Below are positions 1-64,000 of a stretch of DNA of 64,000 nt, piece by piece. Made by a program: the position numbers and the translations under genes. This stretch comes from Clostridiales bacterium (GTDB lineage Bacteria; Bacillota; Clostridia; Oscillospirales; Oscillospiraceae): contig JAAVHV010000021.1 of assembly GCA_014799505.1 (NCBI GenBank), positions 1 to 64,000 on the forward strand, in the 5' to 3' direction. How positions within the stretch are numbered: position 1 is the first letter of the stretch; every line of letters begins with the position of its first letter. The notes under the pieces are model-generated. The model did not search any database. It was not told where the DNA came from and was given only the letters and a program-made list of their open reading frames with translations.

Positions 1-32
1 GAGAATTAGGCAAACTGTAAGGAGCGATATCT

Positions 33-1451
33 ATGAAACTCTGGGCGGGCCGTTTCCAGAAGGAGACAGACACCCTGGTGAACGACTTCAACTCGTCCAT
101 CGGCTTTGACGCCCGGCTGTACGAGCAGGATATCCGCGGATCCATGGCTCATGCCGCTATGCTGGGCAGGACCGGCATTATCGAACAGCATGAGGCGGAG
201 AAGATCGTGGAGGGGCTTCGGACTATCCTGGCGGACATTGAGGCCGGCCAGGTGGAGTTCTCCCTGGACAACGAGGACATCCACATGAACATCGAGGCCC
301 TGCTCACCGAGCGCATCGGCCAGACGGGCAAGCGGCTGCATACCGCCCGCTCCCGCAACGATCAGGTGGCCACGGACTTCCGGCTGTATGTGAAGGAGGA
401 GATTCCCAGCATCATTGGCCTGCTGCTGGATCTAGAAAAGGTGCTGGTGAAAAAGGCCAAGGCCAATCTGTCCACCGTGATGCCCGGTTACACCCATTTG
501 CAGCGGGCCCAGCCCACCACCTTCGGCCACTACATGATGGCCTATGCCAATATGCTCAAGCGGGATATCACCCGGCTGGAGGACTGTTTGGAGCGGATGG
601 ATGAGTGCCCTCTGGGCTCCGGCGCGCTGGCCACCTCCACCTATCCCGTGGACCGCTTCCAGACCGCCGCTGGCCTGGGCTTCGCCAAGCCCACGGACAA
701 CTCCATGGACTCGGTGTCGGACCGGGATTACGCCATTGAGCTGCTGTCGGCGCTGTCCATCCTGATGATGCACCTGTCCCGATTCTCCGAGGAAATCATC
801 CTGTGGTGTTCCTGGGAGTTCAAGTTTGTGGAGCTGGACGACGCCTATTCCACCGGCTCGTCCATCATGCCCCAGAAGAAAAATCCTGATGTAGCCGAGC
901 TGGTCCGGGGCAAGACGGGGCGGGTGTATGGCTCGCTTATTACCCTGCTCACCGTGATGAAGGGTCTGCCCCTGGCCTACAACAAGGATATGCAGGAGGA
1001 TAAGGAGCCGGTGTTCGACGCCATCGACACGGTGGAGCTGTGTGTCCCCGTGTTCGCCGCCATGCTGGACACCCTGACGGTGAAGGATAAGAACATGGCC
1101 CGGGCGGCGTCGGTGGGCTTCATCAACGCCACCGACTGCGCCGATTACCTGGTGAAGAAGGGGATGCCTTTCCGGGAGGCGTACATGATCGTGGGCCGGC
1201 TGGTTCATATGTGTATCCGTACAGGAGAAAGCCTTGACACCTTGCCTTTGAAGGACTTCCGGGCCATCTCTCCGCTCTTCGACGAGAGTGTGTACGACGC
1301 ACTTCAGCTCAACACCTGCGTCAATGAGCGCAAGGTATACGGCGGCCCGTCGGAGGAGAGCGTGAAGAAACAGATCGAACTCATTGAGGAATTCGTGGCG
1401 GCCCGGTCCGGGATCATAGGAGGAGCCCATGGAACTGTTACCCTTTCTTAA
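33..1451 (+). CDS. argH: argininosuccinate lyase
   Basis: 472 aa ORF; MKLWAGRF start and GSSIMPQKKNPD signature of the fumarase/aspartase superfamily; followed by other arg genes. Confidence 0.97.
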   Translation: MKLWAGRFQKETDTLVNDFNSSIGFDARLYEQDIRGSMAHAAMLGRTGIIEQHEAEKIVEGLRTILADIEAGQVEFSLDNEDIHMNIEALLTERIGQTGKRLHTARSRNDQVATDFRLYVKEEIPSIIGLLLDLEKVLVKKAKANLSTVMPGYTHLQRAQPTTFGHYMMAYANMLKRDITRLEDCLERMDECPLGSGALATSTYPVDRFQTAAGLGFAKPTDNSMDSVSDRDYAIELLSALSILMMHLSRFSEEIILWCSWEFKFVELDDAYSTGSSIMPQKKNPDVAELVRGKTGRVYGSLITLLTVMKGLPLAYNKDMQEDKEPVFDAIDTVELCVPVFAAMLDTLTVKDKNMARAASVGFINATDCADYLVKKGMPFREAYMIVGRLVHMCIRTGESLDTLPLKDFRAISPLFDESVYDALQLNTCVNERKVYGGPSEESVKKQIELIEEFVAARSGIIGGAHGTVTLS

Positions 1452-1806
1452 GAGTGTTCTGGAGCAGGATCGGAGCGCCGTGGTCCTGTGCGATCTGGAG
1501 GATACCATTATCTATATGAACCCCGCGGCGGGGGAGCGGTACGCCAAGTGGGGCGGCATGGAGCTGGTGGGGAAGAGCCTGCTGGACTGTCATTCGCCCC
1601 AGTCCAACGTGATGATCAAAAAAGTTGTGGCATGGTTCCAGGAAAATTCGGGGCACAATCTGATCTATACCTTCCGCAACGAGAAGGAAAACAAAGATGT
1701 GTACATGGTGGCGCTGAGGGACGATGATGGAACGCTCATCGGCTACTATGAAAAGCATGAGTACCGCCACCGGGAGACCATGAAGCTGTACGATTTCGAG
1801 CCGTGA
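1429..1806 (+). CDS. small PAS-like domain protein
   Basis: 125 aa; VVLCDLEDTIIYMNPAAGERY...GKSLLDCH resembles a PAS core; overlaps the argH 3' end by 23 nt. Confidence 0.7.
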   Translation: MELLPFLKSVLEQDRSAVVLCDLEDTIIYMNPAAGERYAKWGGMELVGKSLLDCHSPQSNVMIKKVVAWFQENSGHNLIYTFRNEKENKDVYMVALRDDDGTLIGYYEKHEYRHRETMKLYDFEP

Positions 1807-1820
1807 GCGCGGCATAGGAT

Positions 1821-2831
1821 GTGAACCAAATGGGCAAGCCAAAGATTTATATTGACGGCAGGGAGGGCACCACCGGTCTGCAAATTTACGAGCGGCTGGA
1901 GGGCCGGGATGACATCGAACTGCTCCTCATTGACGAAAGCAAGCGCAAGGATTTGGAGGAGCGGCGCCGCCTGCTCAACGCCGCCGACCTGGTATTTCTG
2001 TGCCTTCCCGATGACGCAGCCCGTGAAGCGGTTTCCCTTGTCACCAATGAGAATACCAGGATCATTGACTGCTCCACAGCGCACCGAACCAATCCTGACT
2101 GGGCCTATGGTTTCCCAGAGCTGTCCAAACTTCACCGGGCACGGATCATGGATGCGAAACGTGTGGCCAACCCCGGCTGCCATGCCACAGGCTTTCTCAG
2201 TATCGTGGCTCCTCTGATAGGCATGGGCCTGCTGTCTCCCGACGCCGCGTTATCCTGCTTCTCCCTCACCGGCTACTCCGGCGGGGGGAAGAAGATGATT
2301 GCCCGGTATGAACAGGGCGACCGCCCTCCGGCGCTCAGCAGCCCCGCCCTCTATGGCCTGCTGCAAAACCACAAGCATCTGCCCGAGATGCGGCTGTGCA
2401 GCGGGCTGGAGGTTCCGCCGGTGTTCGTTCCCGTTGTGGACGATTACTATAAAGGAATGGCCACCACGGTTTGTTTCCATATGTCGCAGTTTCGCAACAT
2501 ATCTGCATTGGCGGAGACGCTCCATCTATCGCCGCTCCAGGCGGTTTGGCAAAAGCTTCGGGAGTTCTACCTCTGGTCTGATAAAGAAAACGGCATCGTT
2601 CGTGTAGAGGGAGACCCCACTGACCCGGAAACCGGCATCGACAGCGGCTTTAAGATTTACGCCAATATGTGGCGGGGGAAGGACACCTTGTCCATGATCG
2701 TGGCGGGCAATGACGAGCAGTTTACCATCACCGCGCTGTTCGATAACCTGGGCAAGGGCGCGTCCGGCGCGGCAGTTCAGAATATGAACCTGATGCTTGG
2801 CTTTGAGGAGACCAAAGGGCTGAATATCTGA
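1821..2831 (+). CDS. argC: N-acetyl-gamma-glutamyl-phosphate reductase
   Basis: 336 aa; IDGREGTTGLQI, NPGCHATGF, GYSGGGKKMI motifs. Confidence 0.96.
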   Translation: MNQMGKPKIYIDGREGTTGLQIYERLEGRDDIELLLIDESKRKDLEERRRLLNAADLVFLCLPDDAAREAVSLVTNENTRIIDCSTAHRTNPDWAYGFPELSKLHRARIMDAKRVANPGCHATGFLSIVAPLIGMGLLSPDAALSCFSLTGYSGGGKKMIARYEQGDRPPALSSPALYGLLQNHKHLPEMRLCSGLEVPPVFVPVVDDYYKGMATTVCFHMSQFRNISALAETLHLSPLQAVWQKLREFYLWSDKENGIVRVEGDPTDPETGIDSGFKIYANMWRGKDTLSMIVAGNDEQFTITALFDNLGKGASGAAVQNMNLMLGFEETKGLNI

Positions 2832-2889
2832 AATGTGGGTAGGAGTCGGCGCTCTGCTGCGCCCTGCGTCCAATCAAAAGTGAGGAGTT

Positions 2890-4119
2890 GTGGGAATGCT
2901 GAAAGAGATATCCGGCGGTGTGTGCGCCGCCAAGGGTTTTACCGCTTCCGGTGTACACTGCGGTGTGAAAACCGGGAGCAGCCCTGACAAGAACGACCTG
3001 GCCATGATTTTGTCGGAGCAGGAATGCTCCGCCGCCGCGGTGTATACCATGAACCGGGTGAAGGCCGCCCCCATCTACGTGACGATGGGCAACCTGGAGG
3101 ATGGGGTGTGCCGGGGGGTCATCGCCAACAGCGGAAACGCCAACGCCTGCGCTCCCATGAGCCATGAGAACGCGGAGCGGATGTGCGACCTGGCCGCCCA
3201 GGCCACCGGGCTGAAGAGCGCCGATTTCGTGGTGGCCTCCACCGGCGTGATCGGCCAGGAGTTGAACATCTCCGCCATTGAGAAGGGAATGCCCGCACTG
3301 GTCTCCGCCCTGAGCGCAGAGGGTTCTGACGCCGCTGCCCACGCCGTCATGACCACCGATACGGTGAAAAAGGAGACCGCTGTCTCGGTGAGCATCGACG
3401 GCAAGACCGTCACCATCGGGGCCATTGCCAAGGGCTCCGGCATGATCCACCCCAACATGGGCACCATGCTGTGCTTCATCACCACCGACTGCGCCATCAC
3501 CCACGATGTGCTCCAGGACGCCCTCCACGAGATCGTTCCCCGCACCTTCAACCGGGTAACAGTGGACGGAGACACCTCCACCAATGATATGTGTGTGGTG
3601 CTGGCCAATGGCCTGGCGGGCAATGAGCAGATCGAGTGGAAGGACGACAGCTACACCGTATTTTACAAGGCGCTCTATCAGGTGTGCGAGACGATGGCCA
3701 GGGCGATCGCCGCCGACGGCGAGGGCGCTTCCCGGCTGGTGACCTGTACGGTTCGCTGCGCCCGCAGCGAGGAGAGCGCAGAGCGCCTTGCCAAGGCGGT
3801 GGTTGGGTCTTCGCTGGTGAAGGCGGCGCTGTTCGGCGCGGACGCCAACTGGGGGCGGGTTTTGTGCGCCATGGGCTATTCCAAAGCCCCCTTCCGCCCG
3901 GAGTATGTGGATATCAGCTTCTCTTCCATTCAGGGGAGCATCCTGGTGTGTGAGAAGGGCGTTGGCCTTGACTTTGACGAGGAACTGGCCAGGAAAATCC
4001 TTAGCCAGGACGAGGTGGTCATTGATGTATCCCTCAACGAGGGCGGCAGCGAGGCCACCTGCTGGGGCTGTGACCTGACCTACGAATATGTTAAAATCAA
4101 TGGTGACTACAGGACCTGA
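2890..4119 (+). CDS. argJ: bifunctional glutamate N-acetyltransferase / amino-acid N-acetyltransferase
   Basis: 409 aa; autocleavage region KGSGMIHPNMGTMLCFITTD. Confidence 0.97.
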   Translation: MGMLKEISGGVCAAKGFTASGVHCGVKTGSSPDKNDLAMILSEQECSAAAVYTMNRVKAAPIYVTMGNLEDGVCRGVIANSGNANACAPMSHENAERMCDLAAQATGLKSADFVVASTGVIGQELNISAIEKGMPALVSALSAEGSDAAAHAVMTTDTVKKETAVSVSIDGKTVTIGAIAKGSGMIHPNMGTMLCFITTDCAITHDVLQDALHEIVPRTFNRVTVDGDTSTNDMCVVLANGLAGNEQIEWKDDSYTVFYKALYQVCETMARAIAADGEGASRLVTCTVRCARSEESAERLAKAVVGSSLVKAALFGADANWGRVLCAMGYSKAPFRPEYVDISFSSIQGSILVCEKGVGLDFDEELARKILSQDEVVIDVSLNEGGSEATCWGCDLTYEYVKINGDYRT

Positions 4120-4172
4120 GGGCCGGGCATTTTCTGTGGCTGTTATATTTTACCTTGAAAGGGTGCTTTATC

Positions 4173-5027
4173 ATGTCCTCACTCATTGAGCGCGCCCAGG
4201 TGCTGGCCGAGGCGATGCCCTATATTCAAAAGTACAACGGCAAGACCGTGGTGGTGAAATACGGCGGCAACGCCATGGTCTCAGAGGAGCTGCGCCAGGC
4301 GGTGATCTCCGACCTGATCCTGCTCTCCCTGGTGGGGATCCGGGTGGTGGTGGTCCACGGCGGCGGGCCGGAGATCAGCGATATGCTGAAACGGCTGGGC
4401 CACCAGTCCAAGTTTGTGGACGGACTGCGCTACACCGACGAGGAGACCATGGAAGTGGTTCAGCAGATCCTGTGCGGCAAGGTGAACAAGGATCTGGCAG
4501 CCCTCATCAACAGTCAGGGGGGCAGGGCGGTGGGCCTGTGCGGCATGGACGCCGACCTGTTCCAGGCCGTCCGGCTGGACGAGAGGTATGGGTTGGTGGG
4601 CTCTATTCAGAAGGTGAACCCCTCCGTTGTGGAGGACGCGCTCCATAACGGCTACATCCCCGTGGTGTCCACCGTGGCCCGGGGCATTGACGGGCCGACC
4701 GCTTACAACGTGAACGCCGACACCGCCGCCGCCAAGCTGGCGGTGGCGCTGAACGCGGAGAAGCTGATCCTGCTCACCGATGTGCGGGGCCTACTCACTG
4801 ACCCCCAGGATGAGAGCACCCTGCTCCACCAGGTCCGGGCGTCGGAGATCCCCGGTCTCATCAAGGACGGGGTGATCCAAGGGGGCATGATCCCCAAAAT
4901 CGACTGCGCCGCCGAGGCGGTGCGCTCCGGGGTGAGGAGCACTGTCATTCTGGACGGACGCATTCCCCACTCCATCCTCATTGAGCTGCTCAGCGACGCG
5001 GGCTTGGGAACAATGATAACTGTGTAA
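4173..5027 (+). CDS. argB: acetylglutamate kinase
   Basis: VVKYGGNAM, VHGGGPEI motifs; start placed at MSSLIERAQ. Confidence 0.96.
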   Translation: MSSLIERAQVLAEAMPYIQKYNGKTVVVKYGGNAMVSEELRQAVISDLILLSLVGIRVVVVHGGGPEISDMLKRLGHQSKFVDGLRYTDEETMEVVQQILCGKVNKDLAALINSQGGRAVGLCGMDADLFQAVRLDERYGLVGSIQKVNPSVVEDALHNGYIPVVSTVARGIDGPTAYNVNADTAAAKLAVALNAEKLILLTDVRGLLTDPQDESTLLHQVRASEIPGLIKDGVIQGGMIPKIDCAAEAVRSGVRSTVILDGRIPHSILIELLSDAGLGTMITV

Positions 5028-5037
5028 GGAGGCGCCG

Positions 5038-6216
5038 ATGGTGACCTTTGAAGAGCTGAAAAAACTGGACAGCCAATATGTTGTGCAGAGCTATGGCCGC
5101 AGCCCCATTGCCATCGACCATGGACAGGGGGCCACCCTGTACGGCGTGGACGGGAAGGAGTACATCGACTTTGCCTCCGGCATCGGTGTGCTGTCGGTGG
5201 GCACCGCCGATCCCGAGTGGCAGGCGGCGGTCGCCGGGCAGGCGGGGAAGCTGGCCCACATCTCCAACCTGTACTACTCCGAACCCTATATCCGTTTGGC
5301 GGAAAAGCTGTGTACCCGCTCCGGTATGGCGGCGGCGTTTTTTGGCAATTCCGGCGCGGAGGGAAACGAGGGCATTATCAAGCTGGCCCGGAAGTACTCC
5401 TGGGAGAAATACGGAGAGGGAAGGGGCACTGTCATCACCCTGAACCGCTCGTTCCATGGCCGCACCATTACCACCCTGGCCGCCACTGGTCAGGATGTGT
5501 TCCACAAATATTTTTTCCCCTTTACCGAGGGTTTCCGCTGGGCGGATCCCAGCATTGACTCTGTCCGGCAGACAGCGGGCGATGACGTCTGCGCTGTGCT
5601 GGTGGAGCTGGTGCAGGGGGAAGGGGGCGTGCTGCCCCTGGATCCCGGGTTTGTACACGATCTGGCCAAGCTGTGTGCGGATCGGGACTGGCTGTTCCTG
5701 GTGGATGAGGTGCAGACCGGCATAGGCCGCACCGGATCACTGTTCTGCTTCCAGCAGTACGGCGTACAGCCTGACGCGGCGTCCTTTGCCAAGGGGATCG
5801 CCGGGGGCCTGCCCATGGGCGGCTTCCTGGTGAATGAGAAGTGCCGCCATGTGTTTACACCCGGCGACCACGCCTCCACCTTCGGCGGCAATCCAGTGGC
5901 TGCGGCAGCGGCCAACGCGGTGCTGGACATTTTGGACGATGAGTCCATTTCCCGGGTGAAAGAAAAGGGGGAATACCTGCGGGCCGCCATTGAGTCCATG
6001 GATCTGCCCTGCCTGGGTAAGACGCGGGGCATGGGCTTGATGATTGGTGTAGAGGTGTCGGAGGGCTTCTCCAACAAGGAGCTGTGCGCCAAGCTGAACC
6101 AGGCGGGTCTGCTCAGCCTCACCGCCGGGTCGGGTCTGCGGTTCCTGCCGCCGCTGACCATCACCAAGGAAGAGCTGGACAAGGGGCTGGTCATCCTGAA
6201 AGCGGCCCTTTCTTAA
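5038..6216 (+). CDS. argD: acetylornithine aminotransferase
   Basis: 392 aa class-III aminotransferase; LFLVDEVQTGIGRTG, SFAKGIAGGLPMG. Confidence 0.95.
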   Translation: MVTFEELKKLDSQYVVQSYGRSPIAIDHGQGATLYGVDGKEYIDFASGIGVLSVGTADPEWQAAVAGQAGKLAHISNLYYSEPYIRLAEKLCTRSGMAAAFFGNSGAEGNEGIIKLARKYSWEKYGEGRGTVITLNRSFHGRTITTLAATGQDVFHKYFFPFTEGFRWADPSIDSVRQTAGDDVCAVLVELVQGEGGVLPLDPGFVHDLAKLCADRDWLFLVDEVQTGIGRTGSLFCFQQYGVQPDAASFAKGIAGGLPMGGFLVNEKCRHVFTPGDHASTFGGNPVAAAAANAVLDILDDESISRVKEKGEYLRAAIESMDLPCLGKTRGMGLMIGVEVSEGFSNKELCAKLNQAGLLSLTAGSGLRFLPPLTITKEELDKGLVILKAALS

Positions 6217-6232
6217 AACGGAGGAGATATCG

Positions 6233-7147
6233 GTGAAAAAAGACTTGCTTAAACTGCTGAATCTGTCCAGGGAGGAAATTACCGAGATCCTGGATATGGC
6301 GGATCAGATGAAATACAGCCAGAAGCACAGCATCGCCCACGACTACCTCAAGGGCAAAACTCTAGCCATGATCTTCGAGAAAAACTCCACCCGCACCCGG
6401 GTGTCCTTCGAGGTGGGAATGTACCAGCTGGGCGGACACGCCCTGTTCCTGTCCGGCAAGGAGAGCCAGATCGGCCGCGGGGAGCCGGTGGAGGACACCG
6501 CGCGGGTGCTGTCCCGGTACTGCGACGGCATCATGATCCGCACCTACGGCCAGTCCGAAGTGGAGGAACTGGCGAAATACGCCTCCATTCCTGTGGTGAA
6601 CGGCCTGACCGACTTTGCCCACCCCTGCCAGGTGCTGGCGGACCTGATGACCATCCGGGAGAAGATGACCCGGCTGGAGGGGCTGAAGCTGGCTTTCATT
6701 GGGGACGGCAACAATATGGCCAACTCCCTGATTGTGGGCGGCCTGAAGTGCGGCATGGATGTGTCCGTGGCCTGCCCGGAGGGGTATGACCCCGATCCAA
6801 CGGTGCTGGACTTTGCCAAAACGGTGACGGACTGCAAGTTCGAGCTGGTGCGCACGCCCAACCAGGCGGCAAAGGACGCCGACGTGGTAATCACCGACGT
6901 ATGGGCGTCCATGGGCAAGGAGGAGGAGCGGGCCGTCCGGGCGAAGGCCTTCGCGGGCTACTGCGTGGACGAAGCGCTGATGGAGCTGACCCACCCCGGC
7001 TGCATGGTGCAGCACTGCCTGCCCGCCCACAAGGGGGAGGAGATCAGCGCCCAGGTGTTCGAGGCCCACGCCGACGAGATATTTGAGGAGGCGGAAAACC
7101 GCCTGCACGCCCAGAAAGCTGTGCTGTATCTGTTGATGAAGGATTGA
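6233..7147 (+). CDS. argF: ornithine carbamoyltransferase
   Basis: 304 aa; FEKNSTRTRVSFEVG, HPCQVLADLMTI, HCLPAHKGEEIS. Confidence 0.97.
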   Translation: MKKDLLKLLNLSREEITEILDMADQMKYSQKHSIAHDYLKGKTLAMIFEKNSTRTRVSFEVGMYQLGGHALFLSGKESQIGRGEPVEDTARVLSRYCDGIMIRTYGQSEVEELAKYASIPVVNGLTDFAHPCQVLADLMTIREKMTRLEGLKLAFIGDGNNMANSLIVGGLKCGMDVSVACPEGYDPDPTVLDFAKTVTDCKFELVRTPNQAAKDADVVITDVWASMGKEEERAVRAKAFAGYCVDEALMELTHPGCMVQHCLPAHKGEEISAQVFEAHADEIFEEAENRLHAQKAVLYLLMKD

Positions 7148-7210
7148 GCAAAGTCCCCCTTGCGGTGCAGGGGGGATTTTGCTATAATTGGGCCAAAGGA
7201 GGGAACGACG

Positions 7211-7930
7211 ATGACTCCTCAGGAACAATTGCAGGAATGGATCAAAGGCAGCGGCAATATTGTCTTTTTTGGAGGGGCAGGCGTATCCACAGAGAGCGGC
7301 ATCCCCGACTTTCGCAGTGTGGATGGCCTTTATAACCAGAAGTACGACGAGCCGCCGGAGACCATCCTCAGTCACACCTATTTCACCCGCCGCACAGAGG
7401 AATTCTACCGTTTTTATCGGGACAAAATGCTGTGCTTGGACGCGAAGCCCAACGCCGCCCATCTCAAGCTGGCTGAACTGGAGCGGGTGGGCAAGCTGAA
7501 GGCGGTGGTCACCCAGAATATCGACGGGCTGCATCAGCTGGCGGGCAGCCAGACGGTGTATGAGCTACACGGCTCGGTGCACCGCAACTACTGCACCAGG
7601 TGCCGGACGCCCTATGGCGTGGATTTTATCGCCGGGGGAGAGGGAGTGCCCCGCTGCGCCAAGTGCGGGGGACTGGTGAAGCCAGACGTGGTACTCTATG
7701 AGGAAGGGCTGGATCAGGATACTGTGGAGGGGGCCGTGCGGGCCATCGCGCAAGCGGATGTGCTTATCATCGGCGGCACGTCTCTGGTGGTGTATCCAGC
7801 GGCGGGGCTCATCAATTATTACCGGGGGAATAAGCTGGTGCTCATCAACCGGGACCCCACTCCCTACGACGGACAGGCTGATTTGGTGATCCACGACTCC
7901 ATCGGGAAAGTACTGGGAGGGATTGAATGA
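7211..7930 (+). CDS. NAD-dependent protein deacylase (sirtuin)
   Basis: FFGGAGVSTESGIPDFRS, TQNIDGLHQLAGS, CxxC...CxxC zinc site. Confidence 0.93.
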   Translation: MTPQEQLQEWIKGSGNIVFFGGAGVSTESGIPDFRSVDGLYNQKYDEPPETILSHTYFTRRTEEFYRFYRDKMLCLDAKPNAAHLKLAELERVGKLKAVVTQNIDGLHQLAGSQTVYELHGSVHRNYCTRCRTPYGVDFIAGGEGVPRCAKCGGLVKPDVVLYEEGLDQDTVEGAVRAIAQADVLIIGGTSLVVYPAAGLINYYRGNKLVLINRDPTPYDGQADLVIHDSIGKVLGGIE

Positions 7931-8832
7931 TGAACGAGAGAAAGCCAGACCGTGTGGGCCAGGTGTTTGCCGCTCTGGGCAAATCGGTGTGCTATTTGGC
8001 ACTGTTTCTGGGGATGCAGGTGGCGGTAATGCTGCCTCTGATTGTCTCCATTGTTTCGGAAGCCATTACCGGGGAATCGGTGGTGGACGAGGACGCTATC
8101 CTGGCCCTGCTCAGCGTCGATACGATGACCTTGTCGATGATTTCCGGCTTGCTTACCCTTACCGTTGTGCTGGCCTTTTACCTCATCCGGAGGAAAAAGC
8201 TCGGCGAAGCGCTGTGGCTGCGGCCCGTACCTGTGCCCGCCCTGCTGACAGGGGTGACGCTGGCGCCGGGGCTGTACGTGGTGATCACGGTGGCGCTGGC
8301 CGCGCTGCCCGAGGCATGGCTGGACAGCTACAGCGAGGCTTCGGCGGACGTGGCCGAGGGCACCCTGATCGGGATAATTGCCGTGGCGGTGGTGGCCCCA
8401 GTGGTGGAAGAGATCATTTTCCGGGGACTGGTCATGAACCGGCTGGCCCGGGTGATGCCCGGCTGGCTGGCGGTTGTGCTGTCCGCCGCCGTGTTTGGAG
8501 CGTGCCACGGACACCCGATTTGGTTTGCTTACGCCTTTGTGCTGGGCGCGATTTTTGGCTTCATTGATCTGCGGGCGAATTCCATCCTGCCGTCCATCCT
8601 GGGCCATGTGGCCTTCAATGCTATCGGCCAGGTACTTTCCTGCATCCCGGAGACGGAGGAGGGGACGGAACTGGTGATTGCGTTGGGCGTGTTGATCGTG
8701 ATCGGCATCATCGCCCCGATCTTGGATCGCGGGGCCATCGCCGCCCTGTTCCGGCCCGCTCCCAAGCCGCTTCCGGCGCAGGAACTGCCCGCGAAGCCCC
8801 AAGACTACGATTACGATCCCTGGGATTTGTAA
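7927..8832 (+). CDS. CPBP family intramembrane glutamic endopeptidase
   Basis: VVEEIIFRGLVMNRL motif; multiple TM segments; 4-nt overlap with the sirtuin gene. Confidence 0.88.
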   Translation: MMNERKPDRVGQVFAALGKSVCYLALFLGMQVAVMLPLIVSIVSEAITGESVVDEDAILALLSVDTMTLSMISGLLTLTVVLAFYLIRRKKLGEALWLRPVPVPALLTGVTLAPGLYVVITVALAALPEAWLDSYSEASADVAEGTLIGIIAVAVVAPVVEEIIFRGLVMNRLARVMPGWLAVVLSAAVFGACHGHPIWFAYAFVLGAIFGFIDLRANSILPSILGHVAFNAIGQVLSCIPETEEGTELVIALGVLIVIGIIAPILDRGAIAALFRPAPKPLPAQELPAKPQDYDYDPWDL

Positions 8833-8841
8833 GAGGCAGAG

Positions 8842-8870
8842 AGCCCCGCGCAAACGGCGCGGGGCTTTTC
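8842..8870 (+). terminator. Rho-independent terminator
   Basis: AGCCCCGCG-caaacgg-CGCGGGGCT followed by TTTTC. Confidence 0.8.
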
Positions 8871-8906
8871 TATCAATAAATTTTATCGAAAAACAATAAA
8901 AAATAC

Positions 8907-8935
8907 TTGACAAACGATAATACAAGTGGTAAGCT
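8907..8935 (+). promoter_or_regulatory. sigma-A-like promoter of the DUF2975 gene
   Basis: TTGACA-N17-TAAGCT; flanked by TTATCG (8883-8888) and CGATAA (8915-8920). Confidence 0.55.
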
Positions 8936-8956
8936 CATGGGCAAGAGGTGGTAAGT

Positions 8957-9556
8957 ATGGATAAGACTTCCGTGCAGAAGTTGGCCCGGGTGCTGCGGGT
9001 GCTGGTTATCATCACATTTGTGTGCAATGTTTTGGCACTGCTTCTGGTTCCCATGATGGCGTACATGTATGGGGAGATGTCCGTGGGCGAAATGGTGGAC
9101 TGGGGAATAGAGGATCTGACCTATCTGTTGGGGGTGAAAAGTACGCCAAGATACTATTTCCCTTTTGCAATGATGTTTTTTTGCTCCTGGCTTGTGGTGT
9201 GGACAGACGTGTATATGGCTGTGCTCACTGTATTCCTCTGGTTCTGCGGAATCTGCACCGCCATCATCCTCTGGCAAGCCAAGCGGGTACTGGACACAAT
9301 ATTAAAGGGAGAACCCTTTACACTGAGTAACGCAGTCAGCCTGAAACGGGCAGCGGTGTGCTGCTTCGTGATCTCCGGCGCGGCGCTGATTCGGCTGATA
9401 TGGGGATTCGTTACCTATCAAAGCATTTTACCGCTGCTGACCTACAACGCCCTGTTCGTCCCCATCTTCCTCATGGCAGGCCTGGTGTGCATGGTCATGT
9501 CCGCCCTGTTCCGTCAGGCCGCCGAGCTGAAGGCGGAAAACGACCTGACCATATAG
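8957..9556 (+). CDS. DUF2975-like membrane protein
   Basis: about 199 aa, 4 TM segments, directly upstream of a YozG-like XRE regulator. Confidence 0.7.
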   Translation: MDKTSVQKLARVLRVLVIITFVCNVLALLLVPMMAYMYGEMSVGEMVDWGIEDLTYLLGVKSTPRYYFPFAMMFFCSWLVVWTDVYMAVLTVFLWFCGICTAIILWQAKRVLDTILKGEPFTLSNAVSLKRAAVCCFVISGAALIRLIWGFVTYQSILPLLTYNALFVPIFLMAGLVCMVMSALFRQAAELKAENDLTI

Positions 9557-9566
9557 GGGGCGGCTT

Positions 9567-9782
9567 ATGGCGATTATCGTGAACTTGGACGTGATGATGG
9601 CCAAGCGCAAGATGTCCCTGGGAGAGCTGTCCCAGAAGGTGGACGTCACCATGGCCAACCTGTCCATTTTGAAGAACAACAAGGCCAAAGCGGTACGCTT
9701 TTCCACGCTGGAGGCCATCTGCAAGGCGCTGGACTGCCAGCCGGGGGATATTCTAGAGTTTGTCCCGGATGAGGCGGAATAA
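9567..9782 (+). CDS. XRE/Cro family transcriptional regulator (YozG-like)
   Basis: 71 aa; MAIIVNLDVMMAKRKMSLGELSQKVDVTMANLSILKNNKAKAVRFSTLEAICKALDCQPGDIL. Confidence 0.9.
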   Translation: MAIIVNLDVMMAKRKMSLGELSQKVDVTMANLSILKNNKAKAVRFSTLEAICKALDCQPGDILEFVPDEAE

Positions 9783-9858
9783 CCAAATAAGACAGACCGC
9801 ATGACCGCCCCGGCCATGGGGCGGTCTTTTGCGGCCCATTTTGAAAGGAGATGATACA

Positions 9859-10326
9859 ATGAAGCGCTTTTTAACCCTTGCTTTGATTTTATATGTGCTG
9901 CTTTTTGCTCTCCCAAGCTGCGAAGTTGGGAGCAGGGAGGAGAACAGGTTGTCCCGAATCGAGAAGGCGCTGGGAGTGGATCTATCCGCTGGGACGCTGA
10001 TCCATTTTGAAGACAGCCACGGCGGATTCCACGGAGACGGGCTGACCGCTGCCGTGGTGGAGTTGAACGGACTGGTCGAAGGGTTGGAGGACATCCCAGG
10101 GTGGAAGCCCCTGCCTATGTCGGTATACGCGGCACAGGCTGTCGGTTTGTGCGGGGATGAGGGCGCGTCAATAGAGGAGGGCTTTTACTTCCTCTATGAC
10201 CGTCACAGCGAGAGCGATGATCCCTATGACGATACGGCGCTGTGCGATCGATATTCCTGGAATTTCACTGCGGCGGTCTTTGACAGCCAGAATGGACGGC
10301 TGTATTTTTATCAATTTGACACATAA
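9859..10326 (+). CDS. putative lipoprotein, function unknown
   Basis: signal peptide-like N terminus with Cys (LFALPSCEV); AAAGGAG ribosome-binding site. Confidence 0.6.
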   Translation: MKRFLTLALILYVLLFALPSCEVGSREENRLSRIEKALGVDLSAGTLIHFEDSHGGFHGDGLTAAVVELNGLVEGLEDIPGWKPLPMSVYAAQAVGLCGDEGASIEEGFYFLYDRHSESDDPYDDTALCDRYSWNFTAAVFDSQNGRLYFYQFDT

Positions 10327-10341
10327 AGGAGAAATGGAACG

Positions 10342-10746
10342 ATGAAAAAACGTATCTATGCGGTGTTAGCGGCACTGTTTATCCTGGCTGCCCTGTCCGG
10401 CTGCGGCAGCGGCGGGGAAGTAATCGATTACGATTTGGTGTTCGTCAACGATTCGGATGCCACCATTGTCGAGGTCGTGGTGGATTTTGTAGACCAGAAT
10501 TCAGGGATGCGGAACGCCGACAGCAGCCCGCTGAAACGGGGAGAGACCTTCGGCTTTGAGGCGGGGGAGTACCCGGTGACGGTGCTGGTGTACGACACGG
10601 CCGTTGGAAGGATCGCGGAAGGAGAGCTGGCCCGAATCGTGATTCAACAAGCCCCGCCGGAAGGGGAGCGCTGGTATGTCACAGCTAAGGATGGGACACA
10701 CGGTATTGTGCTGACGGCAGATACCAAGTGGCCGGAGGGAGCGTGA
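10342..10746 (+). CDS. putative lipoprotein, function unknown
   Basis: LAALSGCGSGG lipobox. Confidence 0.65.
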   Translation: MKKRIYAVLAALFILAALSGCGSGGEVIDYDLVFVNDSDATIVEVVVDFVDQNSGMRNADSSPLKRGETFGFEAGEYPVTVLVYDTAVGRIAEGELARIVIQQAPPEGERWYVTAKDGTHGIVLTADTKWPEGA

Positions 10747-10854
10747 ACTGTTACATTTTCCTGATCCGTGCCCATGCTTTTCTATGCCTGTGCCTTGCTT
10801 TTTGCGCTCAATCGCGATATAATAAGAGCAAATCAAGAGAAATGAGGTGCGGTC

Positions 10855-11628
10855 ATGATCGCGGACGAACGCCAATTCCACATCAACTGCAAGCAGGGAG
10901 ACGTAGGCCGGTACTGCCTGCTCCCCGGGGATCCCGGGCGGTGCGAGAAGATCGCCCGCTATTTTGACGACCCTGTCCATGTGATGACCAACCGGGAGTA
11001 CGTCACCTATACCGGCACCCTGCTGGGGGAAAAGGTGACCGTCACCTCCACCGGCATCGGCGGGCCGTCCGCCTCCATCGCCATGGAGGAGCTGGCCAAT
11101 CTGGGCGCGGATACCTTTGTGCGGGTGGGCACCTGCGGCGGCATCAAGCTGGACGTCACCAGCGGGGACGTGGTCATTGCCACCGGGGCTGTCCGCATGG
11201 AGGGCACCAGCCGGGAATACGCCCCCATTGAGTTCCCCGCCGTTGCGGATTTTGAGGTGCTCACCGCGTTGGTGGATGCGGCTAAAGCGGCGGCCCGCCG
11301 CTGGCACGCCGGGGTGGTGCAGTGCAAGGACTCCTTTTACGGCCAGCACTCGCCGGAGCGTATGCCGGTGTCCTATGAGCTGCAAAGCAAGTGGGAGGCG
11401 TGGAAGCGCTTGGGTGTGCTGGCCTCCGAGATGGAAAGCGCGGCGCTGTTCACCGTGGCCGCAGCCCGGGGAGTGCGGTGCGGTTCGGCGTTCCATGTGA
11501 TCTGGAACCAGGAGCGAAATGCCGCTGGGCTTGACCAGACCCGGGACGAGGACACCGAGTCCGCCATCCGGGTGGGGATCGAGGCGGTAAAGCTGCTCAT
11601 CCAGCGGGATCGGGAAAAGGATACATAA
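10855..11628 (+). CDS. udp: uridine phosphorylase
   Basis: 257 aa; [51 protein letters not shown]. Confidence 0.92.
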
Positions 11629-11644
11629 AAAATAAGGACCGCTG

Positions 11645-11875
11645 TCACGAGCAGCGGCCCTCATTTTTCTCTTCTGCCTCATGACAGCAGCAGTCCTCCT
11701 CGCTAGGTGCTTTCAGTGCCAGTGTGGCCAGATTGTCAGCCAGCATATCAAAGACTGCGGACAGCAGCTCGATCTGTTCTGCTGTCTTGCCCTGGGCAAT
11801 CAGCACGGACAGCGCCGCCGCCGAGGCCACCAGATCGCCGCCCTGTCCCTGAGAGCCGCAGCAGCAGCGCCTCAT
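11645..11875 (-). CDS. small DUF6774-like protein
   Basis: MRRCCCGSQGQGGDLVASAAALSVLIAQGKTAEQIELLSAVFDMLADNLATLAL, recognised pattern from Clostridia. Confidence 0.6.
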   Translation of the reverse strand: MRRCCCGSQGQGGDLVASAAALSVLIAQGKTAEQIELLSAVFDMLADNLATLALKAPSEEDCCCHEAEEKNEGRCS

Positions 11876-11970
11876 TGTGCCCACCCCCTTTGGGTACAGT
11901 ATATGCGGAAAAGAGGGCTTTGGGCAATCAAAAGGGCCCAGGAGGGGAAAACTCCGGGGCCGCTTTGCGT

Positions 11971-12531
11971 TTATAGCTTTTTCACATACCGCAGATCCAC
12001 GCATATGGTGTTGTGAGGAAAGGGAATATCGGCATGGGTGCCGTCCCAGGTAAAGCCGTGGGCGGAATAGAACCGCCGAGCCTTCTCGTTTTCCCGCAGG
12101 ACGAATACGAAGGCGTGTTCAAAGCCATCCGCCTTCATCCGGCGGCACGCTTCTTCAAACAGCAGGCTGCCGTAGCCGTGGCTTCGCTCCGCCGGATGGG
12201 TATAGAAGGACGCGATTTCGCCCCAGTTGGCATAGGCGGCATTGTCAAAGGTACAGATGTCGCCTACGTTGTAATTGGTCACCCGCGCCTTACAATAGTT
12301 GAGGCAGGACACCGGCGTGTCCCCCCGGTAGAGGAGCAGACCGTGGACGCCGTTGTGTGTCTCGTAATTGGTGCGGAACACCTCCACCCAGCGGTCGTCG
12401 GTGATCTCGCGGGCCATATAGTCGGCGGGCACTGCGTCCACGTAGGTGTCCCGCCAGCCCAGGGCATGGATCAGGGACATGGCCCGGAAGTGTTCGTCAG
12501 TACAGGCGTCCACAAATCTCAATTTGTCCAT
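11971..12531 (-). CDS. GNAT family N-acetyltransferase
   Basis: YTHPAERSHGYGSLLFEEACRRMKADG...NEKARRFYSAHGF. Confidence 0.88.
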   Translation of the reverse strand: MDKLRFVDACTDEHFRAMSLIHALGWRDTYVDAVPADYMAREITDDRWVEVFRTNYETHNGVHGLLLYRGDTPVSCLNYCKARVTNYNVGDICTFDNAAYANWGEIASFYTHPAERSHGYGSLLFEEACRRMKADGFEHAFVFVLRENEKARRFYSAHGFTWDGTHADIPFPHNTICVDLRYVKKL

Positions 12532-12684
12532 AAAACCTCCCAAAAGCCGTCCAGATCGGGCGGTTTTTGCGTGTCAGCGGCAATTCCCCAAGCCCGCCCT
12601 CGCTTCCGGTCAACGTATTGGTCATACCTTGTGATTATGGGGCAACCCCCTGTTACGATGCCTTTGTGCGCAGTTTGGGCATGA

Positions 12685-12790
12685 CGGTTACACGGAGGGA
12701 TCGAACCCCCTCGCGCCGGCCCTTCGGCGCCACCAATAAGGCCCGGCTCATTCTCAGCCGGGAGAGATGCGTTCGCCCCGGAAGCTACCG
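12685..12790 (-). ncRNA. tRNA-like structured RNA (candidate), 3' of DIP1984-family gene
   Basis: Minus strand: T-arm GGGGG-UUCGAUC-CCUCC (12694-12710), hairpin GCGCCG-AAGGGC-CGGCGC (12713-12730), hairpin CCCGGCU-GAGAAUG-AGCCGGG (12742-12762), imperfect closing stem CGGUAGC/GUAACCG. Confidence 0.6.
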
Positions 12791-12799
12791 ACTGCCGCG

Positions 12800-13252
12800 T
12801 TACATCAATTCGGTGGCCCAGTTGGCGGACTGGATGGAGTTGTCCAGCAACCGCAGGTCGCGCGCCTGTGCATCCACCTGCTTTTGCAGCTCCTTCACGT
12901 TCACGGTGCTGAGCAGCTTGATCTCCGTGTGGGTGGCCCGTCGGCCCAGCTGGCTGGCGCTGTATACCAGGTCGCGGTAGGCGCTGAGCTTCAGCTTCAG
13001 CGCGTCCCTCCGGGCCAGCAGGGCGGTGAGGTTTTCGCCCTCTACCAGAGTTTGGCAGTTGGTCAGGTTGATCCGGGTAATGAGCGACTCCAAGTTGGAA
13101 ACGCAGCCGTCCAGCTCGGTCAGCAGCTCCTGGGGGTTCTCGGCGGGAGACTCGCCTTCTTGAACAATGGCGTTGGTACTCAGCCGCTGCTGGAGCTGTT
13201 GGATGCGGCGATTCAGATCCGCCCGCTCCTGTAAGGCTTCCGCTAATTTCAT
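12800..13252 (-). CDS. DIP1984 family protein
   Basis: 150 aa; MKLAEALQERADLNRRIQQLQQRLSTNA...DNSIQSANWATEL family pattern. Confidence 0.88.
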   Translation of the reverse strand: MKLAEALQERADLNRRIQQLQQRLSTNAIVQEGESPAENPQELLTELDGCVSNLESLITRINLTNCQTLVEGENLTALLARRDALKLKLSAYRDLVYSASQLGRRATHTEIKLLSTVNVKELQKQVDAQARDLRLLDNSIQSANWATELM

Positions 13253-13268
13253 GGGAGTACCTCCTTAC

Positions 13269-14567
13269 TTACACACCCGCGCCCACGGGCGCTTTGTCTG
13301 CTTCCTGCTTAGCCAAAGTCTTGGCGTTTGCCAGCATCAGCTTGATGCGGTTCTCCTGGTTGATTTTCGTGGCGCCGGGGTCGTAGTCGATGGCCACGAT
13401 GTTGGAATTCGGGTAGTCGTCCTTGAGACGGCGGATCATGCCCTTGCCCACGATGTGATTGGGCAGGCAGCCAAAGGGCTGTGTACAGACAATGTTAGGC
13501 ACCCCGGAGTGGATGAGCTCCAGCATCTCGCCGGTGAGCAACCAGCCCTCGCCCATCTTGTTGCCGTCGCCCAGATAGCCCTGTACCAGCTTGTGCATAT
13601 TCTCAAAGGTGCCGGGGGCGCGGAAGCGGCTCTTTTTCAGCGCCGCAATCATATCTTTCTGACAGGCCTCAATGTAGCCCTTGAATATCTGGCAGAACTT
13701 CTTTTTTACCCACAGCCCGCCGTAGATGTTCACATCCACCTCGCGATTGAAGATTTTAAAAATCATGAAGTCGGTGAGGCCAGGCACCACAGGTTCAGCG
13801 CCCTCAGAGAGGAGAAAATCTTCCAGATTGTTGTTGCCCAGGGGAGAGAATTTCACGTAGATCTCGCCGACGACTCCCACCCGCACCTTTTCCTCATGGG
13901 AGATAGGGATAGTTTCAAAGTCGGCCAGGATGGCGTCGAAATTGGCCCGCATCTGCTTGCGGCTCATGCCGCGGCCTGCCTGAAAGCTGTCAATGAGCTT
14001 GCTCTGCCAGTGATCCAGCATCCTGTCGGTGTCGCCGGCGGTAAGCTCATAGGGGCGCACTTGGTTGGCCGCGTTGACCAGCAGATCGCCGTACATCATG
14101 CCGTAGATCAGCTTGCGGATCAGGGGAAGCGTAAGAGAGAAGCCGGGATTTTTCTCCAACCCGGACAGGTTCACCGAGATCACGGGCACGAATTCCAGCC
14201 CCGCCTTTTCCAGCGCCTTACGAAGCAGGTGGATGTAGTTGGATGCCCGACACCCGCCGCCGGTCTGGGTGATGAACAACGCGATTTTGTGGGGATCGTA
14301 TCCGCCGTTTTTGATCGCGTCGATGAGCTGCCCAATGACCAGCAGGGCTGGGTAGCAGGTGTCGTTGTGGACATATTTCAAGCCCTCATCAATAATCCCT
14401 CGATGATTGGTGTTAAGCATATCTACTTTATAGCCCTCTAACACCAATAACTGACGGAACATTCCGAAGTGAACGGGGAGCATCTGGGGCATCAGGATGG
14501 TGTACTCCTCTTTCATCTCCTTGGTGAAGAGCAGCCGTCCGTCTTTGTCGTAAACCAATTCAGCCAT
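13269..14567 (-). CDS. 2-hydroxyacyl-CoA dehydratase component-like protein
   Basis: YVHNDTCYPALLVIGQLIDAIKNG, GGGCRASNYIHLLRKALEKAG; paired with the activase gene. Confidence 0.75.
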   Translation of the reverse strand: MAELVYDKDGRLLFTKEMKEEYTILMPQMLPVHFGMFRQLLVLEGYKVDMLNTNHRGIIDEGLKYVHNDTCYPALLVIGQLIDAIKNGGYDPHKIALFITQTGGGCRASNYIHLLRKALEKAGLEFVPVISVNLSGLEKNPGFSLTLPLIRKLIYGMMYGDLLVNAANQVRPYELTAGDTDRMLDHWQSKLIDSFQAGRGMSRKQMRANFDAILADFETIPISHEEKVRVGVVGEIYVKFSPLGNNNLEDFLLSEGAEPVVPGLTDFMIFKIFNREVDVNIYGGLWVKKKFCQIFKGYIEACQKDMIAALKKSRFRAPGTFENMHKLVQGYLGDGNKMGEGWLLTGEMLELIHSGVPNIVCTQPFGCLPNHIVGKGMIRRLKDDYPNSNIVAIDYDPGATKINQENRIKLMLANAKTLAKQEADKAPVGAGV

Positions 14568-14630
14568 AGTCAAATTTCCTTTCACGTTGGGTCAGCTATC
14601 CCGGACAGCCCAGGCGAGTTGTCCGATAGG

Positions 14631-17570
14631 TCAGTTGTCATGGCGTTTGCGCTCCTCCATCGCCGCCATCAGGGAGCGGATTCGGATCTTTACCGCGCCC
14701 AGGTTGCTAATGTCGTCGATTTTCAACTGGGTGTAAAGCTTTCCACCTTGCTCCAAGATGGAGCGCATTTCATCGCCGGTAATGGCGTCGGTGCCGCAGC
14801 CAAAGCTCACCAGCTGCACCAGCTGCATATCGGGCTGCTCGCACACATACCGAGCGGCGTTGTACATACGGGCCTGGAAGGTCCACTGGTTGAGTACTTT
14901 GCGGGGGGCATAGCTCTCATGGAAAGCCACCGCGTCCTCACTGACCAGCACGAAGCCAAAGGAGGTGATCAGGTCGTTGATACCATGGTTGATCTCCGGG
15001 TCGATATGATAAGGGCGGCCCGCCAGCACAATGATGGGCAGACCTTTGGCGCGAGCCTCGTCGATATACTGCTGGCCAGTATGGTGAACGTCCTCTTTAT
15101 AGCGGTCATAGGCCTGGTATGCCGCGCGGATGGCGTTGACGGCCTCCTTGCGGGGGACGCCGAAGGTATCGGCAAACCACTGGGAGCCGATGCGCTCATA
15201 ATCGCGGGGGCGGTGCAGTCCGGCGTAGGGGTTGAGGAACCGGGTCTTTTTCAGATCGGGCATATTTGCCGCCAATAGCTCGGGGTAGTAGGCCACCACA
15301 GGGCAGTTATAGTTGTTGTCCGACGACTTTTCGTCGAAGTTATAGGACATACAGGGGTAGAAAATGGCGTCTACTCCCGCATCCACCAGGGCCTCCACAT
15401 GGCCGTGAAGCAGCTTGGCGGGGTAGCACACCGTGTCCGATGGGATGGTGCGCTGGCCTTTGATGTACAGCTTCCGGGAGGATTCGGGGGAGAGCACCAC
15501 CTCGAAATTCAGCCGGGTGAACAGCTCAAACCAGAAGGGGAGGTTTTCGTACATATTCAGCCCGAAGGGAATGCCGATGCGCCCCCGGGAGCCGTTGCCG
15601 AAGCCCTTGCCCTCCATAGCCCGGAGCTTTTCATATTTGTAGCGGTACAGGTCGGGAAGCTCCGCCTTCTCCTTGCCCAAGGGCCGGGAGCAGCGATTGC
15701 CGGAGATAAACCGCCGTCCGCCGTCAAAGGTGTTGACCGTGAGGGAGCAGTGGTTGGTGCACAGGTTACAGGTAACGGGTTTGGCGCTGTGTGAAAAAGA
15801 CTGTAAGGCGGATTCACTTAACAGTATTGACCGCTCCAGTTTCAGATCCCGGGCGGCCAGCGCCGCGCCAAAAGCCCCCATGATGCCCGCGATGGTGGGA
15901 CGGGTGACGTCCCTACCCAGCTCCTGCTCAAAGGCTCGGAGCACTGCGTCGTTGTGGAAGGTGCCGCCCTGCACCACGATGTGCCTGCCCAGGTCGTCGG
16001 CGCTGGCGGCGCGAATGACTTTATAGATGGCGTTTTTCACGATGGAGATGGACAGGCCTGCGCTGATGTCCTCTACGCTGGCTCCGTCCTTCTGGGCCTG
16101 CTTGACGCTGGAGTTCATGAACACGGTGCACCGAGAACCCAGGTTCACCGGCTTCTGGGTGAACAGGCCCAGCTTGGCAAAGTCGGCGATGTCATAGCCC
16201 AGCGCCTTGGCGAAGGTTTCGATGAAGGAACCGCAGCCGGAGGAACAGGCCTCGTTGAGCATAATAGAGTCCACCGCGCCGTTGCGGATCTTGAAGCACT
16301 TCATGTCCTGCCCGCCGATGTCAATGATGAAGTCCACGTTGGGGTTGAAGTGGGCGGCGGCGCGGTAGTGGGCCACCGTTTCCACCAAGCCCAGGTCGCA
16401 GGAAAAGGCGTTTTTAATAAGATCCTCGCCATAGCCGGTGACAGCGGAGCCGCGAATTTTGATGCGGTCACCGCACAGCTTGTAGATCTCCTTGAGCTGT
16501 TCCAGCACGAGGGCCACCGGATTGCCCAGATTGGAGTGGTAATAAGTATACAGCAGTCCGCCGTCCGGGGCAATGAGGACGATTTTTGCAGTCGTGGAAC
16601 CGGAGTCGATGCCTAAGTACGCGTCCCCAGCGTAAGTGTTGATGTCCAACTGGGGCGGAGTGGAGGCGTTGTGCCGGGCAGTGAACGCATCGTAATCAGC
16701 CTCGCTTTCAAACAACGGCGGCATGGTATCCACCACCGATGTGGCCCCCCGGCTCTCCTCCAGCAGATGAAGCAAGTCGTCAAAGGGTCTGACCTCGTAG
16801 TCGGAGGCGCACAGCGCCGCCCCCATGGCGGCGAAGCAGTCGCCGTCTTCCGGGAAGATGGCGTGGGCCTCGTCCAGTTGGAGGGTGTCCACAAACCGCT
16901 CCCGCAGCCCCATGAGGAAGTGGAGGGGGCCGCCCAGAAAGACCAGCTTGCCCTTCAGCTCCCGGCCCTGGGTGAGACCGGCCACGGTCTGATCCACCAC
17001 GGCCTGGAAGATGGACGCGGCCACATCCTCCTTGCGCCCGCCCTGGTTGAGGATGGGCTGGATATCGCTCTTGGCAAACACGCCGCACCGGGAGGCGATG
17101 GGGTAAATTTTCTCATGTTTGAGGGAAAGCTCGTCCAGCTCGTTCACAGTGACGTTCATGAGGGTAGCCATCTGGTCAATAAACGCCCCGGTGCCCCCGG
17201 CGCAGGAACCGTTCATCCGCTCCTCCAGCGCGCCGCCGAAGAAGATGATCTTGGCGTCCTCACCGCCCAACTCAATGACGGCGTCAGTATCCGGGATATA
17301 GGTATTCACTGCGGCGGCGGTGGCGTACACCTCCTGAACAAAGTCCAGCCCCGCGGCCTTGGCTACGCCCAGTCCGGCGGAGCCGGTGACCACCAGGCGT
17401 ACATCCTTGCCGCTCAGCATATCCTCAATGGAGCGCAGGGTCTCGCAGGCCCGCTCCCGGGCCTTGGAATAGTGCCGCTCGTAGGAGCGGAACAGCAGTT
17501 TGTTATTCTCATCCAGCACCACCACTTTGACGGTAGTGGAGCCGATGTCAATGCCAACGCGTAGAATCAT
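14631..17570 (-). CDS. acyl-CoA dehydratase activase (two BadF/BadG/BcrA/BcrD ATPase domains plus DUF2229-like region)
   Basis: 979 aa; two ATPase domains (GIDIGSTTVKVVVLD and GIDSGSTTAKIVLI), cluster-binding-type GSCAGGTGAF and EACSSGCGSFIE. Confidence 0.9.
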   Translation of the reverse strand: MILRVGIDIGSTTVKVVVLDENNKLLFRSYERHYSKARERACETLRSIEDMLSGKDVRLVVTGSAGLGVAKAAGLDFVQEVYATAAAVNTYIPDTDAVIELGGEDAKIIFFGGALEERMNGSCAGGTGAFIDQMATLMNVTVNELDELSLKHEKIYPIASRCGVFAKSDIQPILNQGGRKEDVAASIFQAVVDQTVAGLTQGRELKGKLVFLGGPLHFLMGLRERFVDTLQLDEAHAIFPEDGDCFAAMGAALCASDYEVRPFDDLLHLLEESRGATSVVDTMPPLFESEADYDAFTARHNASTPPQLDINTYAGDAYLGIDSGSTTAKIVLIAPDGGLLYTYYHSNLGNPVALVLEQLKEIYKLCGDRIKIRGSAVTGYGEDLIKNAFSCDLGLVETVAHYRAAAHFNPNVDFIIDIGGQDMKCFKIRNGAVDSIMLNEACSSGCGSFIETFAKALGYDIADFAKLGLFTQKPVNLGSRCTVFMNSSVKQAQKDGASVEDISAGLSISIVKNAIYKVIRAASADDLGRHIVVQGGTFHNDAVLRAFEQELGRDVTRPTIAGIMGAFGAALAARDLKLERSILLSESALQSFSHSAKPVTCNLCTNHCSLTVNTFDGGRRFISGNRCSRPLGKEKAELPDLYRYKYEKLRAMEGKGFGNGSRGRIGIPFGLNMYENLPFWFELFTRLNFEVVLSPESSRKLYIKGQRTIPSDTVCYPAKLLHGHVEALVDAGVDAIFYPCMSYNFDEKSSDNNYNCPVVAYYPELLAANMPDLKKTRFLNPYAGLHRPRDYERIGSQWFADTFGVPRKEAVNAIRAAYQAYDRYKEDVHHTGQQYIDEARAKGLPIIVLAGRPYHIDPEINHGINDLITSFGFVLVSEDAVAFHESYAPRKVLNQWTFQARMYNAARYVCEQPDMQLVQLVSFGCGTDAITGDEMRSILEQGGKLYTQLKIDDISNLGAVKIRIRSLMAAMEERKRHDN

Positions 17571-17721
17571 GGTTCTCCTCCTAAGTCAGTAGGAAAGTTC
17601 AGCGAATATTATAGCGAAGTGATATGCTTTTTTCAATAGAATATTTATGAACGATTGCCGACTTTCGACAAAAAATCGACAAAAGAATTACCCGCTGCAG
17701 GGGCCGCAGCGGGCAATTTTG

Positions 17722-19584
17722 TTATTTTGTGGGGGAGAACGGCTCTGCGCCGCACTTTTCGGGGAAGTATACCTGGTACCAGATCAGGAAGGACAGCACC
17801 GTGTACAGCTTGCGGTGGGTGCGGGCCTGCCCGGAGTAGTGCCGCTCCAGCAGCTCCAGCAGATAGTTCTGGTCAAAGAACTCCGCCACATAGCTCTGGT
17901 TAATCAGATCTTTGGCCCAATTGTAGTACTTTTCCTCCCGCAGCCACGCGATGAAAGGGACGGGGAACCCCTTCTTGTCCCGCTTCACCCAGTCATTGGG
18001 AAGCAGAGGCACCGCCGCCATACGCAGAGGCCACTTGGTCATGGTCTTGCCCCGCATCTTCTGGGAGCTGGGGATGGCCCGGGCCACCGCCCAAACCTCC
18101 CTGTCGAGATAGGGCACCCGCAGCTCCAGCGAGTTGGCCATGGTCATGCGGTCGGCTTTGCGCAGGATATCCAGCGGCTGCCACAGGTGGAGATCAAGAT
18201 ACTGCATTTTGGTCAGGTCGTCGGCCTTTTCCACCGCCTCAAAGTAGGGCTCGGTGACATCGTGCCAGGAAAGCCCGCTGCGGTAGGCGGGGGAGAGCGC
18301 CCGCTCGGCTTCGTCGTTGTCGAAGATGAACGCCTGGCCCACAAAGGTCTGGTCAACACTCTTAGCGGCCTTGGTGAGGAAGCCCTGGCCGTGGAAAGGC
18401 GGCCGCTTGGCTGCCCAGGCGGCCACAGCCTTCCGCAAGGCCAGGGGGGCCTTGCGGTATACCCGATAAGGCTTGGTGGTGTGGTAGGTGATATAACCGC
18501 CAAACAGCTCGTCCGCTCCCTCGCCGGACAGCACAACCTTCACGTCCTGAGCCGCCAGTTTAGACAGGAAGTACAGCGGCACTGTGGACAGGTTGGCATT
18601 GGGCTCGTCGGCATAGTACTGGATGGAGGGCAGGGCATCGAAAAACTCCTCGGCGGAGATGGTCTTGGAGATGTTGCGCAGACCCAGCTCTTTGCACAAT
18701 GCCTGGGCCTCGCCGGTCTCGTCAAAGTCTTTGTTTTCAAAGCCCACGGAGTAGGTTTTATCGGGTCGGGACAGGGCGGCGATAACGCTGGAGTCGATGC
18801 CGCCGGACAGGAAAGAGCCCACCTCCACGTCGCTGATCTGGTGGGCCTCCACCGATTCGGTGACCACCTCCCGGATCTGCTCCGCCCGCTTCTCCAGGGA
18901 CATGGGCTGGGGATCAAAGGAGAAGGAGTGGTAGGAGGCGAATTCCGTGTGTCCATCCCGGTGAATGAGATAGTGGCCGGGAAGCAGACGGTATACGTCC
19001 TTAAAAAAGGACTCGTTGAGCGCGGAATATTGGAAGGTGAGGTAGAGCTTCAGCGCCGCCGGATTCAGCTCCTTTCGGAAGCCGGGGTGGGGGAGGAAGC
19101 TCTTGCACTCGGAGCCGAAGAAAAACAGATCCCCCATCTGGGCATAGTAAAAGGGCTTGATGCCAAAGGGATCCCGGGCGCCGAACAGCTCTTTTTTCTC
19201 CTTGTCCCAGATGACGAAGGCGAACATACCCCGCAGCTTTTTCAGCACCTCTGCGCCCCATTCCATGTAACCGTGAAGCACCACCTCGGTGTCGCAGGTG
19301 GTTTGGAAGGTGTGGCCGACGGCAATGAGTTCCTCTCGCAGGAGTTTGAAATTGTAAACCTCGCCGTTGTAGGCGATCACATACCGCCCGTCGGGACTGT
19401 ACATGGGTTGGTCGCCGGTGGCCAGGTCGATGATGGACAGACGGCGGTGGGCGATCCCACAGTGATCGTCGATATAGTGGCCCTCGCCGTCGGGGCCCCG
19501 GTGGCGGATGGTGTCCCCCATGGCCCGCAGGGCGTTCGCGTCAGGGGCGGCGGAGCGGGAGACAAAGCCGGTAAAACCGCACAT
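17722..19584 (-). CDS. asnB: asparagine synthase (glutamine-hydrolysing)
   Basis: 620 aa; MCGFTGFV N-terminal Cys2 amidotransferase; SGGIDSSVIAAL PP-loop. Confidence 0.95.
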   Translation of the reverse strand: MCGFTGFVSRSAAPDANALRAMGDTIRHRGPDGEGHYIDDHCGIAHRRLSIIDLATGDQPMYSPDGRYVIAYNGEVYNFKLLREELIAVGHTFQTTCDTEVVLHGYMEWGAEVLKKLRGMFAFVIWDKEKKELFGARDPFGIKPFYYAQMGDLFFFGSECKSFLPHPGFRKELNPAALKLYLTFQYSALNESFFKDVYRLLPGHYLIHRDGHTEFASYHSFSFDPQPMSLEKRAEQIREVVTESVEAHQISDVEVGSFLSGGIDSSVIAALSRPDKTYSVGFENKDFDETGEAQALCKELGLRNISKTISAEEFFDALPSIQYYADEPNANLSTVPLYFLSKLAAQDVKVVLSGEGADELFGGYITYHTTKPYRVYRKAPLALRKAVAAWAAKRPPFHGQGFLTKAAKSVDQTFVGQAFIFDNDEAERALSPAYRSGLSWHDVTEPYFEAVEKADDLTKMQYLDLHLWQPLDILRKADRMTMANSLELRVPYLDREVWAVARAIPSSQKMRGKTMTKWPLRMAAVPLLPNDWVKRDKKGFPVPFIAWLREEKYYNWAKDLINQSYVAEFFDQNYLLELLERHYSGQARTHRKLYTVLSFLIWYQVYFPEKCGAEPFSPTK

Positions 19585-19847
19585 AGATGAAATCCTCCAA
19601 AGTAAAGGGTTAGATTTTGGTTCGTTATCTTAGAATAAAGCGAAACGGCGGAAATGTCAACCGGTGGAGGAAAATCTCTCTTTTTAACTTCGGTGTTGCT
19701 GAATGCTTATTGAAAAAATTTTTCGTCGAAATGACAGTATGAGCAGTTGTTCGCACTGGACAACCGCCGTATAAACAGGAAGTTACCGCCTAAAATCAGC
19801 ATATTGGTCAATAGTCCAATATGGTATCCTTGTTCGATTGCAATGCT

Positions 19848-20657
19848 CTAAGCATAATTTTGCTCGATCCATTTTGCCACCCCATCCTCATCGTTTGACA
19901 AAATAACAGCTGTGGCTTTTTCCTTCAATTCGTCGTGAGCATTTTTTACGGCATAGCCCTCATCTGCTATTTCAAACATATCTATATCATTTTTTCCATC
20001 ACCAAAAACAATCAATTTATCGCACCTCAAAAGTTTCTTTAGCTGCTTTACTGCATTTGACTTCGATGTGGATTTCGGCAGGATTTCAAGCCATTGCTCA
20101 TTCGTATAAATATCTGTCTGATATATGCAATGGCAGGTGTCTTTATATTTATCGAATAATGGTGTTAATTTGTGCGGCTCATCAATACATGTGATATAAA
20201 AAATGTTTCCCTGTTTCAAATCCTTGGGAGCCGCCACTGCGTTTGTCCGAATATCACCTTTTCTGCTTTCCAAAAAAGATCTCATCCCTCTGCTGCATAA
20301 ATCCGGAACAAATGAAAATTTTTCAATGCCATCGATGTATGCATAAACAATCGGATACACTTCATGGGCAAATAAATCATCAAGAATCGCTAAAACAGCT
20401 CCGTCAAAATAGTTGGCAATCATAATTTCTCCTGTAACGTTATCCACTACAAACGACCCGTTATATACGATCAAAGGGATTTTGACATTTATTCCCCCAG
20501 CTGCTTTTTTTGCGGTTACAAGAGATCGTGCTGTAGCATAGGAAAAAAGCATGCCCTTTTCTGTCAAATTATTGATCACTGTATTCGTATATTCTGATGT
20601 GATTTCACTGGATCTCAGCAATGTCCCATCCAAGTCAGATACATATAGAGTAGCCAT
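19848..20657 (-). CDS. HAD superfamily (Cof-type) hydrolase
   Basis: MATLYVSDLDGTLLRS, VFGDGKNDIDMFEIADEGYAVKNA; region visibly AT-rich. Confidence 0.9.
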   Translation of the reverse strand: MATLYVSDLDGTLLRSSEITSEYTNTVINNLTEKGMLFSYATARSLVTAKKAAGGINVKIPLIVYNGSFVVDNVTGEIMIANYFDGAVLAILDDLFAHEVYPIVYAYIDGIEKFSFVPDLCSRGMRSFLESRKGDIRTNAVAAPKDLKQGNIFYITCIDEPHKLTPLFDKYKDTCHCIYQTDIYTNEQWLEILPKSTSKSNAVKQLKKLLRCDKLIVFGDGKNDIDMFEIADEGYAVKNAHDELKEKATAVILSNDEDGVAKWIEQNYA

Positions 20658-20857
20658 ACATCTCCCTCCATCCCAATTCAAAAACTTTATTTTAACATAT
20701 TACAATGTCTGTTGCAATGGTGCTGGTGGAACCGACGGATTTTCCCTCCGCAACACTTGGGCTAAAAAGGGCAGGAAAATCCAGGGTAGAAAAATACAGA
20801 TGGCTGTGGTATGATGAAAGGCACCGTGATAGAAAGCAGGCAGCCGGAGGTGGTCTC

Positions 20858-22219
20858 ATGAATGATCTGTGGCAAAAGCGTCTGTCGCCCTTGTGCGGCG
20901 CGGTGGGCTGCGCGCTGCTGGCAGGGGCGGCATGGGTGTGCGCTGGGCTGACGTTGGGCGGCGCGGGGGACCGCCTGTTCGTGGCGCTGGCCCTGCTGGC
21001 CATGGCGGCGCTGGCGGCGGCGCTGATCTGGTTTGAGGGCCGCCGTTCGGATTGGGTGCTGCTGGCGCTGCTGCCCATCGGGGCGGCCATGCTGATCCGG
21101 GCGCTGTGCCTGGATCACGCCAGCCTGGATTACAGGGACTTTTTGAGCCAGTGGTATGTTTATTTTAAAACCAACGGAGGCTTTGGCGCCGTCAAAGGCA
21201 GTGTGGGGGACTATAATGTGCCCTATCTCTATTTTATGGCCGCTATTTCCTACTCCGATGTTCCCGATTTGTACCTCATCAAGCTGTTTTCCATCCTGTG
21301 GGACGTGCTGTTGGCCTGGGGCTGTCTGCGGCTGGCCCGTTCCCTCATGAGGGAACGGCAGGGGAGCGCCGCTCCCCTGATCGTCTTTGGGGCCGCGCTG
21401 CTGCTGCCCACGGTGGTGCTCAACGGGGCATATTGGGGCCAGTGCGATGTGATCTACGGCGCGCTGTGTGTCCACGCCGCCGCCTTGACGCTGGATGGAA
21501 AGCATAAAGCCGCTATCGCGCTGATGGGCGCGGCCTTCTCCGTCAAGCTCCAGGCGATTTTTGTGCTGCCCCTGTGGGGCGTGCTGTGGCTGGCGAAGAA
21601 GGTGAGGTTTTGGGAGCTGTGGGTGTTCCCGCTGGCCTATTTGGGCACCATTGTCCCTGCGCTGCTGATGGGCAAACCCCTGGGCGACATTTTAGGCGTC
21701 TACCTGAACCAGATGGGGGAGTACCCCCGGCTGGTGCTCAACGCGCCGTCTGTATACCAGTTCATCCCCTATGGTACACAGCTTGACGAGGCGCTGGCGT
21801 CCAGGCTGGGCATCGCCGCGGCGGGAGCTCTGGTACTGGCTCTGCTGGGGCTGGGCCTTTGGCTCGGAAACCGGCTGGATCGGGAGCTTGTGATGACTGT
21901 GGCAGTGGTGCTGTGCGTCGGCGTACCTTTCTTTCTGCCCCATATGCATGAGCGGTACTTTTTCCTGGCTGATGTGTTCACCCTGTGCTGGGCCTGCACT
22001 AACCGGCGCCGGGTTCCGGCGGCGGTACTGGCGGAGGGCGCGTCGCTGGCCAGCTATCTGGTCTATCTGCGGCTGAAATATAACTGTGTCCTGACCTTGG
22101 GCGGACACACCTTTGTCATGCCGCTGGAGGCGCTGGCCATGCTGGCGGCGCTGGTATTTGCTATGTGGGTGCTGATAGGGCAGATGCGGGAGAGAAACAA
22201 TAGGGAGGAATTGGCATGA
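20858..22219 (+). CDS. multi-TM protein, possible GT-C/GT87-like glycosyltransferase
   Basis: about 450 aa polytopic; LRDRE-like early acidic motif (LDYRDF), PHMHERYFF motif. Confidence 0.6.
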   Translation: MNDLWQKRLSPLCGAVGCALLAGAAWVCAGLTLGGAGDRLFVALALLAMAALAAALIWFEGRRSDWVLLALLPIGAAMLIRALCLDHASLDYRDFLSQWYVYFKTNGGFGAVKGSVGDYNVPYLYFMAAISYSDVPDLYLIKLFSILWDVLLAWGCLRLARSLMRERQGSAAPLIVFGAALLLPTVVLNGAYWGQCDVIYGALCVHAAALTLDGKHKAAIALMGAAFSVKLQAIFVLPLWGVLWLAKKVRFWELWVFPLAYLGTIVPALLMGKPLGDILGVYLNQMGEYPRLVLNAPSVYQFIPYGTQLDEALASRLGIAAAGALVLALLGLGLWLGNRLDRELVMTVAVVLCVGVPFFLPHMHERYFFLADVFTLCWACTNRRRVPAAVLAEGASLASYLVYLRLKYNCVLTLGGHTFVMPLEALAMLAALVFAMWVLIGQMRERNNREELA

Positions 22220-22968
22220 AATTTGTATCCTGGAATGTAAACGGCCTGCGGGCCTGCCTGAAGAAAGGCTTTGTGGAGTCAGTACTGGCGCTGGACGCAG
22301 ACTTCATCTGCCTCCAGGAGACCAAGATGGAGCAGGGGCAGGCAGAGGTGGAGCTGCCCGGCTATCATGAATTTTGGAACTCGGCGGACAAAAAGGGCTA
22401 TTCCGGTACGGCGATCTTTACCCGGCACGAGCCGATCTCCGCGGCCTGCGGCATGGATCTGGACAGGCACGGCCACGAGGGGCGGCTCATCACGCTGGAG
22501 TATCCGGAGTTCTGGCTGGTGAACTGCTACACCCCCAACGCCCAGCGGGAGTTGGTTCGCATCGGCTACCGCATGGAGTGGGAGGACGATCTGCTGGACT
22601 ACCTCAAAAGCCTGGACAAAACCAAGCCGGTGATCTACTGCGGCGATCTGAACGTGGCACATGAGGAGATCGACCTGAAAAACCCCAAGACCAACCGGGG
22701 CAACGCCGGCTTCTCCGATCAGGAGCGGGGGGCCATGACCCGCCTGCTGGGCTCTGGCTTTGCCGACACCTTCCGTCTGCTTTATCCCGACCAGGAAGGA
22801 GCCTATTCCTGGTGGAGCTATCGTTTCGGCGCCCGGGAGAAGAACGTGGGGTGGCGCATCGACTACTTCATCGTGTCTGACCGGCTGGGGGAGCGGGTGG
22901 AGGAAGCTTCTATCCACCCGGAGGTTCAGGGCAGCGACCACTGCCCGGTGTCGTTGATTTTGAAATAG
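22216..22968 (+). CDS. exodeoxyribonuclease III
   Basis: 250 aa; FVSWNVNGLRACL, ADFICLQETKM, CGDLNVAHEEIDL, SDHCPVSL. Confidence 0.95.
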   Translation: MKFVSWNVNGLRACLKKGFVESVLALDADFICLQETKMEQGQAEVELPGYHEFWNSADKKGYSGTAIFTRHEPISAACGMDLDRHGHEGRLITLEYPEFWLVNCYTPNAQRELVRIGYRMEWEDDLLDYLKSLDKTKPVIYCGDLNVAHEEIDLKNPKTNRGNAGFSDQERGAMTRLLGSGFADTFRLLYPDQEGAYSWWSYRFGAREKNVGWRIDYFIVSDRLGERVEEASIHPEVQGSDHCPVSLILK

Positions 22969-23037
22969 TTTCCAGTTGAAAATTTTACTTTTTCACGGCA
23001 AACTGGGCAAGCTAAGTCCGCGAAGGAGTGATGACAC

Positions 23038-23214
23038 ATGAAACTGGACAAGAAGGCCATGATTCCCATTGCCGGGGCCACCATGGCGGCGGGGGCGGCC
23101 ATCGGCATGATGATGCCCAAGAAGAAAAAGCACTCCGCTCAGAAGGCAGCGGGCAAGGCCATCAAGGCCGTGGGCGAGGTCGTGGAGAATTTCAGCGGCT
23201 CACTGAAGATGTGA
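23038..23214 (+). CDS. small Ala/Lys-rich protein, function unknown
   Basis: 58 aa MKLDKKAMIPIAGATMAAGAAIGMMMPKKKKHSAQKAAGKAIKAVGEVVENFSGSLKM; GAAGGAGTG RBS; followed by a terminator; below the ORF-track length cutoff. Confidence 0.65.
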   Translation: MKLDKKAMIPIAGATMAAGAAIGMMMPKKKKHSAQKAAGKAIKAVGEVVENFSGSLKM

Positions 23215-23216
23215 TG

Positions 23217-23247
23217 AAACGCCCCGCCGGGCTCCGGCGGGGCGTTT
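23217..23247 (+). terminator. Rho-independent terminator
   Basis: AAACGCCCCGCCGG-gct-CCGGCGGGGCGTTT. Confidence 0.75.
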
Positions 23248-23804
23248 CATATGGTGAAATGGGATGCGGACATCTCAGGACGGGCGGGATCCAGCAGGAG
23301 GATCTCCCGCTTCTTGTCCATAGCGTAGTTCAGGGTGTACTGGGTGCCTCCCGGTGTGCCATCGAACACCGCCAGCACGGCGGCGGAGCGATCCACCATA
23401 TAACGGTCCCGGCGGTGCATACAGTATCGGTCATAGTGCCGCTGTACCACCGTCTCCAGGTCGCAGCGATCCAAAATGTCCCGCCAGCGGCGGCGAAGCT
23501 CATCCGGCCAGCGGTCAGCCTGGGTGGGGCAGGGGACCGCCCCCTCCACCGTCAGTCCCGGATACTTTGCCCGCAGCTCCAGCGCCGCCTCGGCGAAATA
23601 GAGGTCACAGCCCATGGCCATGCCGGAGATAAAATGACGGAAGCCCCGCCGGTACAGCCCCTCCAGCTCCCGGGCCAGACTGCGTTTCAGCGCGGCGCAG
23701 CGGGGATCCCGCTCGTCCAGCCTCCAGGGCAGCTTATCCGGGCGGTGGCCGGTGAAGCAGCAGGTGCGGTTTTCCTCCAGGGCCACGGCGTCCCCTCCTC
23801 TCAC
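23247..23804 (-). CDS. SLOG family protein (DUF1273/YpsA-like)
   Basis: CCFTGHRPDKLPW, FISGMAMGCDLYFAE. Confidence 0.85.
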   Translation of the reverse strand: MRGGDAVALEENRTCCFTGHRPDKLPWRLDERDPRCAALKRSLARELEGLYRRGFRHFISGMAMGCDLYFAEAALELRAKYPGLTVEGAVPCPTQADRWPDELRRRWRDILDRCDLETVVQRHYDRYCMHRRDRYMVDRSAAVLAVFDGTPGGTQYTLNYAMDKKREILLLDPARPEMSASHFTI

Positions 23805-23955
23805 AGAATTGATACAATTGTACTATAGATTTGGGCGGTTGTCAAGGAGAACAAAAACATTCGTTTTAAAAATGTTCGACATCATTCGACAAAAATGGGG
23901 GTTGCATTCTCTGTACATATGGCGTATAATGTGGGCGAAACAAGTGAATGAATTG

Positions 23956-24083
23956 TCTTCAGGGCGGGGTGAAATTCCCCACTGGCGGTAAAGGGTTCTG
24001 CCCCAAGTCCGCGACCCGCGAAAGCGGCTGACCCGGTGAAATTCCGGGACCAACGGTACAGTCCGGATGGAAGAAGACGCGTA
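23956..24083 (+). ncRNA. FMN riboswitch (RFN element)
   Basis: TCTTCAGGGCGGGGTGAAATTCCCCACTGGCGGTAAAGG...CCCGCGAAAGCGGCTGACCCGGTGAAATTCCGGGACCAACGGTACAGTCCGGATGGAAGAAGA. Confidence 0.97.
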
Positions 24084-24157
24084 ACCCTCCTGTGGTAGTG
24101 TTGCGCCTGGAAGACAGTCTTTTCAGGCGTTTCAGACTATTTTAGGAGGTTTTTTGT

Positions 24158-24880
24158 ATGTTGGAAAATCTGGGGAAGCTGTGGGCGCAGGTGCAGGACA
24201 ATGTGATGTATGTGCTGGTGTTCCTGCTGATCGCCGCAGCCATCTTCGCGGTGGCAATGGCGTTGGAAAAGCTGTGGCTCAAGCCGGAAAAGCAGTCGCC
24301 CGCCCGTCGGACGGCCTACATCGGTATATTTGCCGCCATTGCCGCTGTGCTGGTGTATTTTGAGTTCCCGCTGCCTTTTGCCCCCGCCTTTTATGAGCTG
24401 GATTTCAGCTTCGTGCCGGAGCTGATCTGCTCTTTCTCTCTGGGCCCAGTGGCCGGGGTGGTGTGCGCACTGGTGAAGGAGCTTCTGAAACTGCTGCTGC
24501 GCGGCACCACAACCGCCTTTGTGGGCGATCTGTCTAACTTCGTGATGGGCTGCTCTTTCATCCTTCCTGCTTCCGTGGTCTACCACGTGAAAAAATCCCG
24601 GCGCAGCGCTGTGATTGGTATGGGGGTGGGCACTGTTGTGCTGACGGTGTTCGGCAGTGTTTTCAACGCCTTTTATCTGCTGCCCGCCTTTTCCGCACTG
24701 TACGGGATGCCGCTGGAGGCCATCGTGGGCATGGGCACCAAAATCAACCCCTCCATCAACAGTGTGTCCACGCTGGTACTGTTCGCCGTGGTGCCCTTCA
24801 ATCTGCTCAAGGGTGTGGCGGTGTCGATCATCACCTTCCTGCTCTACAAGCACATCGAGCGTCTGCTCCGCATGAGGTAA
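24158..24880 (+). CDS. ECF transporter S component, riboflavin (RibU-like)
   Basis: 240 aa TM protein; FEFPLPFAPAFYELDFSFVPELICSFSLGPVAGV; downstream of the FMN riboswitch. Confidence 0.9.
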   Translation: MLENLGKLWAQVQDNVMYVLVFLLIAAAIFAVAMALEKLWLKPEKQSPARRTAYIGIFAAIAAVLVYFEFPLPFAPAFYELDFSFVPELICSFSLGPVAGVVCALVKELLKLLLRGTTTAFVGDLSNFVMGCSFILPASVVYHVKKSRRSAVIGMGVGTVVLTVFGSVFNAFYLLPAFSALYGMPLEAIVGMGTKINPSINSVSTLVLFAVVPFNLLKGVAVSIITFLLYKHIERLLRMR

Positions 24881-24895
24881 CGAGTATTGTGATAA

Positions 24896-24935
24896 AAGGA
24901 GCACCCCTCCGACTTTGCCGGAGGGGTGCTCCTTT
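24896..24935 (+). terminator. Rho-independent terminator
   Basis: AAGGAGCACCCCTCC-gactttgcc-GGAGGGGTGCTCCTTT. Confidence 0.8.
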
Positions 24936-25112
24936 GCCGTTTTTCGAACAGCTGTCCAGGTAATTCTCTGTATATGGACAAATCCTGAACTAAAAGTTTC
25001 GGTCAACTTTCACAAAATGAATGGACAAAAGAGTGGCAGTATGCTAAAATTAGCTTTAACTGCGGAAAATAATTTTTCCGTACAAAACAAGAGACAAAAG
25101 AGGCGAGAGCAA

Positions 25113-25919
25113 ATGGCGCGGCTAGGGGAGAAGGAGTTGTTCCTGCTGGACATGGACGGCACCATATATCTGGATCAGACTCTGTTCCCGGAAACCATTC
25201 CCTTTCTAGAGGCAGTCCGAGCCAGGGGATGCCGGTATCGCTTTCTCACCAATAACTCCTCCAAGTCGGTGGACGCCTACATTGCCAAGCTAATCGGCAT
25301 GGGCATTTCCGCGGTCAGGGAGGACTTTCTCACCTCGGTGGACGCCCTCATCGCGGATTTGGCGGAGCGTCCCCCTTACCACAAGTGCTATGCCTTTGGC
25401 ACCGGTACCTTTTGCCAGCAGCTGTCGGAGGCGGGCATATCCGTCACAGACCGGCTGGAGGAGGATATCGACTGCCTGCTCATCGGCTTTGACACGGAAC
25501 TGACCTTTCAGAAACTGGAGGACGCCTGCATTTTGCTGAACCGGGGTGTGGACTTTATTGCCACCAATCCGGATTGGGTGTGTCCCACCTGGTACGGCTC
25601 TGTGCCTGACTGCGGCAGCGTATGCGAGATGCTGTTCAGAGCCACCGGGCGCAGGCCCCGGGTCATCGGCAAACCGCAGCCAGCCATGGCGTATCTGGCC
25701 ATGGAGCAGGCGGGCGTTTCGCCGGAACACGCGGTAATGGTAGGGGACAGGCTGTATACCGACATTGCCGCCGGGGTCAATGCGGGAATTGATACCGTAT
25801 TCGTCCTATCCGGCGAGGGGACGCTGGCCGATTTGGATGCCAGCGAGGCGGTAAAACCCACCTGGATATTTGACAATGTGGGAGCCCTCTGTCAGGCGTG
25901 GGAAGCGGATCGGGATTGA
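25113..25919 (+). CDS. HAD-IIA family hydrolase
   Basis: LLDMDGTIYLD, FLTNNSSKS, GKPQPAMAYLAM, MVGDRLYTDIAAG; start at MARLGEK. Confidence 0.92.
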   Translation: MARLGEKELFLLDMDGTIYLDQTLFPETIPFLEAVRARGCRYRFLTNNSSKSVDAYIAKLIGMGISAVREDFLTSVDALIADLAERPPYHKCYAFGTGTFCQQLSEAGISVTDRLEEDIDCLLIGFDTELTFQKLEDACILLNRGVDFIATNPDWVCPTWYGSVPDCGSVCEMLFRATGRRPRVIGKPQPAMAYLAMEQAGVSPEHAVMVGDRLYTDIAAGVNAGIDTVFVLSGEGTLADLDASEAVKPTWIFDNVGALCQAWEADRD

Positions 25920-25999
25920 GAGAGCGCATCACTGGGATCGTCGGCAAGACTGGCTCAACGGGCCTAAGCTGGCGCATCACAAAGAAAGAGAGTGAGAGT

Positions 26000-27415
26000 A
26001 TGAATAATCTGAAGCTGAACAACAAGCGCACGATCCTGGTGGGTCTGGCATTCCTGTCCATCTGCGCTTTCTGGCAGATGTATGACAATCTGGTGCCCCT
26101 TATCCTCCGAGAAACCTTCCATTTGGACGAGGCGTATACCGGTGGCATCATGGCGGCGGACAACATCTTGGCTCTGTTCCTGCTGCCCCTCTTTGGAGGA
26201 CTGTCCGACCGGACAAATACAAAAATCGGACGCCGTACGCCTTATATCCTGGCTGGCACCGCCGGGGCGGTGATTTTGATGAACCTGCTGCCCATTCTGG
26301 ACAACAGCTACTTTCAGGAAGCGGTCCCCTATAAATTGGCGACTTCTATTACCGTGCAAGGGCCGTCTGACCCTACGGTACTCGTAGACCTGATCGTGCC
26401 TGTTAAACTGGTGGGCTTTATCGCTGTGCTGGGGCTGCTGCTCATCGCCATGGGAACTTACCGCTCTCCGGCTGTGGCGCTCATGCCCGACGTGACCCCC
26501 AAGCCTTTGCGCTCCAAGGGCAACGCCATCATCAACCTAATGGGCGCGGTGGGCGGCGTACTGTATCTGGGCATCAGTGTGATCCTATACCCTGCCTCCA
26601 AGACCCGGGGACTGGTTCATGTGGACTATCAGCCGCTGTTTATCATCGTGTCCGCCATCATGGTGCTGGCGGTGGTGGTGCTGCTGGTGACCATCCGGGA
26701 GCCCAAACTGGCAGAGGAGAACCGCGCTCTGGAGAAGAAGCACCCGGAATGGAATCTGGCGGAGGACGACGGCAGCGGCAGCGAGGTTCTGCCCACGCCG
26801 GTGAAGAAGAGCCTCATCTTCCTGCTGGCCTCCATCGCTCTGTGGTACGTGGGCTATAACGGCGTGACCACTTGGTTTTCCACCTATGTGGCCGAGGTAA
26901 TGGGGGAGGGCATTGGCGGCACCAACACCTGCTTGATGGTGGCCACCGTAGGCGCCATCGTGTCCTATATTCCCATCGGCGTGGTGGCGTCCAAATTCGG
27001 GCGCAAACGCACCATCCAGGCGGGGGTCATCCTGCTGGCCAGCTGTTTTTTGGCCGGATACCTGATGACTGCCCACTCTTCCTCCATTACACCGCTCATG
27101 TACGTGACCTTTGCCCTAGTGGGATTGGCCTGGGCGGCCATCAACGTCAACTCCCTGCCTATGGTTGTGGAGATGTGCAAGGGCTCCGACGTAGGCAAAT
27201 TCACCGGCTACTACTACACCGCGTCTATGGCGGCCCAGGTCATCACCCCGGTGCTGGCGGGCATGCTGATGCGGGATATCAGCTATCAGATTTTGTTCCC
27301 CTACGCCGCGTTCTTTGTGTCCATGAGCTTTGTGACCATGCTGTTCGTCCGCCATGGTGACAGCAAAGCGGAGGTCAAGACGGGTCTGGATGCCTTTGGC
27401 GATATGGACGATTAA
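26000..27415 (+). CDS. MFS transporter (SLC45/GPH-like)
   Basis: FWQMYDNLVPLILR, GGLSDRTNTKIGRRTPYIL, MPDVTPKPLRSKGNAIINL. Confidence 0.88.
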   Translation: MNNLKLNNKRTILVGLAFLSICAFWQMYDNLVPLILRETFHLDEAYTGGIMAADNILALFLLPLFGGLSDRTNTKIGRRTPYILAGTAGAVILMNLLPILDNSYFQEAVPYKLATSITVQGPSDPTVLVDLIVPVKLVGFIAVLGLLLIAMGTYRSPAVALMPDVTPKPLRSKGNAIINLMGAVGGVLYLGISVILYPASKTRGLVHVDYQPLFIIVSAIMVLAVVVLLVTIREPKLAEENRALEKKHPEWNLAEDDGSGSEVLPTPVKKSLIFLLASIALWYVGYNGVTTWFSTYVAEVMGEGIGGTNTCLMVATVGAIVSYIPIGVVASKFGRKRTIQAGVILLASCFLAGYLMTAHSSSITPLMYVTFALVGLAWAAINVNSLPMVVEMCKGSDVGKFTGYYYTASMAAQVITPVLAGMLMRDISYQILFPYAAFFVSMSFVTMLFVRHGDSKAEVKTGLDAFGDMDD

Positions 27416-27439
27416 AATGTACAAGGAGATGTACAATGG

Positions 27440-28267
27440 ATGAAAACGATCATTAAGGTGGGCGCGGGCTGCCTGGGCGGCTTGGGCGCTTGGTGTCTGC
27501 TGGTCAAGCCCCGGCGGAAGCAGCCCGGATGGGAGAAACTGGACGGGGTCAAATATGCCCACCGGGGGCTTCACGACGCCGACCAGGGGGTGCCGGAAAA
27601 CTCCATGGCGGCATTCCGCCGGGCCGTTGACCACGGCTTCGGCGCGGAGCTGGACGTTCACCTCATGGCGGATGGCAATCTGGCCGTGGTACATGACAGC
27701 GACCTCACCAGGGTGTGCGGTAAAAAGGCGTTGATTGAGGATCTCACCGCCGCCGACCTGAAGGACTATCCTTTGATGGGGGCACAGGAACATATCCCGC
27801 TGCTTCAAGATGTGCTGGCGCTGTTTGAGGGGAAAACGCCCCTGGTGATCGAGCTGAAGGTGGAGCGAGGCAACTATATTCCTCTCACCGATGCGGTTAT
27901 GTCGGCGCTGGAGGGCTGGAACGGAACATATTGCGTGGAATCCTTTCACCCGGCGGTGCTTCTGCGGCTGAGGGAGAAATACCCCCGGGTCCTCCGCGGC
28001 CAGCTGAGCGAAAACTTCATCCGGGGCAGCCAGGTGGGGAACCTGGCCACACCCGTGCGGTTTGTGCTCACCCATCTGCTCACGACCGCCTTTACCCGCC
28101 CGGATTTTATCGCCTATAAGTGGGAGGACCGGAAGGAGCCCAGCCTTCGGCTGATGCGGGCGCTGTACGGTGTCCACGAGGTGGGCTGGACGATCCGGAG
28201 CCAGGAGACCATGGATATGCTGGCTCAGGACGGGGTGACCCCCATTTTTGAGCACTTTATCCCATAA
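27440..28267 (+). CDS. glycerophosphodiester phosphodiesterase family protein
   Basis: YAHRGLHDADQGVPENSMAAFRRAVDHGFGAELDVHLMADGNLAVVHD. Confidence 0.93.
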   Translation: MKTIIKVGAGCLGGLGAWCLLVKPRRKQPGWEKLDGVKYAHRGLHDADQGVPENSMAAFRRAVDHGFGAELDVHLMADGNLAVVHDSDLTRVCGKKALIEDLTAADLKDYPLMGAQEHIPLLQDVLALFEGKTPLVIELKVERGNYIPLTDAVMSALEGWNGTYCVESFHPAVLLRLREKYPRVLRGQLSENFIRGSQVGNLATPVRFVLTHLLTTAFTRPDFIAYKWEDRKEPSLRLMRALYGVHEVGWTIRSQETMDMLAQDGVTPIFEHFIP

Positions 28268-28337
28268 AAACCAATGGCCCTGCCGGCATCTGCCGGCGGG
28301 GCCGCTTTTGTAACCAAATTTTCATCTCTTTTTTTGG

Positions 28338-28385
28338 TTGACAATGTAAACCACTTGTGTTATGATTGGACTACAATGTAAACCA
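28338..28385 (+). promoter_or_regulatory. promoter/operator of the blaI-like gene
   Basis: TTGACA-N17-TATGAT with two exact ACAATGTAAACCA repeats (28341-28353, 28373-28385). Confidence 0.75.
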
Positions 28386-28404
28386 ACACAGAGGTGAGCG
28401 CCAT

Positions 28405-28782
28405 ATGGAACATACCAAGTTGAACGCCAGCGAGTGGAACGTCCTCAACTGCCTGTGGGAGAACCATCCCCGCACGGTCATGCAGCTGGTGGCGGATCTG
28501 GAGGAGTCAGTGGGCTGGGCGAAAAGCACCACCATCACCACTCTGCGCCGGATGGAGGAAAAGGGACTGGTCCGCGTTGAGCAGACGGGCCGGGGAAAAT
28601 CCTACACTCCGGCGGTGGAGCGGGAGCAGGCCATGATGGACGAGACCCACAGCTTTTTAGACCGGGTATACCAGGGCAGTGTGGGACTGATGATGAGCGC
28701 CATGGCCAAGCGTCAGGAGCTGAGCTCCGACGAGGTGGCCGAGCTGCGGGCCATTTTAGATCAGATCGGGGAGGGGAAATAA
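28405..28782 (+). CDS. BlaI/MecI/CopY family transcriptional repressor
   Basis: ASEWNVLNCLWENHPRTVMQLVADLE...WAKSTTITTLRRMEEKGLV. Confidence 0.95.
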   Translation: MEHTKLNASEWNVLNCLWENHPRTVMQLVADLEESVGWAKSTTITTLRRMEEKGLVRVEQTGRGKSYTPAVEREQAMMDETHSFLDRVYQGSVGLMMSAMAKRQELSSDEVAELRAILDQIGEGK

Positions 28783-28783
28783 T

Positions 28784-31465
28784 ATGGTCATCATGTTGTT
28801 GGAATGGATATTTACCTCTGCGTTTCTGATTTTAGTGGTATTGGCTCTTCGGGCCGCGCTGGGAAAGCGGGTGAGCGCCCGTCTGCGCTACGCCCTGTGG
28901 GCGGTGGTGCTGGTGCGGCTGCTGGTGCCGGTGCAGCTGTTCACCTCCCCGCTGGCCGGGGCGCGGATACTCTCTGAGAGCCGCATGGAGCAAGATGTGG
29001 TTGATTGGCCGTCCGCGCCCACCGTGCCAAATGTGCCGGACAACGCGCTGTCCCTGGGTGAGCAGGGCGTCCAGACAGCGAACTTTATCACCGCTCCCCA
29101 AGCGCCCAATCCCCCCACACTGCCCGACCCGCCGGAGCCCCCAGCGGCCCCTGACTTAACCCGTGCCCCCGCATGGCTGGGCTGGGTGTGGCTGGCGGGT
29201 TCGGCGGCGGTGGCGCTGATCCTTCTGGTGTCGAATCTGCGGTTTTATTTGCGCCTGCGCCGGGAGCGTATCCCGATGGAAAGTGCGGCCTGCCCTCTGC
29301 GGGTGTACGCGGCGGTGGGTCTGCCGTCCCCGTGCCTGTTTGGGATTTTCCGGCCCGCCATTTACGTGACCCCGGAGGCGGCGGCTGACCCGGATATGCT
29401 CCGCCATGTGCTGGCCCACGAGTACACCCATTACCGCCATGGCGACCACGTCTGGAGCCTCCTGCGTTGCGCGGCGCTGGCGGCCCACTGGTGGAACCCG
29501 CTGGTGTGGCTGGCGGCGGTGCTCAGCCAGCGGGACGCGGAGCTGGCCTGCGACGAGGGTGCTTTAAAGCGGCTGGGTGATGAGGAACGGGCAGGGTATG
29601 GCAACACCCTGCTGGCGCTGGTCACCGCCAAGCCCCGGCCGGCTGACCTGTTCCGGTGCGCCACCACCATGGCGGGGGACAAGAGGAGCCTCAAGGAGCG
29701 GATCAGTCGCATCGCCAAGGCCCCCAAGCGCGTGATATGGGCGGTGGTCGTGGCGGTGTTGGTGACGGCGCTGGCCTGCGTGTGCGCCTTCGGGCAGGCG
29801 GAACCTGTGGAGCCATCGGATCACGTGGAGCCATCGGATCATGTGGATGAGTTTACCCCAACTTATACGATGAATGGGGACAGGAATGTTTTGATTGAAG
29901 GACTAGACGGCGCTTATGTTGAGTGGTCACGCGGCACGAACGGCGGTGCGCTCTATTTCACCAGCGGCATGGCGGTATACTGCTGCCCGAAGCTGGCAGG
30001 CGAGAGAGTCGAGGGGGGCGCATGTTGGGAAGATGTAGAGAAAAGTACTCTTGATGTGTGCTTAAATGTAGACGATGACCGTATCAAGGACGGTACTGTG
30101 GGCGGTTTTGTCATCGACTTCACGGTAGACCTGAACAGCGATACATTTCTCCGGCGGGAATTTACCTCCGAGCTGGGGGACAGGATTATCGAACTCACCG
30201 ACCAGGAAATGTTAGACATGGCCCGCGTCCTGGCCAAGCTGCTGACGGAGGCAGAGAACTACTATAACAGTTGGAATGCGGTGGAGAGCGAGACCCAGAT
30301 CTTGGAATACTGCTCCGACCTGAACCGCAATGGCGTGCCGGAGCCCCTGCAAGTGGTGGAGATCGATGGCGGCCAGCGGCTGGAAGTCTGGGAGAACGAT
30401 CAGCTGCTTTTCTCAGATGAGGGCTACTACGCCCATGCTGGCTGGAACGCCCTGTTCCTGTGTACCCTGGATGACAAAGACTACCTCCTGCGCTATCACC
30501 CCTATATGGGTCAGGGCTGGTGCACCTACAGCTATGAGCTGTTCACCCTGACCCGCGACGGGCAGGAGAAGATCGTGCGGCAGAACAGCGTGACGTTCGA
30601 CATCAACTTCGGCCTCATGCACGAGCGCTTTGACCCAGAGGAGATCGCCGCCTTTATGGACGAGATCAACGGCCTGCTGGCCAACAGCACCCAGCTCATC
30701 AACACCGACTCGGATCTGCAGGGCACCTTCCAGGTGGAGGGGCGGCTGTACGACCACCTGGCGTGGCTGAATCTGTGGGAGCCTACATTTACCCGCGACC
30801 CGTCCAAGTCCCTGCTGGAAAACCTGAGGGACTTCAATGAGGCTATGATAAAGCGGAACTACGCTGAGGAGCCGGTGGTGTTCCACATGAACGAGACAGA
30901 GACGAATGCCCATATTTTACTCAGGTATCAGGACAAGAGCACCCAGTTCGACGTGGACTGCTGGGAGGCGTACTTCCAGCCCGAGAGGCAGGTGCAGGAG
31001 CAGACCCAGGTCATTGACCTGAACGGGGACGGCAGAGAAGAGATCGTGTTCCCCCTAGTGTGGGGCCACGGTACCGGGGCGTACATCGAAAAGCTCTATG
31101 TGTTTGACGCCGAGACGCTGGAGCAGTATGACACCAGCGGCCTGAACGAACTGATCCTCAACCTCTTTCAATCCACCAGCGACGAAAACAATTTCTATCT
31201 CAACGGCGCGGGGATGGATGTGACGATTCCCAAAAGCGAGGCCCAAAAGGCGAACCCATACGCCCCTATGTCGGATGCCATCGGTTTTGATATGATCATT
31301 CGCTACACCATCGAGGACGGCAAGGTGTTCTGTTGGCTGGGCTGCGATGCCAGCACCGGGCTCATCAACTATATCGGTTGCATCAACGTGCCGGTGCGGA
31401 TGACCCCGTCGGGCAGTTTTGCCTGTGGCCAGGCGCAGTATACGACAGACGCACCTTTCCTTTGA
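28784..31465 (+). CDS. M56 family (BlaR1-like) membrane metallopeptidase with long extracellular C-terminal region
   Basis: 893 aa; HVLAHEYTHYRHGD zinc motif; N-terminal TM segments; large C-terminal region. Confidence 0.92.
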   Translation: MVIMLLEWIFTSAFLILVVLALRAALGKRVSARLRYALWAVVLVRLLVPVQLFTSPLAGARILSESRMEQDVVDWPSAPTVPNVPDNALSLGEQGVQTANFITAPQAPNPPTLPDPPEPPAAPDLTRAPAWLGWVWLAGSAAVALILLVSNLRFYLRLRRERIPMESAACPLRVYAAVGLPSPCLFGIFRPAIYVTPEAAADPDMLRHVLAHEYTHYRHGDHVWSLLRCAALAAHWWNPLVWLAAVLSQRDAELACDEGALKRLGDEERAGYGNTLLALVTAKPRPADLFRCATTMAGDKRSLKERISRIAKAPKRVIWAVVVAVLVTALACVCAFGQAEPVEPSDHVEPSDHVDEFTPTYTMNGDRNVLIEGLDGAYVEWSRGTNGGALYFTSGMAVYCCPKLAGERVEGGACWEDVEKSTLDVCLNVDDDRIKDGTVGGFVIDFTVDLNSDTFLRREFTSELGDRIIELTDQEMLDMARVLAKLLTEAENYYNSWNAVESETQILEYCSDLNRNGVPEPLQVVEIDGGQRLEVWENDQLLFSDEGYYAHAGWNALFLCTLDDKDYLLRYHPYMGQGWCTYSYELFTLTRDGQEKIVRQNSVTFDINFGLMHERFDPEEIAAFMDEINGLLANSTQLINTDSDLQGTFQVEGRLYDHLAWLNLWEPTFTRDPSKSLLENLRDFNEAMIKRNYAEEPVVFHMNETETNAHILLRYQDKSTQFDVDCWEAYFQPERQVQEQTQVIDLNGDGREEIVFPLVWGHGTGAYIEKLYVFDAETLEQYDTSGLNELILNLFQSTSDENNFYLNGAGMDVTIPKSEAQKANPYAPMSDAIGFDMIIRYTIEDGKVFCWLGCDASTGLINYIGCINVPVRMTPSGSFACGQAQYTTDAPFL

Positions 31466-31476
31466 ATGAACGGAAG

Positions 31477-31504
31477 GCCGCCGGGGTACACCCCGGCGGC
31501 TTTT
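31477..31504 (+). terminator. Rho-independent terminator
   Basis: GCCGCCGGGG-taca-CCCCGGCGGC-TTTT. Confidence 0.85.
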
Positions 31505-31528
31505 CCGTGCCTGGGCAAAAAAGTTTAA

Positions 31529-31597
31529 GTTAGCTATTGACAACCATGGTTAGCTGTGGTAAACTACACACGCTGAAAAATGTTAGCGAAGCCTAAC
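31529..31597 (+). promoter_or_regulatory. feoA promoter with three GTTAGC-type candidate metalloregulator sites
   Basis: TTGACA (31537)-N17-TAAACT (31560); GTTAGC at 31529, GTTAGCTGTGGTAAAC at 31549, GTTAGCGAAGCCTAAC at 31582. Confidence 0.65.
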
Positions 31598-31614
31598 TAA
31601 AGAGGGGGAGCGAT

Positions 31615-31827
31615 ATGATGCCGCTGACAATGGCAAAATCTGGCGAGGAGGCCGCGATTCTTAAAATCACCGGCAAGGACGAGATCCGTCAGCACCTGGC
31701 GGAGCTGGGCTTTGTGGTGGGAGAGACGGTCACCGTGGTCAGCGAGATGGCAGGCAACCTGATCGTTCAGGTGAAGGAGAGCCGCGTCGCGCTGGATCGG
31801 ACAATGGCCAATCGGATTATGATATAG
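31615..31827 (+). CDS. feoA: ferrous iron transport protein A
   Basis: 70 aa; LAELGFVVGETVTVVSEMAGNLIVQVKESRVALDRTMANRIMI. Confidence 0.9.
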   Translation: MMPLTMAKSGEEAAILKITGKDEIRQHLAELGFVVGETVTVVSEMAGNLIVQVKESRVALDRTMANRIMI

Positions 31828-31841
31828 GAAGGAGAGGGAAT

Positions 31842-32063
31842 ATGAAGACACTAAAAGACGCCAAGGTAGGCGAGACCGTCGCCGTGGCCCGGCTCCATGG
31901 GGAGGGCGCGGTGAAGCGCCGCATCATGGACATGGGTATCACCAAGGGCGTGGAGATCTACGTGCGCAAGGTGGCTCCGCTGGGCGACCCCATGGAGCTC
32001 AATGTGCGGGGCTATGAGTTGTCCGTGCGCAAGGGCGACGCAGAAATGATTGAGATCGTATAA
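31842..32063 (+). CDS. feoA: ferrous iron transport protein A (second copy)
   Basis: 73 aa; RRIMDMGITKGVEIYVRKVAPLGDPMELNVRGYELSVRKGDAEMIEI. Confidence 0.92.
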   Translation: MKTLKDAKVGETVAVARLHGEGAVKRRIMDMGITKGVEIYVRKVAPLGDPMELNVRGYELSVRKGDAEMIEIV

Positions 32064-32067
32064 AATT

Positions 32068-32095
32068 TTGACTGCGGGTTAGCGATTGCTAATAT
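32068..32095 (+). promoter_or_regulatory. feoB promoter with overlapping candidate metalloregulator site
   Basis: TTGACT-N16-TAATAT; GTTAGCGATTGCTAAT at 32078-32093 overlaps the -10. Confidence 0.6.
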
Positions 32096-32144
32096 AAGAT
32101 CTAGGGTCTGGACATAATCAGACAAAGGAGAGGAGCATCAAACC

Positions 32145-34526
32145 ATGGATATCAAAATCGCGCTGGCGGGCAATCCGAACTGCGGCAAGACCACGCTGTT
32201 CAACGCCTTGACCGGCTCCAACCAATACGTGGGCAACTGGCCCGGCGTCACCGTGGAGAAAAAAGAGGGCAAGCTGAAGGGCCACAAGGAAGTGGTCATC
32301 CAGGATCTGCCCGGCATTTACTCCCTGTCTCCCTACACCTTGGAGGAAGTAGTAGCCCGTAACTACCTGGTGAAGGAGCAGCCCGACGCCATCCTGAACA
32401 TCGTGGACGGCACCAACATCGAGCGCAACCTGTACCTCACCACCCAGCTCATCGAGCTGGGGCTGCCTGTGGTGGTGGCGGTGAACATGATCGACCTGGT
32501 GCGCAAAAACGGGGACAAGATCGACCTGACCAAGCTGGGCAGGGCTCTGGGCTGCGAGGTCGTGGAGATGTCCGCTTTGAAGGGCGAGGGCGGGGTAGAG
32601 GCCGCAGAGAAGGCCATGGCTTTGGCTCAATCCCACAAGGCAGGGGAGCTGCCCCACGTGTTCACTGGCAGCGTGGAACACGCCATTGCCCACATCGAGG
32701 AATCTATCCAGGGCAAGGTCAGCGACCGCTATCTGCGCTGGTACGCCATCAAGGTGTTCGAGCGGGATGAAAAGGTGATGGAGGAGCTGAACTTCGCCCC
32801 CGATTTGAAGGCTCATCTGGAGGAGCATATCGCCGACTGCGAGAAGGAACTGGATGACGACGCGGAGTCCATCATCACCAACCAGCGGTACGCCTATATC
32901 AGCAGCGTGGTACATAAGGCGGTGGTGAAGAAGGCCGCCAAGCACTCGCTGACTGTCTCCGACAAGATCGACCAGGTGGTGACCAACCGCATTGCCGCCC
33001 TACCCATCTTCGCTTGTATCATGTTCCTGATTTATGCCATTGCCATGGGGCCCTGGAAGGTGTCTATCGGCACCGCCCTCACCGACTGGGCCAACGACGG
33101 CCTCTTCGGTGATGGCTGGCTGGTGCCTTTTGTGTCCGATGTGGACGGCTGGGACGACGCCTCCGGCGCGTTTGAGGAGGCCGAGGCCATCATCGAGGCC
33201 TATGAAGCCGGCGACACCGAGGTCTACTTCTATGACGACGAAACCGGTGACACCGATGTGGTTAATGTGAACGAGGACACCTATAATGAAGCTCTTGCGG
33301 TGGAAGAGCCTGACCCTACTGAGTACGGCGTGTGGATCCCCGGCATCCCTGTGATTATTGAGGGCGGTTTGGACGCCATCAACTGTAATGACGGGGTCAA
33401 GTCCCTGGTGCTGGACGGCATCGTGGGCGGCGTGGGCGCGGTGCTGGGCTTTGTTCCCCAGATGCTGGTGCTGTTCCTGCTGCTGGCTATTTTGGAAGAC
33501 GTGGGCTACATGGCCCGTGTGGCCTTCATCATGGATCGCATTTTCCGCCGCTTCGGTCTGAGCGGTAAGTCCTTCATCCCCATGCTGGTGGCCACCGGCT
33601 GCGGCGTGCCCGGCGTCATGGCCTCCCGTACCATTGAGCAGGATCGGGACCGCAAAATGACCATCATGACCACCTGCTTCATTCCCTGCGGCGCGAAAAT
33701 GCCCATCATCGCCATGTTTGCGGGCGCGCTGTTCGGCAAGTCCGTGTGGGTGGCGGTGTCCGCCTACTTCATCGGTGTGGCTGCCGTGGTGATTTCCGGC
33801 ATCATGCTGAAGAAGTTCAGGGCCTTTGCCGGCGAGCCTGCCCCCTTCGTCATGGAGCTGCCTTCTTACCACGCGCCCTCCGCCACAAATGTACTCCGGG
33901 CGACCTGGGAGCGCGGCTGGTCTTTCATCAAGCGGGCCGGCACGGTCATCCTGCTGTCGTCCATTATCCTGTGGTTCCTGAACGGCTTCGGCTTCACCGA
34001 CGGCGCCTTCGGCATGGTAGAGGATGCGAACGATTCCATCCTCGCCACCATTGGAAACTTGGTGGCCTGGATCTTTGCCCCCCTGGGCTTTGGCTCTTGG
34101 CAGGCTGCCGTGGCTACCATCACCGGCCTTGTCGCCAAGGAGGAAGTGGTGTCCACCTTCGGCGTGCTGTATCCGGGCAACCTGACCAGCAATATCCAGG
34201 TGGCATATACCGCCATCGCGGCCTATTCCTTCATGATTTTCAACCTGCTGTGCGCTCCCTGCTTCGCCGCCATGGGTGCCATCAAGCGCGAGATGAACAA
34301 CGCCAAATGGACCTGGGCCGCTATCGGTTATATGTGCCTGTTTGCCTACGTGATCGCCCTGATCGTCTACCAGATCGGCGGGCTGATTGCCGGCACAGTG
34401 AGTTTCAACGTGTTCACCGTCGTGGCCATCGCTTTGGTGGCAGGGCTGTTGTTCCTGCTGTTCCGTCCCGCTGCTAAACTGTCCGATACTGCCTCAGTAC
34501 GCAGCACTGAAGTCGGGAAGGTGTAA
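32145..34526 (+). CDS. feoB: ferrous iron transport protein B
   Basis: 793 aa; GNPNCGKTTLFNALTGSNQYVGNWPGVTVEKKEG; FIPCGAKMPI; gate motifs. Confidence 0.97.
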   Translation: MDIKIALAGNPNCGKTTLFNALTGSNQYVGNWPGVTVEKKEGKLKGHKEVVIQDLPGIYSLSPYTLEEVVARNYLVKEQPDAILNIVDGTNIERNLYLTTQLIELGLPVVVAVNMIDLVRKNGDKIDLTKLGRALGCEVVEMSALKGEGGVEAAEKAMALAQSHKAGELPHVFTGSVEHAIAHIEESIQGKVSDRYLRWYAIKVFERDEKVMEELNFAPDLKAHLEEHIADCEKELDDDAESIITNQRYAYISSVVHKAVVKKAAKHSLTVSDKIDQVVTNRIAALPIFACIMFLIYAIAMGPWKVSIGTALTDWANDGLFGDGWLVPFVSDVDGWDDASGAFEEAEAIIEAYEAGDTEVYFYDDETGDTDVVNVNEDTYNEALAVEEPDPTEYGVWIPGIPVIIEGGLDAINCNDGVKSLVLDGIVGGVGAVLGFVPQMLVLFLLLAILEDVGYMARVAFIMDRIFRRFGLSGKSFIPMLVATGCGVPGVMASRTIEQDRDRKMTIMTTCFIPCGAKMPIIAMFAGALFGKSVWVAVSAYFIGVAAVVISGIMLKKFRAFAGEPAPFVMELPSYHAPSATNVLRATWERGWSFIKRAGTVILLSSIILWFLNGFGFTDGAFGMVEDANDSILATIGNLVAWIFAPLGFGSWQAAVATITGLVAKEEVVSTFGVLYPGNLTSNIQVAYTAIAAYSFMIFNLLCAPCFAAMGAIKREMNNAKWTWAAIGYMCLFAYVIALIVYQIGGLIAGTVSFNVFTVVAIALVAGLLFLLFRPAAKLSDTASVRSTEVGKV

Positions 34527-34529
34527 ATT

Positions 34530-34694
34530 ATGGTACGATTTCTCAGTGAAAACTGGGGCAACATCCTGGTGCTGGCTGTGATAGCCGCCGCCGTGGTGGG
34601 GGTGCTGGTCAGCTCGCACCGAAAAAGGAAGTCCGGCTGCGGCTGTGGCTGTGACAGTTGCCCCTCCAATGGCATCTGCCATCCCAAACAGTAA
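34530..34694 (+). CDS. FeoB-associated Cys-rich membrane protein
   Basis: 54 aa MVRFLSENWGNILVLAVIAAAVVGVLVSSHRKRKSGCGCGCDSCPSNGICHPKQ directly after feoB. Confidence 0.88.
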   Translation: MVRFLSENWGNILVLAVIAAAVVGVLVSSHRKRKSGCGCGCDSCPSNGICHPKQ

Positions 34695-34733
34695 AAAGAG
34701 ATCCCCGGGAGTTCCGCTCCCGGGGATCTCTTT
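34695..34733. terminator. bidirectional terminator between convergent genes
   Basis: AAAGAGATCCCCGGGA-gttccgc-TCCCGGGGATCTCTTT. Confidence 0.85.
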
Positions 34734-34741
34734 CAATTTAG

Positions 34742-36052
34742 TCAATATTCGCATTTCCAGAAGAACACGCTGTAGGGGGGCAGCTCACTGCCGCCGCCGA
34801 AGTCATGGGGCTGGCCGGTGAGCAGATCCACCGCCCGACCGCACCCGGCGTCAAAGTGGGCCCAATAGGGCTGGCTGTCGGCGTTCACCGCCACCAGCAC
34901 CCGCTCATGCTCACTGCGGCGCTGGAAGATGGCCTGCTTGTTGGTGAGTACCAGATCCTTGAAGTCGCCCCAGCACAGTGCCTCGCTCTCCCTGTGGGCG
35001 CAGGCCATGGCGGCAATCCGGTCGGTGAACTCGTTCCACTCGGGGTGGTCAAAGCTGGGTCGCAGGGCGTCATCCCCGTGGGATTTGTCCCCCTGTGCGC
35101 CCCACTCGCTGCCATAGTACAGGCAGGGAATGCCGGGCATTCCGAACATCACACCGTACAGCAGGGGCAGATGGGCAGGGTTCTGCAAAATAGTGGCTGC
35201 CCGGGTGACATCGTGGTTGTCCACAAAGGACAAAAGGTGCTTGCCCTTGTACAGCGTCCACTGCTCCGGGCCGAACTGCCGCTTCAGGCTGTGGACGATC
35301 TCGAACAGGTTCATGGAGTTGAAGCTGGAGTACAGTCCCTTGTAGCACTCGTAGTTGGTGCAGGAGTGGAGCAGGCCGTCTCCCACCCACTGGTTGTAGT
35401 CGCCGTGGAGGGTTTCGCCCACCAGGAAGAAGTCGGGCTTCAGTCCGTCGCAGAACCAGCGCAGGCGGCGGAGAAAATCCTTGTCCAGGCAGTAGGCCAC
35501 GTCCAGCCGCAGGCCGTCGATGCCAAACTGCTCCACCCAGAAGCGCACACAGTCCAGCAGGTAGTCCACGACAGCGGGGTTACGCAGATTGAGCTTCACC
35601 AGCTCGAAATGACCCTCCCAGCCTTCGTACCAGAAGCCGTCGTTATAGTTGGAATTGCCGTCAAAGTTGATATGGAACCAGTCCTTATAGGGGGAGTCCC
35701 ATCGCTTTTCCTGCACGTCCCGGAAGGCCCAGAAGCCCCGGCCCACGTGGTTAAACACCCCATCTATGACCACTTTAATATTGTGCTCATGGAGGGTGCG
35801 GCACACCTGGGCAAAGTCTTCGTTGGTTCCTAAGCGGCAGTCAATTTTGCGGTAGTCCCGGGTGTCATAGCCGTGGCGGTCGCTTTCAAAAATGGGGCAC
35901 AGGTAGACCGCGTCGGCCCCCAATTTTTGGATATGTCCGGCCCAGTCCCCGATTTTTCCGATGCGGTTGACCGGAACGCCGTCGTTTTCCCAAGGTGCTC
36001 CGCAGAACCCCAGGGGATAAATCTGATAAAATACGCTGTGCTCTGCCCACAT
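34742..36052 (-). CDS. alpha-amylase family glycosidase (GH13)
   Basis: VVIDGVFNHVGRGF, GLRLDVAYCL, FVDNHDVTRA. Confidence 0.9.
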   Translation of the reverse strand: MWAEHSVFYQIYPLGFCGAPWENDGVPVNRIGKIGDWAGHIQKLGADAVYLCPIFESDRHGYDTRDYRKIDCRLGTNEDFAQVCRTLHEHNIKVVIDGVFNHVGRGFWAFRDVQEKRWDSPYKDWFHINFDGNSNYNDGFWYEGWEGHFELVKLNLRNPAVVDYLLDCVRFWVEQFGIDGLRLDVAYCLDKDFLRRLRWFCDGLKPDFFLVGETLHGDYNQWVGDGLLHSCTNYECYKGLYSSFNSMNLFEIVHSLKRQFGPEQWTLYKGKHLLSFVDNHDVTRAATILQNPAHLPLLYGVMFGMPGIPCLYYGSEWGAQGDKSHGDDALRPSFDHPEWNEFTDRIAAMACAHRESEALCWGDFKDLVLTNKQAIFQRRSEHERVLVAVNADSQPYWAHFDAGCGRAVDLLTGQPHDFGGGSELPPYSVFFWKCEY

Positions 36053-36139
36053 GGGCGTCACTCCCTCTCTCTGGCGGTGTTTCATGGCCGAAAAAGCCGT
36101 GAGAAAATAGTATAGCAGAAAACGGGGGAAAAAGCAAGT

Positions 36140-36718
36140 TTACCTCCCTTGACACCCCGTACGGTTGAGTAAAGTGCGCAGCTGAGTTGTTCTCCGGCGC
36201 TGCTGTGCGGCAATGCTGCGCAGTATGGGAACCAGTTCGGTGGATACATCGTATTTCAGAGCATTTTCCGCCAGACGAACTGCCCCTTGGCAGTAGGGAA
36301 GCAGCTGCTGCGCAAAGACAGCACCCAGCCGGTTGCTCTCAGGAGTGGCGCCCATGCGGGTAAACATCTCCCGGCAGATGAGGTCGATCCGCCGCTGGTA
36401 GAGCCGCAGATCCATCTGAGCATTGGTGAGTTGGCCGCAGGCGGGCAGAACTGCCTCCATCTGGTCAATGGCCTGGGTCTGTTCTTCTATCAGGCGCTGC
36501 GCCGTCTGCCGGATGGTGGGATTTTCCGTATACCGCAGAATATTGTTGGACATCTGGACAGCGGCCCGGCAATGAGGGACCATCTGGACCGCGAAGTTAT
36601 GGGAGATGCTCTGGTTAAGGCCCGCGGTGGTCATGGCCTGAATCATCTCATCCAGGGTCTGATAAAAACAGCATAAGTAATGTTTCGAGTCCTCGCTGAG
36701 CAGGCAGGTGTTTTTCAT
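36140..36718 (-). CDS. uncharacterised helical protein, possible internally duplicated DUF305-like fold
   Basis: 192 aa; two similar segments FAVQMVPHCRAAVQMSNNILRYTE.../FAQQLLPYCQGAVRLAENALKYDV... Confidence 0.45.
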   Translation of the reverse strand: MKNTCLLSEDSKHYLCCFYQTLDEMIQAMTTAGLNQSISHNFAVQMVPHCRAAVQMSNNILRYTENPTIRQTAQRLIEEQTQAIDQMEAVLPACGQLTNAQMDLRLYQRRIDLICREMFTRMGATPESNRLGAVFAQQLLPYCQGAVRLAENALKYDVSTELVPILRSIAAQQRRRTTQLRTLLNRTGCQGR

Positions 36719-36806
36719 AAATTTGCCCTCCTTTGCCCCATTCTATGAACAGAACGGCAGGGAGGTTCAAAAAACAGGCGGCGGTCAGCATGACCGCCGC
36801 CTCATT

Positions 36807-38195
36807 TCAGGTTTGTTCTTTTCCAATGTCGAAGGCGTGGAGCCAATCCGATTTCAGCAGGAACAGCAGGAACACCACCGAGCTGAGCGACCACGTAAGG
36901 GGATAGGCCCAGGAGATGGTGGCGAACACCGGGACAAAGCGGAGCGCCAAGGTGACGTAAGTCACTCGGACACAGCACCAGAAGGCCAGCATGGTGACCA
37001 TTGGGACAAAGGACTTGCCGCACCCCCGAAGCACACCCGCAGCACAGTGGGAAAAGGCCAGCAGGAAGAAGAAGGGAGCCACCACCCGGGACTGGATGGC
37101 GCCGAACCGAATGGCCTCCGCCTCGTCCACGAAAAAGCCCAGGGCAGGGGGGGCGGCGAAGAGGAACACCACGCCGATGAGCTCCGCCAGCACCACACCG
37201 GACAGGATGCCGAATATGGCGCCCTTTTTCGCCCGGTCATACTGCCGTGCCCCCAGATTCTGGCTAATGAAGGTGGGCAGGGACATGGACATACTCATAA
37301 TGGGCAGGAACACCAGGCCCTCGATCTTAGCGTAAGCCCCATGACCTGACATGGCGTACTCCCCAAAGGAGTTGATATTGCTCTGCACCACCAGATTGCC
37401 AATGCTGATGACGGCATTCTGTACACCGGTGGGCAGGCCCTGTCGGATAACCTGGGAAAGAATGTCCGGGTAGATGCGCAGCTTGCGAAAATCCAGCCGG
37501 GTGTAGTCCTTCAGCCGGCACATCCGCCATAGGCACAGGAGGAAGCTGATCCCCTGGGTGAGGACGGTGGCGGCCGCGGCCCCCGCCACGCCCCAATGAA
37601 ACACCGCCACAAACAGGAGATCCAGCACCATGTTCAGCGCGGAGGAGATGATGAGGTAGTACAGCGGATGTAAACTGTCCCCTAGGGAGCGCATGATAGC
37701 CATACAGATATTATAAAGGATAACGGTGAACACCCCGCCGAAGTAAATGCGGAAATAGGTCAGGGAATAGGGCAGTACCGACTCCGGCGTGTTCATGATG
37801 AGCAGCAGCCGGGGCACCAGAAGAAGCCCCACCACGGTGGACAGCACCGAGGCGATGATGCCGAACAGGAAATTGGTATGGATGGCCCGAACAACGTTCT
37901 CCTCGTCCTTAGCTCCGTAGTAGCGGGAGATGATGACGCCGCCGCCGATGGCGATGCCGTTGAAGAAACCAATGACCAGGAAGGTAAGGCTGCCGCCCGA
38001 ACTGACAGCGGCAAAGGCTCCGTTGTCAGCAAAATTTCCCAGAACCCAGGCATCGGCCAGGTTATAAAGCTGCTGAAGCAGCTGCCCCAAAAAGAGGGGA
38101 ATGGCAAAAGATACGATTCCCCGGATGATGGAACCCTCCGTCAGCGACGGGTTTTGGGCCCCCAGGCGGCCCTTGAAAATAGACATGATCTTCAT
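36807..38195 (-). CDS. MATE family efflux transporter
   Basis: about 460 aa polytopic; SFAIPLFLGQLLQQLYNLADAWVLGNF. Confidence 0.93.
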   Translation of the reverse strand: MKIMSIFKGRLGAQNPSLTEGSIIRGIVSFAIPLFLGQLLQQLYNLADAWVLGNFADNGAFAAVSSGGSLTFLVIGFFNGIAIGGGVIISRYYGAKDEENVVRAIHTNFLFGIIASVLSTVVGLLLVPRLLLIMNTPESVLPYSLTYFRIYFGGVFTVILYNICMAIMRSLGDSLHPLYYLIISSALNMVLDLLFVAVFHWGVAGAAAATVLTQGISFLLCLWRMCRLKDYTRLDFRKLRIYPDILSQVIRQGLPTGVQNAVISIGNLVVQSNINSFGEYAMSGHGAYAKIEGLVFLPIMSMSMSLPTFISQNLGARQYDRAKKGAIFGILSGVVLAELIGVVFLFAAPPALGFFVDEAEAIRFGAIQSRVVAPFFFLLAFSHCAAGVLRGCGKSFVPMVTMLAFWCCVRVTYVTLALRFVPVFATISWAYPLTWSLSSVVFLLFLLKSDWLHAFDIGKEQT

Positions 38196-38341
38196 TCCTC
38201 GATTCAAGCATGGTATTATAAGCGTAAATCCTAGCATAACACAGGGATATGGGGCCGTCAAGAGGGAACCGGGAAAAAGGCCGAAAAATGTCCGTCCACA
38301 GCAGGCCGTGGACGGACATTTTTTGCGGAAGAAGGGCAGTG

Positions 38342-40387
38342 TTATCGGACGATCTTATAATAGGTGCGGGCGGTGAGCAGATAGACAACGGCGTACACCG
38401 CCAGGAAGGCCAGCAGGGTGCCCCCGGTGCAAAGCGCCACGGTCGTCACATTGCGCACTCCGAACATGGTGAGCATCCGGGCCACCAGATTGAAGTCGAA
38501 CAGGAGGTGGATCGCCGCCACCACGATGGGCAGGAAGAACACGATGAGCACCTGGCTGCGGATGGAGGACTTGACCTCCTTCTGGCTCAGGCCCACCTTG
38601 CGCATGATTTCGAACCGGCCCTGGTCCTCGTACCCCTCGGATACCTGTTTGTAGTAGATGATGAGCACCGTTGCCATGAGGAACACGATGCCCAGCACGA
38701 TGCCCAGGAATAGGAAGCCCCCGGCCATGGAATAGCCGTCCACCGCCATCTCGGCCCGGGATTCCACCCGCCAGGACTCCCAGTCACCGGTACCGGCGTA
38801 AAAGTCCTCGTAGTCCCAGGAGGCATTCACCCAGGCATACAGCAGGTCGATCTCCTCATCGCTGGTGCAGTCCAGATCCAGCAGGATCAGGGCGCTGGCG
38901 GAATAATTATCCCCCGTCAGCGCCCGCAGGGCGGTGCGGCTGGCCTCGTCCGCCACCACGAGACACACCGGGTCAAACATAGTGTGGGTAACGGAGAACA
39001 TAGACAGGGCGGGCAGGGACTGGGCGGCGGTGAAGGACAGGGAACCGCCTGTCACATCGGTAAAGGTGAAGGTATCAAACGCCGGGCCAGTGCCGGATAC
39101 CGCCAGTTCACCGGGAGCGATGGTGGGGACGGGCTGGCCGGACAGCCCCGCGTAATCCTCGGCGGTGAGGACGAAGAACATACGGTTGATGGTGTTATCG
39201 CTGCAAGTGGCGGTGCTGTAGCCGGGTTTGGAATCGGCAAAGGGGTAGCCCTCCCGGGTCTCGCTGCCGTCAAAAGACAGATATTGCCCCACCCGCAGGC
39301 TGGTGACAGGGACATTGTGCTCCGCCGCGAACCGCTCCGCCAGCGCCGCCGCACCGTCCAGATCGGGAGCCTGTTCCGCCGGGTCAAACCGGATGGTCAT
39401 GTTGAGGCTGGCGGGATACTCGGCGGCGATGATCTCCCCTTGGCCCAGATAGAGGGCCAGCGTGCCCGAGATCATCACCATCACCATGGTGGACAAAATG
39501 CAGATGTTGGCCAGCCCAACGGCGTTGCGCTTCATGCGGTAGAGCATCCCGGACACGCCGATGAAGTGGCCGGTCTGATAGTAGAAGTCCTTGTTTTTCC
39601 GCAGCATCTTCAGCAGGGCGATGCTCCCGGCGGTGAACAGGCAGTAGGTGCCGATGATGACCAGAATCACCGCCAAAAAGTAGAAGGCCATGGCGAGGGC
39701 GGGATCTTTGGTAGTGACTGCGATGAAGTAGCCCGCACCCATGGACAGCACGCCGACGATAGCCATCAGCCAGCGGGTTTTGGGCTCCTTTTCGCCCACG
39801 CTGCCGCCGTGGAGCAGTTCGATGGGGTTGGACAGGCGCACCCGGAACAGGTTGAGCAGCAGGGCCAGCACCAGCAGCGCCCCAAAAAACAGCGCCGAGA
39901 CAATCATGGCGGGCAGGGAAAAAGAGGAACTAAACGGGATGGAGAATTGCAGCAGGGTGGTCAAAGCGACGGTGGCCAGTTTGTGGAGGATGACGCCGAG
40001 GATCAGCCCGCCCACGATGCCGACGAGGGCGGTGTACAGGCTCTCCCAGCACTGGATCAGGGCGATGTTCCCCTTGCCCATGCCCAGGATGTTGTAGAGG
40101 CCCAGCTCCTTTTTGCGCTGCTTCATCAAAAAGCTGTTGATATACAGCAGCAGCACAGCAGACAAGATGCCCGCCACCATCATACCCAGTTGCATCATGA
40201 CCTGGACATAGGCAAAGCCCCGCATCTGGGCCACGCCGGGGTCGAAGGACAGCGCGGACATGACGTAAAAGGCGGCGGTAAGCCCCGCCAGCGCCAGCAG
40301 ATAGGGCACGAAAAAGCGGTGGTTCTGCCTCATGCTCCGGGCTGCCAGCTTGGGATAAAGTCCGTTACGCACGCTTCTCACCTCCAT
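38342..40387 (-). CDS. ABC transporter permease, FtsX/BceB-like
   Basis: 681 aa; N-terminal TMs, large extracellular loop, C-terminal FtsX-like region. Confidence 0.88.
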   Translation of the reverse strand: MEVRSVRNGLYPKLAARSMRQNHRFFVPYLLALAGLTAAFYVMSALSFDPGVAQMRGFAYVQVMMQLGMMVAGILSAVLLLYINSFLMKQRKKELGLYNILGMGKGNIALIQCWESLYTALVGIVGGLILGVILHKLATVALTTLLQFSIPFSSSFSLPAMIVSALFFGALLVLALLLNLFRVRLSNPIELLHGGSVGEKEPKTRWLMAIVGVLSMGAGYFIAVTTKDPALAMAFYFLAVILVIIGTYCLFTAGSIALLKMLRKNKDFYYQTGHFIGVSGMLYRMKRNAVGLANICILSTMVMVMISGTLALYLGQGEIIAAEYPASLNMTIRFDPAEQAPDLDGAAALAERFAAEHNVPVTSLRVGQYLSFDGSETREGYPFADSKPGYSTATCSDNTINRMFFVLTAEDYAGLSGQPVPTIAPGELAVSGTGPAFDTFTFTDVTGGSLSFTAAQSLPALSMFSVTHTMFDPVCLVVADEASRTALRALTGDNYSASALILLDLDCTSDEEIDLLYAWVNASWDYEDFYAGTGDWESWRVESRAEMAVDGYSMAGGFLFLGIVLGIVFLMATVLIIYYKQVSEGYEDQGRFEIMRKVGLSQKEVKSSIRSQVLIVFFLPIVVAAIHLLFDFNLVARMLTMFGVRNVTTVALCTGGTLLAFLAVYAVVYLLTARTYYKIVR

Positions 40388-41132
40388 TGGTGAGCCGGGT
40401 GAGAGTCTCGGTGATGAGTCGGTACATCTGGCCGTCGGTGCGGTTCTCCCGGTAGAGCTGGTGGTAAACCATGCCGTCCCGGATGAACAGCACCCGGCCC
40501 GCGCGGCTGGCGGCGGTGGTGGAGTGGGTGACCATCAGCACTGTCTGGCCCGCACAGTTGATTTTGGTGAACAAATCCATCAGGCTATCCGCCGCCCGGG
40601 AGTCCAGTGCCCCGGTGGGCTCGTCGGCCAGCACGATCTGGGGCTGGGTGATGAGAGCCCGCGCCACGGCGCACCGCTGCTTCTGCCCGCCAGACACCTC
40701 ATAGGGATATTTGTCCAGTAACTTCTCAATTCCCAGGGTCTCGGCGAGCGGGGTAAGGCGGCGGTTCATCTCCGGGTACTTTTTCCCCGCCAGCACCAGG
40801 GGGAGGAAAATATTGTCCCGCAGACTGAAGGTGTCCAGCAGATTGAAGTCCTGGAACACGAAGCCCAGGTTGTCCCGGCGGAAGGCGGCCAGCTCCTTCT
40901 CCCGCACCGCGGTGAGCTCCCGCCCCGCCAGCAGTACCGACCCGGCGGTGGGTTTATCCAATGCGGCCAGGATATTGAGCAGGGTGGTCTTGCCCGAACC
41001 GGACTCACCCATGATGGCCACATATTCCCCGTCCTCCACTGTGAAGGACACATCAGACAGGGCCTCTACCTTCTGGCTCCCGAAGCGGGTGGAATAAACC
41101 TTTTTTACATGATTGACTTCCAAGATCGACAT
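40365..41132 (-). CDS. ABC transporter ATP-binding protein (BceA-like)
   Basis: GESGSGKTTLLN Walker A, VSGGQKQRCAVARAL signature, VLADEPTGALDS Walker B. Confidence 0.95.
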   Translation of the reverse strand: MSILEVNHVKKVYSTRFGSQKVEALSDVSFTVEDGEYVAIMGESGSGKTTLLNILAALDKPTAGSVLLAGRELTAVREKELAAFRRDNLGFVFQDFNLLDTFSLRDNIFLPLVLAGKKYPEMNRRLTPLAETLGIEKLLDKYPYEVSGGQKQRCAVARALITQPQIVLADEPTGALDSRAADSLMDLFTKINCAGQTVLMVTHSTTAASRAGRVLFIRDGMVYHQLYRENRTDGQMYRLITETLTRLTNGGEKRA

Positions 41133-41359
41133 AAAAATTACCTCCGTGTTGTCACGCTGCGCCTAAGCTCCGCGTTTCCAAACTGTACTATCTGTCTCAG
41201 TACGGGCAGTATACAGAAAAAGGGTTAAGAAGCCAGCTGGGAAAATCAAAAGATTTTATTAAGAGGAAAGGAAGGAAATCTTTTGCGGCGGCCGCTGATT
41301 CCCCTTGCAAGTGGATAACCTGCGCACCAGCACGGAAAAATGTCGAGAAAATAATGGTA

Positions 41360-41388
41360 TTGAATTCCGGCGAATGGTGTGGTATAAT
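41360..41388 (+). promoter_or_regulatory. candidate promoter of the SCIFF precursor gene
   Basis: TTGAAT-N17-TATAAT just upstream of the precursor RBS. Confidence 0.55.
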
Positions 41389-41421
41389 AAGGCAACATTT
41401 TGAATTGGAGGGAAAGTTCCT

Positions 41422-41565
41422 ATGACTCATATCCAGACTCTGAACGGTGCAACTCTGAAGCAGAGCGCGGCCCACGGCGGCTGCGGCGAGTGCCAGACCT
41501 CTTGCCAGTCCGCCTGCAAGACCTCCTGCACCGTGGCCAACCAGAAGTGCGAGAACAGCAAGTAA
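41422..41565 (+). CDS. scfA: SCIFF (six-cysteine) RiPP precursor peptide
   Basis: 47 aa MTHIQTLNGATLKQSAAHGGCGECQTSCQSACKTSCTVANQKCENSK with six Cys; immediately upstream of the radical SAM/SPASM maturase. Confidence 0.95.
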   Translation: MTHIQTLNGATLKQSAAHGGCGECQTSCQSACKTSCTVANQKCENSK

Positions 41566-41633
41566 TTTATGAGAGCGCCGGAAAGGGTGGGCTTTGTCCC
41601 ACCCTTTTTCTGCGTATCAAAGGAGGAGCCAAA

Positions 41634-43001
41634 ATGGTTCATACATTTATCTGTCTGGGGGTTCCTGTGGCGGTGGACGTGAACAGCGGTGCTGTCCACG
41701 TGCTGGATCGTGCCGCTTACGATGTGCTGTCCCTGCAGGACGCCCCCATGGCCGACGCCTGTTCCCCGGAACTCTATGGCAAGCTGCCCCAGTATACCCC
41801 CGCCGTTGTAGATGAGGCATGGGCGGAGCTGCTGGAGCTCCAAAAAAACGGCCTGCTGTTTACCGATGACAACTACATCGACCCGGCCGCGGCCACTCTT
41901 ATGCAGCAGGACGCCCCTATCAAGGCCCTGTGCCTCCACGTGTCCCATGACTGCAACCTGCGCTGCCAGTATTGCTTCGCCTCCACCGGTGATTTCGGCA
42001 CTGGTCACCGCATGACTATGGACGTGGAGACGGCGAAAAAGGCCATTGATTTTGTCATTGAACGCTCTGGCAATCGCCGGAACATTGAAGTGGACTTTTT
42101 CGGCGGTGAGCCGCTGATGGCCATGGATACCGTCAAGGCCACCGTGGAATACGCCCGCTCCATTGAGACGGAGCGGGGAAAAAACTTCCGATTCACCATC
42201 ACCACCAACGGTGTGCTGCTCAACGACGAGAACATCGAATACATCAACCAGGAGATGTCCAACGCAGTTCTGTCCCTAGACGGGCGGCCCGAGGTCAATG
42301 ACAGGATGCGCAAAACTGTGAGCGGCGGCGGCAGCTACGATGTGATCCTGCCTAAATTTCAAAAGTTGGTAGAGAGCAGGGGAGAGAAGGACTATTATCT
42401 GCGCGGCACCTTCACCCGGCACAACCCGGACTTTGCCGCCGATGTGATGCACATCGCCGACCAGGGCTTCCGCCATGTGTCGGTGGAGCCGGTGGTGGGC
42501 AGCCCGGACTGTGGCTACGCTTTCCGGGAGGAGGATCTGCCCGGAATCCTGGCTGAGTATGAGCGCTTGGCGGCGGAGCTGCTGAAGCGAGATGATGTGA
42601 ACTTCTTCCATTTCAATGTGGATCTGTCCCAGGGCCCCTGTGTCATCAAGCGGATGAGAGGCTGCGGGGCAGGGTGCGAGTATGTGGCCATTACCCCCGA
42701 GGGGGACATCTATCCCTGCCACCAGTTTGTGGGCAATGAGGAGTATAAGCTGGGCAACCTCTATGACAGCACCTTTGATATGGAGCTGTCCCGGAAATTT
42801 GCGGGGCTGAACATCTATACCCGCCCCGACTGCAAAAACTGCTGGGCCAGGTTCTATTGCAGCGGTGGGTGCTCCGCCTCCAACCTGCTTGTCAACGGCG
42901 ACATAAAAAAACCAAACCGTTTTGGCTGCGATATGCAGCGCAAACGGCTGGAGTGCGCCATCGCCATGAAAGCCATCCGGGCGGGCATGGCAGGAGAGTG
43001 A
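41634..43001 (+). CDS. scfB: thioether cross-link-forming SCIFF peptide maturase (radical SAM/SPASM)
   Basis: CNLRCQYCFAS CxxxCxxC motif; C-terminal SPASM cysteines (CKNCWARFYCSGGC); adjacent SCIFF peptide. Confidence 0.95.
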   Translation: MVHTFICLGVPVAVDVNSGAVHVLDRAAYDVLSLQDAPMADACSPELYGKLPQYTPAVVDEAWAELLELQKNGLLFTDDNYIDPAAATLMQQDAPIKALCLHVSHDCNLRCQYCFASTGDFGTGHRMTMDVETAKKAIDFVIERSGNRRNIEVDFFGGEPLMAMDTVKATVEYARSIETERGKNFRFTITTNGVLLNDENIEYINQEMSNAVLSLDGRPEVNDRMRKTVSGGGSYDVILPKFQKLVESRGEKDYYLRGTFTRHNPDFAADVMHIADQGFRHVSVEPVVGSPDCGYAFREEDLPGILAEYERLAAELLKRDDVNFFHFNVDLSQGPCVIKRMRGCGAGCEYVAITPEGDIYPCHQFVGNEEYKLGNLYDSTFDMELSRKFAGLNIYTRPDCKNCWARFYCSGGCSASNLLVNGDIKKPNRFGCDMQRKRLECAIAMKAIRAGMAGE

Positions 43002-43036
43002 GCCGCTGCCCTAAAAAACACAAAAAATCAACACAT

Positions 43037-43073
43037 AGCCTGCGGCCTCAACATTTTGAGACCGCAGGCTTTT
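43037..43073 (+). terminator. Rho-independent terminator after scfB
   Basis: AGCCTGCGG...CCGCAGGCT-TTT. Confidence 0.7.
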
Positions 43074-43435
43074 GTGCTACAATATCCTGTGTTTTAGCAA
43101 ACACCGGGCCTGCCTCGCTCCATCGGTAGACATAATATAATTTACATAATATTTTGACATAAAAAATTTTTTGAAAAAATTTGGCCGATTTCTCTTGCGT
43201 TTCCAGCAAAATTGGTCTATATTAAAGAAACACCACCTTTGCCAGTTTGCTGTGGTTCACCCTTGCTTCTGGATCAACAAGCGAAAGCCGCTGCGTGAAT
43301 ACTCCCGGTATTCGCAGCAGAAGAACGCTGACAAATTGTTGATATTACACTTTGTTAATCCCAATAGCGGTTGGCATATACAACGTCCCCGCGTCATATC
43401 ATAGCTTGATTCTAAAATTATGATGTGAGGCCGGG

Positions 43436-44059
43436 GTGATGAGGTTGACTATCCGCAGAGTGGGAAATCGGATCAAGCTTGCCCCCGTGTGGGACGGGCT
43501 GACCCAGCTGGTCATTTTAGGCATTTGCTTTGCAGTCGGCGCTCTGGGCGGTTTTTTCTTCTCCGGCCAGAGCGGGGGCGATCCAGAGCTGCTGGACTAT
43601 CTCCGCCGTTATTTTCAGATGGCGGGCCAAGGGAACGGCGCAGAGCCCTCACTGTGGGCTTCCGTGTGGGATCTGACCCGCTGGCCGTTGGCGGCCTTCC
43701 TCCTCGGCGGTACCGCTGTGGGGGCGGTGGGTATTCCGATTTTGTTGGGAGCGCGAGGGTTTCTGCTGGCCTTTTCTGCCGCCAGTTTTGCCCGATTGTT
43801 TGGCCTGCCCGGTATGGCAGCATCTCTGGCCTCTTTTGGTGTAACAGCCTTAATAGGCGTGCCGGTTTTGTTTGTTGTTGCGGCGGATGCTTTTCGCCAA
43901 TCGCTGGGGCGGCTGTCCGGCGAACGGGCTCCGGCCTGGAGCCAGCGCGTCCAGGCGTTGACCCCGTGCGCGGGCCTACTGGTGCTGGCCGTGGCTCTAC
44001 AGCAGACGCTGATGCCCGCGCTGTTGACGGCAGTGTGCGCCCGCCTGTTTATTTCATGA
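43436..44059 (+). CDS. SpoIIM-like membrane protein (stage II sporulation protein M family)
   Basis: about 207 aa with multiple TMs; directly upstream of xerD. Confidence 0.5.
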   Translation: MMRLTIRRVGNRIKLAPVWDGLTQLVILGICFAVGALGGFFFSGQSGGDPELLDYLRRYFQMAGQGNGAEPSLWASVWDLTRWPLAAFLLGGTAVGAVGIPILLGARGFLLAFSAASFARLFGLPGMAASLASFGVTALIGVPVLFVVAADAFRQSLGRLSGERAPAWSQRVQALTPCAGLLVLAVALQQTLMPALLTAVCARLFIS

Positions 44060-44077
44060 GAAAGGAGTTGAGCAAAA

Positions 44078-44956
44078 TTGGACTATATCTCTGGCTATGA
44101 GATTTGGCTGGCTCAGGAAAAACGGGCCGCTACCAATACGCTCAGCTCCTATCTGCGAGACGTGCGCCAGTTCGGCCAGTGGGCGGAGGAAGAGAGGCTG
44201 ACCCTCACCCAAATCAATCAGGAGGACGTAAAGCGCTACGCCCAGCACCTGGAGAAAAAGGGTAAGTCCAATGCTACCGTAGTCCGATCCGTGGCGGCGC
44301 TGAAGTCCTTCTATATGTACATGATGTCTGTCAAGGCGGTGCAGATCAATCCCGCCAAGGGCTTTACCCCAAGCCGGGTAGAGCGTAAGCTGCCCGCCAT
44401 CCTCTCCAACCACGAGGTGGATCTGTTCCTGGAGCAGCCTGATTCCTCCGATGCCAAGGGCTGCCGGGACAAAGCTATGCTAGAGCTGCTCTACGCCACC
44501 GGGATCCGGGTATCCGAGCTCATTTCCCTGGATGTTCAAGACCTAAACCTGTCCGCCAGTTTTCTGCGCTGCCGGGGCAAGAGCAAGGAACGGGTGGTGC
44601 CCCTTTACAAGGGGGCGGTACGGGCTGTGACAACCTACGTCAATGACGTGCGGCCGCAACTGCTGGAGAACCCAGAGGAAACCGCCCTGTTCGTCAACAT
44701 GAACGGGGAGCGTATGAGCCGGCAGGGGTTCTGGAAGATCGTCAAGTGCTATCAGGACAAGGCGGGCATACACAAGGACATTACCCCGCACACCCTGCGC
44801 CACTCCTTTGCCGCCCATCTGTTGGAAAACGGGGCGGATCTGAAGTCCATTCAGGAGATGCTGGGCCATGCGGACATCTCCGCCACCCAGATTTATGCCC
44901 AGGTAGTGAACCAAAAGCTTCGGGATGTCTATGCCCGGGCCCATCCCCGGGCCTGA
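44078..44956 (+). CDS. xerD: site-specific tyrosine recombinase XerD-like
   Basis: 292 aa; ATGIRVSELISL, HTLRHSFAAHLLENGADLKSIQEMLGHADISATQIYAQV. Confidence 0.93.
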   Translation: MDYISGYEIWLAQEKRAATNTLSSYLRDVRQFGQWAEEERLTLTQINQEDVKRYAQHLEKKGKSNATVVRSVAALKSFYMYMMSVKAVQINPAKGFTPSRVERKLPAILSNHEVDLFLEQPDSSDAKGCRDKAMLELLYATGIRVSELISLDVQDLNLSASFLRCRGKSKERVVPLYKGAVRAVTTYVNDVRPQLLENPEETALFVNMNGERMSRQGFWKIVKCYQDKAGIHKDITPHTLRHSFAAHLLENGADLKSIQEMLGHADISATQIYAQVVNQKLRDVYARAHPRA

Positions 44957-44969
44957 ACCGCGGACAATC

Positions 44970-45000
44970 ACGGCGGATGACAGCATCATCCGCCGTTTTT
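44970..45000 (+). terminator. Rho-independent terminator
   Basis: ACGGCGGATGA-cagca-TCATCCGCCGT-TTTT. Confidence 0.85.
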
Positions 45001-45056
45001 GCTTGTCTTTACCCGCGATCTGTGATATCATGGTAGTGGAATCATGTCAGGAGGGT

Positions 45057-45554
45057 ATGCCGTTGCTGATCCTTGGAATCGACCCAGGCTACGCCATTGT
45101 GGGCTTCGGTCTGGTGGAAGCCGCACAGGGAACATACCGCATGGTGGCCTGCGGCGCCATCAATACCCCAGCGGGGGTTCGGCTGCCCGCCCGACTGTGG
45201 CGGATCGCCACCGATCTGGAGGAGCTGATTGGAAAATTTCACCCGGACGTAATGGCCATTGAGGAGCTCTTTTTTAACCACAATGTCACAACCGGCATCG
45301 GCGTGGCACAGGCCCGGGGAGTCATTTTGATGACGGCAGAAAAACTGGGATTGCCTATTCACGAGTACAATCCTTCCCAGGTGAAGCAGGCTGTGGTGGG
45401 CTACGGCAAGGCGGAAAAGCGGCAGGTGATGGACATGACCAAGCGGCTTTTGAAGCTGAACGCGGTTCCCAAACCAGACGATGCCGCCGACGCGGTGGCC
45501 ATCGCCTTATGCCACGCCCGTTCCGCCACCTCGTTGCTGCAAAATATACATTAA
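45057..45554 (+). CDS. ruvC: crossover junction endodeoxyribonuclease RuvC
   Basis: LILGIDPGYAIVGFGLVE, AIEELFFNHNVTTGIGVAQARGV. Confidence 0.97.
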   Translation: MPLLILGIDPGYAIVGFGLVEAAQGTYRMVACGAINTPAGVRLPARLWRIATDLEELIGKFHPDVMAIEELFFNHNVTTGIGVAQARGVILMTAEKLGLPIHEYNPSQVKQAVVGYGKAEKRQVMDMTKRLLKLNAVPKPDDAADAVAIALCHARSATSLLQNIH

Positions 45555-45572
45555 ACGTTTGGAGAGATCATC

Positions 45573-46178
45573 GTGTTTTACTATCTGAACGGGACGGTTG
45601 CCCACATTGAGCCCTACCTGGCGGTCATCGACTGTGGCGGGGTGGGCTATGCCTGCCGCACCACCAACCACACCATTGCCGCTCTCAATGTGGGTAAGGT
45701 GGCAAAGCTTTACACCCATCTGTATGTTCGGGAGGAGATTTTTGAGCTGTATGGCTTCTCCAGCGAGAGTGAGCTGGGCTGTTTCCGGATGCTCATCGGG
45801 GTGTCCGGAGTGGGTCCCAAGGCGGCGCTGGCTATCTTATCCTCCAACAGTCCGGAGGGGCTGGCCATGGCTATCGTCTCCGGCAATGAGAAAGCGCTGA
45901 CCTCCGCCCCCGGTATCGGCAAAAAGATTGCCCAGCGGATCATCCTGGAGCTGAAGGACAAACTGGCCAAGGGCCAGTTGACCACGGGCGGAGGAGAGAT
46001 GTTTGTCGGCGGCATCACCGTCATCCCGGAGAACAAGGCCAGCGAGGCGTCCGCCGCCCTGGCTGTACTGGGCTACAGCCAGAGCGAGATCGCGGTGGCG
46101 CTGAAGGGACTTGATTTGGATGCGCTGTCCCTGGAAGATGTCATCAAGCAGGCGCTGAAGAAGATGGTGAAGGGGTAA
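45573..46178 (+). CDS. ruvA: Holliday junction branch migration protein RuvA
   Basis: 201 aa; LNGTVAHIEPYLAVIDCGGVGY, GVSGVGPKAALAILS, PGIGKKIAQRIILELKDK. Confidence 0.97.
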   Translation: MFYYLNGTVAHIEPYLAVIDCGGVGYACRTTNHTIAALNVGKVAKLYTHLYVREEIFELYGFSSESELGCFRMLIGVSGVGPKAALAILSSNSPEGLAMAIVSGNEKALTSAPGIGKKIAQRIILELKDKLAKGQLTTGGGEMFVGGITVIPENKASEASAALAVLGYSQSEIAVALKGLDLDALSLEDVIKQALKKMVKG

Positions 46179-46201
46179 CCATCTTGAGGGAGGTTATATC
46201 C

Positions 46202-46768
46202 ATGCTATACCACGTATCCCAGACATCAGGGCTGAAAATCTTGAAGCCTCATCAATCTTCCCATGAAAAGGCGTACGTCTATGCCATTGAAAATCTGGTC
46301 ACTGGCCTCCTTTTTGGCGCAAAACAGGACGATTTTGATTTTATTATCGACACCGACGAGGACGGCATTCCCGTGATCTTTGAGTGCTATCCCGAGGCGT
46401 TCCAAACAATTTACCGAGGAAAAAGCTGCTCCATATACGAGGTTAGAGAAAGTGGTTTCCAGCGGGGGATGACCTCCTGGAGTCCTGAACTCGTCTGTGA
46501 GTATGAGGTGCCGGTGATCAGTGAGACCGTTGTCAGCGACTTGTATCAGCAGCTGCATGAAGAGGAGAGAGCTGGTCGGCTTATCATCCATAGATACGAG
46601 TTTTGTGAAGCCTATCGGCAGAAGATTGCGAACCATATCGTGGACAGAATTTTTAGGTTTGACTTGGATCTGCGCACCTACTTAAAGCAGGACGAGAGGT
46701 TTGCCACTCACTATTGCGGGATTGCTCAGGCGCTGCTTGATGTGTTGGACGGGCACTTGTTGCAATAA
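46202..46768 (+). CDS. uncharacterised protein, possibly ADP-ribosyltransferase-like fold
   Basis: MLYHVSQTSGLKILKPHQSSHEKAYVYAIENLVTGLLFGAKQDDFDF; located between ruvA and ruvB. Confidence 0.4.
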   Translation: MLYHVSQTSGLKILKPHQSSHEKAYVYAIENLVTGLLFGAKQDDFDFIIDTDEDGIPVIFECYPEAFQTIYRGKSCSIYEVRESGFQRGMTSWSPELVCEYEVPVISETVVSDLYQQLHEEERAGRLIIHRYEFCEAYRQKIANHIVDRIFRFDLDLRTYLKQDERFATHYCGIAQALLDVLDGHLLQ

Positions 46769-46809
46769 AGTAACATTTGAACTCTTTGAACTGACGAGGA
46801 AGTGAGCCT

Positions 46810-47871
46810 TTGAGCATTGATTTTTCTGACAACGGCGGCTTTGAGACGGAAGCCCCTTTAGTGACCACCTCGCTGACCCGGGACGACGAGGGGGAGGGAT
46901 CTCTGCGCCCCAAATCGCTGACTGAGTACATCGGCCAGGAGAAGGCCAAGGGTAACCTGTCCATTTTCATCCAGGCCGCAAAAATGCGTGGTGAGCCTCT
47001 GGATCATGTCCTGCTCCACGGCCCCCCAGGGCTGGGCAAGACCACCCTATCCGGCATCATCGCCAACGAGATGGGCGTAAATATCCGAATTACTTCCGGC
47101 CCGGCCATTGAGAAACCCGGCGACCTTGCGGCCCTGCTGACAAATCTCCAGGAAAACGATATCCTGTTTGTGGATGAGATCCACCGTTTGAACCGCTCTG
47201 TGGAGGAGATTCTATATCCGGCCATGGAGGACTATGCCATTGATATTATCATTGGCAAGGGGCCTTCTGCCAACTCCATCCGGCTGGATCTGCCCAAGTT
47301 CACCCTCATTGGGGCCACCACCAGGGCAGGGCAGCTATCCGCGCCCTTGCGTGACCGCTTCGGCGTCACTTTGCGGCTGGAGCTGTATACTCCGGAAGAA
47401 CTGGCACTGATTGTTACCCGATCCGCCGGCATTCTGGACGTGCCCATTGAGCAGGCGGGGGCGCTGGAGATCGCCCGCCGCAGCCGGGGAACCCCCCGGA
47501 TTGCAAACCGAATGCTCCGCCGGGTGCGAGACTTCGCCCAGGTCACCGCCGGCGGCGTGGTCACCCGTTCCGTGGCTGACCGAGCACTCCAAGCGCTGGA
47601 AATAGACGAACTGGGATTGGACAATGTAGACCGCCGAATGATGGCCAGCATCATCAACAACTACGGCGGCGGACCGGTGGGGCTGGATACTTTGGCCGCC
47701 ACCATCAATGAGGAATCCGTCACGCTGGAGGATGTCTATGAGCCCTACTTGATGCAACTGGGCTTTCTCACCCGGACACCCCGGGGACGCTGCGTCACGC
47801 CAAAGGCATATCGGCATCTCGGGTTTGCTTTGCCCGGCGGGGAAAGTATCCCAGAACAGCTTTCCTTTTGA
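46810..47871 (+). CDS. ruvB: Holliday junction branch migration helicase RuvB
   Basis: [50 protein letters not shown]. Confidence 0.97.
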
Positions 47872-48017
47872 ACCGGAAAACGAAGACATTCTGTCTATTT
47901 CTTCCAGCTCTGCCAATTCTTATGAAGTGCCGGACAAATTTAGAAGATTTTCTAAAAAAATTGATGAAAACAATTGACAATTCAGTAATTCTGTGATTAA
48001 ATATACAAGGTCAAATT

Positions 48018-48608
48018 ATGAATGCAATCACTTCCTCTATAAGTGAATACAGTGATGAAGAGCTTTGCGCCCTGGTTGCCGATGGCTGTCGGGAAGCAGA
48101 AGAGGAACTGGTCAAACGGTATCTCCGCCCAGTACGGGTCTGTGCCCGGCCCTATTTTTTGGCGGGCGGGGATAGCGAAGATTTGATTCAGGAAGCGATG
48201 TTCGGACTGCTGAAGGCTATCCGGGAATTTGACCCCAGCCGTGATGCCCGATTCAAAACCTTTGCGGAGGTATGCATCCGAAATCGGATCCGTTCCGCTG
48301 TCACCAATGCAGCGCGGAGCAAGCACGCTCCGTTGAATGACAGCGTTCCTTTTGAATCCCCTATGCTGGGCGTGGGTGCAAGCCCTGAGGAACAGTACAT
48401 CAGCAGGGAGGAGGAGACAGAACTGCTGATCTGCTTGGAGCAGCAGCTCTCGACCCTGGAGCATCGGGTTTTGGATTTCTTTCTTCTTGGCCTGTCCTAT
48501 CAGGAAATCAGCGAGCAGGTGGGACGTTCGATTAAATCGGTGGACAACGCAGTCCAGCGAATTCGGCGGAAAGTTGCCGGAAACTTTGGCGTTTTCAGCG
48601 AAAGCTGA
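48018..48608 (+). CDS. sigH: RNA polymerase sporulation sigma factor, SigH-like
   Basis: YFLAGGDSEDLIQEAMFGLLKAIREFDPSRDARFKTFAEVCIRNRI; C-terminal region 4 HTH. Confidence 0.85.
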   Translation: MNAITSSISEYSDEELCALVADGCREAEEELVKRYLRPVRVCARPYFLAGGDSEDLIQEAMFGLLKAIREFDPSRDARFKTFAEVCIRNRIRSAVTNAARSKHAPLNDSVPFESPMLGVGASPEEQYISREEETELLICLEQQLSTLEHRVLDFFLLGLSYQEISEQVGRSIKSVDNAVQRIRRKVAGNFGVFSES

Positions 48609-48673
48609 CGCAAATATTACAGTCCCAGCAGGTTGTATTTCCGATTCTGGGCATCAAAAGAGAGGGTATTTCC

Positions 48674-48952
48674 ATGTACGAAGACAAGACCTTAGTTTGC
48701 AAAGAATGTGGCCAGGAGTTCGTGTTCACCGCCGGTGAGCAGGAGTTTTACGCTGAGCGCGGCTTCCAGAACGAGCCCCAGCGCTGCAAGGCCTGCCGTG
48801 ATGCCCGCAAGGCTGCTGCCCGTGGCCCCCGCGAGTACTTCACCGCTGTGTGCGCCCAGTGTGGCGGCGAGGCCAAGGTTCCCTTTGAGCCGAAGTCTGA
48901 CCGTCCTGTTTACTGCAGCGAGTGCTTTGCCAAGATGCGCGGCGAGGGCTAA
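48674..48952 (+). CDS. zinc-ribbon domain protein
   Basis: 92 aa; VCKECGQEFVFTAGEQEFYAERGF...RCKACRDARK...CAQCGGEAKVPF...YCSECF. Confidence 0.85.
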   Translation: MYEDKTLVCKECGQEFVFTAGEQEFYAERGFQNEPQRCKACRDARKAAARGPREYFTAVCAQCGGEAKVPFEPKSDRPVYCSECFAKMRGEG

Positions 48953-48970
48953 CTAAGATAATGAACGGAA

Positions 48971-48999
48971 AGAGCCGTGCTCAACGCACGGCTCTTTTT
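48971..48999 (+). terminator. Rho-independent terminator
   Basis: AGAGCCGTGC-tcaac-GCACGGCTCT-TTTT. Confidence 0.85.
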
Positions 49000-49102
49000 C
49001 TATGGGATAAAGATAAATTTTCCTCCATAACTTGTCCAGAGAAGGGCAATGTGATATAATACAGCAAGAACGAAATTCCAGACTATGAGGTGACACACCA
49101 AC

Positions 49103-50539
49103 ATGAACAAAGCGATCTATGAAAGCCCCCTGTCTTCCCGGTATGCCAGCGATCAGATGCAGTATATCTTCTCGCCGGACAAGAAATTTTCCACTTGGCG
49201 GCGGTTGTGGATCGCGCTGGCCCGGGCGGAGATGGAACTGGGCCTGCCCGTCACGCAGGGACAGGTGGATGAATTGTCCGCCCACATCACTGACATTGAT
49301 TACGACCTGGCCGCAAAAAAGGAAAAGGAACTCCGCCATGATGTAATGGCCCATATCCATGCCTATGGTGCCCAATGTCCCCAGGCCATGCCCATCATCC
49401 ATCTGGGGGCGACCAGCTGCTATGTGGGGGACAATACCGACATCATTATCATGCGCGAGGGACTGGAACTGGTTCGGGACAAGTTGGTGCGTGTACTGAA
49501 CGCGCTGGCCCAATTTTCTGACAAGTATAAATCCTTGCCAACTCTTGGATTTACACATTTTCAGGCCGCCCAACTGGTGACAGTCGGTAAGCGGGCCACT
49601 CTGTGGATGAACGAGCTGCTCCAGGATCTAGACGAGGTGGAGTACCGCATCTCCACGCTGAAGCTGCTGGGCTGTAAGGGCACTACCGGCACCCAGGCGT
49701 CCTTTTTGGAGCTGTTTGAGGGCGATCACGAGAAATGTAAAGAGCTGGATCGTCGCATTGCCCGGGAAATGGGCTTTGAGGGGACAGTCCCCGTCTCCGG
49801 ACAGACCTACTCCCGGAAGGTGGACGCGGCTGTGCTTGCCACACTGTCCGGCATTGCCCAGTCCGCCTGCAAATTTGCCACCGATGTGCGTCTGCTCTGC
49901 CACCTAAAGGAGGTAGAGGAGCCCTTTGAGACAAGCCAGATTGGCTCGTCCGCCATGCCATACAAACGCAATCCCATGCGGTGTGAGCGCATCTGCTCGC
50001 TGGCCCGCTACGTCATCGCTGATGCGGCCAATCCTGCCTATACCGCCGCCACACAGTGGTTTGAGCGCACACTGGATGACTCCGCCAACAAGCGCATCTC
50101 GGTACCCGAGGCATTTTTGGCGGTAGACGCCATCCTCAATATTTATGAGAATGTGGCCTCCGGGCTGGTGGTCCATGAGAAGGTCATTGAGAGGCACATT
50201 CTGGAGGAGCTGCCTTTTATGGCTAGTGAGAACATCATGATGGACGCGGTGAAACGGGGGGGCGACCGACAGCAGCTCCACGAACGCATCCGGGTTCATT
50301 CTCTGGAAGCTGGGCGCAATGTAAAGGAATTCGGCCTTACAAATAATCTCATTGATCTGCTGGCCGCTGATCCGCTGTTCGGCTTGAGCCGGGAGGAGTT
50401 GTCCGGCCACCTGGAGCCCTCCCGATATATTGGCCGCTGTCCGGAACAGGTGAGCGATTTTCTGACAGAATATGTCTGCCCTGTCTTGCAAGCGCACAAG
50501 TCTGCATTGTCAGACGAAACTGTAGAATTGAAAGTTTGA
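49103..50539 (+). CDS. purB: adenylosuccinate lyase
   Basis: 478 aa; IGSSAMPYKRNPMRCERICSLAR signature. Confidence 0.96.
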   Translation: MNKAIYESPLSSRYASDQMQYIFSPDKKFSTWRRLWIALARAEMELGLPVTQGQVDELSAHITDIDYDLAAKKEKELRHDVMAHIHAYGAQCPQAMPIIHLGATSCYVGDNTDIIIMREGLELVRDKLVRVLNALAQFSDKYKSLPTLGFTHFQAAQLVTVGKRATLWMNELLQDLDEVEYRISTLKLLGCKGTTGTQASFLELFEGDHEKCKELDRRIAREMGFEGTVPVSGQTYSRKVDAAVLATLSGIAQSACKFATDVRLLCHLKEVEEPFETSQIGSSAMPYKRNPMRCERICSLARYVIADAANPAYTAATQWFERTLDDSANKRISVPEAFLAVDAILNIYENVASGLVVHEKVIERHILEELPFMASENIMMDAVKRGGDRQQLHERIRVHSLEAGRNVKEFGLTNNLIDLLAADPLFGLSREELSGHLEPSRYIGRCPEQVSDFLTEYVCPVLQAHKSALSDETVELKV

Positions 50540-50579
50540 CCGAACATGAACTAAAATATATGGAAAGGGTTTGATCATC

Positions 50580-51566
50580 ATGAAACCTGCAGTCCGCCGT
50601 ATCGGCGTATTCACCAGTGGCGGAGATGCCCCTGGTATGAACGCAGCTATCCGTGCCGTGGTTCGTGCGTCTTTACATTATGGTGTGGAGTGCATTGGCA
50701 TCCGCCGCGGCTATCACGGCCTGCTCAACGGCGATTTTTGCAGGCTGGATTTTGAGAGTGTCAGCGATATTTCCCGCCGGGGCGGCACCATGCTTTACTC
50801 CGCCCGCAGTTTGGAGTTCATGGAGGAGGCCGGGCGGAATAAGGCGTTGGCCACCTGTAAACTGTTGGGCCTTGACGCCCTAGTCGGCATCGGCGGAGAC
50901 GGCACCTTCAAGGGCCTGCTCAGCTTGGCCAACAGCGGCATCTCCGTCATCGGCATCCCCGGCACCATCGACAATGACATCGCCTGCTCATCCTATACGA
51001 TTGGGTATGACTCTGCCTGCAATATCGCGCTGGAAAGCATCGACCGGCTCCGCGACACTATGAAGTCCCATGAGCGGTGTTCCGTGGTAGAGGTCATGGG
51101 CCACCGGGCCGGATATTTGGCTTACTCTGTGGGTATCGCTTGTGGCGCCACAGTGGTGCTGGTGCCTGAGCGCGAGGTAGACTTTGAACGAGATGTCATC
51201 GAGCCCATTCGGCATGCCCGCCTGGGCGGACGGACCCACTTCATGGTCATCGTGGCCGAGGGCGTCCCTGGCAGCGCGTACAATGTGGCGGATCAGATCC
51301 GTAACGCTACGGCACTGGATACCCGGGTTACCGTCCTTGGCCATGTGCAGCGGGGCGGTTCACCCACTTCCCGCGACCGTATTGTCGCCACCCATATGGG
51401 CTATGAAGCGGTCAAGCTTTTGGCGGAAGGGAAGACCTGCCGGGTGGTGGCGATGAAAGGTGATGACATTGTAGATTATGACATCACCGAGGCTCTGTCC
51501 ATGAAGAAAGATCTGGATCAAATGAGTATCACCGTGGCCCGTGCCATGACTGGCGTGGCCGACTGA
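50580..51566 (+). CDS. pfkA: ATP-dependent 6-phosphofructokinase
   Basis: GVFTSGGDAPGMNAAIRAVVR, GIGGDGTFKG, GIPGTIDND (ATP-type PGTIDND). Confidence 0.95.
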   Translation: MKPAVRRIGVFTSGGDAPGMNAAIRAVVRASLHYGVECIGIRRGYHGLLNGDFCRLDFESVSDISRRGGTMLYSARSLEFMEEAGRNKALATCKLLGLDALVGIGGDGTFKGLLSLANSGISVIGIPGTIDNDIACSSYTIGYDSACNIALESIDRLRDTMKSHERCSVVEVMGHRAGYLAYSVGIACGATVVLVPEREVDFERDVIEPIRHARLGGRTHFMVIVAEGVPGSAYNVADQIRNATALDTRVTVLGHVQRGGSPTSRDRIVATHMGYEAVKLLAEGKTCRVVAMKGDDIVDYDITEALSMKKDLDQMSITVARAMTGVAD

Positions 51567-51573
51567 TGAACAT

Positions 51574-51616
51574 AAAAAAGCACCGGGTTTTCCTTTGGAA
51601 CCCGGTGCTTTTTTTG
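51574..51616. terminator. bidirectional terminator between pfkA and the PPi-PFK gene
   Basis: AAAAAAGCACCGGGTT-ttcctttgg-AACCCGGTGCTTTTTT. Confidence 0.9.
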
Positions 51617-51626
51617 CGTTGCTTTT

Positions 51627-52865
51627 TTACTTCGCCAGTACCTTTTTCAGGCGGGCAAAGCGGGGCAGGCCATTCTCAGTGGCCCTGTGGTTCTCACCCT
51701 GGATCAGGGGCAGGGCATAGTCGATAAAGCCTTGGTTGACGCCGTTGCCCTCCGCGTTGATCCACTCCAGGGGCACCTTCTTCTCGAAGTTGGCCACCTC
51801 GGAGAGGTTGAACAGCTTGGTCTTGCAGGTGTACTTGCCGCCCTCGCGGGAGCACTCGAAGCCCACCATCTTGTCGGTCTCGCCGGCCACGGCGGCCTCC
51901 ACGGCGGTCTTGCCCGCCAGGAAGGACTCGTCGATGTCGGTCTGGGAGGCCAGATGGGCGCCGCAGCGCTGGAGCAGGGAGAGCTCAATGCCGCGGACCT
52001 TGGCGCCGGTCTTTTCTTTGACCACGTTGGCCAGCAGCGCGGCCAGGCCGCCCAGCTGGGCATGGCCGAAGCCGTCAGTGGCGGAGGTCTTGGCCTCGGA
52101 CACGAAGGAACCGTCGGCGTAGTGGATGCCCTCGGAGATGGCTACGATGCAGTTGCCGTTCTTCTTGTAGATGGCGTCTACGTCGGCCAGGAACTTGTCC
52201 ATGTCAAAGTCCACCTCGGGGAGGTAGACCAGGTCGGGGGCGCAGCCCACCACGCCCGCCAGGGCGGCGGCGCCGGCCAGCCAGCCGGCGTGACGGCCCA
52301 TGATCTCGATCACGGTGACCATGCCGGTGTCGTACACCCGGCCATCCTTGTACACCTCGGCGCAGGAGGTGGCGATATACTTGGCGGCGGAGGCGAAGCC
52401 GGGGCAGTGGTCGGTGCCGAACAGGTCGTTGTCGATGGTCTTGGGCACGCCCATCACCCGGCACTCATAGCCGGACTTGGCCATGAAGCGGCTGACCTTG
52501 GCGCAGGTGTCCATGGAATCGTTGCCGCCGTTGTAGAAGAAATAGCGGATGTTGTACTTCTTGAAAATCTCCAGGATGCGCTTGTAATCGGTGTCGTCCA
52601 CGTCGGGGTCGGCGATCTTGTAGCGGCAGGAGCCCAGCTCAGAGGAGGGGGTATTGAGCAGAAGCTCCAGCTCCTTGGCGTCCTCCTGGCCCATGTCGTA
52701 CAGCTGGTCGTTCAGCATACCCTTGATGCCGTGGGCCATACCGTAGACAGCAGTGATGTCGGGACAGTCCAGCGCGGTACGGATCACACCGTACGCGCTG
52801 GCGTTGATAACGGAAGTGGGGCCGCCGGACTGACCGATGACGCAAGCGCCCTTTAACTGTGCCAT
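51627..52865 (-). CDS. 6-phosphofructokinase, likely PPi-dependent
   Basis: 412 aa; GQSGGPTSVINAS, YNGGNDSMDT, GVPKTIDND (PPi-type PKTIDND). Confidence 0.9.
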   Translation of the reverse strand: MAQLKGACVIGQSGGPTSVINASAYGVIRTALDCPDITAVYGMAHGIKGMLNDQLYDMGQEDAKELELLLNTPSSELGSCRYKIADPDVDDTDYKRILEIFKKYNIRYFFYNGGNDSMDTCAKVSRFMAKSGYECRVMGVPKTIDNDLFGTDHCPGFASAAKYIATSCAEVYKDGRVYDTGMVTVIEIMGRHAGWLAGAAALAGVVGCAPDLVYLPEVDFDMDKFLADVDAIYKKNGNCIVAISEGIHYADGSFVSEAKTSATDGFGHAQLGGLAALLANVVKEKTGAKVRGIELSLLQRCGAHLASQTDIDESFLAGKTAVEAAVAGETDKMVGFECSREGGKYTCKTKLFNLSEVANFEKKVPLEWINAEGNGVNQGFIDYALPLIQGENHRATENGLPRFARLKKVLAK

Positions 52866-52894
52866 GTTAAATTTCTCCTTTGTTGATTGGTTAA

Positions 52895-53863
52895 TTAGGC
52901 CTTGCCGTTGCAGCCCAGCACGTTCACCAGCTTGTGGCGCACCAGCTCCTTGATGTTGGCGCGGGCGGGCTTCAGGTACTCGCGGGGATCGAACTTGTCG
53001 GGATGCTCAGTGTAGAACTGGCGGATGGTACCAGTCATGGCAAGGCGCAGATCGGAGTCAATGTTGATCTTGCACACGGCGCTCTCAGCGGCCTTGCGCA
53101 GCTGCTCCTCGGGGATACCCACGGCGTCGGGCATCTTGCCACCGTTGGCGTTGACCATCTTCACGTAGTTCTGGGGCACGGAAGAGGAGCCGTGGAGCAC
53201 GATGGGGAAACCGGGCAGACGCTTGACGACCTCTTCCAGGATGTCAAAGCGCAGGGGAGGGGGAACCAGCTCACCCTTCTCATTGCGGGTGCACTGAGCG
53301 GCGGTGAACTTGTAAGCGCCGTGGCTGGTGCCGATGGCGATGGCCAGGGAGTCGCAGCCGGTCTTGGACACGAATTCCTCGACCTCCTCGGGACGGGTGT
53401 AGTGGGACTCCTCAGCGGAGACGTTGACCTCGTCCTCCACACCGGCCAGAGCGCCCAACTCAGCCTCGACCACCACGCCGTGATCGTGAGCGTACTCGAC
53501 CACCTTCTTGGTGATCTCGATGTTCTCCTCGAAGGGCTTGGAGGAGGCGTCGATCATGACGGAGGTAAAGCCGCCGTCGATGCAGCTCTTGCAGGTCTCG
53601 AAGCTGTCGCCGTGATCCAGGTGGAGCACGATGGGGATCTCGGGGCACTCGATGACAGCGGCCTCAACCAGCTTGACCAGATAAGTGTGGTTGGCGTAAG
53701 CACGGGCTCCCTTGGAAACCTGGAGGATGACGGGGGCCTTTTCCTCGCGGCAGGCCTCGGTGATACCCTGGACGATCTCCATGTTGTTGACGTTGAAAGC
53801 ACCGACGGCATAACCGCCATTGTAGGCTTTCTTGAACATTTCGGTAGAGGTAACCAGTGGCAT
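52895..53863 (-). CDS. fba: class II fructose-bisphosphate aldolase
   Basis: 322 aa; VGAFNVNNMEIVQGI, LHLDHGDSFETCKSCIDGGFTSVMID, VLHGSSSVPQ. Confidence 0.93.
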   Translation of the reverse strand: MPLVTSTEMFKKAYNGGYAVGAFNVNNMEIVQGITEACREEKAPVILQVSKGARAYANHTYLVKLVEAAVIECPEIPIVLHLDHGDSFETCKSCIDGGFTSVMIDASSKPFEENIEITKKVVEYAHDHGVVVEAELGALAGVEDEVNVSAEESHYTRPEEVEEFVSKTGCDSLAIAIGTSHGAYKFTAAQCTRNEKGELVPPPLRFDILEEVVKRLPGFPIVLHGSSSVPQNYVKMVNANGGKMPDAVGIPEEQLRKAAESAVCKINIDSDLRLAMTGTIRQFYTEHPDKFDPREYLKPARANIKELVRHKLVNVLGCNGKA

Positions 53864-54055
53864 AGTTGACCAACTCCTTAAAATAATATTGATTTGCTGG
53901 GGTATACGTTATGATTTTAACATTTGAGGCAGAAAAATGCAAGCAAAAGCTCCAGCTTTTTCTGGACAAAAACCACAAATCAGAAAATTTTTTTACCATA
54001 CAGTGTCAACAAAATGACGACGGGCATAGGATAGCGGGAAAGGGGGAGAGGCGGC

Positions 54056-54616
54056 ATGATTCAGCTGCTCCCATACAACCGCCGGGCGGCGGTGGCCTAC
54101 GCCCACAAGTGGGCCTACAGCCGCAACCCGGCCTTCTATGATTTCAGCGAGATCGGCGGTGACTGCACCAATTTCGCGTCTCAATGCCTGTACGCCGGCA
54201 CGGGTATCATGAACTTCACGCCGGACTTTGGCTGGTACTACATCGACGCCACCGACCGGGCGCCCGCCTGGACAGGGGTGCCGTTTTTTTGGGAATTTAT
54301 GACCCGACCCCAGCCCACCGAGGGCCCGGTGGGCATTCAGGTACACATGGACTTTTTGCGTCCCGGCGACTTTGTCCAGCTCCGCTTTGAGACCAGCGGG
54401 GAAGTGTTCGCCCACACACCGGTGATCGTGTCGGTGGGAGCTACGCCCAGACCAGACAATATCCTCGTCGCGGCCCACTCCAACGATGCCGACTACCGGC
54501 CATTGGACAGCTACCAGAACGTGGTGGAGTGGCGTTTTCTCCACATCGTGGGGGCAATCAAGGTGACGGACGAAGTCCCATCCGGAATCAGGAGAATGCA
54601 GAGCGCGGAGGGGTGA
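54056..54616 (+). CDS. putative amidase domain protein (Amidase_6-like)
   Basis: AYAHKWAYSRNPAFYDFSEIGGDCTNFASQCLYAG. Confidence 0.88.
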   Translation: MIQLLPYNRRAAVAYAHKWAYSRNPAFYDFSEIGGDCTNFASQCLYAGTGIMNFTPDFGWYYIDATDRAPAWTGVPFFWEFMTRPQPTEGPVGIQVHMDFLRPGDFVQLRFETSGEVFAHTPVIVSVGATPRPDNILVAAHSNDADYRPLDSYQNVVEWRFLHIVGAIKVTDEVPSGIRRMQSAEG

Positions 54617-54717
54617 ACCCTCCGCGCTATTTACTTAACTGAATAAAAACGGCCTCCTTGTTTTGCCATTCATATAGACAAGAAAGCGGAAAAATACATT
54701 ACGGCCAATTTAAGTTT

Positions 54718-55758
54718 TTATACCTCGTCCACAGGCTGCTTCTTTGGCCGTCCTCGCCGGGGTTTTGCCTTGAGACCGCCCAGCGGGTTTGACTGGGCCG
54801 CATCCCGCAGCGCGTCGCTGTCCACATGGGTGTAGATCTGGGTGGTGTTCAGGTGCTCGTGGCCCAGCACCTCCTGGAGCGTGCGCACATCCACACCGTT
54901 TTGCAGCATCAGCGTGGCGGCGGTGTGGCGCAGCTTGTGGGCCGAGTACTTGCTGCTATCCAGTCCGGCGGCAGTGAACCGCTGCTTGAGCATATAGTGA
55001 ACCCCAGCCTTGGTGATCCGGGTGTGCTTGCGGGTGATGAACAGGGCGTTGGCGTCTGCCGGAACAGGTTGGACGCGAACCGCCAGCCAGTCCTCAATGG
55101 CGGCCTGACAGGCCGCGTTAAGGTAGACCACCCGCTCCTTATTGCCCTTACCCAGCACCCGCAGGCGGTCGCCCCGAATGTCGGAGAGGTTAAGGCCCAC
55201 CAACTCTGAAATACGCACGCCGCAGTTCAAAAACAAGGTGATGATGCAAAAATCCCGTTCCGCATTGTCGCCGTCAATGGATTCCAAAAGCTGGATGCTC
55301 TCGTCAAGTGTCAGGTAGCGCGGCAAAGACTGGCGCATTTTTGGCGAATCCAGCTCCTGGATGGGGCTTTCGTCCAAAAGCTTCGCCTTTACCACCAAAT
55401 ACTTGTAAAAAGACCGGATTGCCGCAACTTTTCTGGCCCTTGACGACGCTGCCAGCCCAAATCCCAAGCTGGTGTTTTTGGCATTTTTCAGCCGATCCCG
55501 GCTAAGGAAGCTGAGATAGGCGTAAATATCCGCCAGCGTGACCGATTTGACCAGCGCTAGATCCACATCGTCAATTGAAATCTCATCTAAAGGCGTGGAG
55601 CGCGGCACACGGCCTTTTTCAATTTTTATGTAGCGGAAAAAGGTGCGCAGATCCAGGAAATACTCGTCCACAGTTTTTCTGGAATGTCCTTGGATCGTCT
55701 CGTGGTAGGCCAGAAAATCCCGCAGGATCGGAGGAGCCTCCGTACGATAATCTACCAT
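54718..55758 (-). CDS. tyrosine recombinase XerC-like with C-terminal AT-hook-like tail
   Basis: NCGVRISELVGLNLSDIRGDRLRVLGKGNKER; HKLRHTAATLMLQNGVDVRTLQEVLGHEHLNTTQIYTHV; tail KAKPRRGRPKKQPVDEV. Confidence 0.92.
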   Translation of the reverse strand: MVDYRTEAPPILRDFLAYHETIQGHSRKTVDEYFLDLRTFFRYIKIEKGRVPRSTPLDEISIDDVDLALVKSVTLADIYAYLSFLSRDRLKNAKNTSLGFGLAASSRARKVAAIRSFYKYLVVKAKLLDESPIQELDSPKMRQSLPRYLTLDESIQLLESIDGDNAERDFCIITLFLNCGVRISELVGLNLSDIRGDRLRVLGKGNKERVVYLNAACQAAIEDWLAVRVQPVPADANALFITRKHTRITKAGVHYMLKQRFTAAGLDSSKYSAHKLRHTAATLMLQNGVDVRTLQEVLGHEHLNTTQIYTHVDSDALRDAAQSNPLGGLKAKPRRGRPKKQPVDEV

Positions 55759-55943
55759 AGCAGTGAGCGGCACATTCATAAGAGGAAAACAGTTGGGCAG
55801 ACTAAACGGCAGAAACGACAACGGCAGTCTAGAAAAAACAAACGCCAATGTCTTGGATGCTGTACAGGTCAGCCAATGGTTATATCGTAGCGCCGACCGA
55901 GCCAAAACAGCCAGAAAGTCGGATTTTCCCATTTTGCCCTCCC

Positions 55944-55979
55944 CTCAACTCAACAAAATTTTTATTTTGTTGAGTTGAG
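55944..55979. repeat. perfect 16-bp inverted repeat, 4-nt loop
   Basis: CTCAACTCAACAAAAT-tttt-ATTTTGTTGAGTTGAG. Confidence 0.97.
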
Positions 55980-56037
55980 TATGTATGCCAACCAGCACCT
56001 CCCTTTCTATCATATTCCAAACTTTGAGGTGATCTCT

Positions 56038-56220
56038 ATGAGCTTCATCCCATGCACACAGAACTGCAAATATCAGGATGAGGGCCTGTGTACGTTGGCC
56101 CAAGCCTCATCCATGTTCAGCCAGGCCGCCCCAAATGACGCCTGCCTGAACTTCACGCCCCGCCTGTCAAATCAGCACAGCGATGGCCTCGCGAATGTTG
56201 CCGACTCGAATCAAGTCTAA
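56038..56220 (+). CDS. small Cys-containing protein, function unknown
   Basis: 60 aa MSFIPCTQNCKYQDEGLCTLAQASSMFSQAAPNDACLNFTPRLS...; pattern common in Clostridia. Confidence 0.6.
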   Translation: MSFIPCTQNCKYQDEGLCTLAQASSMFSQAAPNDACLNFTPRLSNQHSDGLANVADSNQV

Positions 56221-57531
56221 TCCGGCTGGTACAGCGAGTTTTCCGTTGCTCCTGGCGGGCACCAGGCATTTAGTGAAGCCCAGCCGCCGCACCTCACTCA
56301 AGCGCTGGTTGATGGCATTCACTGAGCGCAGTTCACCGGTAAGCCCCACTTCCCCGATGGCGGCCAGGTCAAAGGGCACGGGCTTGTCCCGAAAGCTGGA
56401 CGCCAGGGCCACAATGAGCGCCAAATCGGCAACGGGTTCATTCAGGGTCAGGCCGCCGATGACATTGACATAAAAGTCGCAATTGGACAGCATCAGCCCG
56501 CCCCGCTTCTCCAGCACAGCCAGCAGCATCATGGCCCGATTGTAATCAAATCCATTGCTGGTGCGCCGGGAATTTCCATAAGCCGAGGGCGACAGCAGCG
56601 CCTGAACCTCCGCCAGCACAGGGCGTACCCCCTCCATCACGCAGGTGACGCAGGAGCCGGGCATATTTTCCGGCCTGCCTGCCAGCATGGCCTCCGAAGG
56701 GTTGGGCACCTCCTCCAGGCCCCGATCTCCCATTTCGAACACACCGATCTCATTGGTAGCACCAAAGCGGTTCTTGGCCGCCCGCAGGATACGGTAGGGG
56801 TTGTGTTCTTCTCCTTCAAAGTGGAGTACACAGTCCACCATATGCTCCAGCACCTTGGGTCCCGCTAGGGACCCCTCTTTATTAATGTGCCCGACTACAA
56901 ATACCGTCACACCCATTCCTTTGGCTAGATGCATCAACGCCATGGTACACTCCTTTACCTGAGCCACGCTGCCCGGGGAGGAGTTGGAATCTCCGTTGTA
57001 AATGGTTTGGATGGAGTCTACTATGAGGATATCCGGCTTTTTTTCCTGGACGGCGGTCACGATGTCGTCCAAATTGGTTTCAGAAAATAAGTACAGCCCT
57101 TCATCTCGGATGCCCAGCCGCTGTGCGCGCAGCTTGATCTGCCGCTCTGATTCCTCACCGGATACATATAAAACATCACAAAAACGGCATAAATTGTCAC
57201 AGATTTGCAACATCAGTGTGGACTTACCGATACCTGGCGCGCCGCCCACCAGCACCAACGAACCCTTCACTGCACCACCGCCCAGCACCCGATCCAGTTC
57301 ATTCATGCCGGTGTTGAAGCGCAATTCATCCACCGCCTCGACTTCGGACATTGGACGGGGCCGGCGCACCCCAAGACCAGCGGCAGCGGATGCCGCTGTC
57401 TTTTTCTTGACGTCTGCCACAGGCTGTTCCACAATGGTGTTCCACGCCCCACAGGCAGGGCATCTCCCCTGCCATTTCAGCGATTCATTTCCACATTCCG
57501 TGCAGTAAAACAAAGATTTGGCCTTGGCCAT
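56167..57531 (-). CDS. radA: DNA repair protein RadA
   Basis: 454 aa; N-terminal zinc finger CTECGNESLKWQGRCPACGAWNT; GGAPGIGKSTLMLQI; KNRFGATNEIGVFEM. Confidence 0.96.
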   Translation of the reverse strand: MAKAKSLFYCTECGNESLKWQGRCPACGAWNTIVEQPVADVKKKTAASAAAGLGVRRPRPMSEVEAVDELRFNTGMNELDRVLGGGAVKGSLVLVGGAPGIGKSTLMLQICDNLCRFCDVLYVSGEESERQIKLRAQRLGIRDEGLYLFSETNLDDIVTAVQEKKPDILIVDSIQTIYNGDSNSSPGSVAQVKECTMALMHLAKGMGVTVFVVGHINKEGSLAGPKVLEHMVDCVLHFEGEEHNPYRILRAAKNRFGATNEIGVFEMGDRGLEEVPNPSEAMLAGRPENMPGSCVTCVMEGVRPVLAEVQALLSPSAYGNSRRTSNGFDYNRAMMLLAVLEKRGGLMLSNCDFYVNVIGGLTLNEPVADLALIVALASSFRDKPVPFDLAAIGEVGLTGELRSVNAINQRLSEVRRLGFTKCLVPARSNGKLAVPAGLDLIRVGNIREAIAVLI

Positions 57532-57532
57532 A

Positions 57533-58252
57533 CTACTCCCCTCCCAAGGTTGTAGGCATCATCTGGAGTTCATGAAAATACGCCCCTGCCAGCGCTATCG
57601 CAATCTTTTTCTGGTAGGCGCCGGTGAGCAGCAGCGCCGCCTCCTCCCCGTTGCTGAGAAAACCGCACTCCACCAGAATCGCCGGACAGTTGATGTGGTC
57701 AAACAGGTAGATACCGTCCGGCATGGGCTTGGCCTTTCGGTCATTGCCCGGACTCAATACCTGCCGAAGCACCTCCTGGGTGCCCTCCCCCCACTGCCGG
57801 CTTATGTCATCACTGTTAAAGAAGACTTGAGACCCGCTGTATCGTGGATCTGTAAAGTGATTTTGATGTACACTTAGCAGTATAGCGCCTTGGGTGCTTT
57901 CCACCAACGAGACCCGGTTTTTCAGATCGGAGGCTTTCTTCTGCCGGAGGGTTTCCGCGCCGCCGCTGTGCAGGGAAATGTCTGTCTCCCGGCTCAAGCG
58001 GGGCTCAACCCCCAAAAAAATCATCAACGCCTGGGTTTTTTGTACGATAGCCAGGTTAATATCGCTCTCTTTATCCCCGGCCGCCGTGCTGGCTCCGCCG
58101 TCCTCCCCGCCGTGTCCGGCGTCCAGAATCAGGGTCCATTGCCCTCCCACAGAAGCTGTGGCCGCCACGGACGCGGGCCGGTTACTGCCCAGCCAGCTCA
58201 CCCCGCCCAACACACACAGACACAGTACTAACAGCAGCATATCTCGCTTCAT
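57533..58252 (-). CDS. N-acetylmuramoyl-L-alanine amidase (Amidase_3, CwlD-like)
   Basis: LILDAGHGGEDGGAST, SVHQNHF, PAILVECGFLSNGEEAALL. Confidence 0.9.
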   Translation of the reverse strand: MKRDMLLLVLCLCVLGGVSWLGSNRPASVAATASVGGQWTLILDAGHGGEDGGASTAAGDKESDINLAIVQKTQALMIFLGVEPRLSRETDISLHSGGAETLRQKKASDLKNRVSLVESTQGAILLSVHQNHFTDPRYSGSQVFFNSDDISRQWGEGTQEVLRQVLSPGNDRKAKPMPDGIYLFDHINCPAILVECGFLSNGEEAALLLTGAYQKKIAIALAGAYFHELQMMPTTLGGE

Positions 58253-58307
58253 AAGCCAGTCCCCCTTCCCTCTACCATATGAGGGCGGGGGCGGCTTCAT
58301 GCCTGGA

Positions 58308-59777
58308 TCAAAGGTAGGAGAACACCTCTGTATGCCGCTGGGAAACGGCCACAGACACCTGGGGGAATGCTTTGGACAGCCAGCCCTGCAATACCGAGCA
58401 GACCACGTTTTCTGTGGGGAAATGCCCAGCGTCCACCAGGCTGAGACCCAAGGCCCTCGCCTCCAGGAATTGATGGTATTTCACATCAGAGGTGACAAAG
58501 GTATCGCAGCCCTGGGCCAGGGCGTCGCTCATAAATTCCGCGCAGGCGCCGCCGCCCACCGCGACATGGTGAACCGGCCTGCCGCCGTCCACCAGCCGGA
58601 TGCCGTTGGCGCCCAATAGACGCTTCACCGCCATGGCAAAGTCGTACAGGGGTTGCTCAGAGACACAGCCCACCCGGCCGATGCCATAGGGCCTCCCCTG
58701 CCCATCCACACCCTCTTGCTTTAATTGGCGGATGTCAGCCAGTCCCAGGCGCAGGGCCAGCGCGTCGTTGACCCCTCCCTCCACCGCGTCCAGGTTGGTA
58801 TGAGCGCAGATGGCGGCGATATGGTTTTCCGCCAGGGCTAGCAGGACTCTTCCGGTGACGGTCTGGTCTGTCACCGATTTCGCCCCACCAAAGATCACAG
58901 GGTGGTGGGAAACAATGAGCTGAGCTCCCTGCTCGGCGGCCTCCTGGACAACCTGCTCCGTGATGTCCAGCGCCACCAGGATCTTGCTGACGGGGGCCTC
59001 CTCCCTGCCAACCAGGAAACCTGCGTTGTCAAACTCCTCCTGTAGCTCAAATGGGGCCTTTTCCTGCAAAAAGGCAAACACTTCGCCCACGGTCGTCATG
59101 GATTTCAACTCCTTTTTCATCTTGCGCAGCCCGGATAATGCCTCTTCCAGCTCCGCAATGGCGGTCTGGTCGGGGTCATGAGCGGCTAACTGTCCCCGCA
59201 GGGCCTTTCCGGCTTTCTCCTCAATCATGGTTAGATAGTCTGGCCGGAGCGGATCGCGGCTGTTCTTCCCTGCCCAAAGCTCCGCTGGAGATAGGGGTGC
59301 CATCCAACCGCCCCGGACGCTCCAAATACCATAAAGCCTTTTTCCTTCCCGGACAATTTGTTCACTGAGGATGGAGTAGTTATGGCTCTGGAGCCACAGG
59401 CGAAGCTGGGGCATTCCTGTCATAGGCTGCAAAAGCAGCAGCTTCTCCTGACACGTCCAGGGTGCGGCTTCCAAAATAGTGGCGATAGTCTCCCCTCCCA
59501 TTCCGGCGATGACCACTGTATCCACCTCGTCCGCAGCTATGTCAGTCAGGCCGTCGCATAGGCGAAAGGAGATTTTTTCGCTCTGTCTATACTGCTGGGC
59601 AGTTTCCTTGGCCCGATTCAGCGGCCCCTCCCGCAGGTCGGCGGCAATGGCTGTTTCAATACGGTCATTCAACAGCAGCCAAACCGGCAGATATCCGTGA
59701 TCAGTACCCACATCGGCCAGTCTTGCGCCCTGAGGAACCTGCTGAGCGATGGCCTGGAGTCTGGGCGTCAGTTCCAT
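58308..59777 (-). CDS. fused tRNA (adenine22-N1)-methyltransferase (TrmK) - Nif3-like dinuclear metal centre protein
   Basis: N-term LADVGTDHGYLPVWLLL (TrmK SAM motif); C-term EEFDNAGFLVGREE, LIVSHHPVIFGG, ICAHTNLDAVEGGVNDALA (Nif3); no stop codon between them. Confidence 0.9.
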   Translation of the reverse strand: MELTPRLQAIAQQVPQGARLADVGTDHGYLPVWLLLNDRIETAIAADLREGPLNRAKETAQQYRQSEKISFRLCDGLTDIAADEVDTVVIAGMGGETIATILEAAPWTCQEKLLLLQPMTGMPQLRLWLQSHNYSILSEQIVREGKRLYGIWSVRGGWMAPLSPAELWAGKNSRDPLRPDYLTMIEEKAGKALRGQLAAHDPDQTAIAELEEALSGLRKMKKELKSMTTVGEVFAFLQEKAPFELQEEFDNAGFLVGREEAPVSKILVALDITEQVVQEAAEQGAQLIVSHHPVIFGGAKSVTDQTVTGRVLLALAENHIAAICAHTNLDAVEGGVNDALALRLGLADIRQLKQEGVDGQGRPYGIGRVGCVSEQPLYDFAMAVKRLLGANGIRLVDGGRPVHHVAVGGGACAEFMSDALAQGCDTFVTSDVKYHQFLEARALGLSLVDAGHFPTENVVCSVLQGWLSKAFPQVSVAVSQRHTEVFSYL

Positions 59778-59807
59778 ATCCTCTCTCCTGCTTTCCAGAA
59801 ATAAACG

Positions 59808-59831
59808 AAAAGAGCGGAATTTCCGCTCTTT
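59808..59831. terminator. Rho-independent terminator
   Basis: AAAAGAGCGGAA/TTTCCGCTCTTTT dyad. Confidence 0.7.
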
Positions 59832-59844
59832 TCAGACGTGCCAA

Positions 59845-60042
59845 TCAGGCGATGGTGGCGTTCAGCTTGTCCAGCAGAGCGTCCACATCTACCCCATGAA
59901 CCATGCAGGCCTGCTCCACGGTTTCCCCGCGGGAGGACGGGCAGCCCAGGCAATGCATACCAATGGACAGGAAAATGGGAGCAGTGTCAGGCGCGATGTC
60001 CAGAATATCGCCGATGATGGTATCCTTTGTAATTTGAGCCAT
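59845..60042 (-). CDS. DUF1858 domain protein
   Basis: MAQITKDTIIGDILDIAPDTAPIFLSIGMHCLGCPSSRGETVEQACMVHGVDVDALLDKLN. Confidence 0.9.
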   Translation of the reverse strand: MAQITKDTIIGDILDIAPDTAPIFLSIGMHCLGCPSSRGETVEQACMVHGVDVDALLDKLNATIA

Positions 60043-60146
60043 GTTCGGATAGCCTCCTTGCAGTTTTTGTCGAACGAATATAGTATACCCAATATGCCAG
60101 CAGTTTGCAAGTGTTTGCTGAAAAAATCCGAAGTATCAATGAAAAA

Positions 60147-60177
60147 GGAGCACCGCAACTGTATGCTGCGGTGCTCC
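60147..60177 (-). terminator. terminator of tRNA-Gln
   Basis: GGAGCACCGCA...TGCGGTGCTCC immediately 3' of the tRNA on the minus strand. Confidence 0.65.
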
Positions 60178-60180
60178 CTT

Positions 60181-60254
60181 TGGCAGCGGATGAAGGATTC
60201 GAACCCTCACAAACAGAGTCAGAGTCTGGTGTGCTACCATTACACTAATCCGCT
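60181..60254 (-). tRNA. tRNA-Gln (anticodon CTG)
   Basis: Minus: AGCGGAT TAGTGTAATGGTAGCACACCAGACTCTGACTCTGTTTGTGAGGGTTCGAATCCTTC ATCCGCT G CCA; loop CTCTGAC; encoded CCA. Confidence 0.95.
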
Positions 60255-60435
60255 ATATCGCCGTTCTCAAGTGACCTAGGTTATTATACCAAAACATTGC
60301 GGTTTGTCAACCCTTTTTGCAAAGTTTTCTGCAAAAAAACCGGCGGACATATTTGCCCGCCGGTTAGCACATGAATCATAGTAATGCTTTGCCCCAATCT
60401 CATCAGCCTAAGATAGGCGCATAAGCTTTCGCCCT

Positions 60436-61032
60436 TTACTCCAAATGGTTCAGGATTCCTCCCAGAAGCTCCGACTTTCCCTCCCCTTTCTCCGCAGAAA
60501 ACAGGATGAGGGGCACGGAATTCGGCAGGGCAAGCGTATCGCAGATCAGCTGCGCGTTGCCCTCAATCTCGCTCTTTTTCAGTTTGTCCAGCTTATTGGC
60601 TACAACAAGGAATGGACGTTCTGAACTCAAAAACACCTGGGCCATCGTACAGTCGTCTGCCGTAGGCTTATGCCGTGCGTCCACAATGAGCACACCCAGA
60701 GCCATCCGCTGGGTATCGGCAAACCACGCCTCGATCAGTCTCCCCCAACGCTCCCGCTCCTGCTTGGATACCTTGGCGTAGCCATAGCCGGGCAGATCTA
60801 CCAGATACAGCTTTTGGTCAATGCGAAAATAGTTAATGTGGGTGGTCTTGCCGGGCGCGGCACCCACACGGGCAAAATTCTTGCGGTTGAGCAGCCGGTT
60901 GATAGCCGATGATTTGCCCACATTCGACCGTCCGGCAAACACCACCTGGGGCAGCCCGTCCCGGGGAAAGTCCGCCGGCTTGGCCGCCGAACGGACAAAT
61001 TCCGCCATATTCCAATTTACTGTCATGGGCAT
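60436..61032 (-). CDS. engB: ribosome biogenesis GTP-binding protein EngB/YsxC
   Basis: FAGRSNVGKSSAINRLLNRK, VDLPGYGYAKVS, VANKLDKLKKSE. Confidence 0.96.
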   Translation of the reverse strand: MPMTVNWNMAEFVRSAAKPADFPRDGLPQVVFAGRSNVGKSSAINRLLNRKNFARVGAAPGKTTHINYFRIDQKLYLVDLPGYGYAKVSKQERERWGRLIEAWFADTQRMALGVLIVDARHKPTADDCTMAQVFLSSERPFLVVANKLDKLKKSEIEGNAQLICDTLALPNSVPLILFSAEKGEGKSELLGGILNHLE

Positions 61033-61036
61033 CCCC

Positions 61037-63457
61037 TCATTGGCGCAGATTGACAGCGCGGCCCACAGCGCGCGGTGTATCCGGCGACTGAAGAGGTACC
61101 GAGTCTATCTGTACAGGCAAATTGCTTGTCAGTGCTTGAGCCAGCACTTCATCCGCCTGATGGGCCTGCACAAAAGTGAGTGACTTCCGCACGGTCTGGT
61201 CAATATCCTCCAGATCCTTACCGTTGTCCGCCGGAATGATGACAGTTGACATCCCACCCCGCAGGGCGCCCATCGTTTTTTCCCGCAGGCCGCCAATGGC
61301 CAGCACTCGGCCCCGAAGGGTGATTTCGCCTGTCATAGCCACATCTCTTCGTACCGGTATACCGGTAAGTGCGGAAACCATCGCAGTAACGATGGCAATT
61401 CCGGCAGAAGGCCCGTCTTTAGGCACCGCGCCCTCGGGGAAATGGACGTGAATGTCCTTTGTGCTGTGAAATTCCGGATCTACCCCCAGCTGAGCTGCGC
61501 GGCTGCGGATATAGGACAGCGCCGCCTTAGCCGACTCCTTCATCACATCACCCAGATTGCCCGTGAGGACTACCTTGCCTGTACCCGGGACTACGTTGAC
61601 CTCCACCTCCAGGATCTCGCCGCCCACAGAGGTCCAAGCCAAACCATTGACCACACCCACTAGAGGCTCCCGGACGGGCTTATCCTCCAGATAGCGGCGC
61701 GGACCTAGAAAGTCCTGCAAATTTAGCTCTGTAATGTTAATTCGCTTTACATTTTTCTGCACAATTTGCATTGCGCTTTTTCGGCATAAGGCCGCCAGTT
61801 TCCGCTCCAACAGACGCACACCGGACTCCTTGGTGTACCCGGCAATCAGCGTCTCGATACCGATATCGCTGATTTTGAGCTGAGCCCGCGTCAGCCCGTG
61901 GTGCTTCAGCTGCCGGGGCAGCAAATAGCGCTTTGCAATTTGCAATTTTTCCTTGTCCGTATAGCTGGGTAGTTCAATGACCTCCATGCGATCCAGCAAT
62001 GGACGGGGCACGGTGTCCGTGGTATTGGCAGTGGTGATGAACATCACGTCGGATAGGTCAAAAGGCAGCTCCAAATAGTGATCCCGGAAGGTGCTGTTCT
62101 GTTCGCTGTCCAGCACCTCCAGCAGCGCCGCCGCCGGATCTCCCCGGTGGTCACTGCCTACTTTGTCGATTTCATCCAGCAGCAGCACCGGATTAGCGCT
62201 GCCCGCCTGCTTGATGCCAGCAATGATCCGGCCCGGCATAGCCCCAACATAGGTCTTTCGATGGCCTCGAATATCCGCCTCATCTCGGACACCGCCCAAG
62301 GAGATGCGGGCAAGTTTTCGGTTCATGGCCCTGGCCACGCTCATGGCAATGGAGGTTTTGCCTACCCCCGGCGGGCCCACTAGGCAGATGATTTGACCTT
62401 TCAGCTCAGGCGCCAGCTGCTTGACCGCCACAAATTCCAGAATGCGTTCCTTCACTTTTTCAAGGCCGTAATGATCCGCGTCCAGCGCCTTGGAGACCGC
62501 TGTGACGCTCACCCGCTCACGGGTTTTGATCTGCCAAGGCAGCTCTAGGCAGGTATCAAGATAGGTGCGGATCACCGCCGCCTCCGAGGATCCATAGGGC
62601 TGCTTTTCCAGGTGCTTTACCTCTTTGAGCAGCTTATCCCTCACCTCATTGGGCAGCTTGGCCTGCGTGACCTGGCGACGGTATTCGGCAATCTCATTGT
62701 CCTCCTCCCCATCCCCCAGTTCACGCTGGATGACCCGAAGCTGCTCCCTCAAAAAATAATCCCGCTGGCTGGCGGTTATCTGCTCGTGAATTTTGGCGGC
62801 CAGCTCGCTCTCTACTTCCAGTATCTCTACTTCCCTGCTTAAGATGCGGCACAGGCGATCCAACCGGCGCGCGGGCCGCAGCTCTTCCAGCACTGCCTGC
62901 TTGTCCTCAAACCGAAGGGGCAGATTCTGTGCGGCATAATCGGCGATATAGCCCGGATCGTTGCTGGCAAGGAGCTTTAGATAGGTCTCTGGAGCCACCC
63001 GATCGGACAGCTCTGTATACCGCTCCATTTGATTGTACACCTGTCGAATAGCAGCCTCCGTCCGGGGTGAGTTCCCCTTGGGCGAGGACAGCTCCGCCAG
63101 GTATTCCACTTCTGCTGTAAGATATGGCTCTGTAGCGGCAAGCCGCAGGAGGCGTCCTCGGCTGCGGCCTTCCACCATCACCCGGACACCGCTCTCCGGC
63201 AGGCGCAGGATCTGTTTCACGTCAGCCACAGTTCCGATGGCATATAAATCACCCTGAGAGGGATTTTCCACTGTCAGATCTCGCTGAGTCACCAGGAATA
63301 TTGCTTTATTTTCCCCCATGGCCTCTTCCAGCGCCTGGATGGAGGCGGCACGGCCCACATCAAAGTGGAGCATTAGCTGGGGGAATACAGTCAGCCCCCG
63401 CAGGGCCAGGACAGGGATGGTTACCGTCATTGATCCGTCTGTCCGCATATCTGTCAT
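61037..63457 (-). CDS. lon: ATP-dependent endopeptidase Lon
   Basis: 806 aa; GPPGVGKTSIAMSVARAMNRK; PEGAVPKDGPSAGIAIVTAMVSAL catalytic Ser region. Confidence 0.97.
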   Translation of the reverse strand: MTDMRTDGSMTVTIPVLALRGLTVFPQLMLHFDVGRAASIQALEEAMGENKAIFLVTQRDLTVENPSQGDLYAIGTVADVKQILRLPESGVRVMVEGRSRGRLLRLAATEPYLTAEVEYLAELSSPKGNSPRTEAAIRQVYNQMERYTELSDRVAPETYLKLLASNDPGYIADYAAQNLPLRFEDKQAVLEELRPARRLDRLCRILSREVEILEVESELAAKIHEQITASQRDYFLREQLRVIQRELGDGEEDNEIAEYRRQVTQAKLPNEVRDKLLKEVKHLEKQPYGSSEAAVIRTYLDTCLELPWQIKTRERVSVTAVSKALDADHYGLEKVKERILEFVAVKQLAPELKGQIICLVGPPGVGKTSIAMSVARAMNRKLARISLGGVRDEADIRGHRKTYVGAMPGRIIAGIKQAGSANPVLLLDEIDKVGSDHRGDPAAALLEVLDSEQNSTFRDHYLELPFDLSDVMFITTANTTDTVPRPLLDRMEVIELPSYTDKEKLQIAKRYLLPRQLKHHGLTRAQLKISDIGIETLIAGYTKESGVRLLERKLAALCRKSAMQIVQKNVKRINITELNLQDFLGPRRYLEDKPVREPLVGVVNGLAWTSVGGEILEVEVNVVPGTGKVVLTGNLGDVMKESAKAALSYIRSRAAQLGVDPEFHSTKDIHVHFPEGAVPKDGPSAGIAIVTAMVSALTGIPVRRDVAMTGEITLRGRVLAIGGLREKTMGALRGGMSTVIIPADNGKDLEDIDQTVRKSLTFVQAHQADEVLAQALTSNLPVQIDSVPLQSPDTPRAVGRAVNLRQ

Positions 63458-63581
63458 GAGGGGTCACTCCTTTCCCTACTTAAAGGGGGCGGGCCTCCGC
63501 CCGCCCCAAAACAACTCATTGTTCAATTGCTGGCACCGCTGCCGGATAGGGCAAAACCGGCAGCTGAGCTTGCCAGATGGT

Positions 63582-64000
63582 TTAGGACGCGTTTCCTCGG
63601 GGCGATGCCTGTCCGCCTTTCTCTGTGCGCAGCGCAGCCGCACCCAGCCTGGGCCGCGCGGGACGGCCCTCCTGACGCACGATCTCAGGCTCGCCCTCGC
63701 CATTGATAGCTTCGGCCGTAACAGTCACCTTAGCAATGCTCTGATCGGAGGGAGCGTCATACATGACAGGCGTCATAACCTCCTCCAGCACCGCCCGCAG
63801 GCCGCGGGCGCCGATTTTGCGCTCCAGCGCCTTATCTGCGGCGGCATCCAGCGCCTCGGGAGTAAACTCCAGCTCCACATTGTCATAGTCCAGCAGGCAC
63901 TTATACTGCTTCACCAAGGCATTTTTCGGCTCGGTGAGAATGCGCACAAGCTGCTCCCGATCCAGCGCCTTCAGCGTGGTAATAATGGGTAGGCGGCCGA
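63582..64000 (-). CDS. clpX: ATP-dependent Clp protease ATP-binding subunit ClpX (C-terminal part; 5' end beyond window)
   Basis: Open frame to the window edge: RLPIITTLKALDREQLVRILTEPKNALVKQYKCLLDYDNVELEFTPEAL. Confidence 0.93.
   Translation of the reverse strand, partial: GRLPIITTLKALDREQLVRILTEPKNALVKQYKCLLDYDNVELEFTPEALDAAADKALERKIGARGLRAVLEEVMTPVMYDAPSDQSIAKVTVTAEAINGEGEPEIVRQEGRPARPRLGAAALRTEKGGQASPRGNAS

What the first reader, a model, noticed from the sequence alone, without database searches (positions are those of the whole stretch)
12685..12802. tRNA-like RNA encoded immediately downstream of a DIP1984-family gene
Just after the DIP1984 stop codon (minus strand) there is a compact structure with a canonical T-arm (GGGGG-UUCGAUC-CCUCC), a long variable-arm-like hairpin (GCGCCG-AAGGGC-CGGCGC), a 7-bp/7-nt hairpin (CCCGGCU-GAGAAUG-AGCCGGG) and an imperfect acceptor-like closing stem (CGGUAGC with GUAACCG). 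It is not a normal tRNA: the hairpin loop lacks U33, there is a roughly 10-nt linker between arms, and no CCA follows. Tight linkage to DIP1984 suggests a protein-RNA pair. tRNA-like RNAs have been described as cognate partners of scaffold proteins in bacterial RNA-repair systems; I cannot confirm that this is the same class, and no RtcB/SPFH gene is visible nearby.
Basis: partly seen in the sequence, partly recalled or inferred. Interest (0 to 1): 0.78.

Follow-up and report, generated by a model that had tools for sequence, protein, structure and literature searches.

The report
New RNA paired with DIP1984 protein
Right behind the gene for the uncharacterised bacterial protein DIP1984 lies a roughly 220-base folded RNA that accompanies this gene in bacteria of at least eleven phyla, on plasmids and in phages, yet matches no family in the RNA database searched; the pair sometimes sits in RNA-repair operons or large tRNA gene arrays, which suggests an unrecognised RNA-protein particle for coping with damaged RNA.

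Summary
The feature is real but larger than reported, and it is not a tRNA. On the minus strand, window 12576-12798 encodes a ~220-nt RNA that starts 1 nt after the DIP1984 stop codon. It has a closing stem, a long covarying helix, two pseudoknots, a tRNA D-loop-like GGTAG and an optional T-arm. A covariance model built without this genus finds it (59.4 bits, E 2.8e-17). The same RNA follows DIP1984 in 97 of 100 loci searched, at a median of 3 nt from the stop codon, in at least 11 phyla. Strong copies without DIP1984 are almost absent: 0 of 42 relatives, and one partial copy in 283 Bacillota. Base pairs covary strongly: 383 double changes against 118 in shuffles. No Rfam family fits it. DIP1984 matches only its own unannotated PDB entry, 3kdq. 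Neighbours in some lineages are RtcB, RtcA, RlaP, Ro60 with its own YrlA Y RNA, and tRNA arrays. RtcB is absent from this genome and is not enriched genome-wide. Best reading: a dedicated RNA-protein particle of the RNA-damage or translation-stress response, with the RNA cut from the DIP1984 transcript. Structure and pairing with DIP1984 are well supported; function is inferred. There is no transcript or binding evidence.

The parts
12576..12798 (-). The whole structured RNA (proposed 'DIP1984-associated RNA'), 223 nt, starting 1 nt after the DIP1984 stop codon
   Evidence: R1 match 105.5 bits (this genome was in R1's training set); R2, built without this genus, 59.4 bits, E 2.8e-17, the only hit in the window
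12800..13252 (-). DIP1984 family protein (DUF6847), 150 aa, four-helix protein
   Evidence: NF038048 and PF20935; AlphaFold2 pLDDT 96, matches only 3kdq at E<=0.001
12792..12798 (-). P1 5' strand GCGGCAG, pairs with 12577-12583
   Evidence: P1 helix mean 6.5 bp against 4.3 with swapped partners in 88 loci
12577..12583 (-). P1 3' strand TTGCCGC
12785..12793 (-). D-loop-like motif AGTCGGTAG (GGTA[AG] in 101 of 108 loci)
   Evidence: resemblance to the tRNA D-loop is from general knowledge
12778..12784 (-). P2 5' strand CTTCCGG, pairs with 12603-12609
12603..12609 (-). P2 3' strand CCGGAAG
12770..12775 (-). Inner helix 5' strand (CGAACG of the GGCGARYAC motif), pairs with 12611-12615, one bulged G
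   Evidence: homologous pairs 97-100% paired in A2
12611..12615 (-). Inner helix 3' strand (CGTTG of the ACC..GTRCTGAT motif)
12764..12768 (-). PK1 5' strand ATCTC, pairs with 12750-12755
   Evidence: C/G to U/A and U-G variants across the family; CTC/GAG and CCC/GGG variants
12742..12762 (-). P3 hairpin CCCGGCTGAGAATGAGCCGGG; its loop (12750-12755) is the PK1 3' strand
   Evidence: 88% of cells paired, all five pairs with double changes
12713..12730 (-). P4 hairpin GCGCCG-AAGGGC-CGGCGC
   Evidence: 62 double-change cells against 29 in shuffles, 0 of 500 as high
12719..12722 (-). PK2 5' strand GGGC in the P4 loop, pairs with 12677-12680
   Evidence: 88% paired in A2; found independently by RNAalifold; variants GAGC/GCTC, GAAC/GTTC, GGAC/GTCC
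12694..12710 (-). T-arm-like hairpin GGGGGTTCGATCCCTCC (optional in the family)
   Evidence: 40 of 108 loci against 0.9 in shuffles
12677..12680 (-). PK2 3' strand GCCC
12586..12601 (-). Conserved G-rich strand GAGGGCGGGCTTGGGG between P2 and P1
   Evidence: several invariant columns in A2
12547..12563 (-). Imperfect hairpin followed by TTTT between the RNA and the GNAT gene, possible terminator
   Evidence: read directly from the sequence; conserved as a hairpin in relatives; not flagged by the consensus scan

Best explanation
DIP1984 and this RNA are the two halves of one dedicated ribonucleoprotein. The RNA is encoded in the same transcript, just after the DIP1984 stop codon, and is presumably cut or trimmed from that messenger. 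It folds into a closed, double-pseudoknotted core (P1, P2, P3 with PK1, P4 with PK2). DIP1984, a small all-helical protein, binds it. The particle works as an accessory of the RNA-damage or translation-stress response: its tRNA-elbow-like elements (GGTAG loop, T-arm) would let it engage tRNA-handling enzymes, tRNA fragments or ribosomes, in the way Ro60 with YrlA gates an RNA-processing enzyme. Shown here: the conserved fold, strict linkage and co-loss with DIP1984, and physical linkage in some lineages to RtcB, RtcA, RlaP, Ro60 and tRNA arrays. Inferred: processing into a separate RNA, binding by DIP1984, and the stress role. My estimates: real conserved RNA 0.98; functional unit with DIP1984 0.92; trans-acting particle rather than cis element 0.7; stress or tRNA-related role 0.55.
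For: RNA present in 97 of 100 loci scanned, nearly all DIP1984 loci, median 3 nt after the stop in 94 loci, in at least 11 phyla. A model built without this genus hits the window at E 2.8e-17. Covariation: 88.5% of cells paired against 71.3% shuffled, 383 double changes against 118, slid versions at most 47% paired; P1, P4 and PK2 by RNAalifold. Co-occurrence: 18 of 18 relatives with DIP1984 have the RNA and 0 of 42 without; in 300 Bacillota all 17 with DIP1984 above the cut-off have it adjacent, with one partial and one weak hit elsewhere; in 194 Cyanobacteria 6 of 7, the seventh at a contig end, with only short 21-23-bit hits elsewhere. Co-loss at the same site: L129 and L130 lack both; L128 lost the gene and most of the RNA together. 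Contexts: Acinetobacter rtc operon, Cohnella Ro60/RlaP/RtcB operon, RtcB next door in Leptolyngbya and Halomicronema, tRNA arrays, 137 tRNAs in 87 loci against about 12 expected. Literature: A. baumannii rtcB and the gene directly downstream rise 252-fold under tigecycline (PMC7652931).
Against: No transcript, processing or binding data exist here. Most loci, including the window, have no RNA-repair gene or tRNA array nearby, and RtcB is absent from this genome and not enriched in DIP1984-bearing genomes (9 of 17 against 163 of 300). The T-arm is missing in over half of the family, so the elbow-mimic idea cannot be general as stated. DIP1984 is not strongly basic (median net charge -1). No promoter was seen for the RNA alone.
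Confidence: 0.55

Rival explanations
1. A cis-acting 3' UTR element. The RNA never works as a free molecule; DIP1984 (or a ligand) binds the 3' end of its own messenger to control its stability or translation.
For: Always on the same strand, median 3 nt after the stop codon; no separate promoter found; autoregulation would explain strict co-occurrence.
Against: 215 nt with two pseudoknots and a closing P1 is far more than known 3' UTR protein-binding elements need. The RNA can lie 76-275 nt downstream behind inserted repeats or about 520 nt downstream, and be duplicated, in viral loci L106 and L108. Conservation is comparable to that of the protein.
Confidence: 0.2
2. An RNA-protein toxin-antitoxin pair, in the manner of type III systems: DIP1984 is harmful and the pseudoknotted RNA neutralises it.
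For: Small protein with adjacent pseudoknotted RNA; patchy distribution, plasmids and phages; gained and lost as a unit; tandem copies in some genomes.
Against: DIP1984 has no nuclease or ToxN-like domain and no PADLOC match, and its fold matches only 3kdq. The RNA lies after, not before, the gene and is not a tandem repeat array. RtcB and Ro60 operons are an odd home for a toxin.
Confidence: 0.1
3. It is a known tRNA-like RNA of RNA-repair operons: a YrlA Y RNA, or the tRNA-like RNA reported for SPFH/Band-7 proteins.
For: D-loop-like and T-loop-like motifs; RtcB, RtcA, RlaP and Ro60 neighbours in some lineages.
Against: No Rfam match to this RNA at all. In Cohnella a separate YrlA (38-49 bits) lies upstream of Ro60 while this RNA lies after DIP1984. 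No SPFH domain among the 25 commonest Pfam families of 126 neighbour proteins, and the RNA follows DIP1984, not SPFH.
Confidence: 0.03
4. A chance or degenerate tRNA, with no function.
For: Single-sequence folding energy is unremarkable (z -0.89); weak tRNA-Sec resemblance, 17 bits.
Against: Covariation, distribution and the out-of-genus model hit; ARAGORN finds no tRNA there.
Confidence: 0.01

Closest known systems
Ro60 (TROVE/Rsr) with bacterial Y RNA (YrlA, RF02553) in rsr-yrlBA-rtcBA operons
   Same: Small structured RNA with D-loop and T-loop resemblance next to the gene of its presumed protein partner; occurs in RtcB operons; in Cohnella the two pairs are neighbours.
   Different: Different protein (DUF6847, no TROVE domain), about twice the length of YrlA's 114-position model, two pseudoknots, no Rfam YrlA match, and usually found without RtcB or Ro60.
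tRNA-like RNA associated with SPFH/Band-7 proteins in RNA-repair systems (Burroughs and Aravind 2016, from memory; paper not held)
   Same: Idea of a scaffold protein with a cognate tRNA-like RNA in RNA-repair loci.
   Different: Partner here is DIP1984; no SPFH domain among the common neighbour families; overall fold is not tRNA.
GOLLD and ROOL ornate RNAs near tRNA islands (PMC12286853, PMC9569102)
   Same: Structured RNAs of unknown function with pseudoknots, often in tRNA arrays, phages and plasmids.
   Different: Much larger (ROOL and GOLLD reach several hundred nt) and without a known protein partner; no Rfam match here.
Type III toxin-antitoxin RNAs (ToxI/ToxN)
   Same: Pseudoknotted RNA with an adjacent small protein gene on mobile DNA.
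   Different: RNA after the gene, not tandem repeats; protein is an all-helical DUF, not a ToxN-like nuclease.
DIP1984 family protein / DUF6847 (PDB 3kdq; called 'septicolysin' in Acinetobacter plasmid papers)
   Same: The protein half belongs to this family.
   Different: The family has no assigned function, and no RNA partner was found in the literature that could be searched.

Membership tests
DIP1984 family (NF038048 / PF20935) | Score above the curated cut-off over the full length | tested here: met
   177 bits against 70, residues 2-149 of 150; PF20935 170 bits against 27
DIP1984 family (NF038048 / PF20935) | Fold of 3kdq | tested here: met
   predicted model TM 0.96 to 3kdq, 43% identity
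tRNA | Cloverleaf with acceptor stem and anticodon arm recognised by tRNA models | tested here: not met
   ARAGORN none at the site; best tRNA-clan hit is tRNA-Sec at 17 bits, threshold 47
tRNA | T-arm with 7-nt T-loop | tested here: met
   12694-12710; but present in only 40 of 108 homologues
YrlA / bacterial Y RNA | Match to the RF02553 covariance model | tested here: not met
   no match of this RNA; in Cohnella, YrlA is a separate RNA in the same operon
YrlA / bacterial Y RNA | Encoded next to and bound by Ro60/TROVE | tested here: not met
   TROVE neighbours only in four Cohnella loci, where DIP1984 lies between TROVE and this RNA; binding not testable
SPFH/Band-7-associated tRNA-like RNA | Linkage to an SPFH/Band-7 gene | tested here: not met
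   no SPFH domain among the 25 commonest Pfam families of 126 neighbour proteins
SPFH/Band-7-associated tRNA-like RNA | Same secondary structure as the published RNA | not testable with these tools
   the publication is not held
Type III toxin-antitoxin | ToxN/AbiQ-type endoribonuclease | tested here: not met
   Pfam shows only DUF6847; no PADLOC match; no PDB fold match other than 3kdq
Type III toxin-antitoxin | Toxicity of the protein, neutralised by the RNA | not testable with these tools
   needs expression
Any Rfam 15 family | Match at or near a gathering score | tested here: not met
GOLLD / ROOL | Match to the Rfam models; very large size | tested here: not met
   no match; model length 215 positions

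The most novel reading that the evidence does not exclude
A previously unrecognised, phylum-spanning ribonucleoprotein: a ~215-nt double-pseudoknot RNA with tRNA-elbow-like motifs and its own protein, DIP1984, forming a mobile accessory module for RNA damage and translation stress, beside but independent of Ro60-Y RNA and RtcB.
Probability: 0.5. Interest if true: 0.9.

Novelty: categorically new. Interest (0 to 1): 0.8.

Why it matters
A structured RNA that spans at least eleven bacterial phyla, plasmids and phages, has a dedicated protein partner of unknown function, and matches no curated family would be a new class of bacterial RNA-protein particle. It gives the orphan family DIP1984/DUF6847 (structure 3kdq, deposited 2009 without a function, and mislabelled 'septicolysin' in Acinetobacter plasmid papers) a testable partner. 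Its recurrence in RtcB/RtcA, Ro60/YrlA and tRNA-array settings makes the open question of what bacterial RNA-repair operons act on directly testable. Because A. baumannii plasmids, cyanobacteria and common soil Bacillota carry it, existing RNA-seq data could be checked at once with the alignment described here.

Tried and rejected
Single-sequence folding was uninformative. A kink-turn reading of GGCGA/TGA was considered and dropped because C33-G175 covaries as a Watson-Crick pair (C-G to U-A). Pairing of GGTAG with the conserved ACYACC was considered and dropped, since ACNACC varies without matching changes in GGTAG. Genome-level association with RtcB was tested and not found. A G-rich DNA motif search of viral contigs gave one chance match. 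G311 looked like an orphan RNA, but only its 3' half resembles the family; the 5' half lies in an open reading frame. The apparent DIP1984 gene without RNA in cyanobacterium G497/L048 ends at a contig edge. Nothing was found in PADLOC or the searchable literature.

Full report
WHAT WAS CHECKED. The window is part of a 65%-complete draft genome (G000). ARAGORN sees no tRNA there. No Rfam family reaches threshold; the best is tRNA-Sec, 17 bits against 47.

HOMOLOGUES. Plasmid and genome searches brought DIP1984 loci from Chloroflexota, Cyanobacteriota, Bacillota, Acidobacteriota, Pseudomonadota, Armatimonadota, Planctomycetota, Deinococcota, Campylobacterota, Bacteroidota and Actinomycetota, and from viral contigs. 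At least 528 relatives were confirmed in the genome collection and 80 were kept. Nearly all carry the same RNA directly after the gene.

STRUCTURE. An unsupervised covariation scan (G-test with average-product correction, 100 sequences) put its top fifteen or so column pairs into one long helix joining the 5' region to the 3' region. On a 60-sequence alignment, the proposed structure (P1, P2 with inner helix, P3, T-arm pairs, and pseudoknots PK1 and PK2) has 88.5% of cells paired against 71.3% in shuffles, 383 against 118 double-change cells, and a covariation score of 0.470 against 0.205. No shuffle in 500 reached any of these values. Sliding the partners by 1-3 columns drops pairing to 27-47%. 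P1, tested without alignment in 88 loci, averages 6.5 bp against 4.3 with swapped partners. P4 has 62 against 29 double-change cells. RNAalifold, given 43 sequences without this genus, found P2, the inner helix and PK2 on its own. PK2 changes sides together: GGGC/GCCC, GAGC/GCTC, GAAC/GTTC, GGAC/GTCC.

INDEPENDENT TEST ON THE WINDOW. Model R2, built from other genera only, finds window 12576-12798 minus at 59.4 bits (E 2.8e-17, rough calibration) and nothing else in 64 kb. It also finds all relatives tested, and Acinetobacter at 26.8 bits. The window's structure, read directly: P1 12792-12798/12577-12583; P2 12778-12784/12603-12609; inner helix 12770-12775/12611-12615; PK1 12764-12768/12750-12755; P3 12742-12762; P4 12713-12730; PK2 12719-12722/12677-12680; T-arm 12694-12710; G-rich strand 12586-12601.

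LINKAGE. The RNA starts a median of 3 nt after the DIP1984 stop in 94 loci. Among 60 relatives, 18 of 18 genomes with DIP1984 have the RNA and 0 of 42 without. In 300 Bacillota, all 17 genomes with DIP1984 above the cut-off have it adjacent, and G279 has it beside a DIP1984 fragment; elsewhere there is one partial copy (G311) and one 20.7-bit hit. In 194 Cyanobacteria, 6 of 7 have it adjacent, the seventh ends at a contig edge, and other hits are short fragments at 21-23 bits. At the window's own site, relatives L129 and L130 join the upstream gene directly to the GNAT gene, lacking both DIP1984 and the RNA. L128 has lost DIP1984 and most of the RNA, leaving its 3' tail. The pair is gained or lost as a unit.

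CONTEXT. In A. baumannii the order is rtcR | RNase Z-like, RtcB, hypothetical, DIP1984, RNA, rtcA. In four Cohnella genomes it is YrlA Y RNA, Ro60/TROVE, DIP1984, this RNA, with RlaP and RtcB following in some of them. So this RNA is not the Y RNA. RtcB also follows in Leptolyngbya and a Halomicronema MAG. Several loci lie in tRNA arrays of 6-24 tRNAs in cyanobacteria, Acidobacteriota and viral contigs: 137 tRNAs in 87 loci, where about 12 would be expected at 60 tRNAs per 4 Mb, concentrated in nine loci. Against a simple RtcB story, this genome has no RtcB, and RtcB is no commoner in DIP1984-bearing Bacillota (9 of 17) than overall (163 of 300). Literature links: tigecycline raises A. baumannii rtcB and the next gene 252-fold (PMC7652931); in Anabaena a 26-tRNA array and rtcB are repressed by one regulator and released by translation stress (PMC10272220).

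PROTEIN. AlphaFold2 on 53 DIP1984 sequences gives a confident four-helix model (pLDDT 96) whose only PDB matches at E<=0.001 are two chains of 3kdq, deposited without a function. Conserved residues are mostly polar (R10, R23, N62, T64, N65, R82, R105, E110, R134, D137, Q141, N144, W145); median net charge is -1. RNA binding is therefore inferred from linkage, not from the fold.

MECHANISM AND RIVALS. I prefer a dedicated RNA-protein particle in RNA-damage or translation stress; the steps shown and inferred are listed under the best explanation. The main rival is a cis-acting 3' UTR element. The insertions of 76-275 nt between gene and RNA, and the duplicated RNAs in viral loci L106 and L108, argue against it without excluding it. 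A toxin-antitoxin pair is less likely.

LIMITS. No expression or binding data. E-values from the shortened calibration are rough. Genome scans over 40 genomes used stricter filters that can lose weak matches. The literature search covers open-licence papers only, so prior description of this RNA in a subscription paper cannot be excluded; that is the main risk to the novelty rating.

Noticed in passing
L108:3533-4022; L106:3989-4993: Viral contigs carry two copies of the RNA near one DIP1984 gene.
   Followed up: partly
window 12623-12680 and homologues: The stretch after GCCC holds quasi-repeats of TGTNAC (about three or four copies, roughly 10 nt apart) that are conserved but show no clear pairing; possibly a repeated protein-binding site. 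Unexplained.
   Followed up: no
L004, L006, L007, L018, just after the DIP1984 stop: A repeat containing CCTTTTTCTTTCAAGAAAAAGG (or close variants) is inserted between the gene and the RNA in some relatives, leaving both intact.
   Followed up: no
L054, L067, L072, L080: Cohnella operons hold YrlA Y RNA, Ro60, DIP1984 and this RNA side by side, with tRNA clusters in the same 10 kb; RlaP and RtcB follow in some of them: a compact natural system for comparing two RNA-protein pairs.
   Followed up: partly
L031, L033, L034, L035, L039, L058, L110, L111: DIP1984 and its RNA lie in large tRNA gene arrays of cyanobacteria, Acidobacteriota and viral contigs.
   Followed up: partly
L126:2501-3179 (pAB0057, NC_011585): The common small A. 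baumannii plasmids annotate DIP1984, sometimes as 'septicolysin', and carry a divergent copy of this RNA (24-27 bits).
   Followed up: partly
L123:3662-3841 (G311): A partial RNA (3' half only) without DIP1984, in a region with ParB-like and DNA methylase genes.
   Followed up: partly
window 23951-24082 +: FMN riboswitch, 120 bits; ordinary.
   Followed up: no
window 13269-17570 -: 2-hydroxyacyl-CoA dehydratase activator-like genes (BcrAD_BadFG, DUF2229) upstream of DIP1984; ordinary.
   Followed up: no
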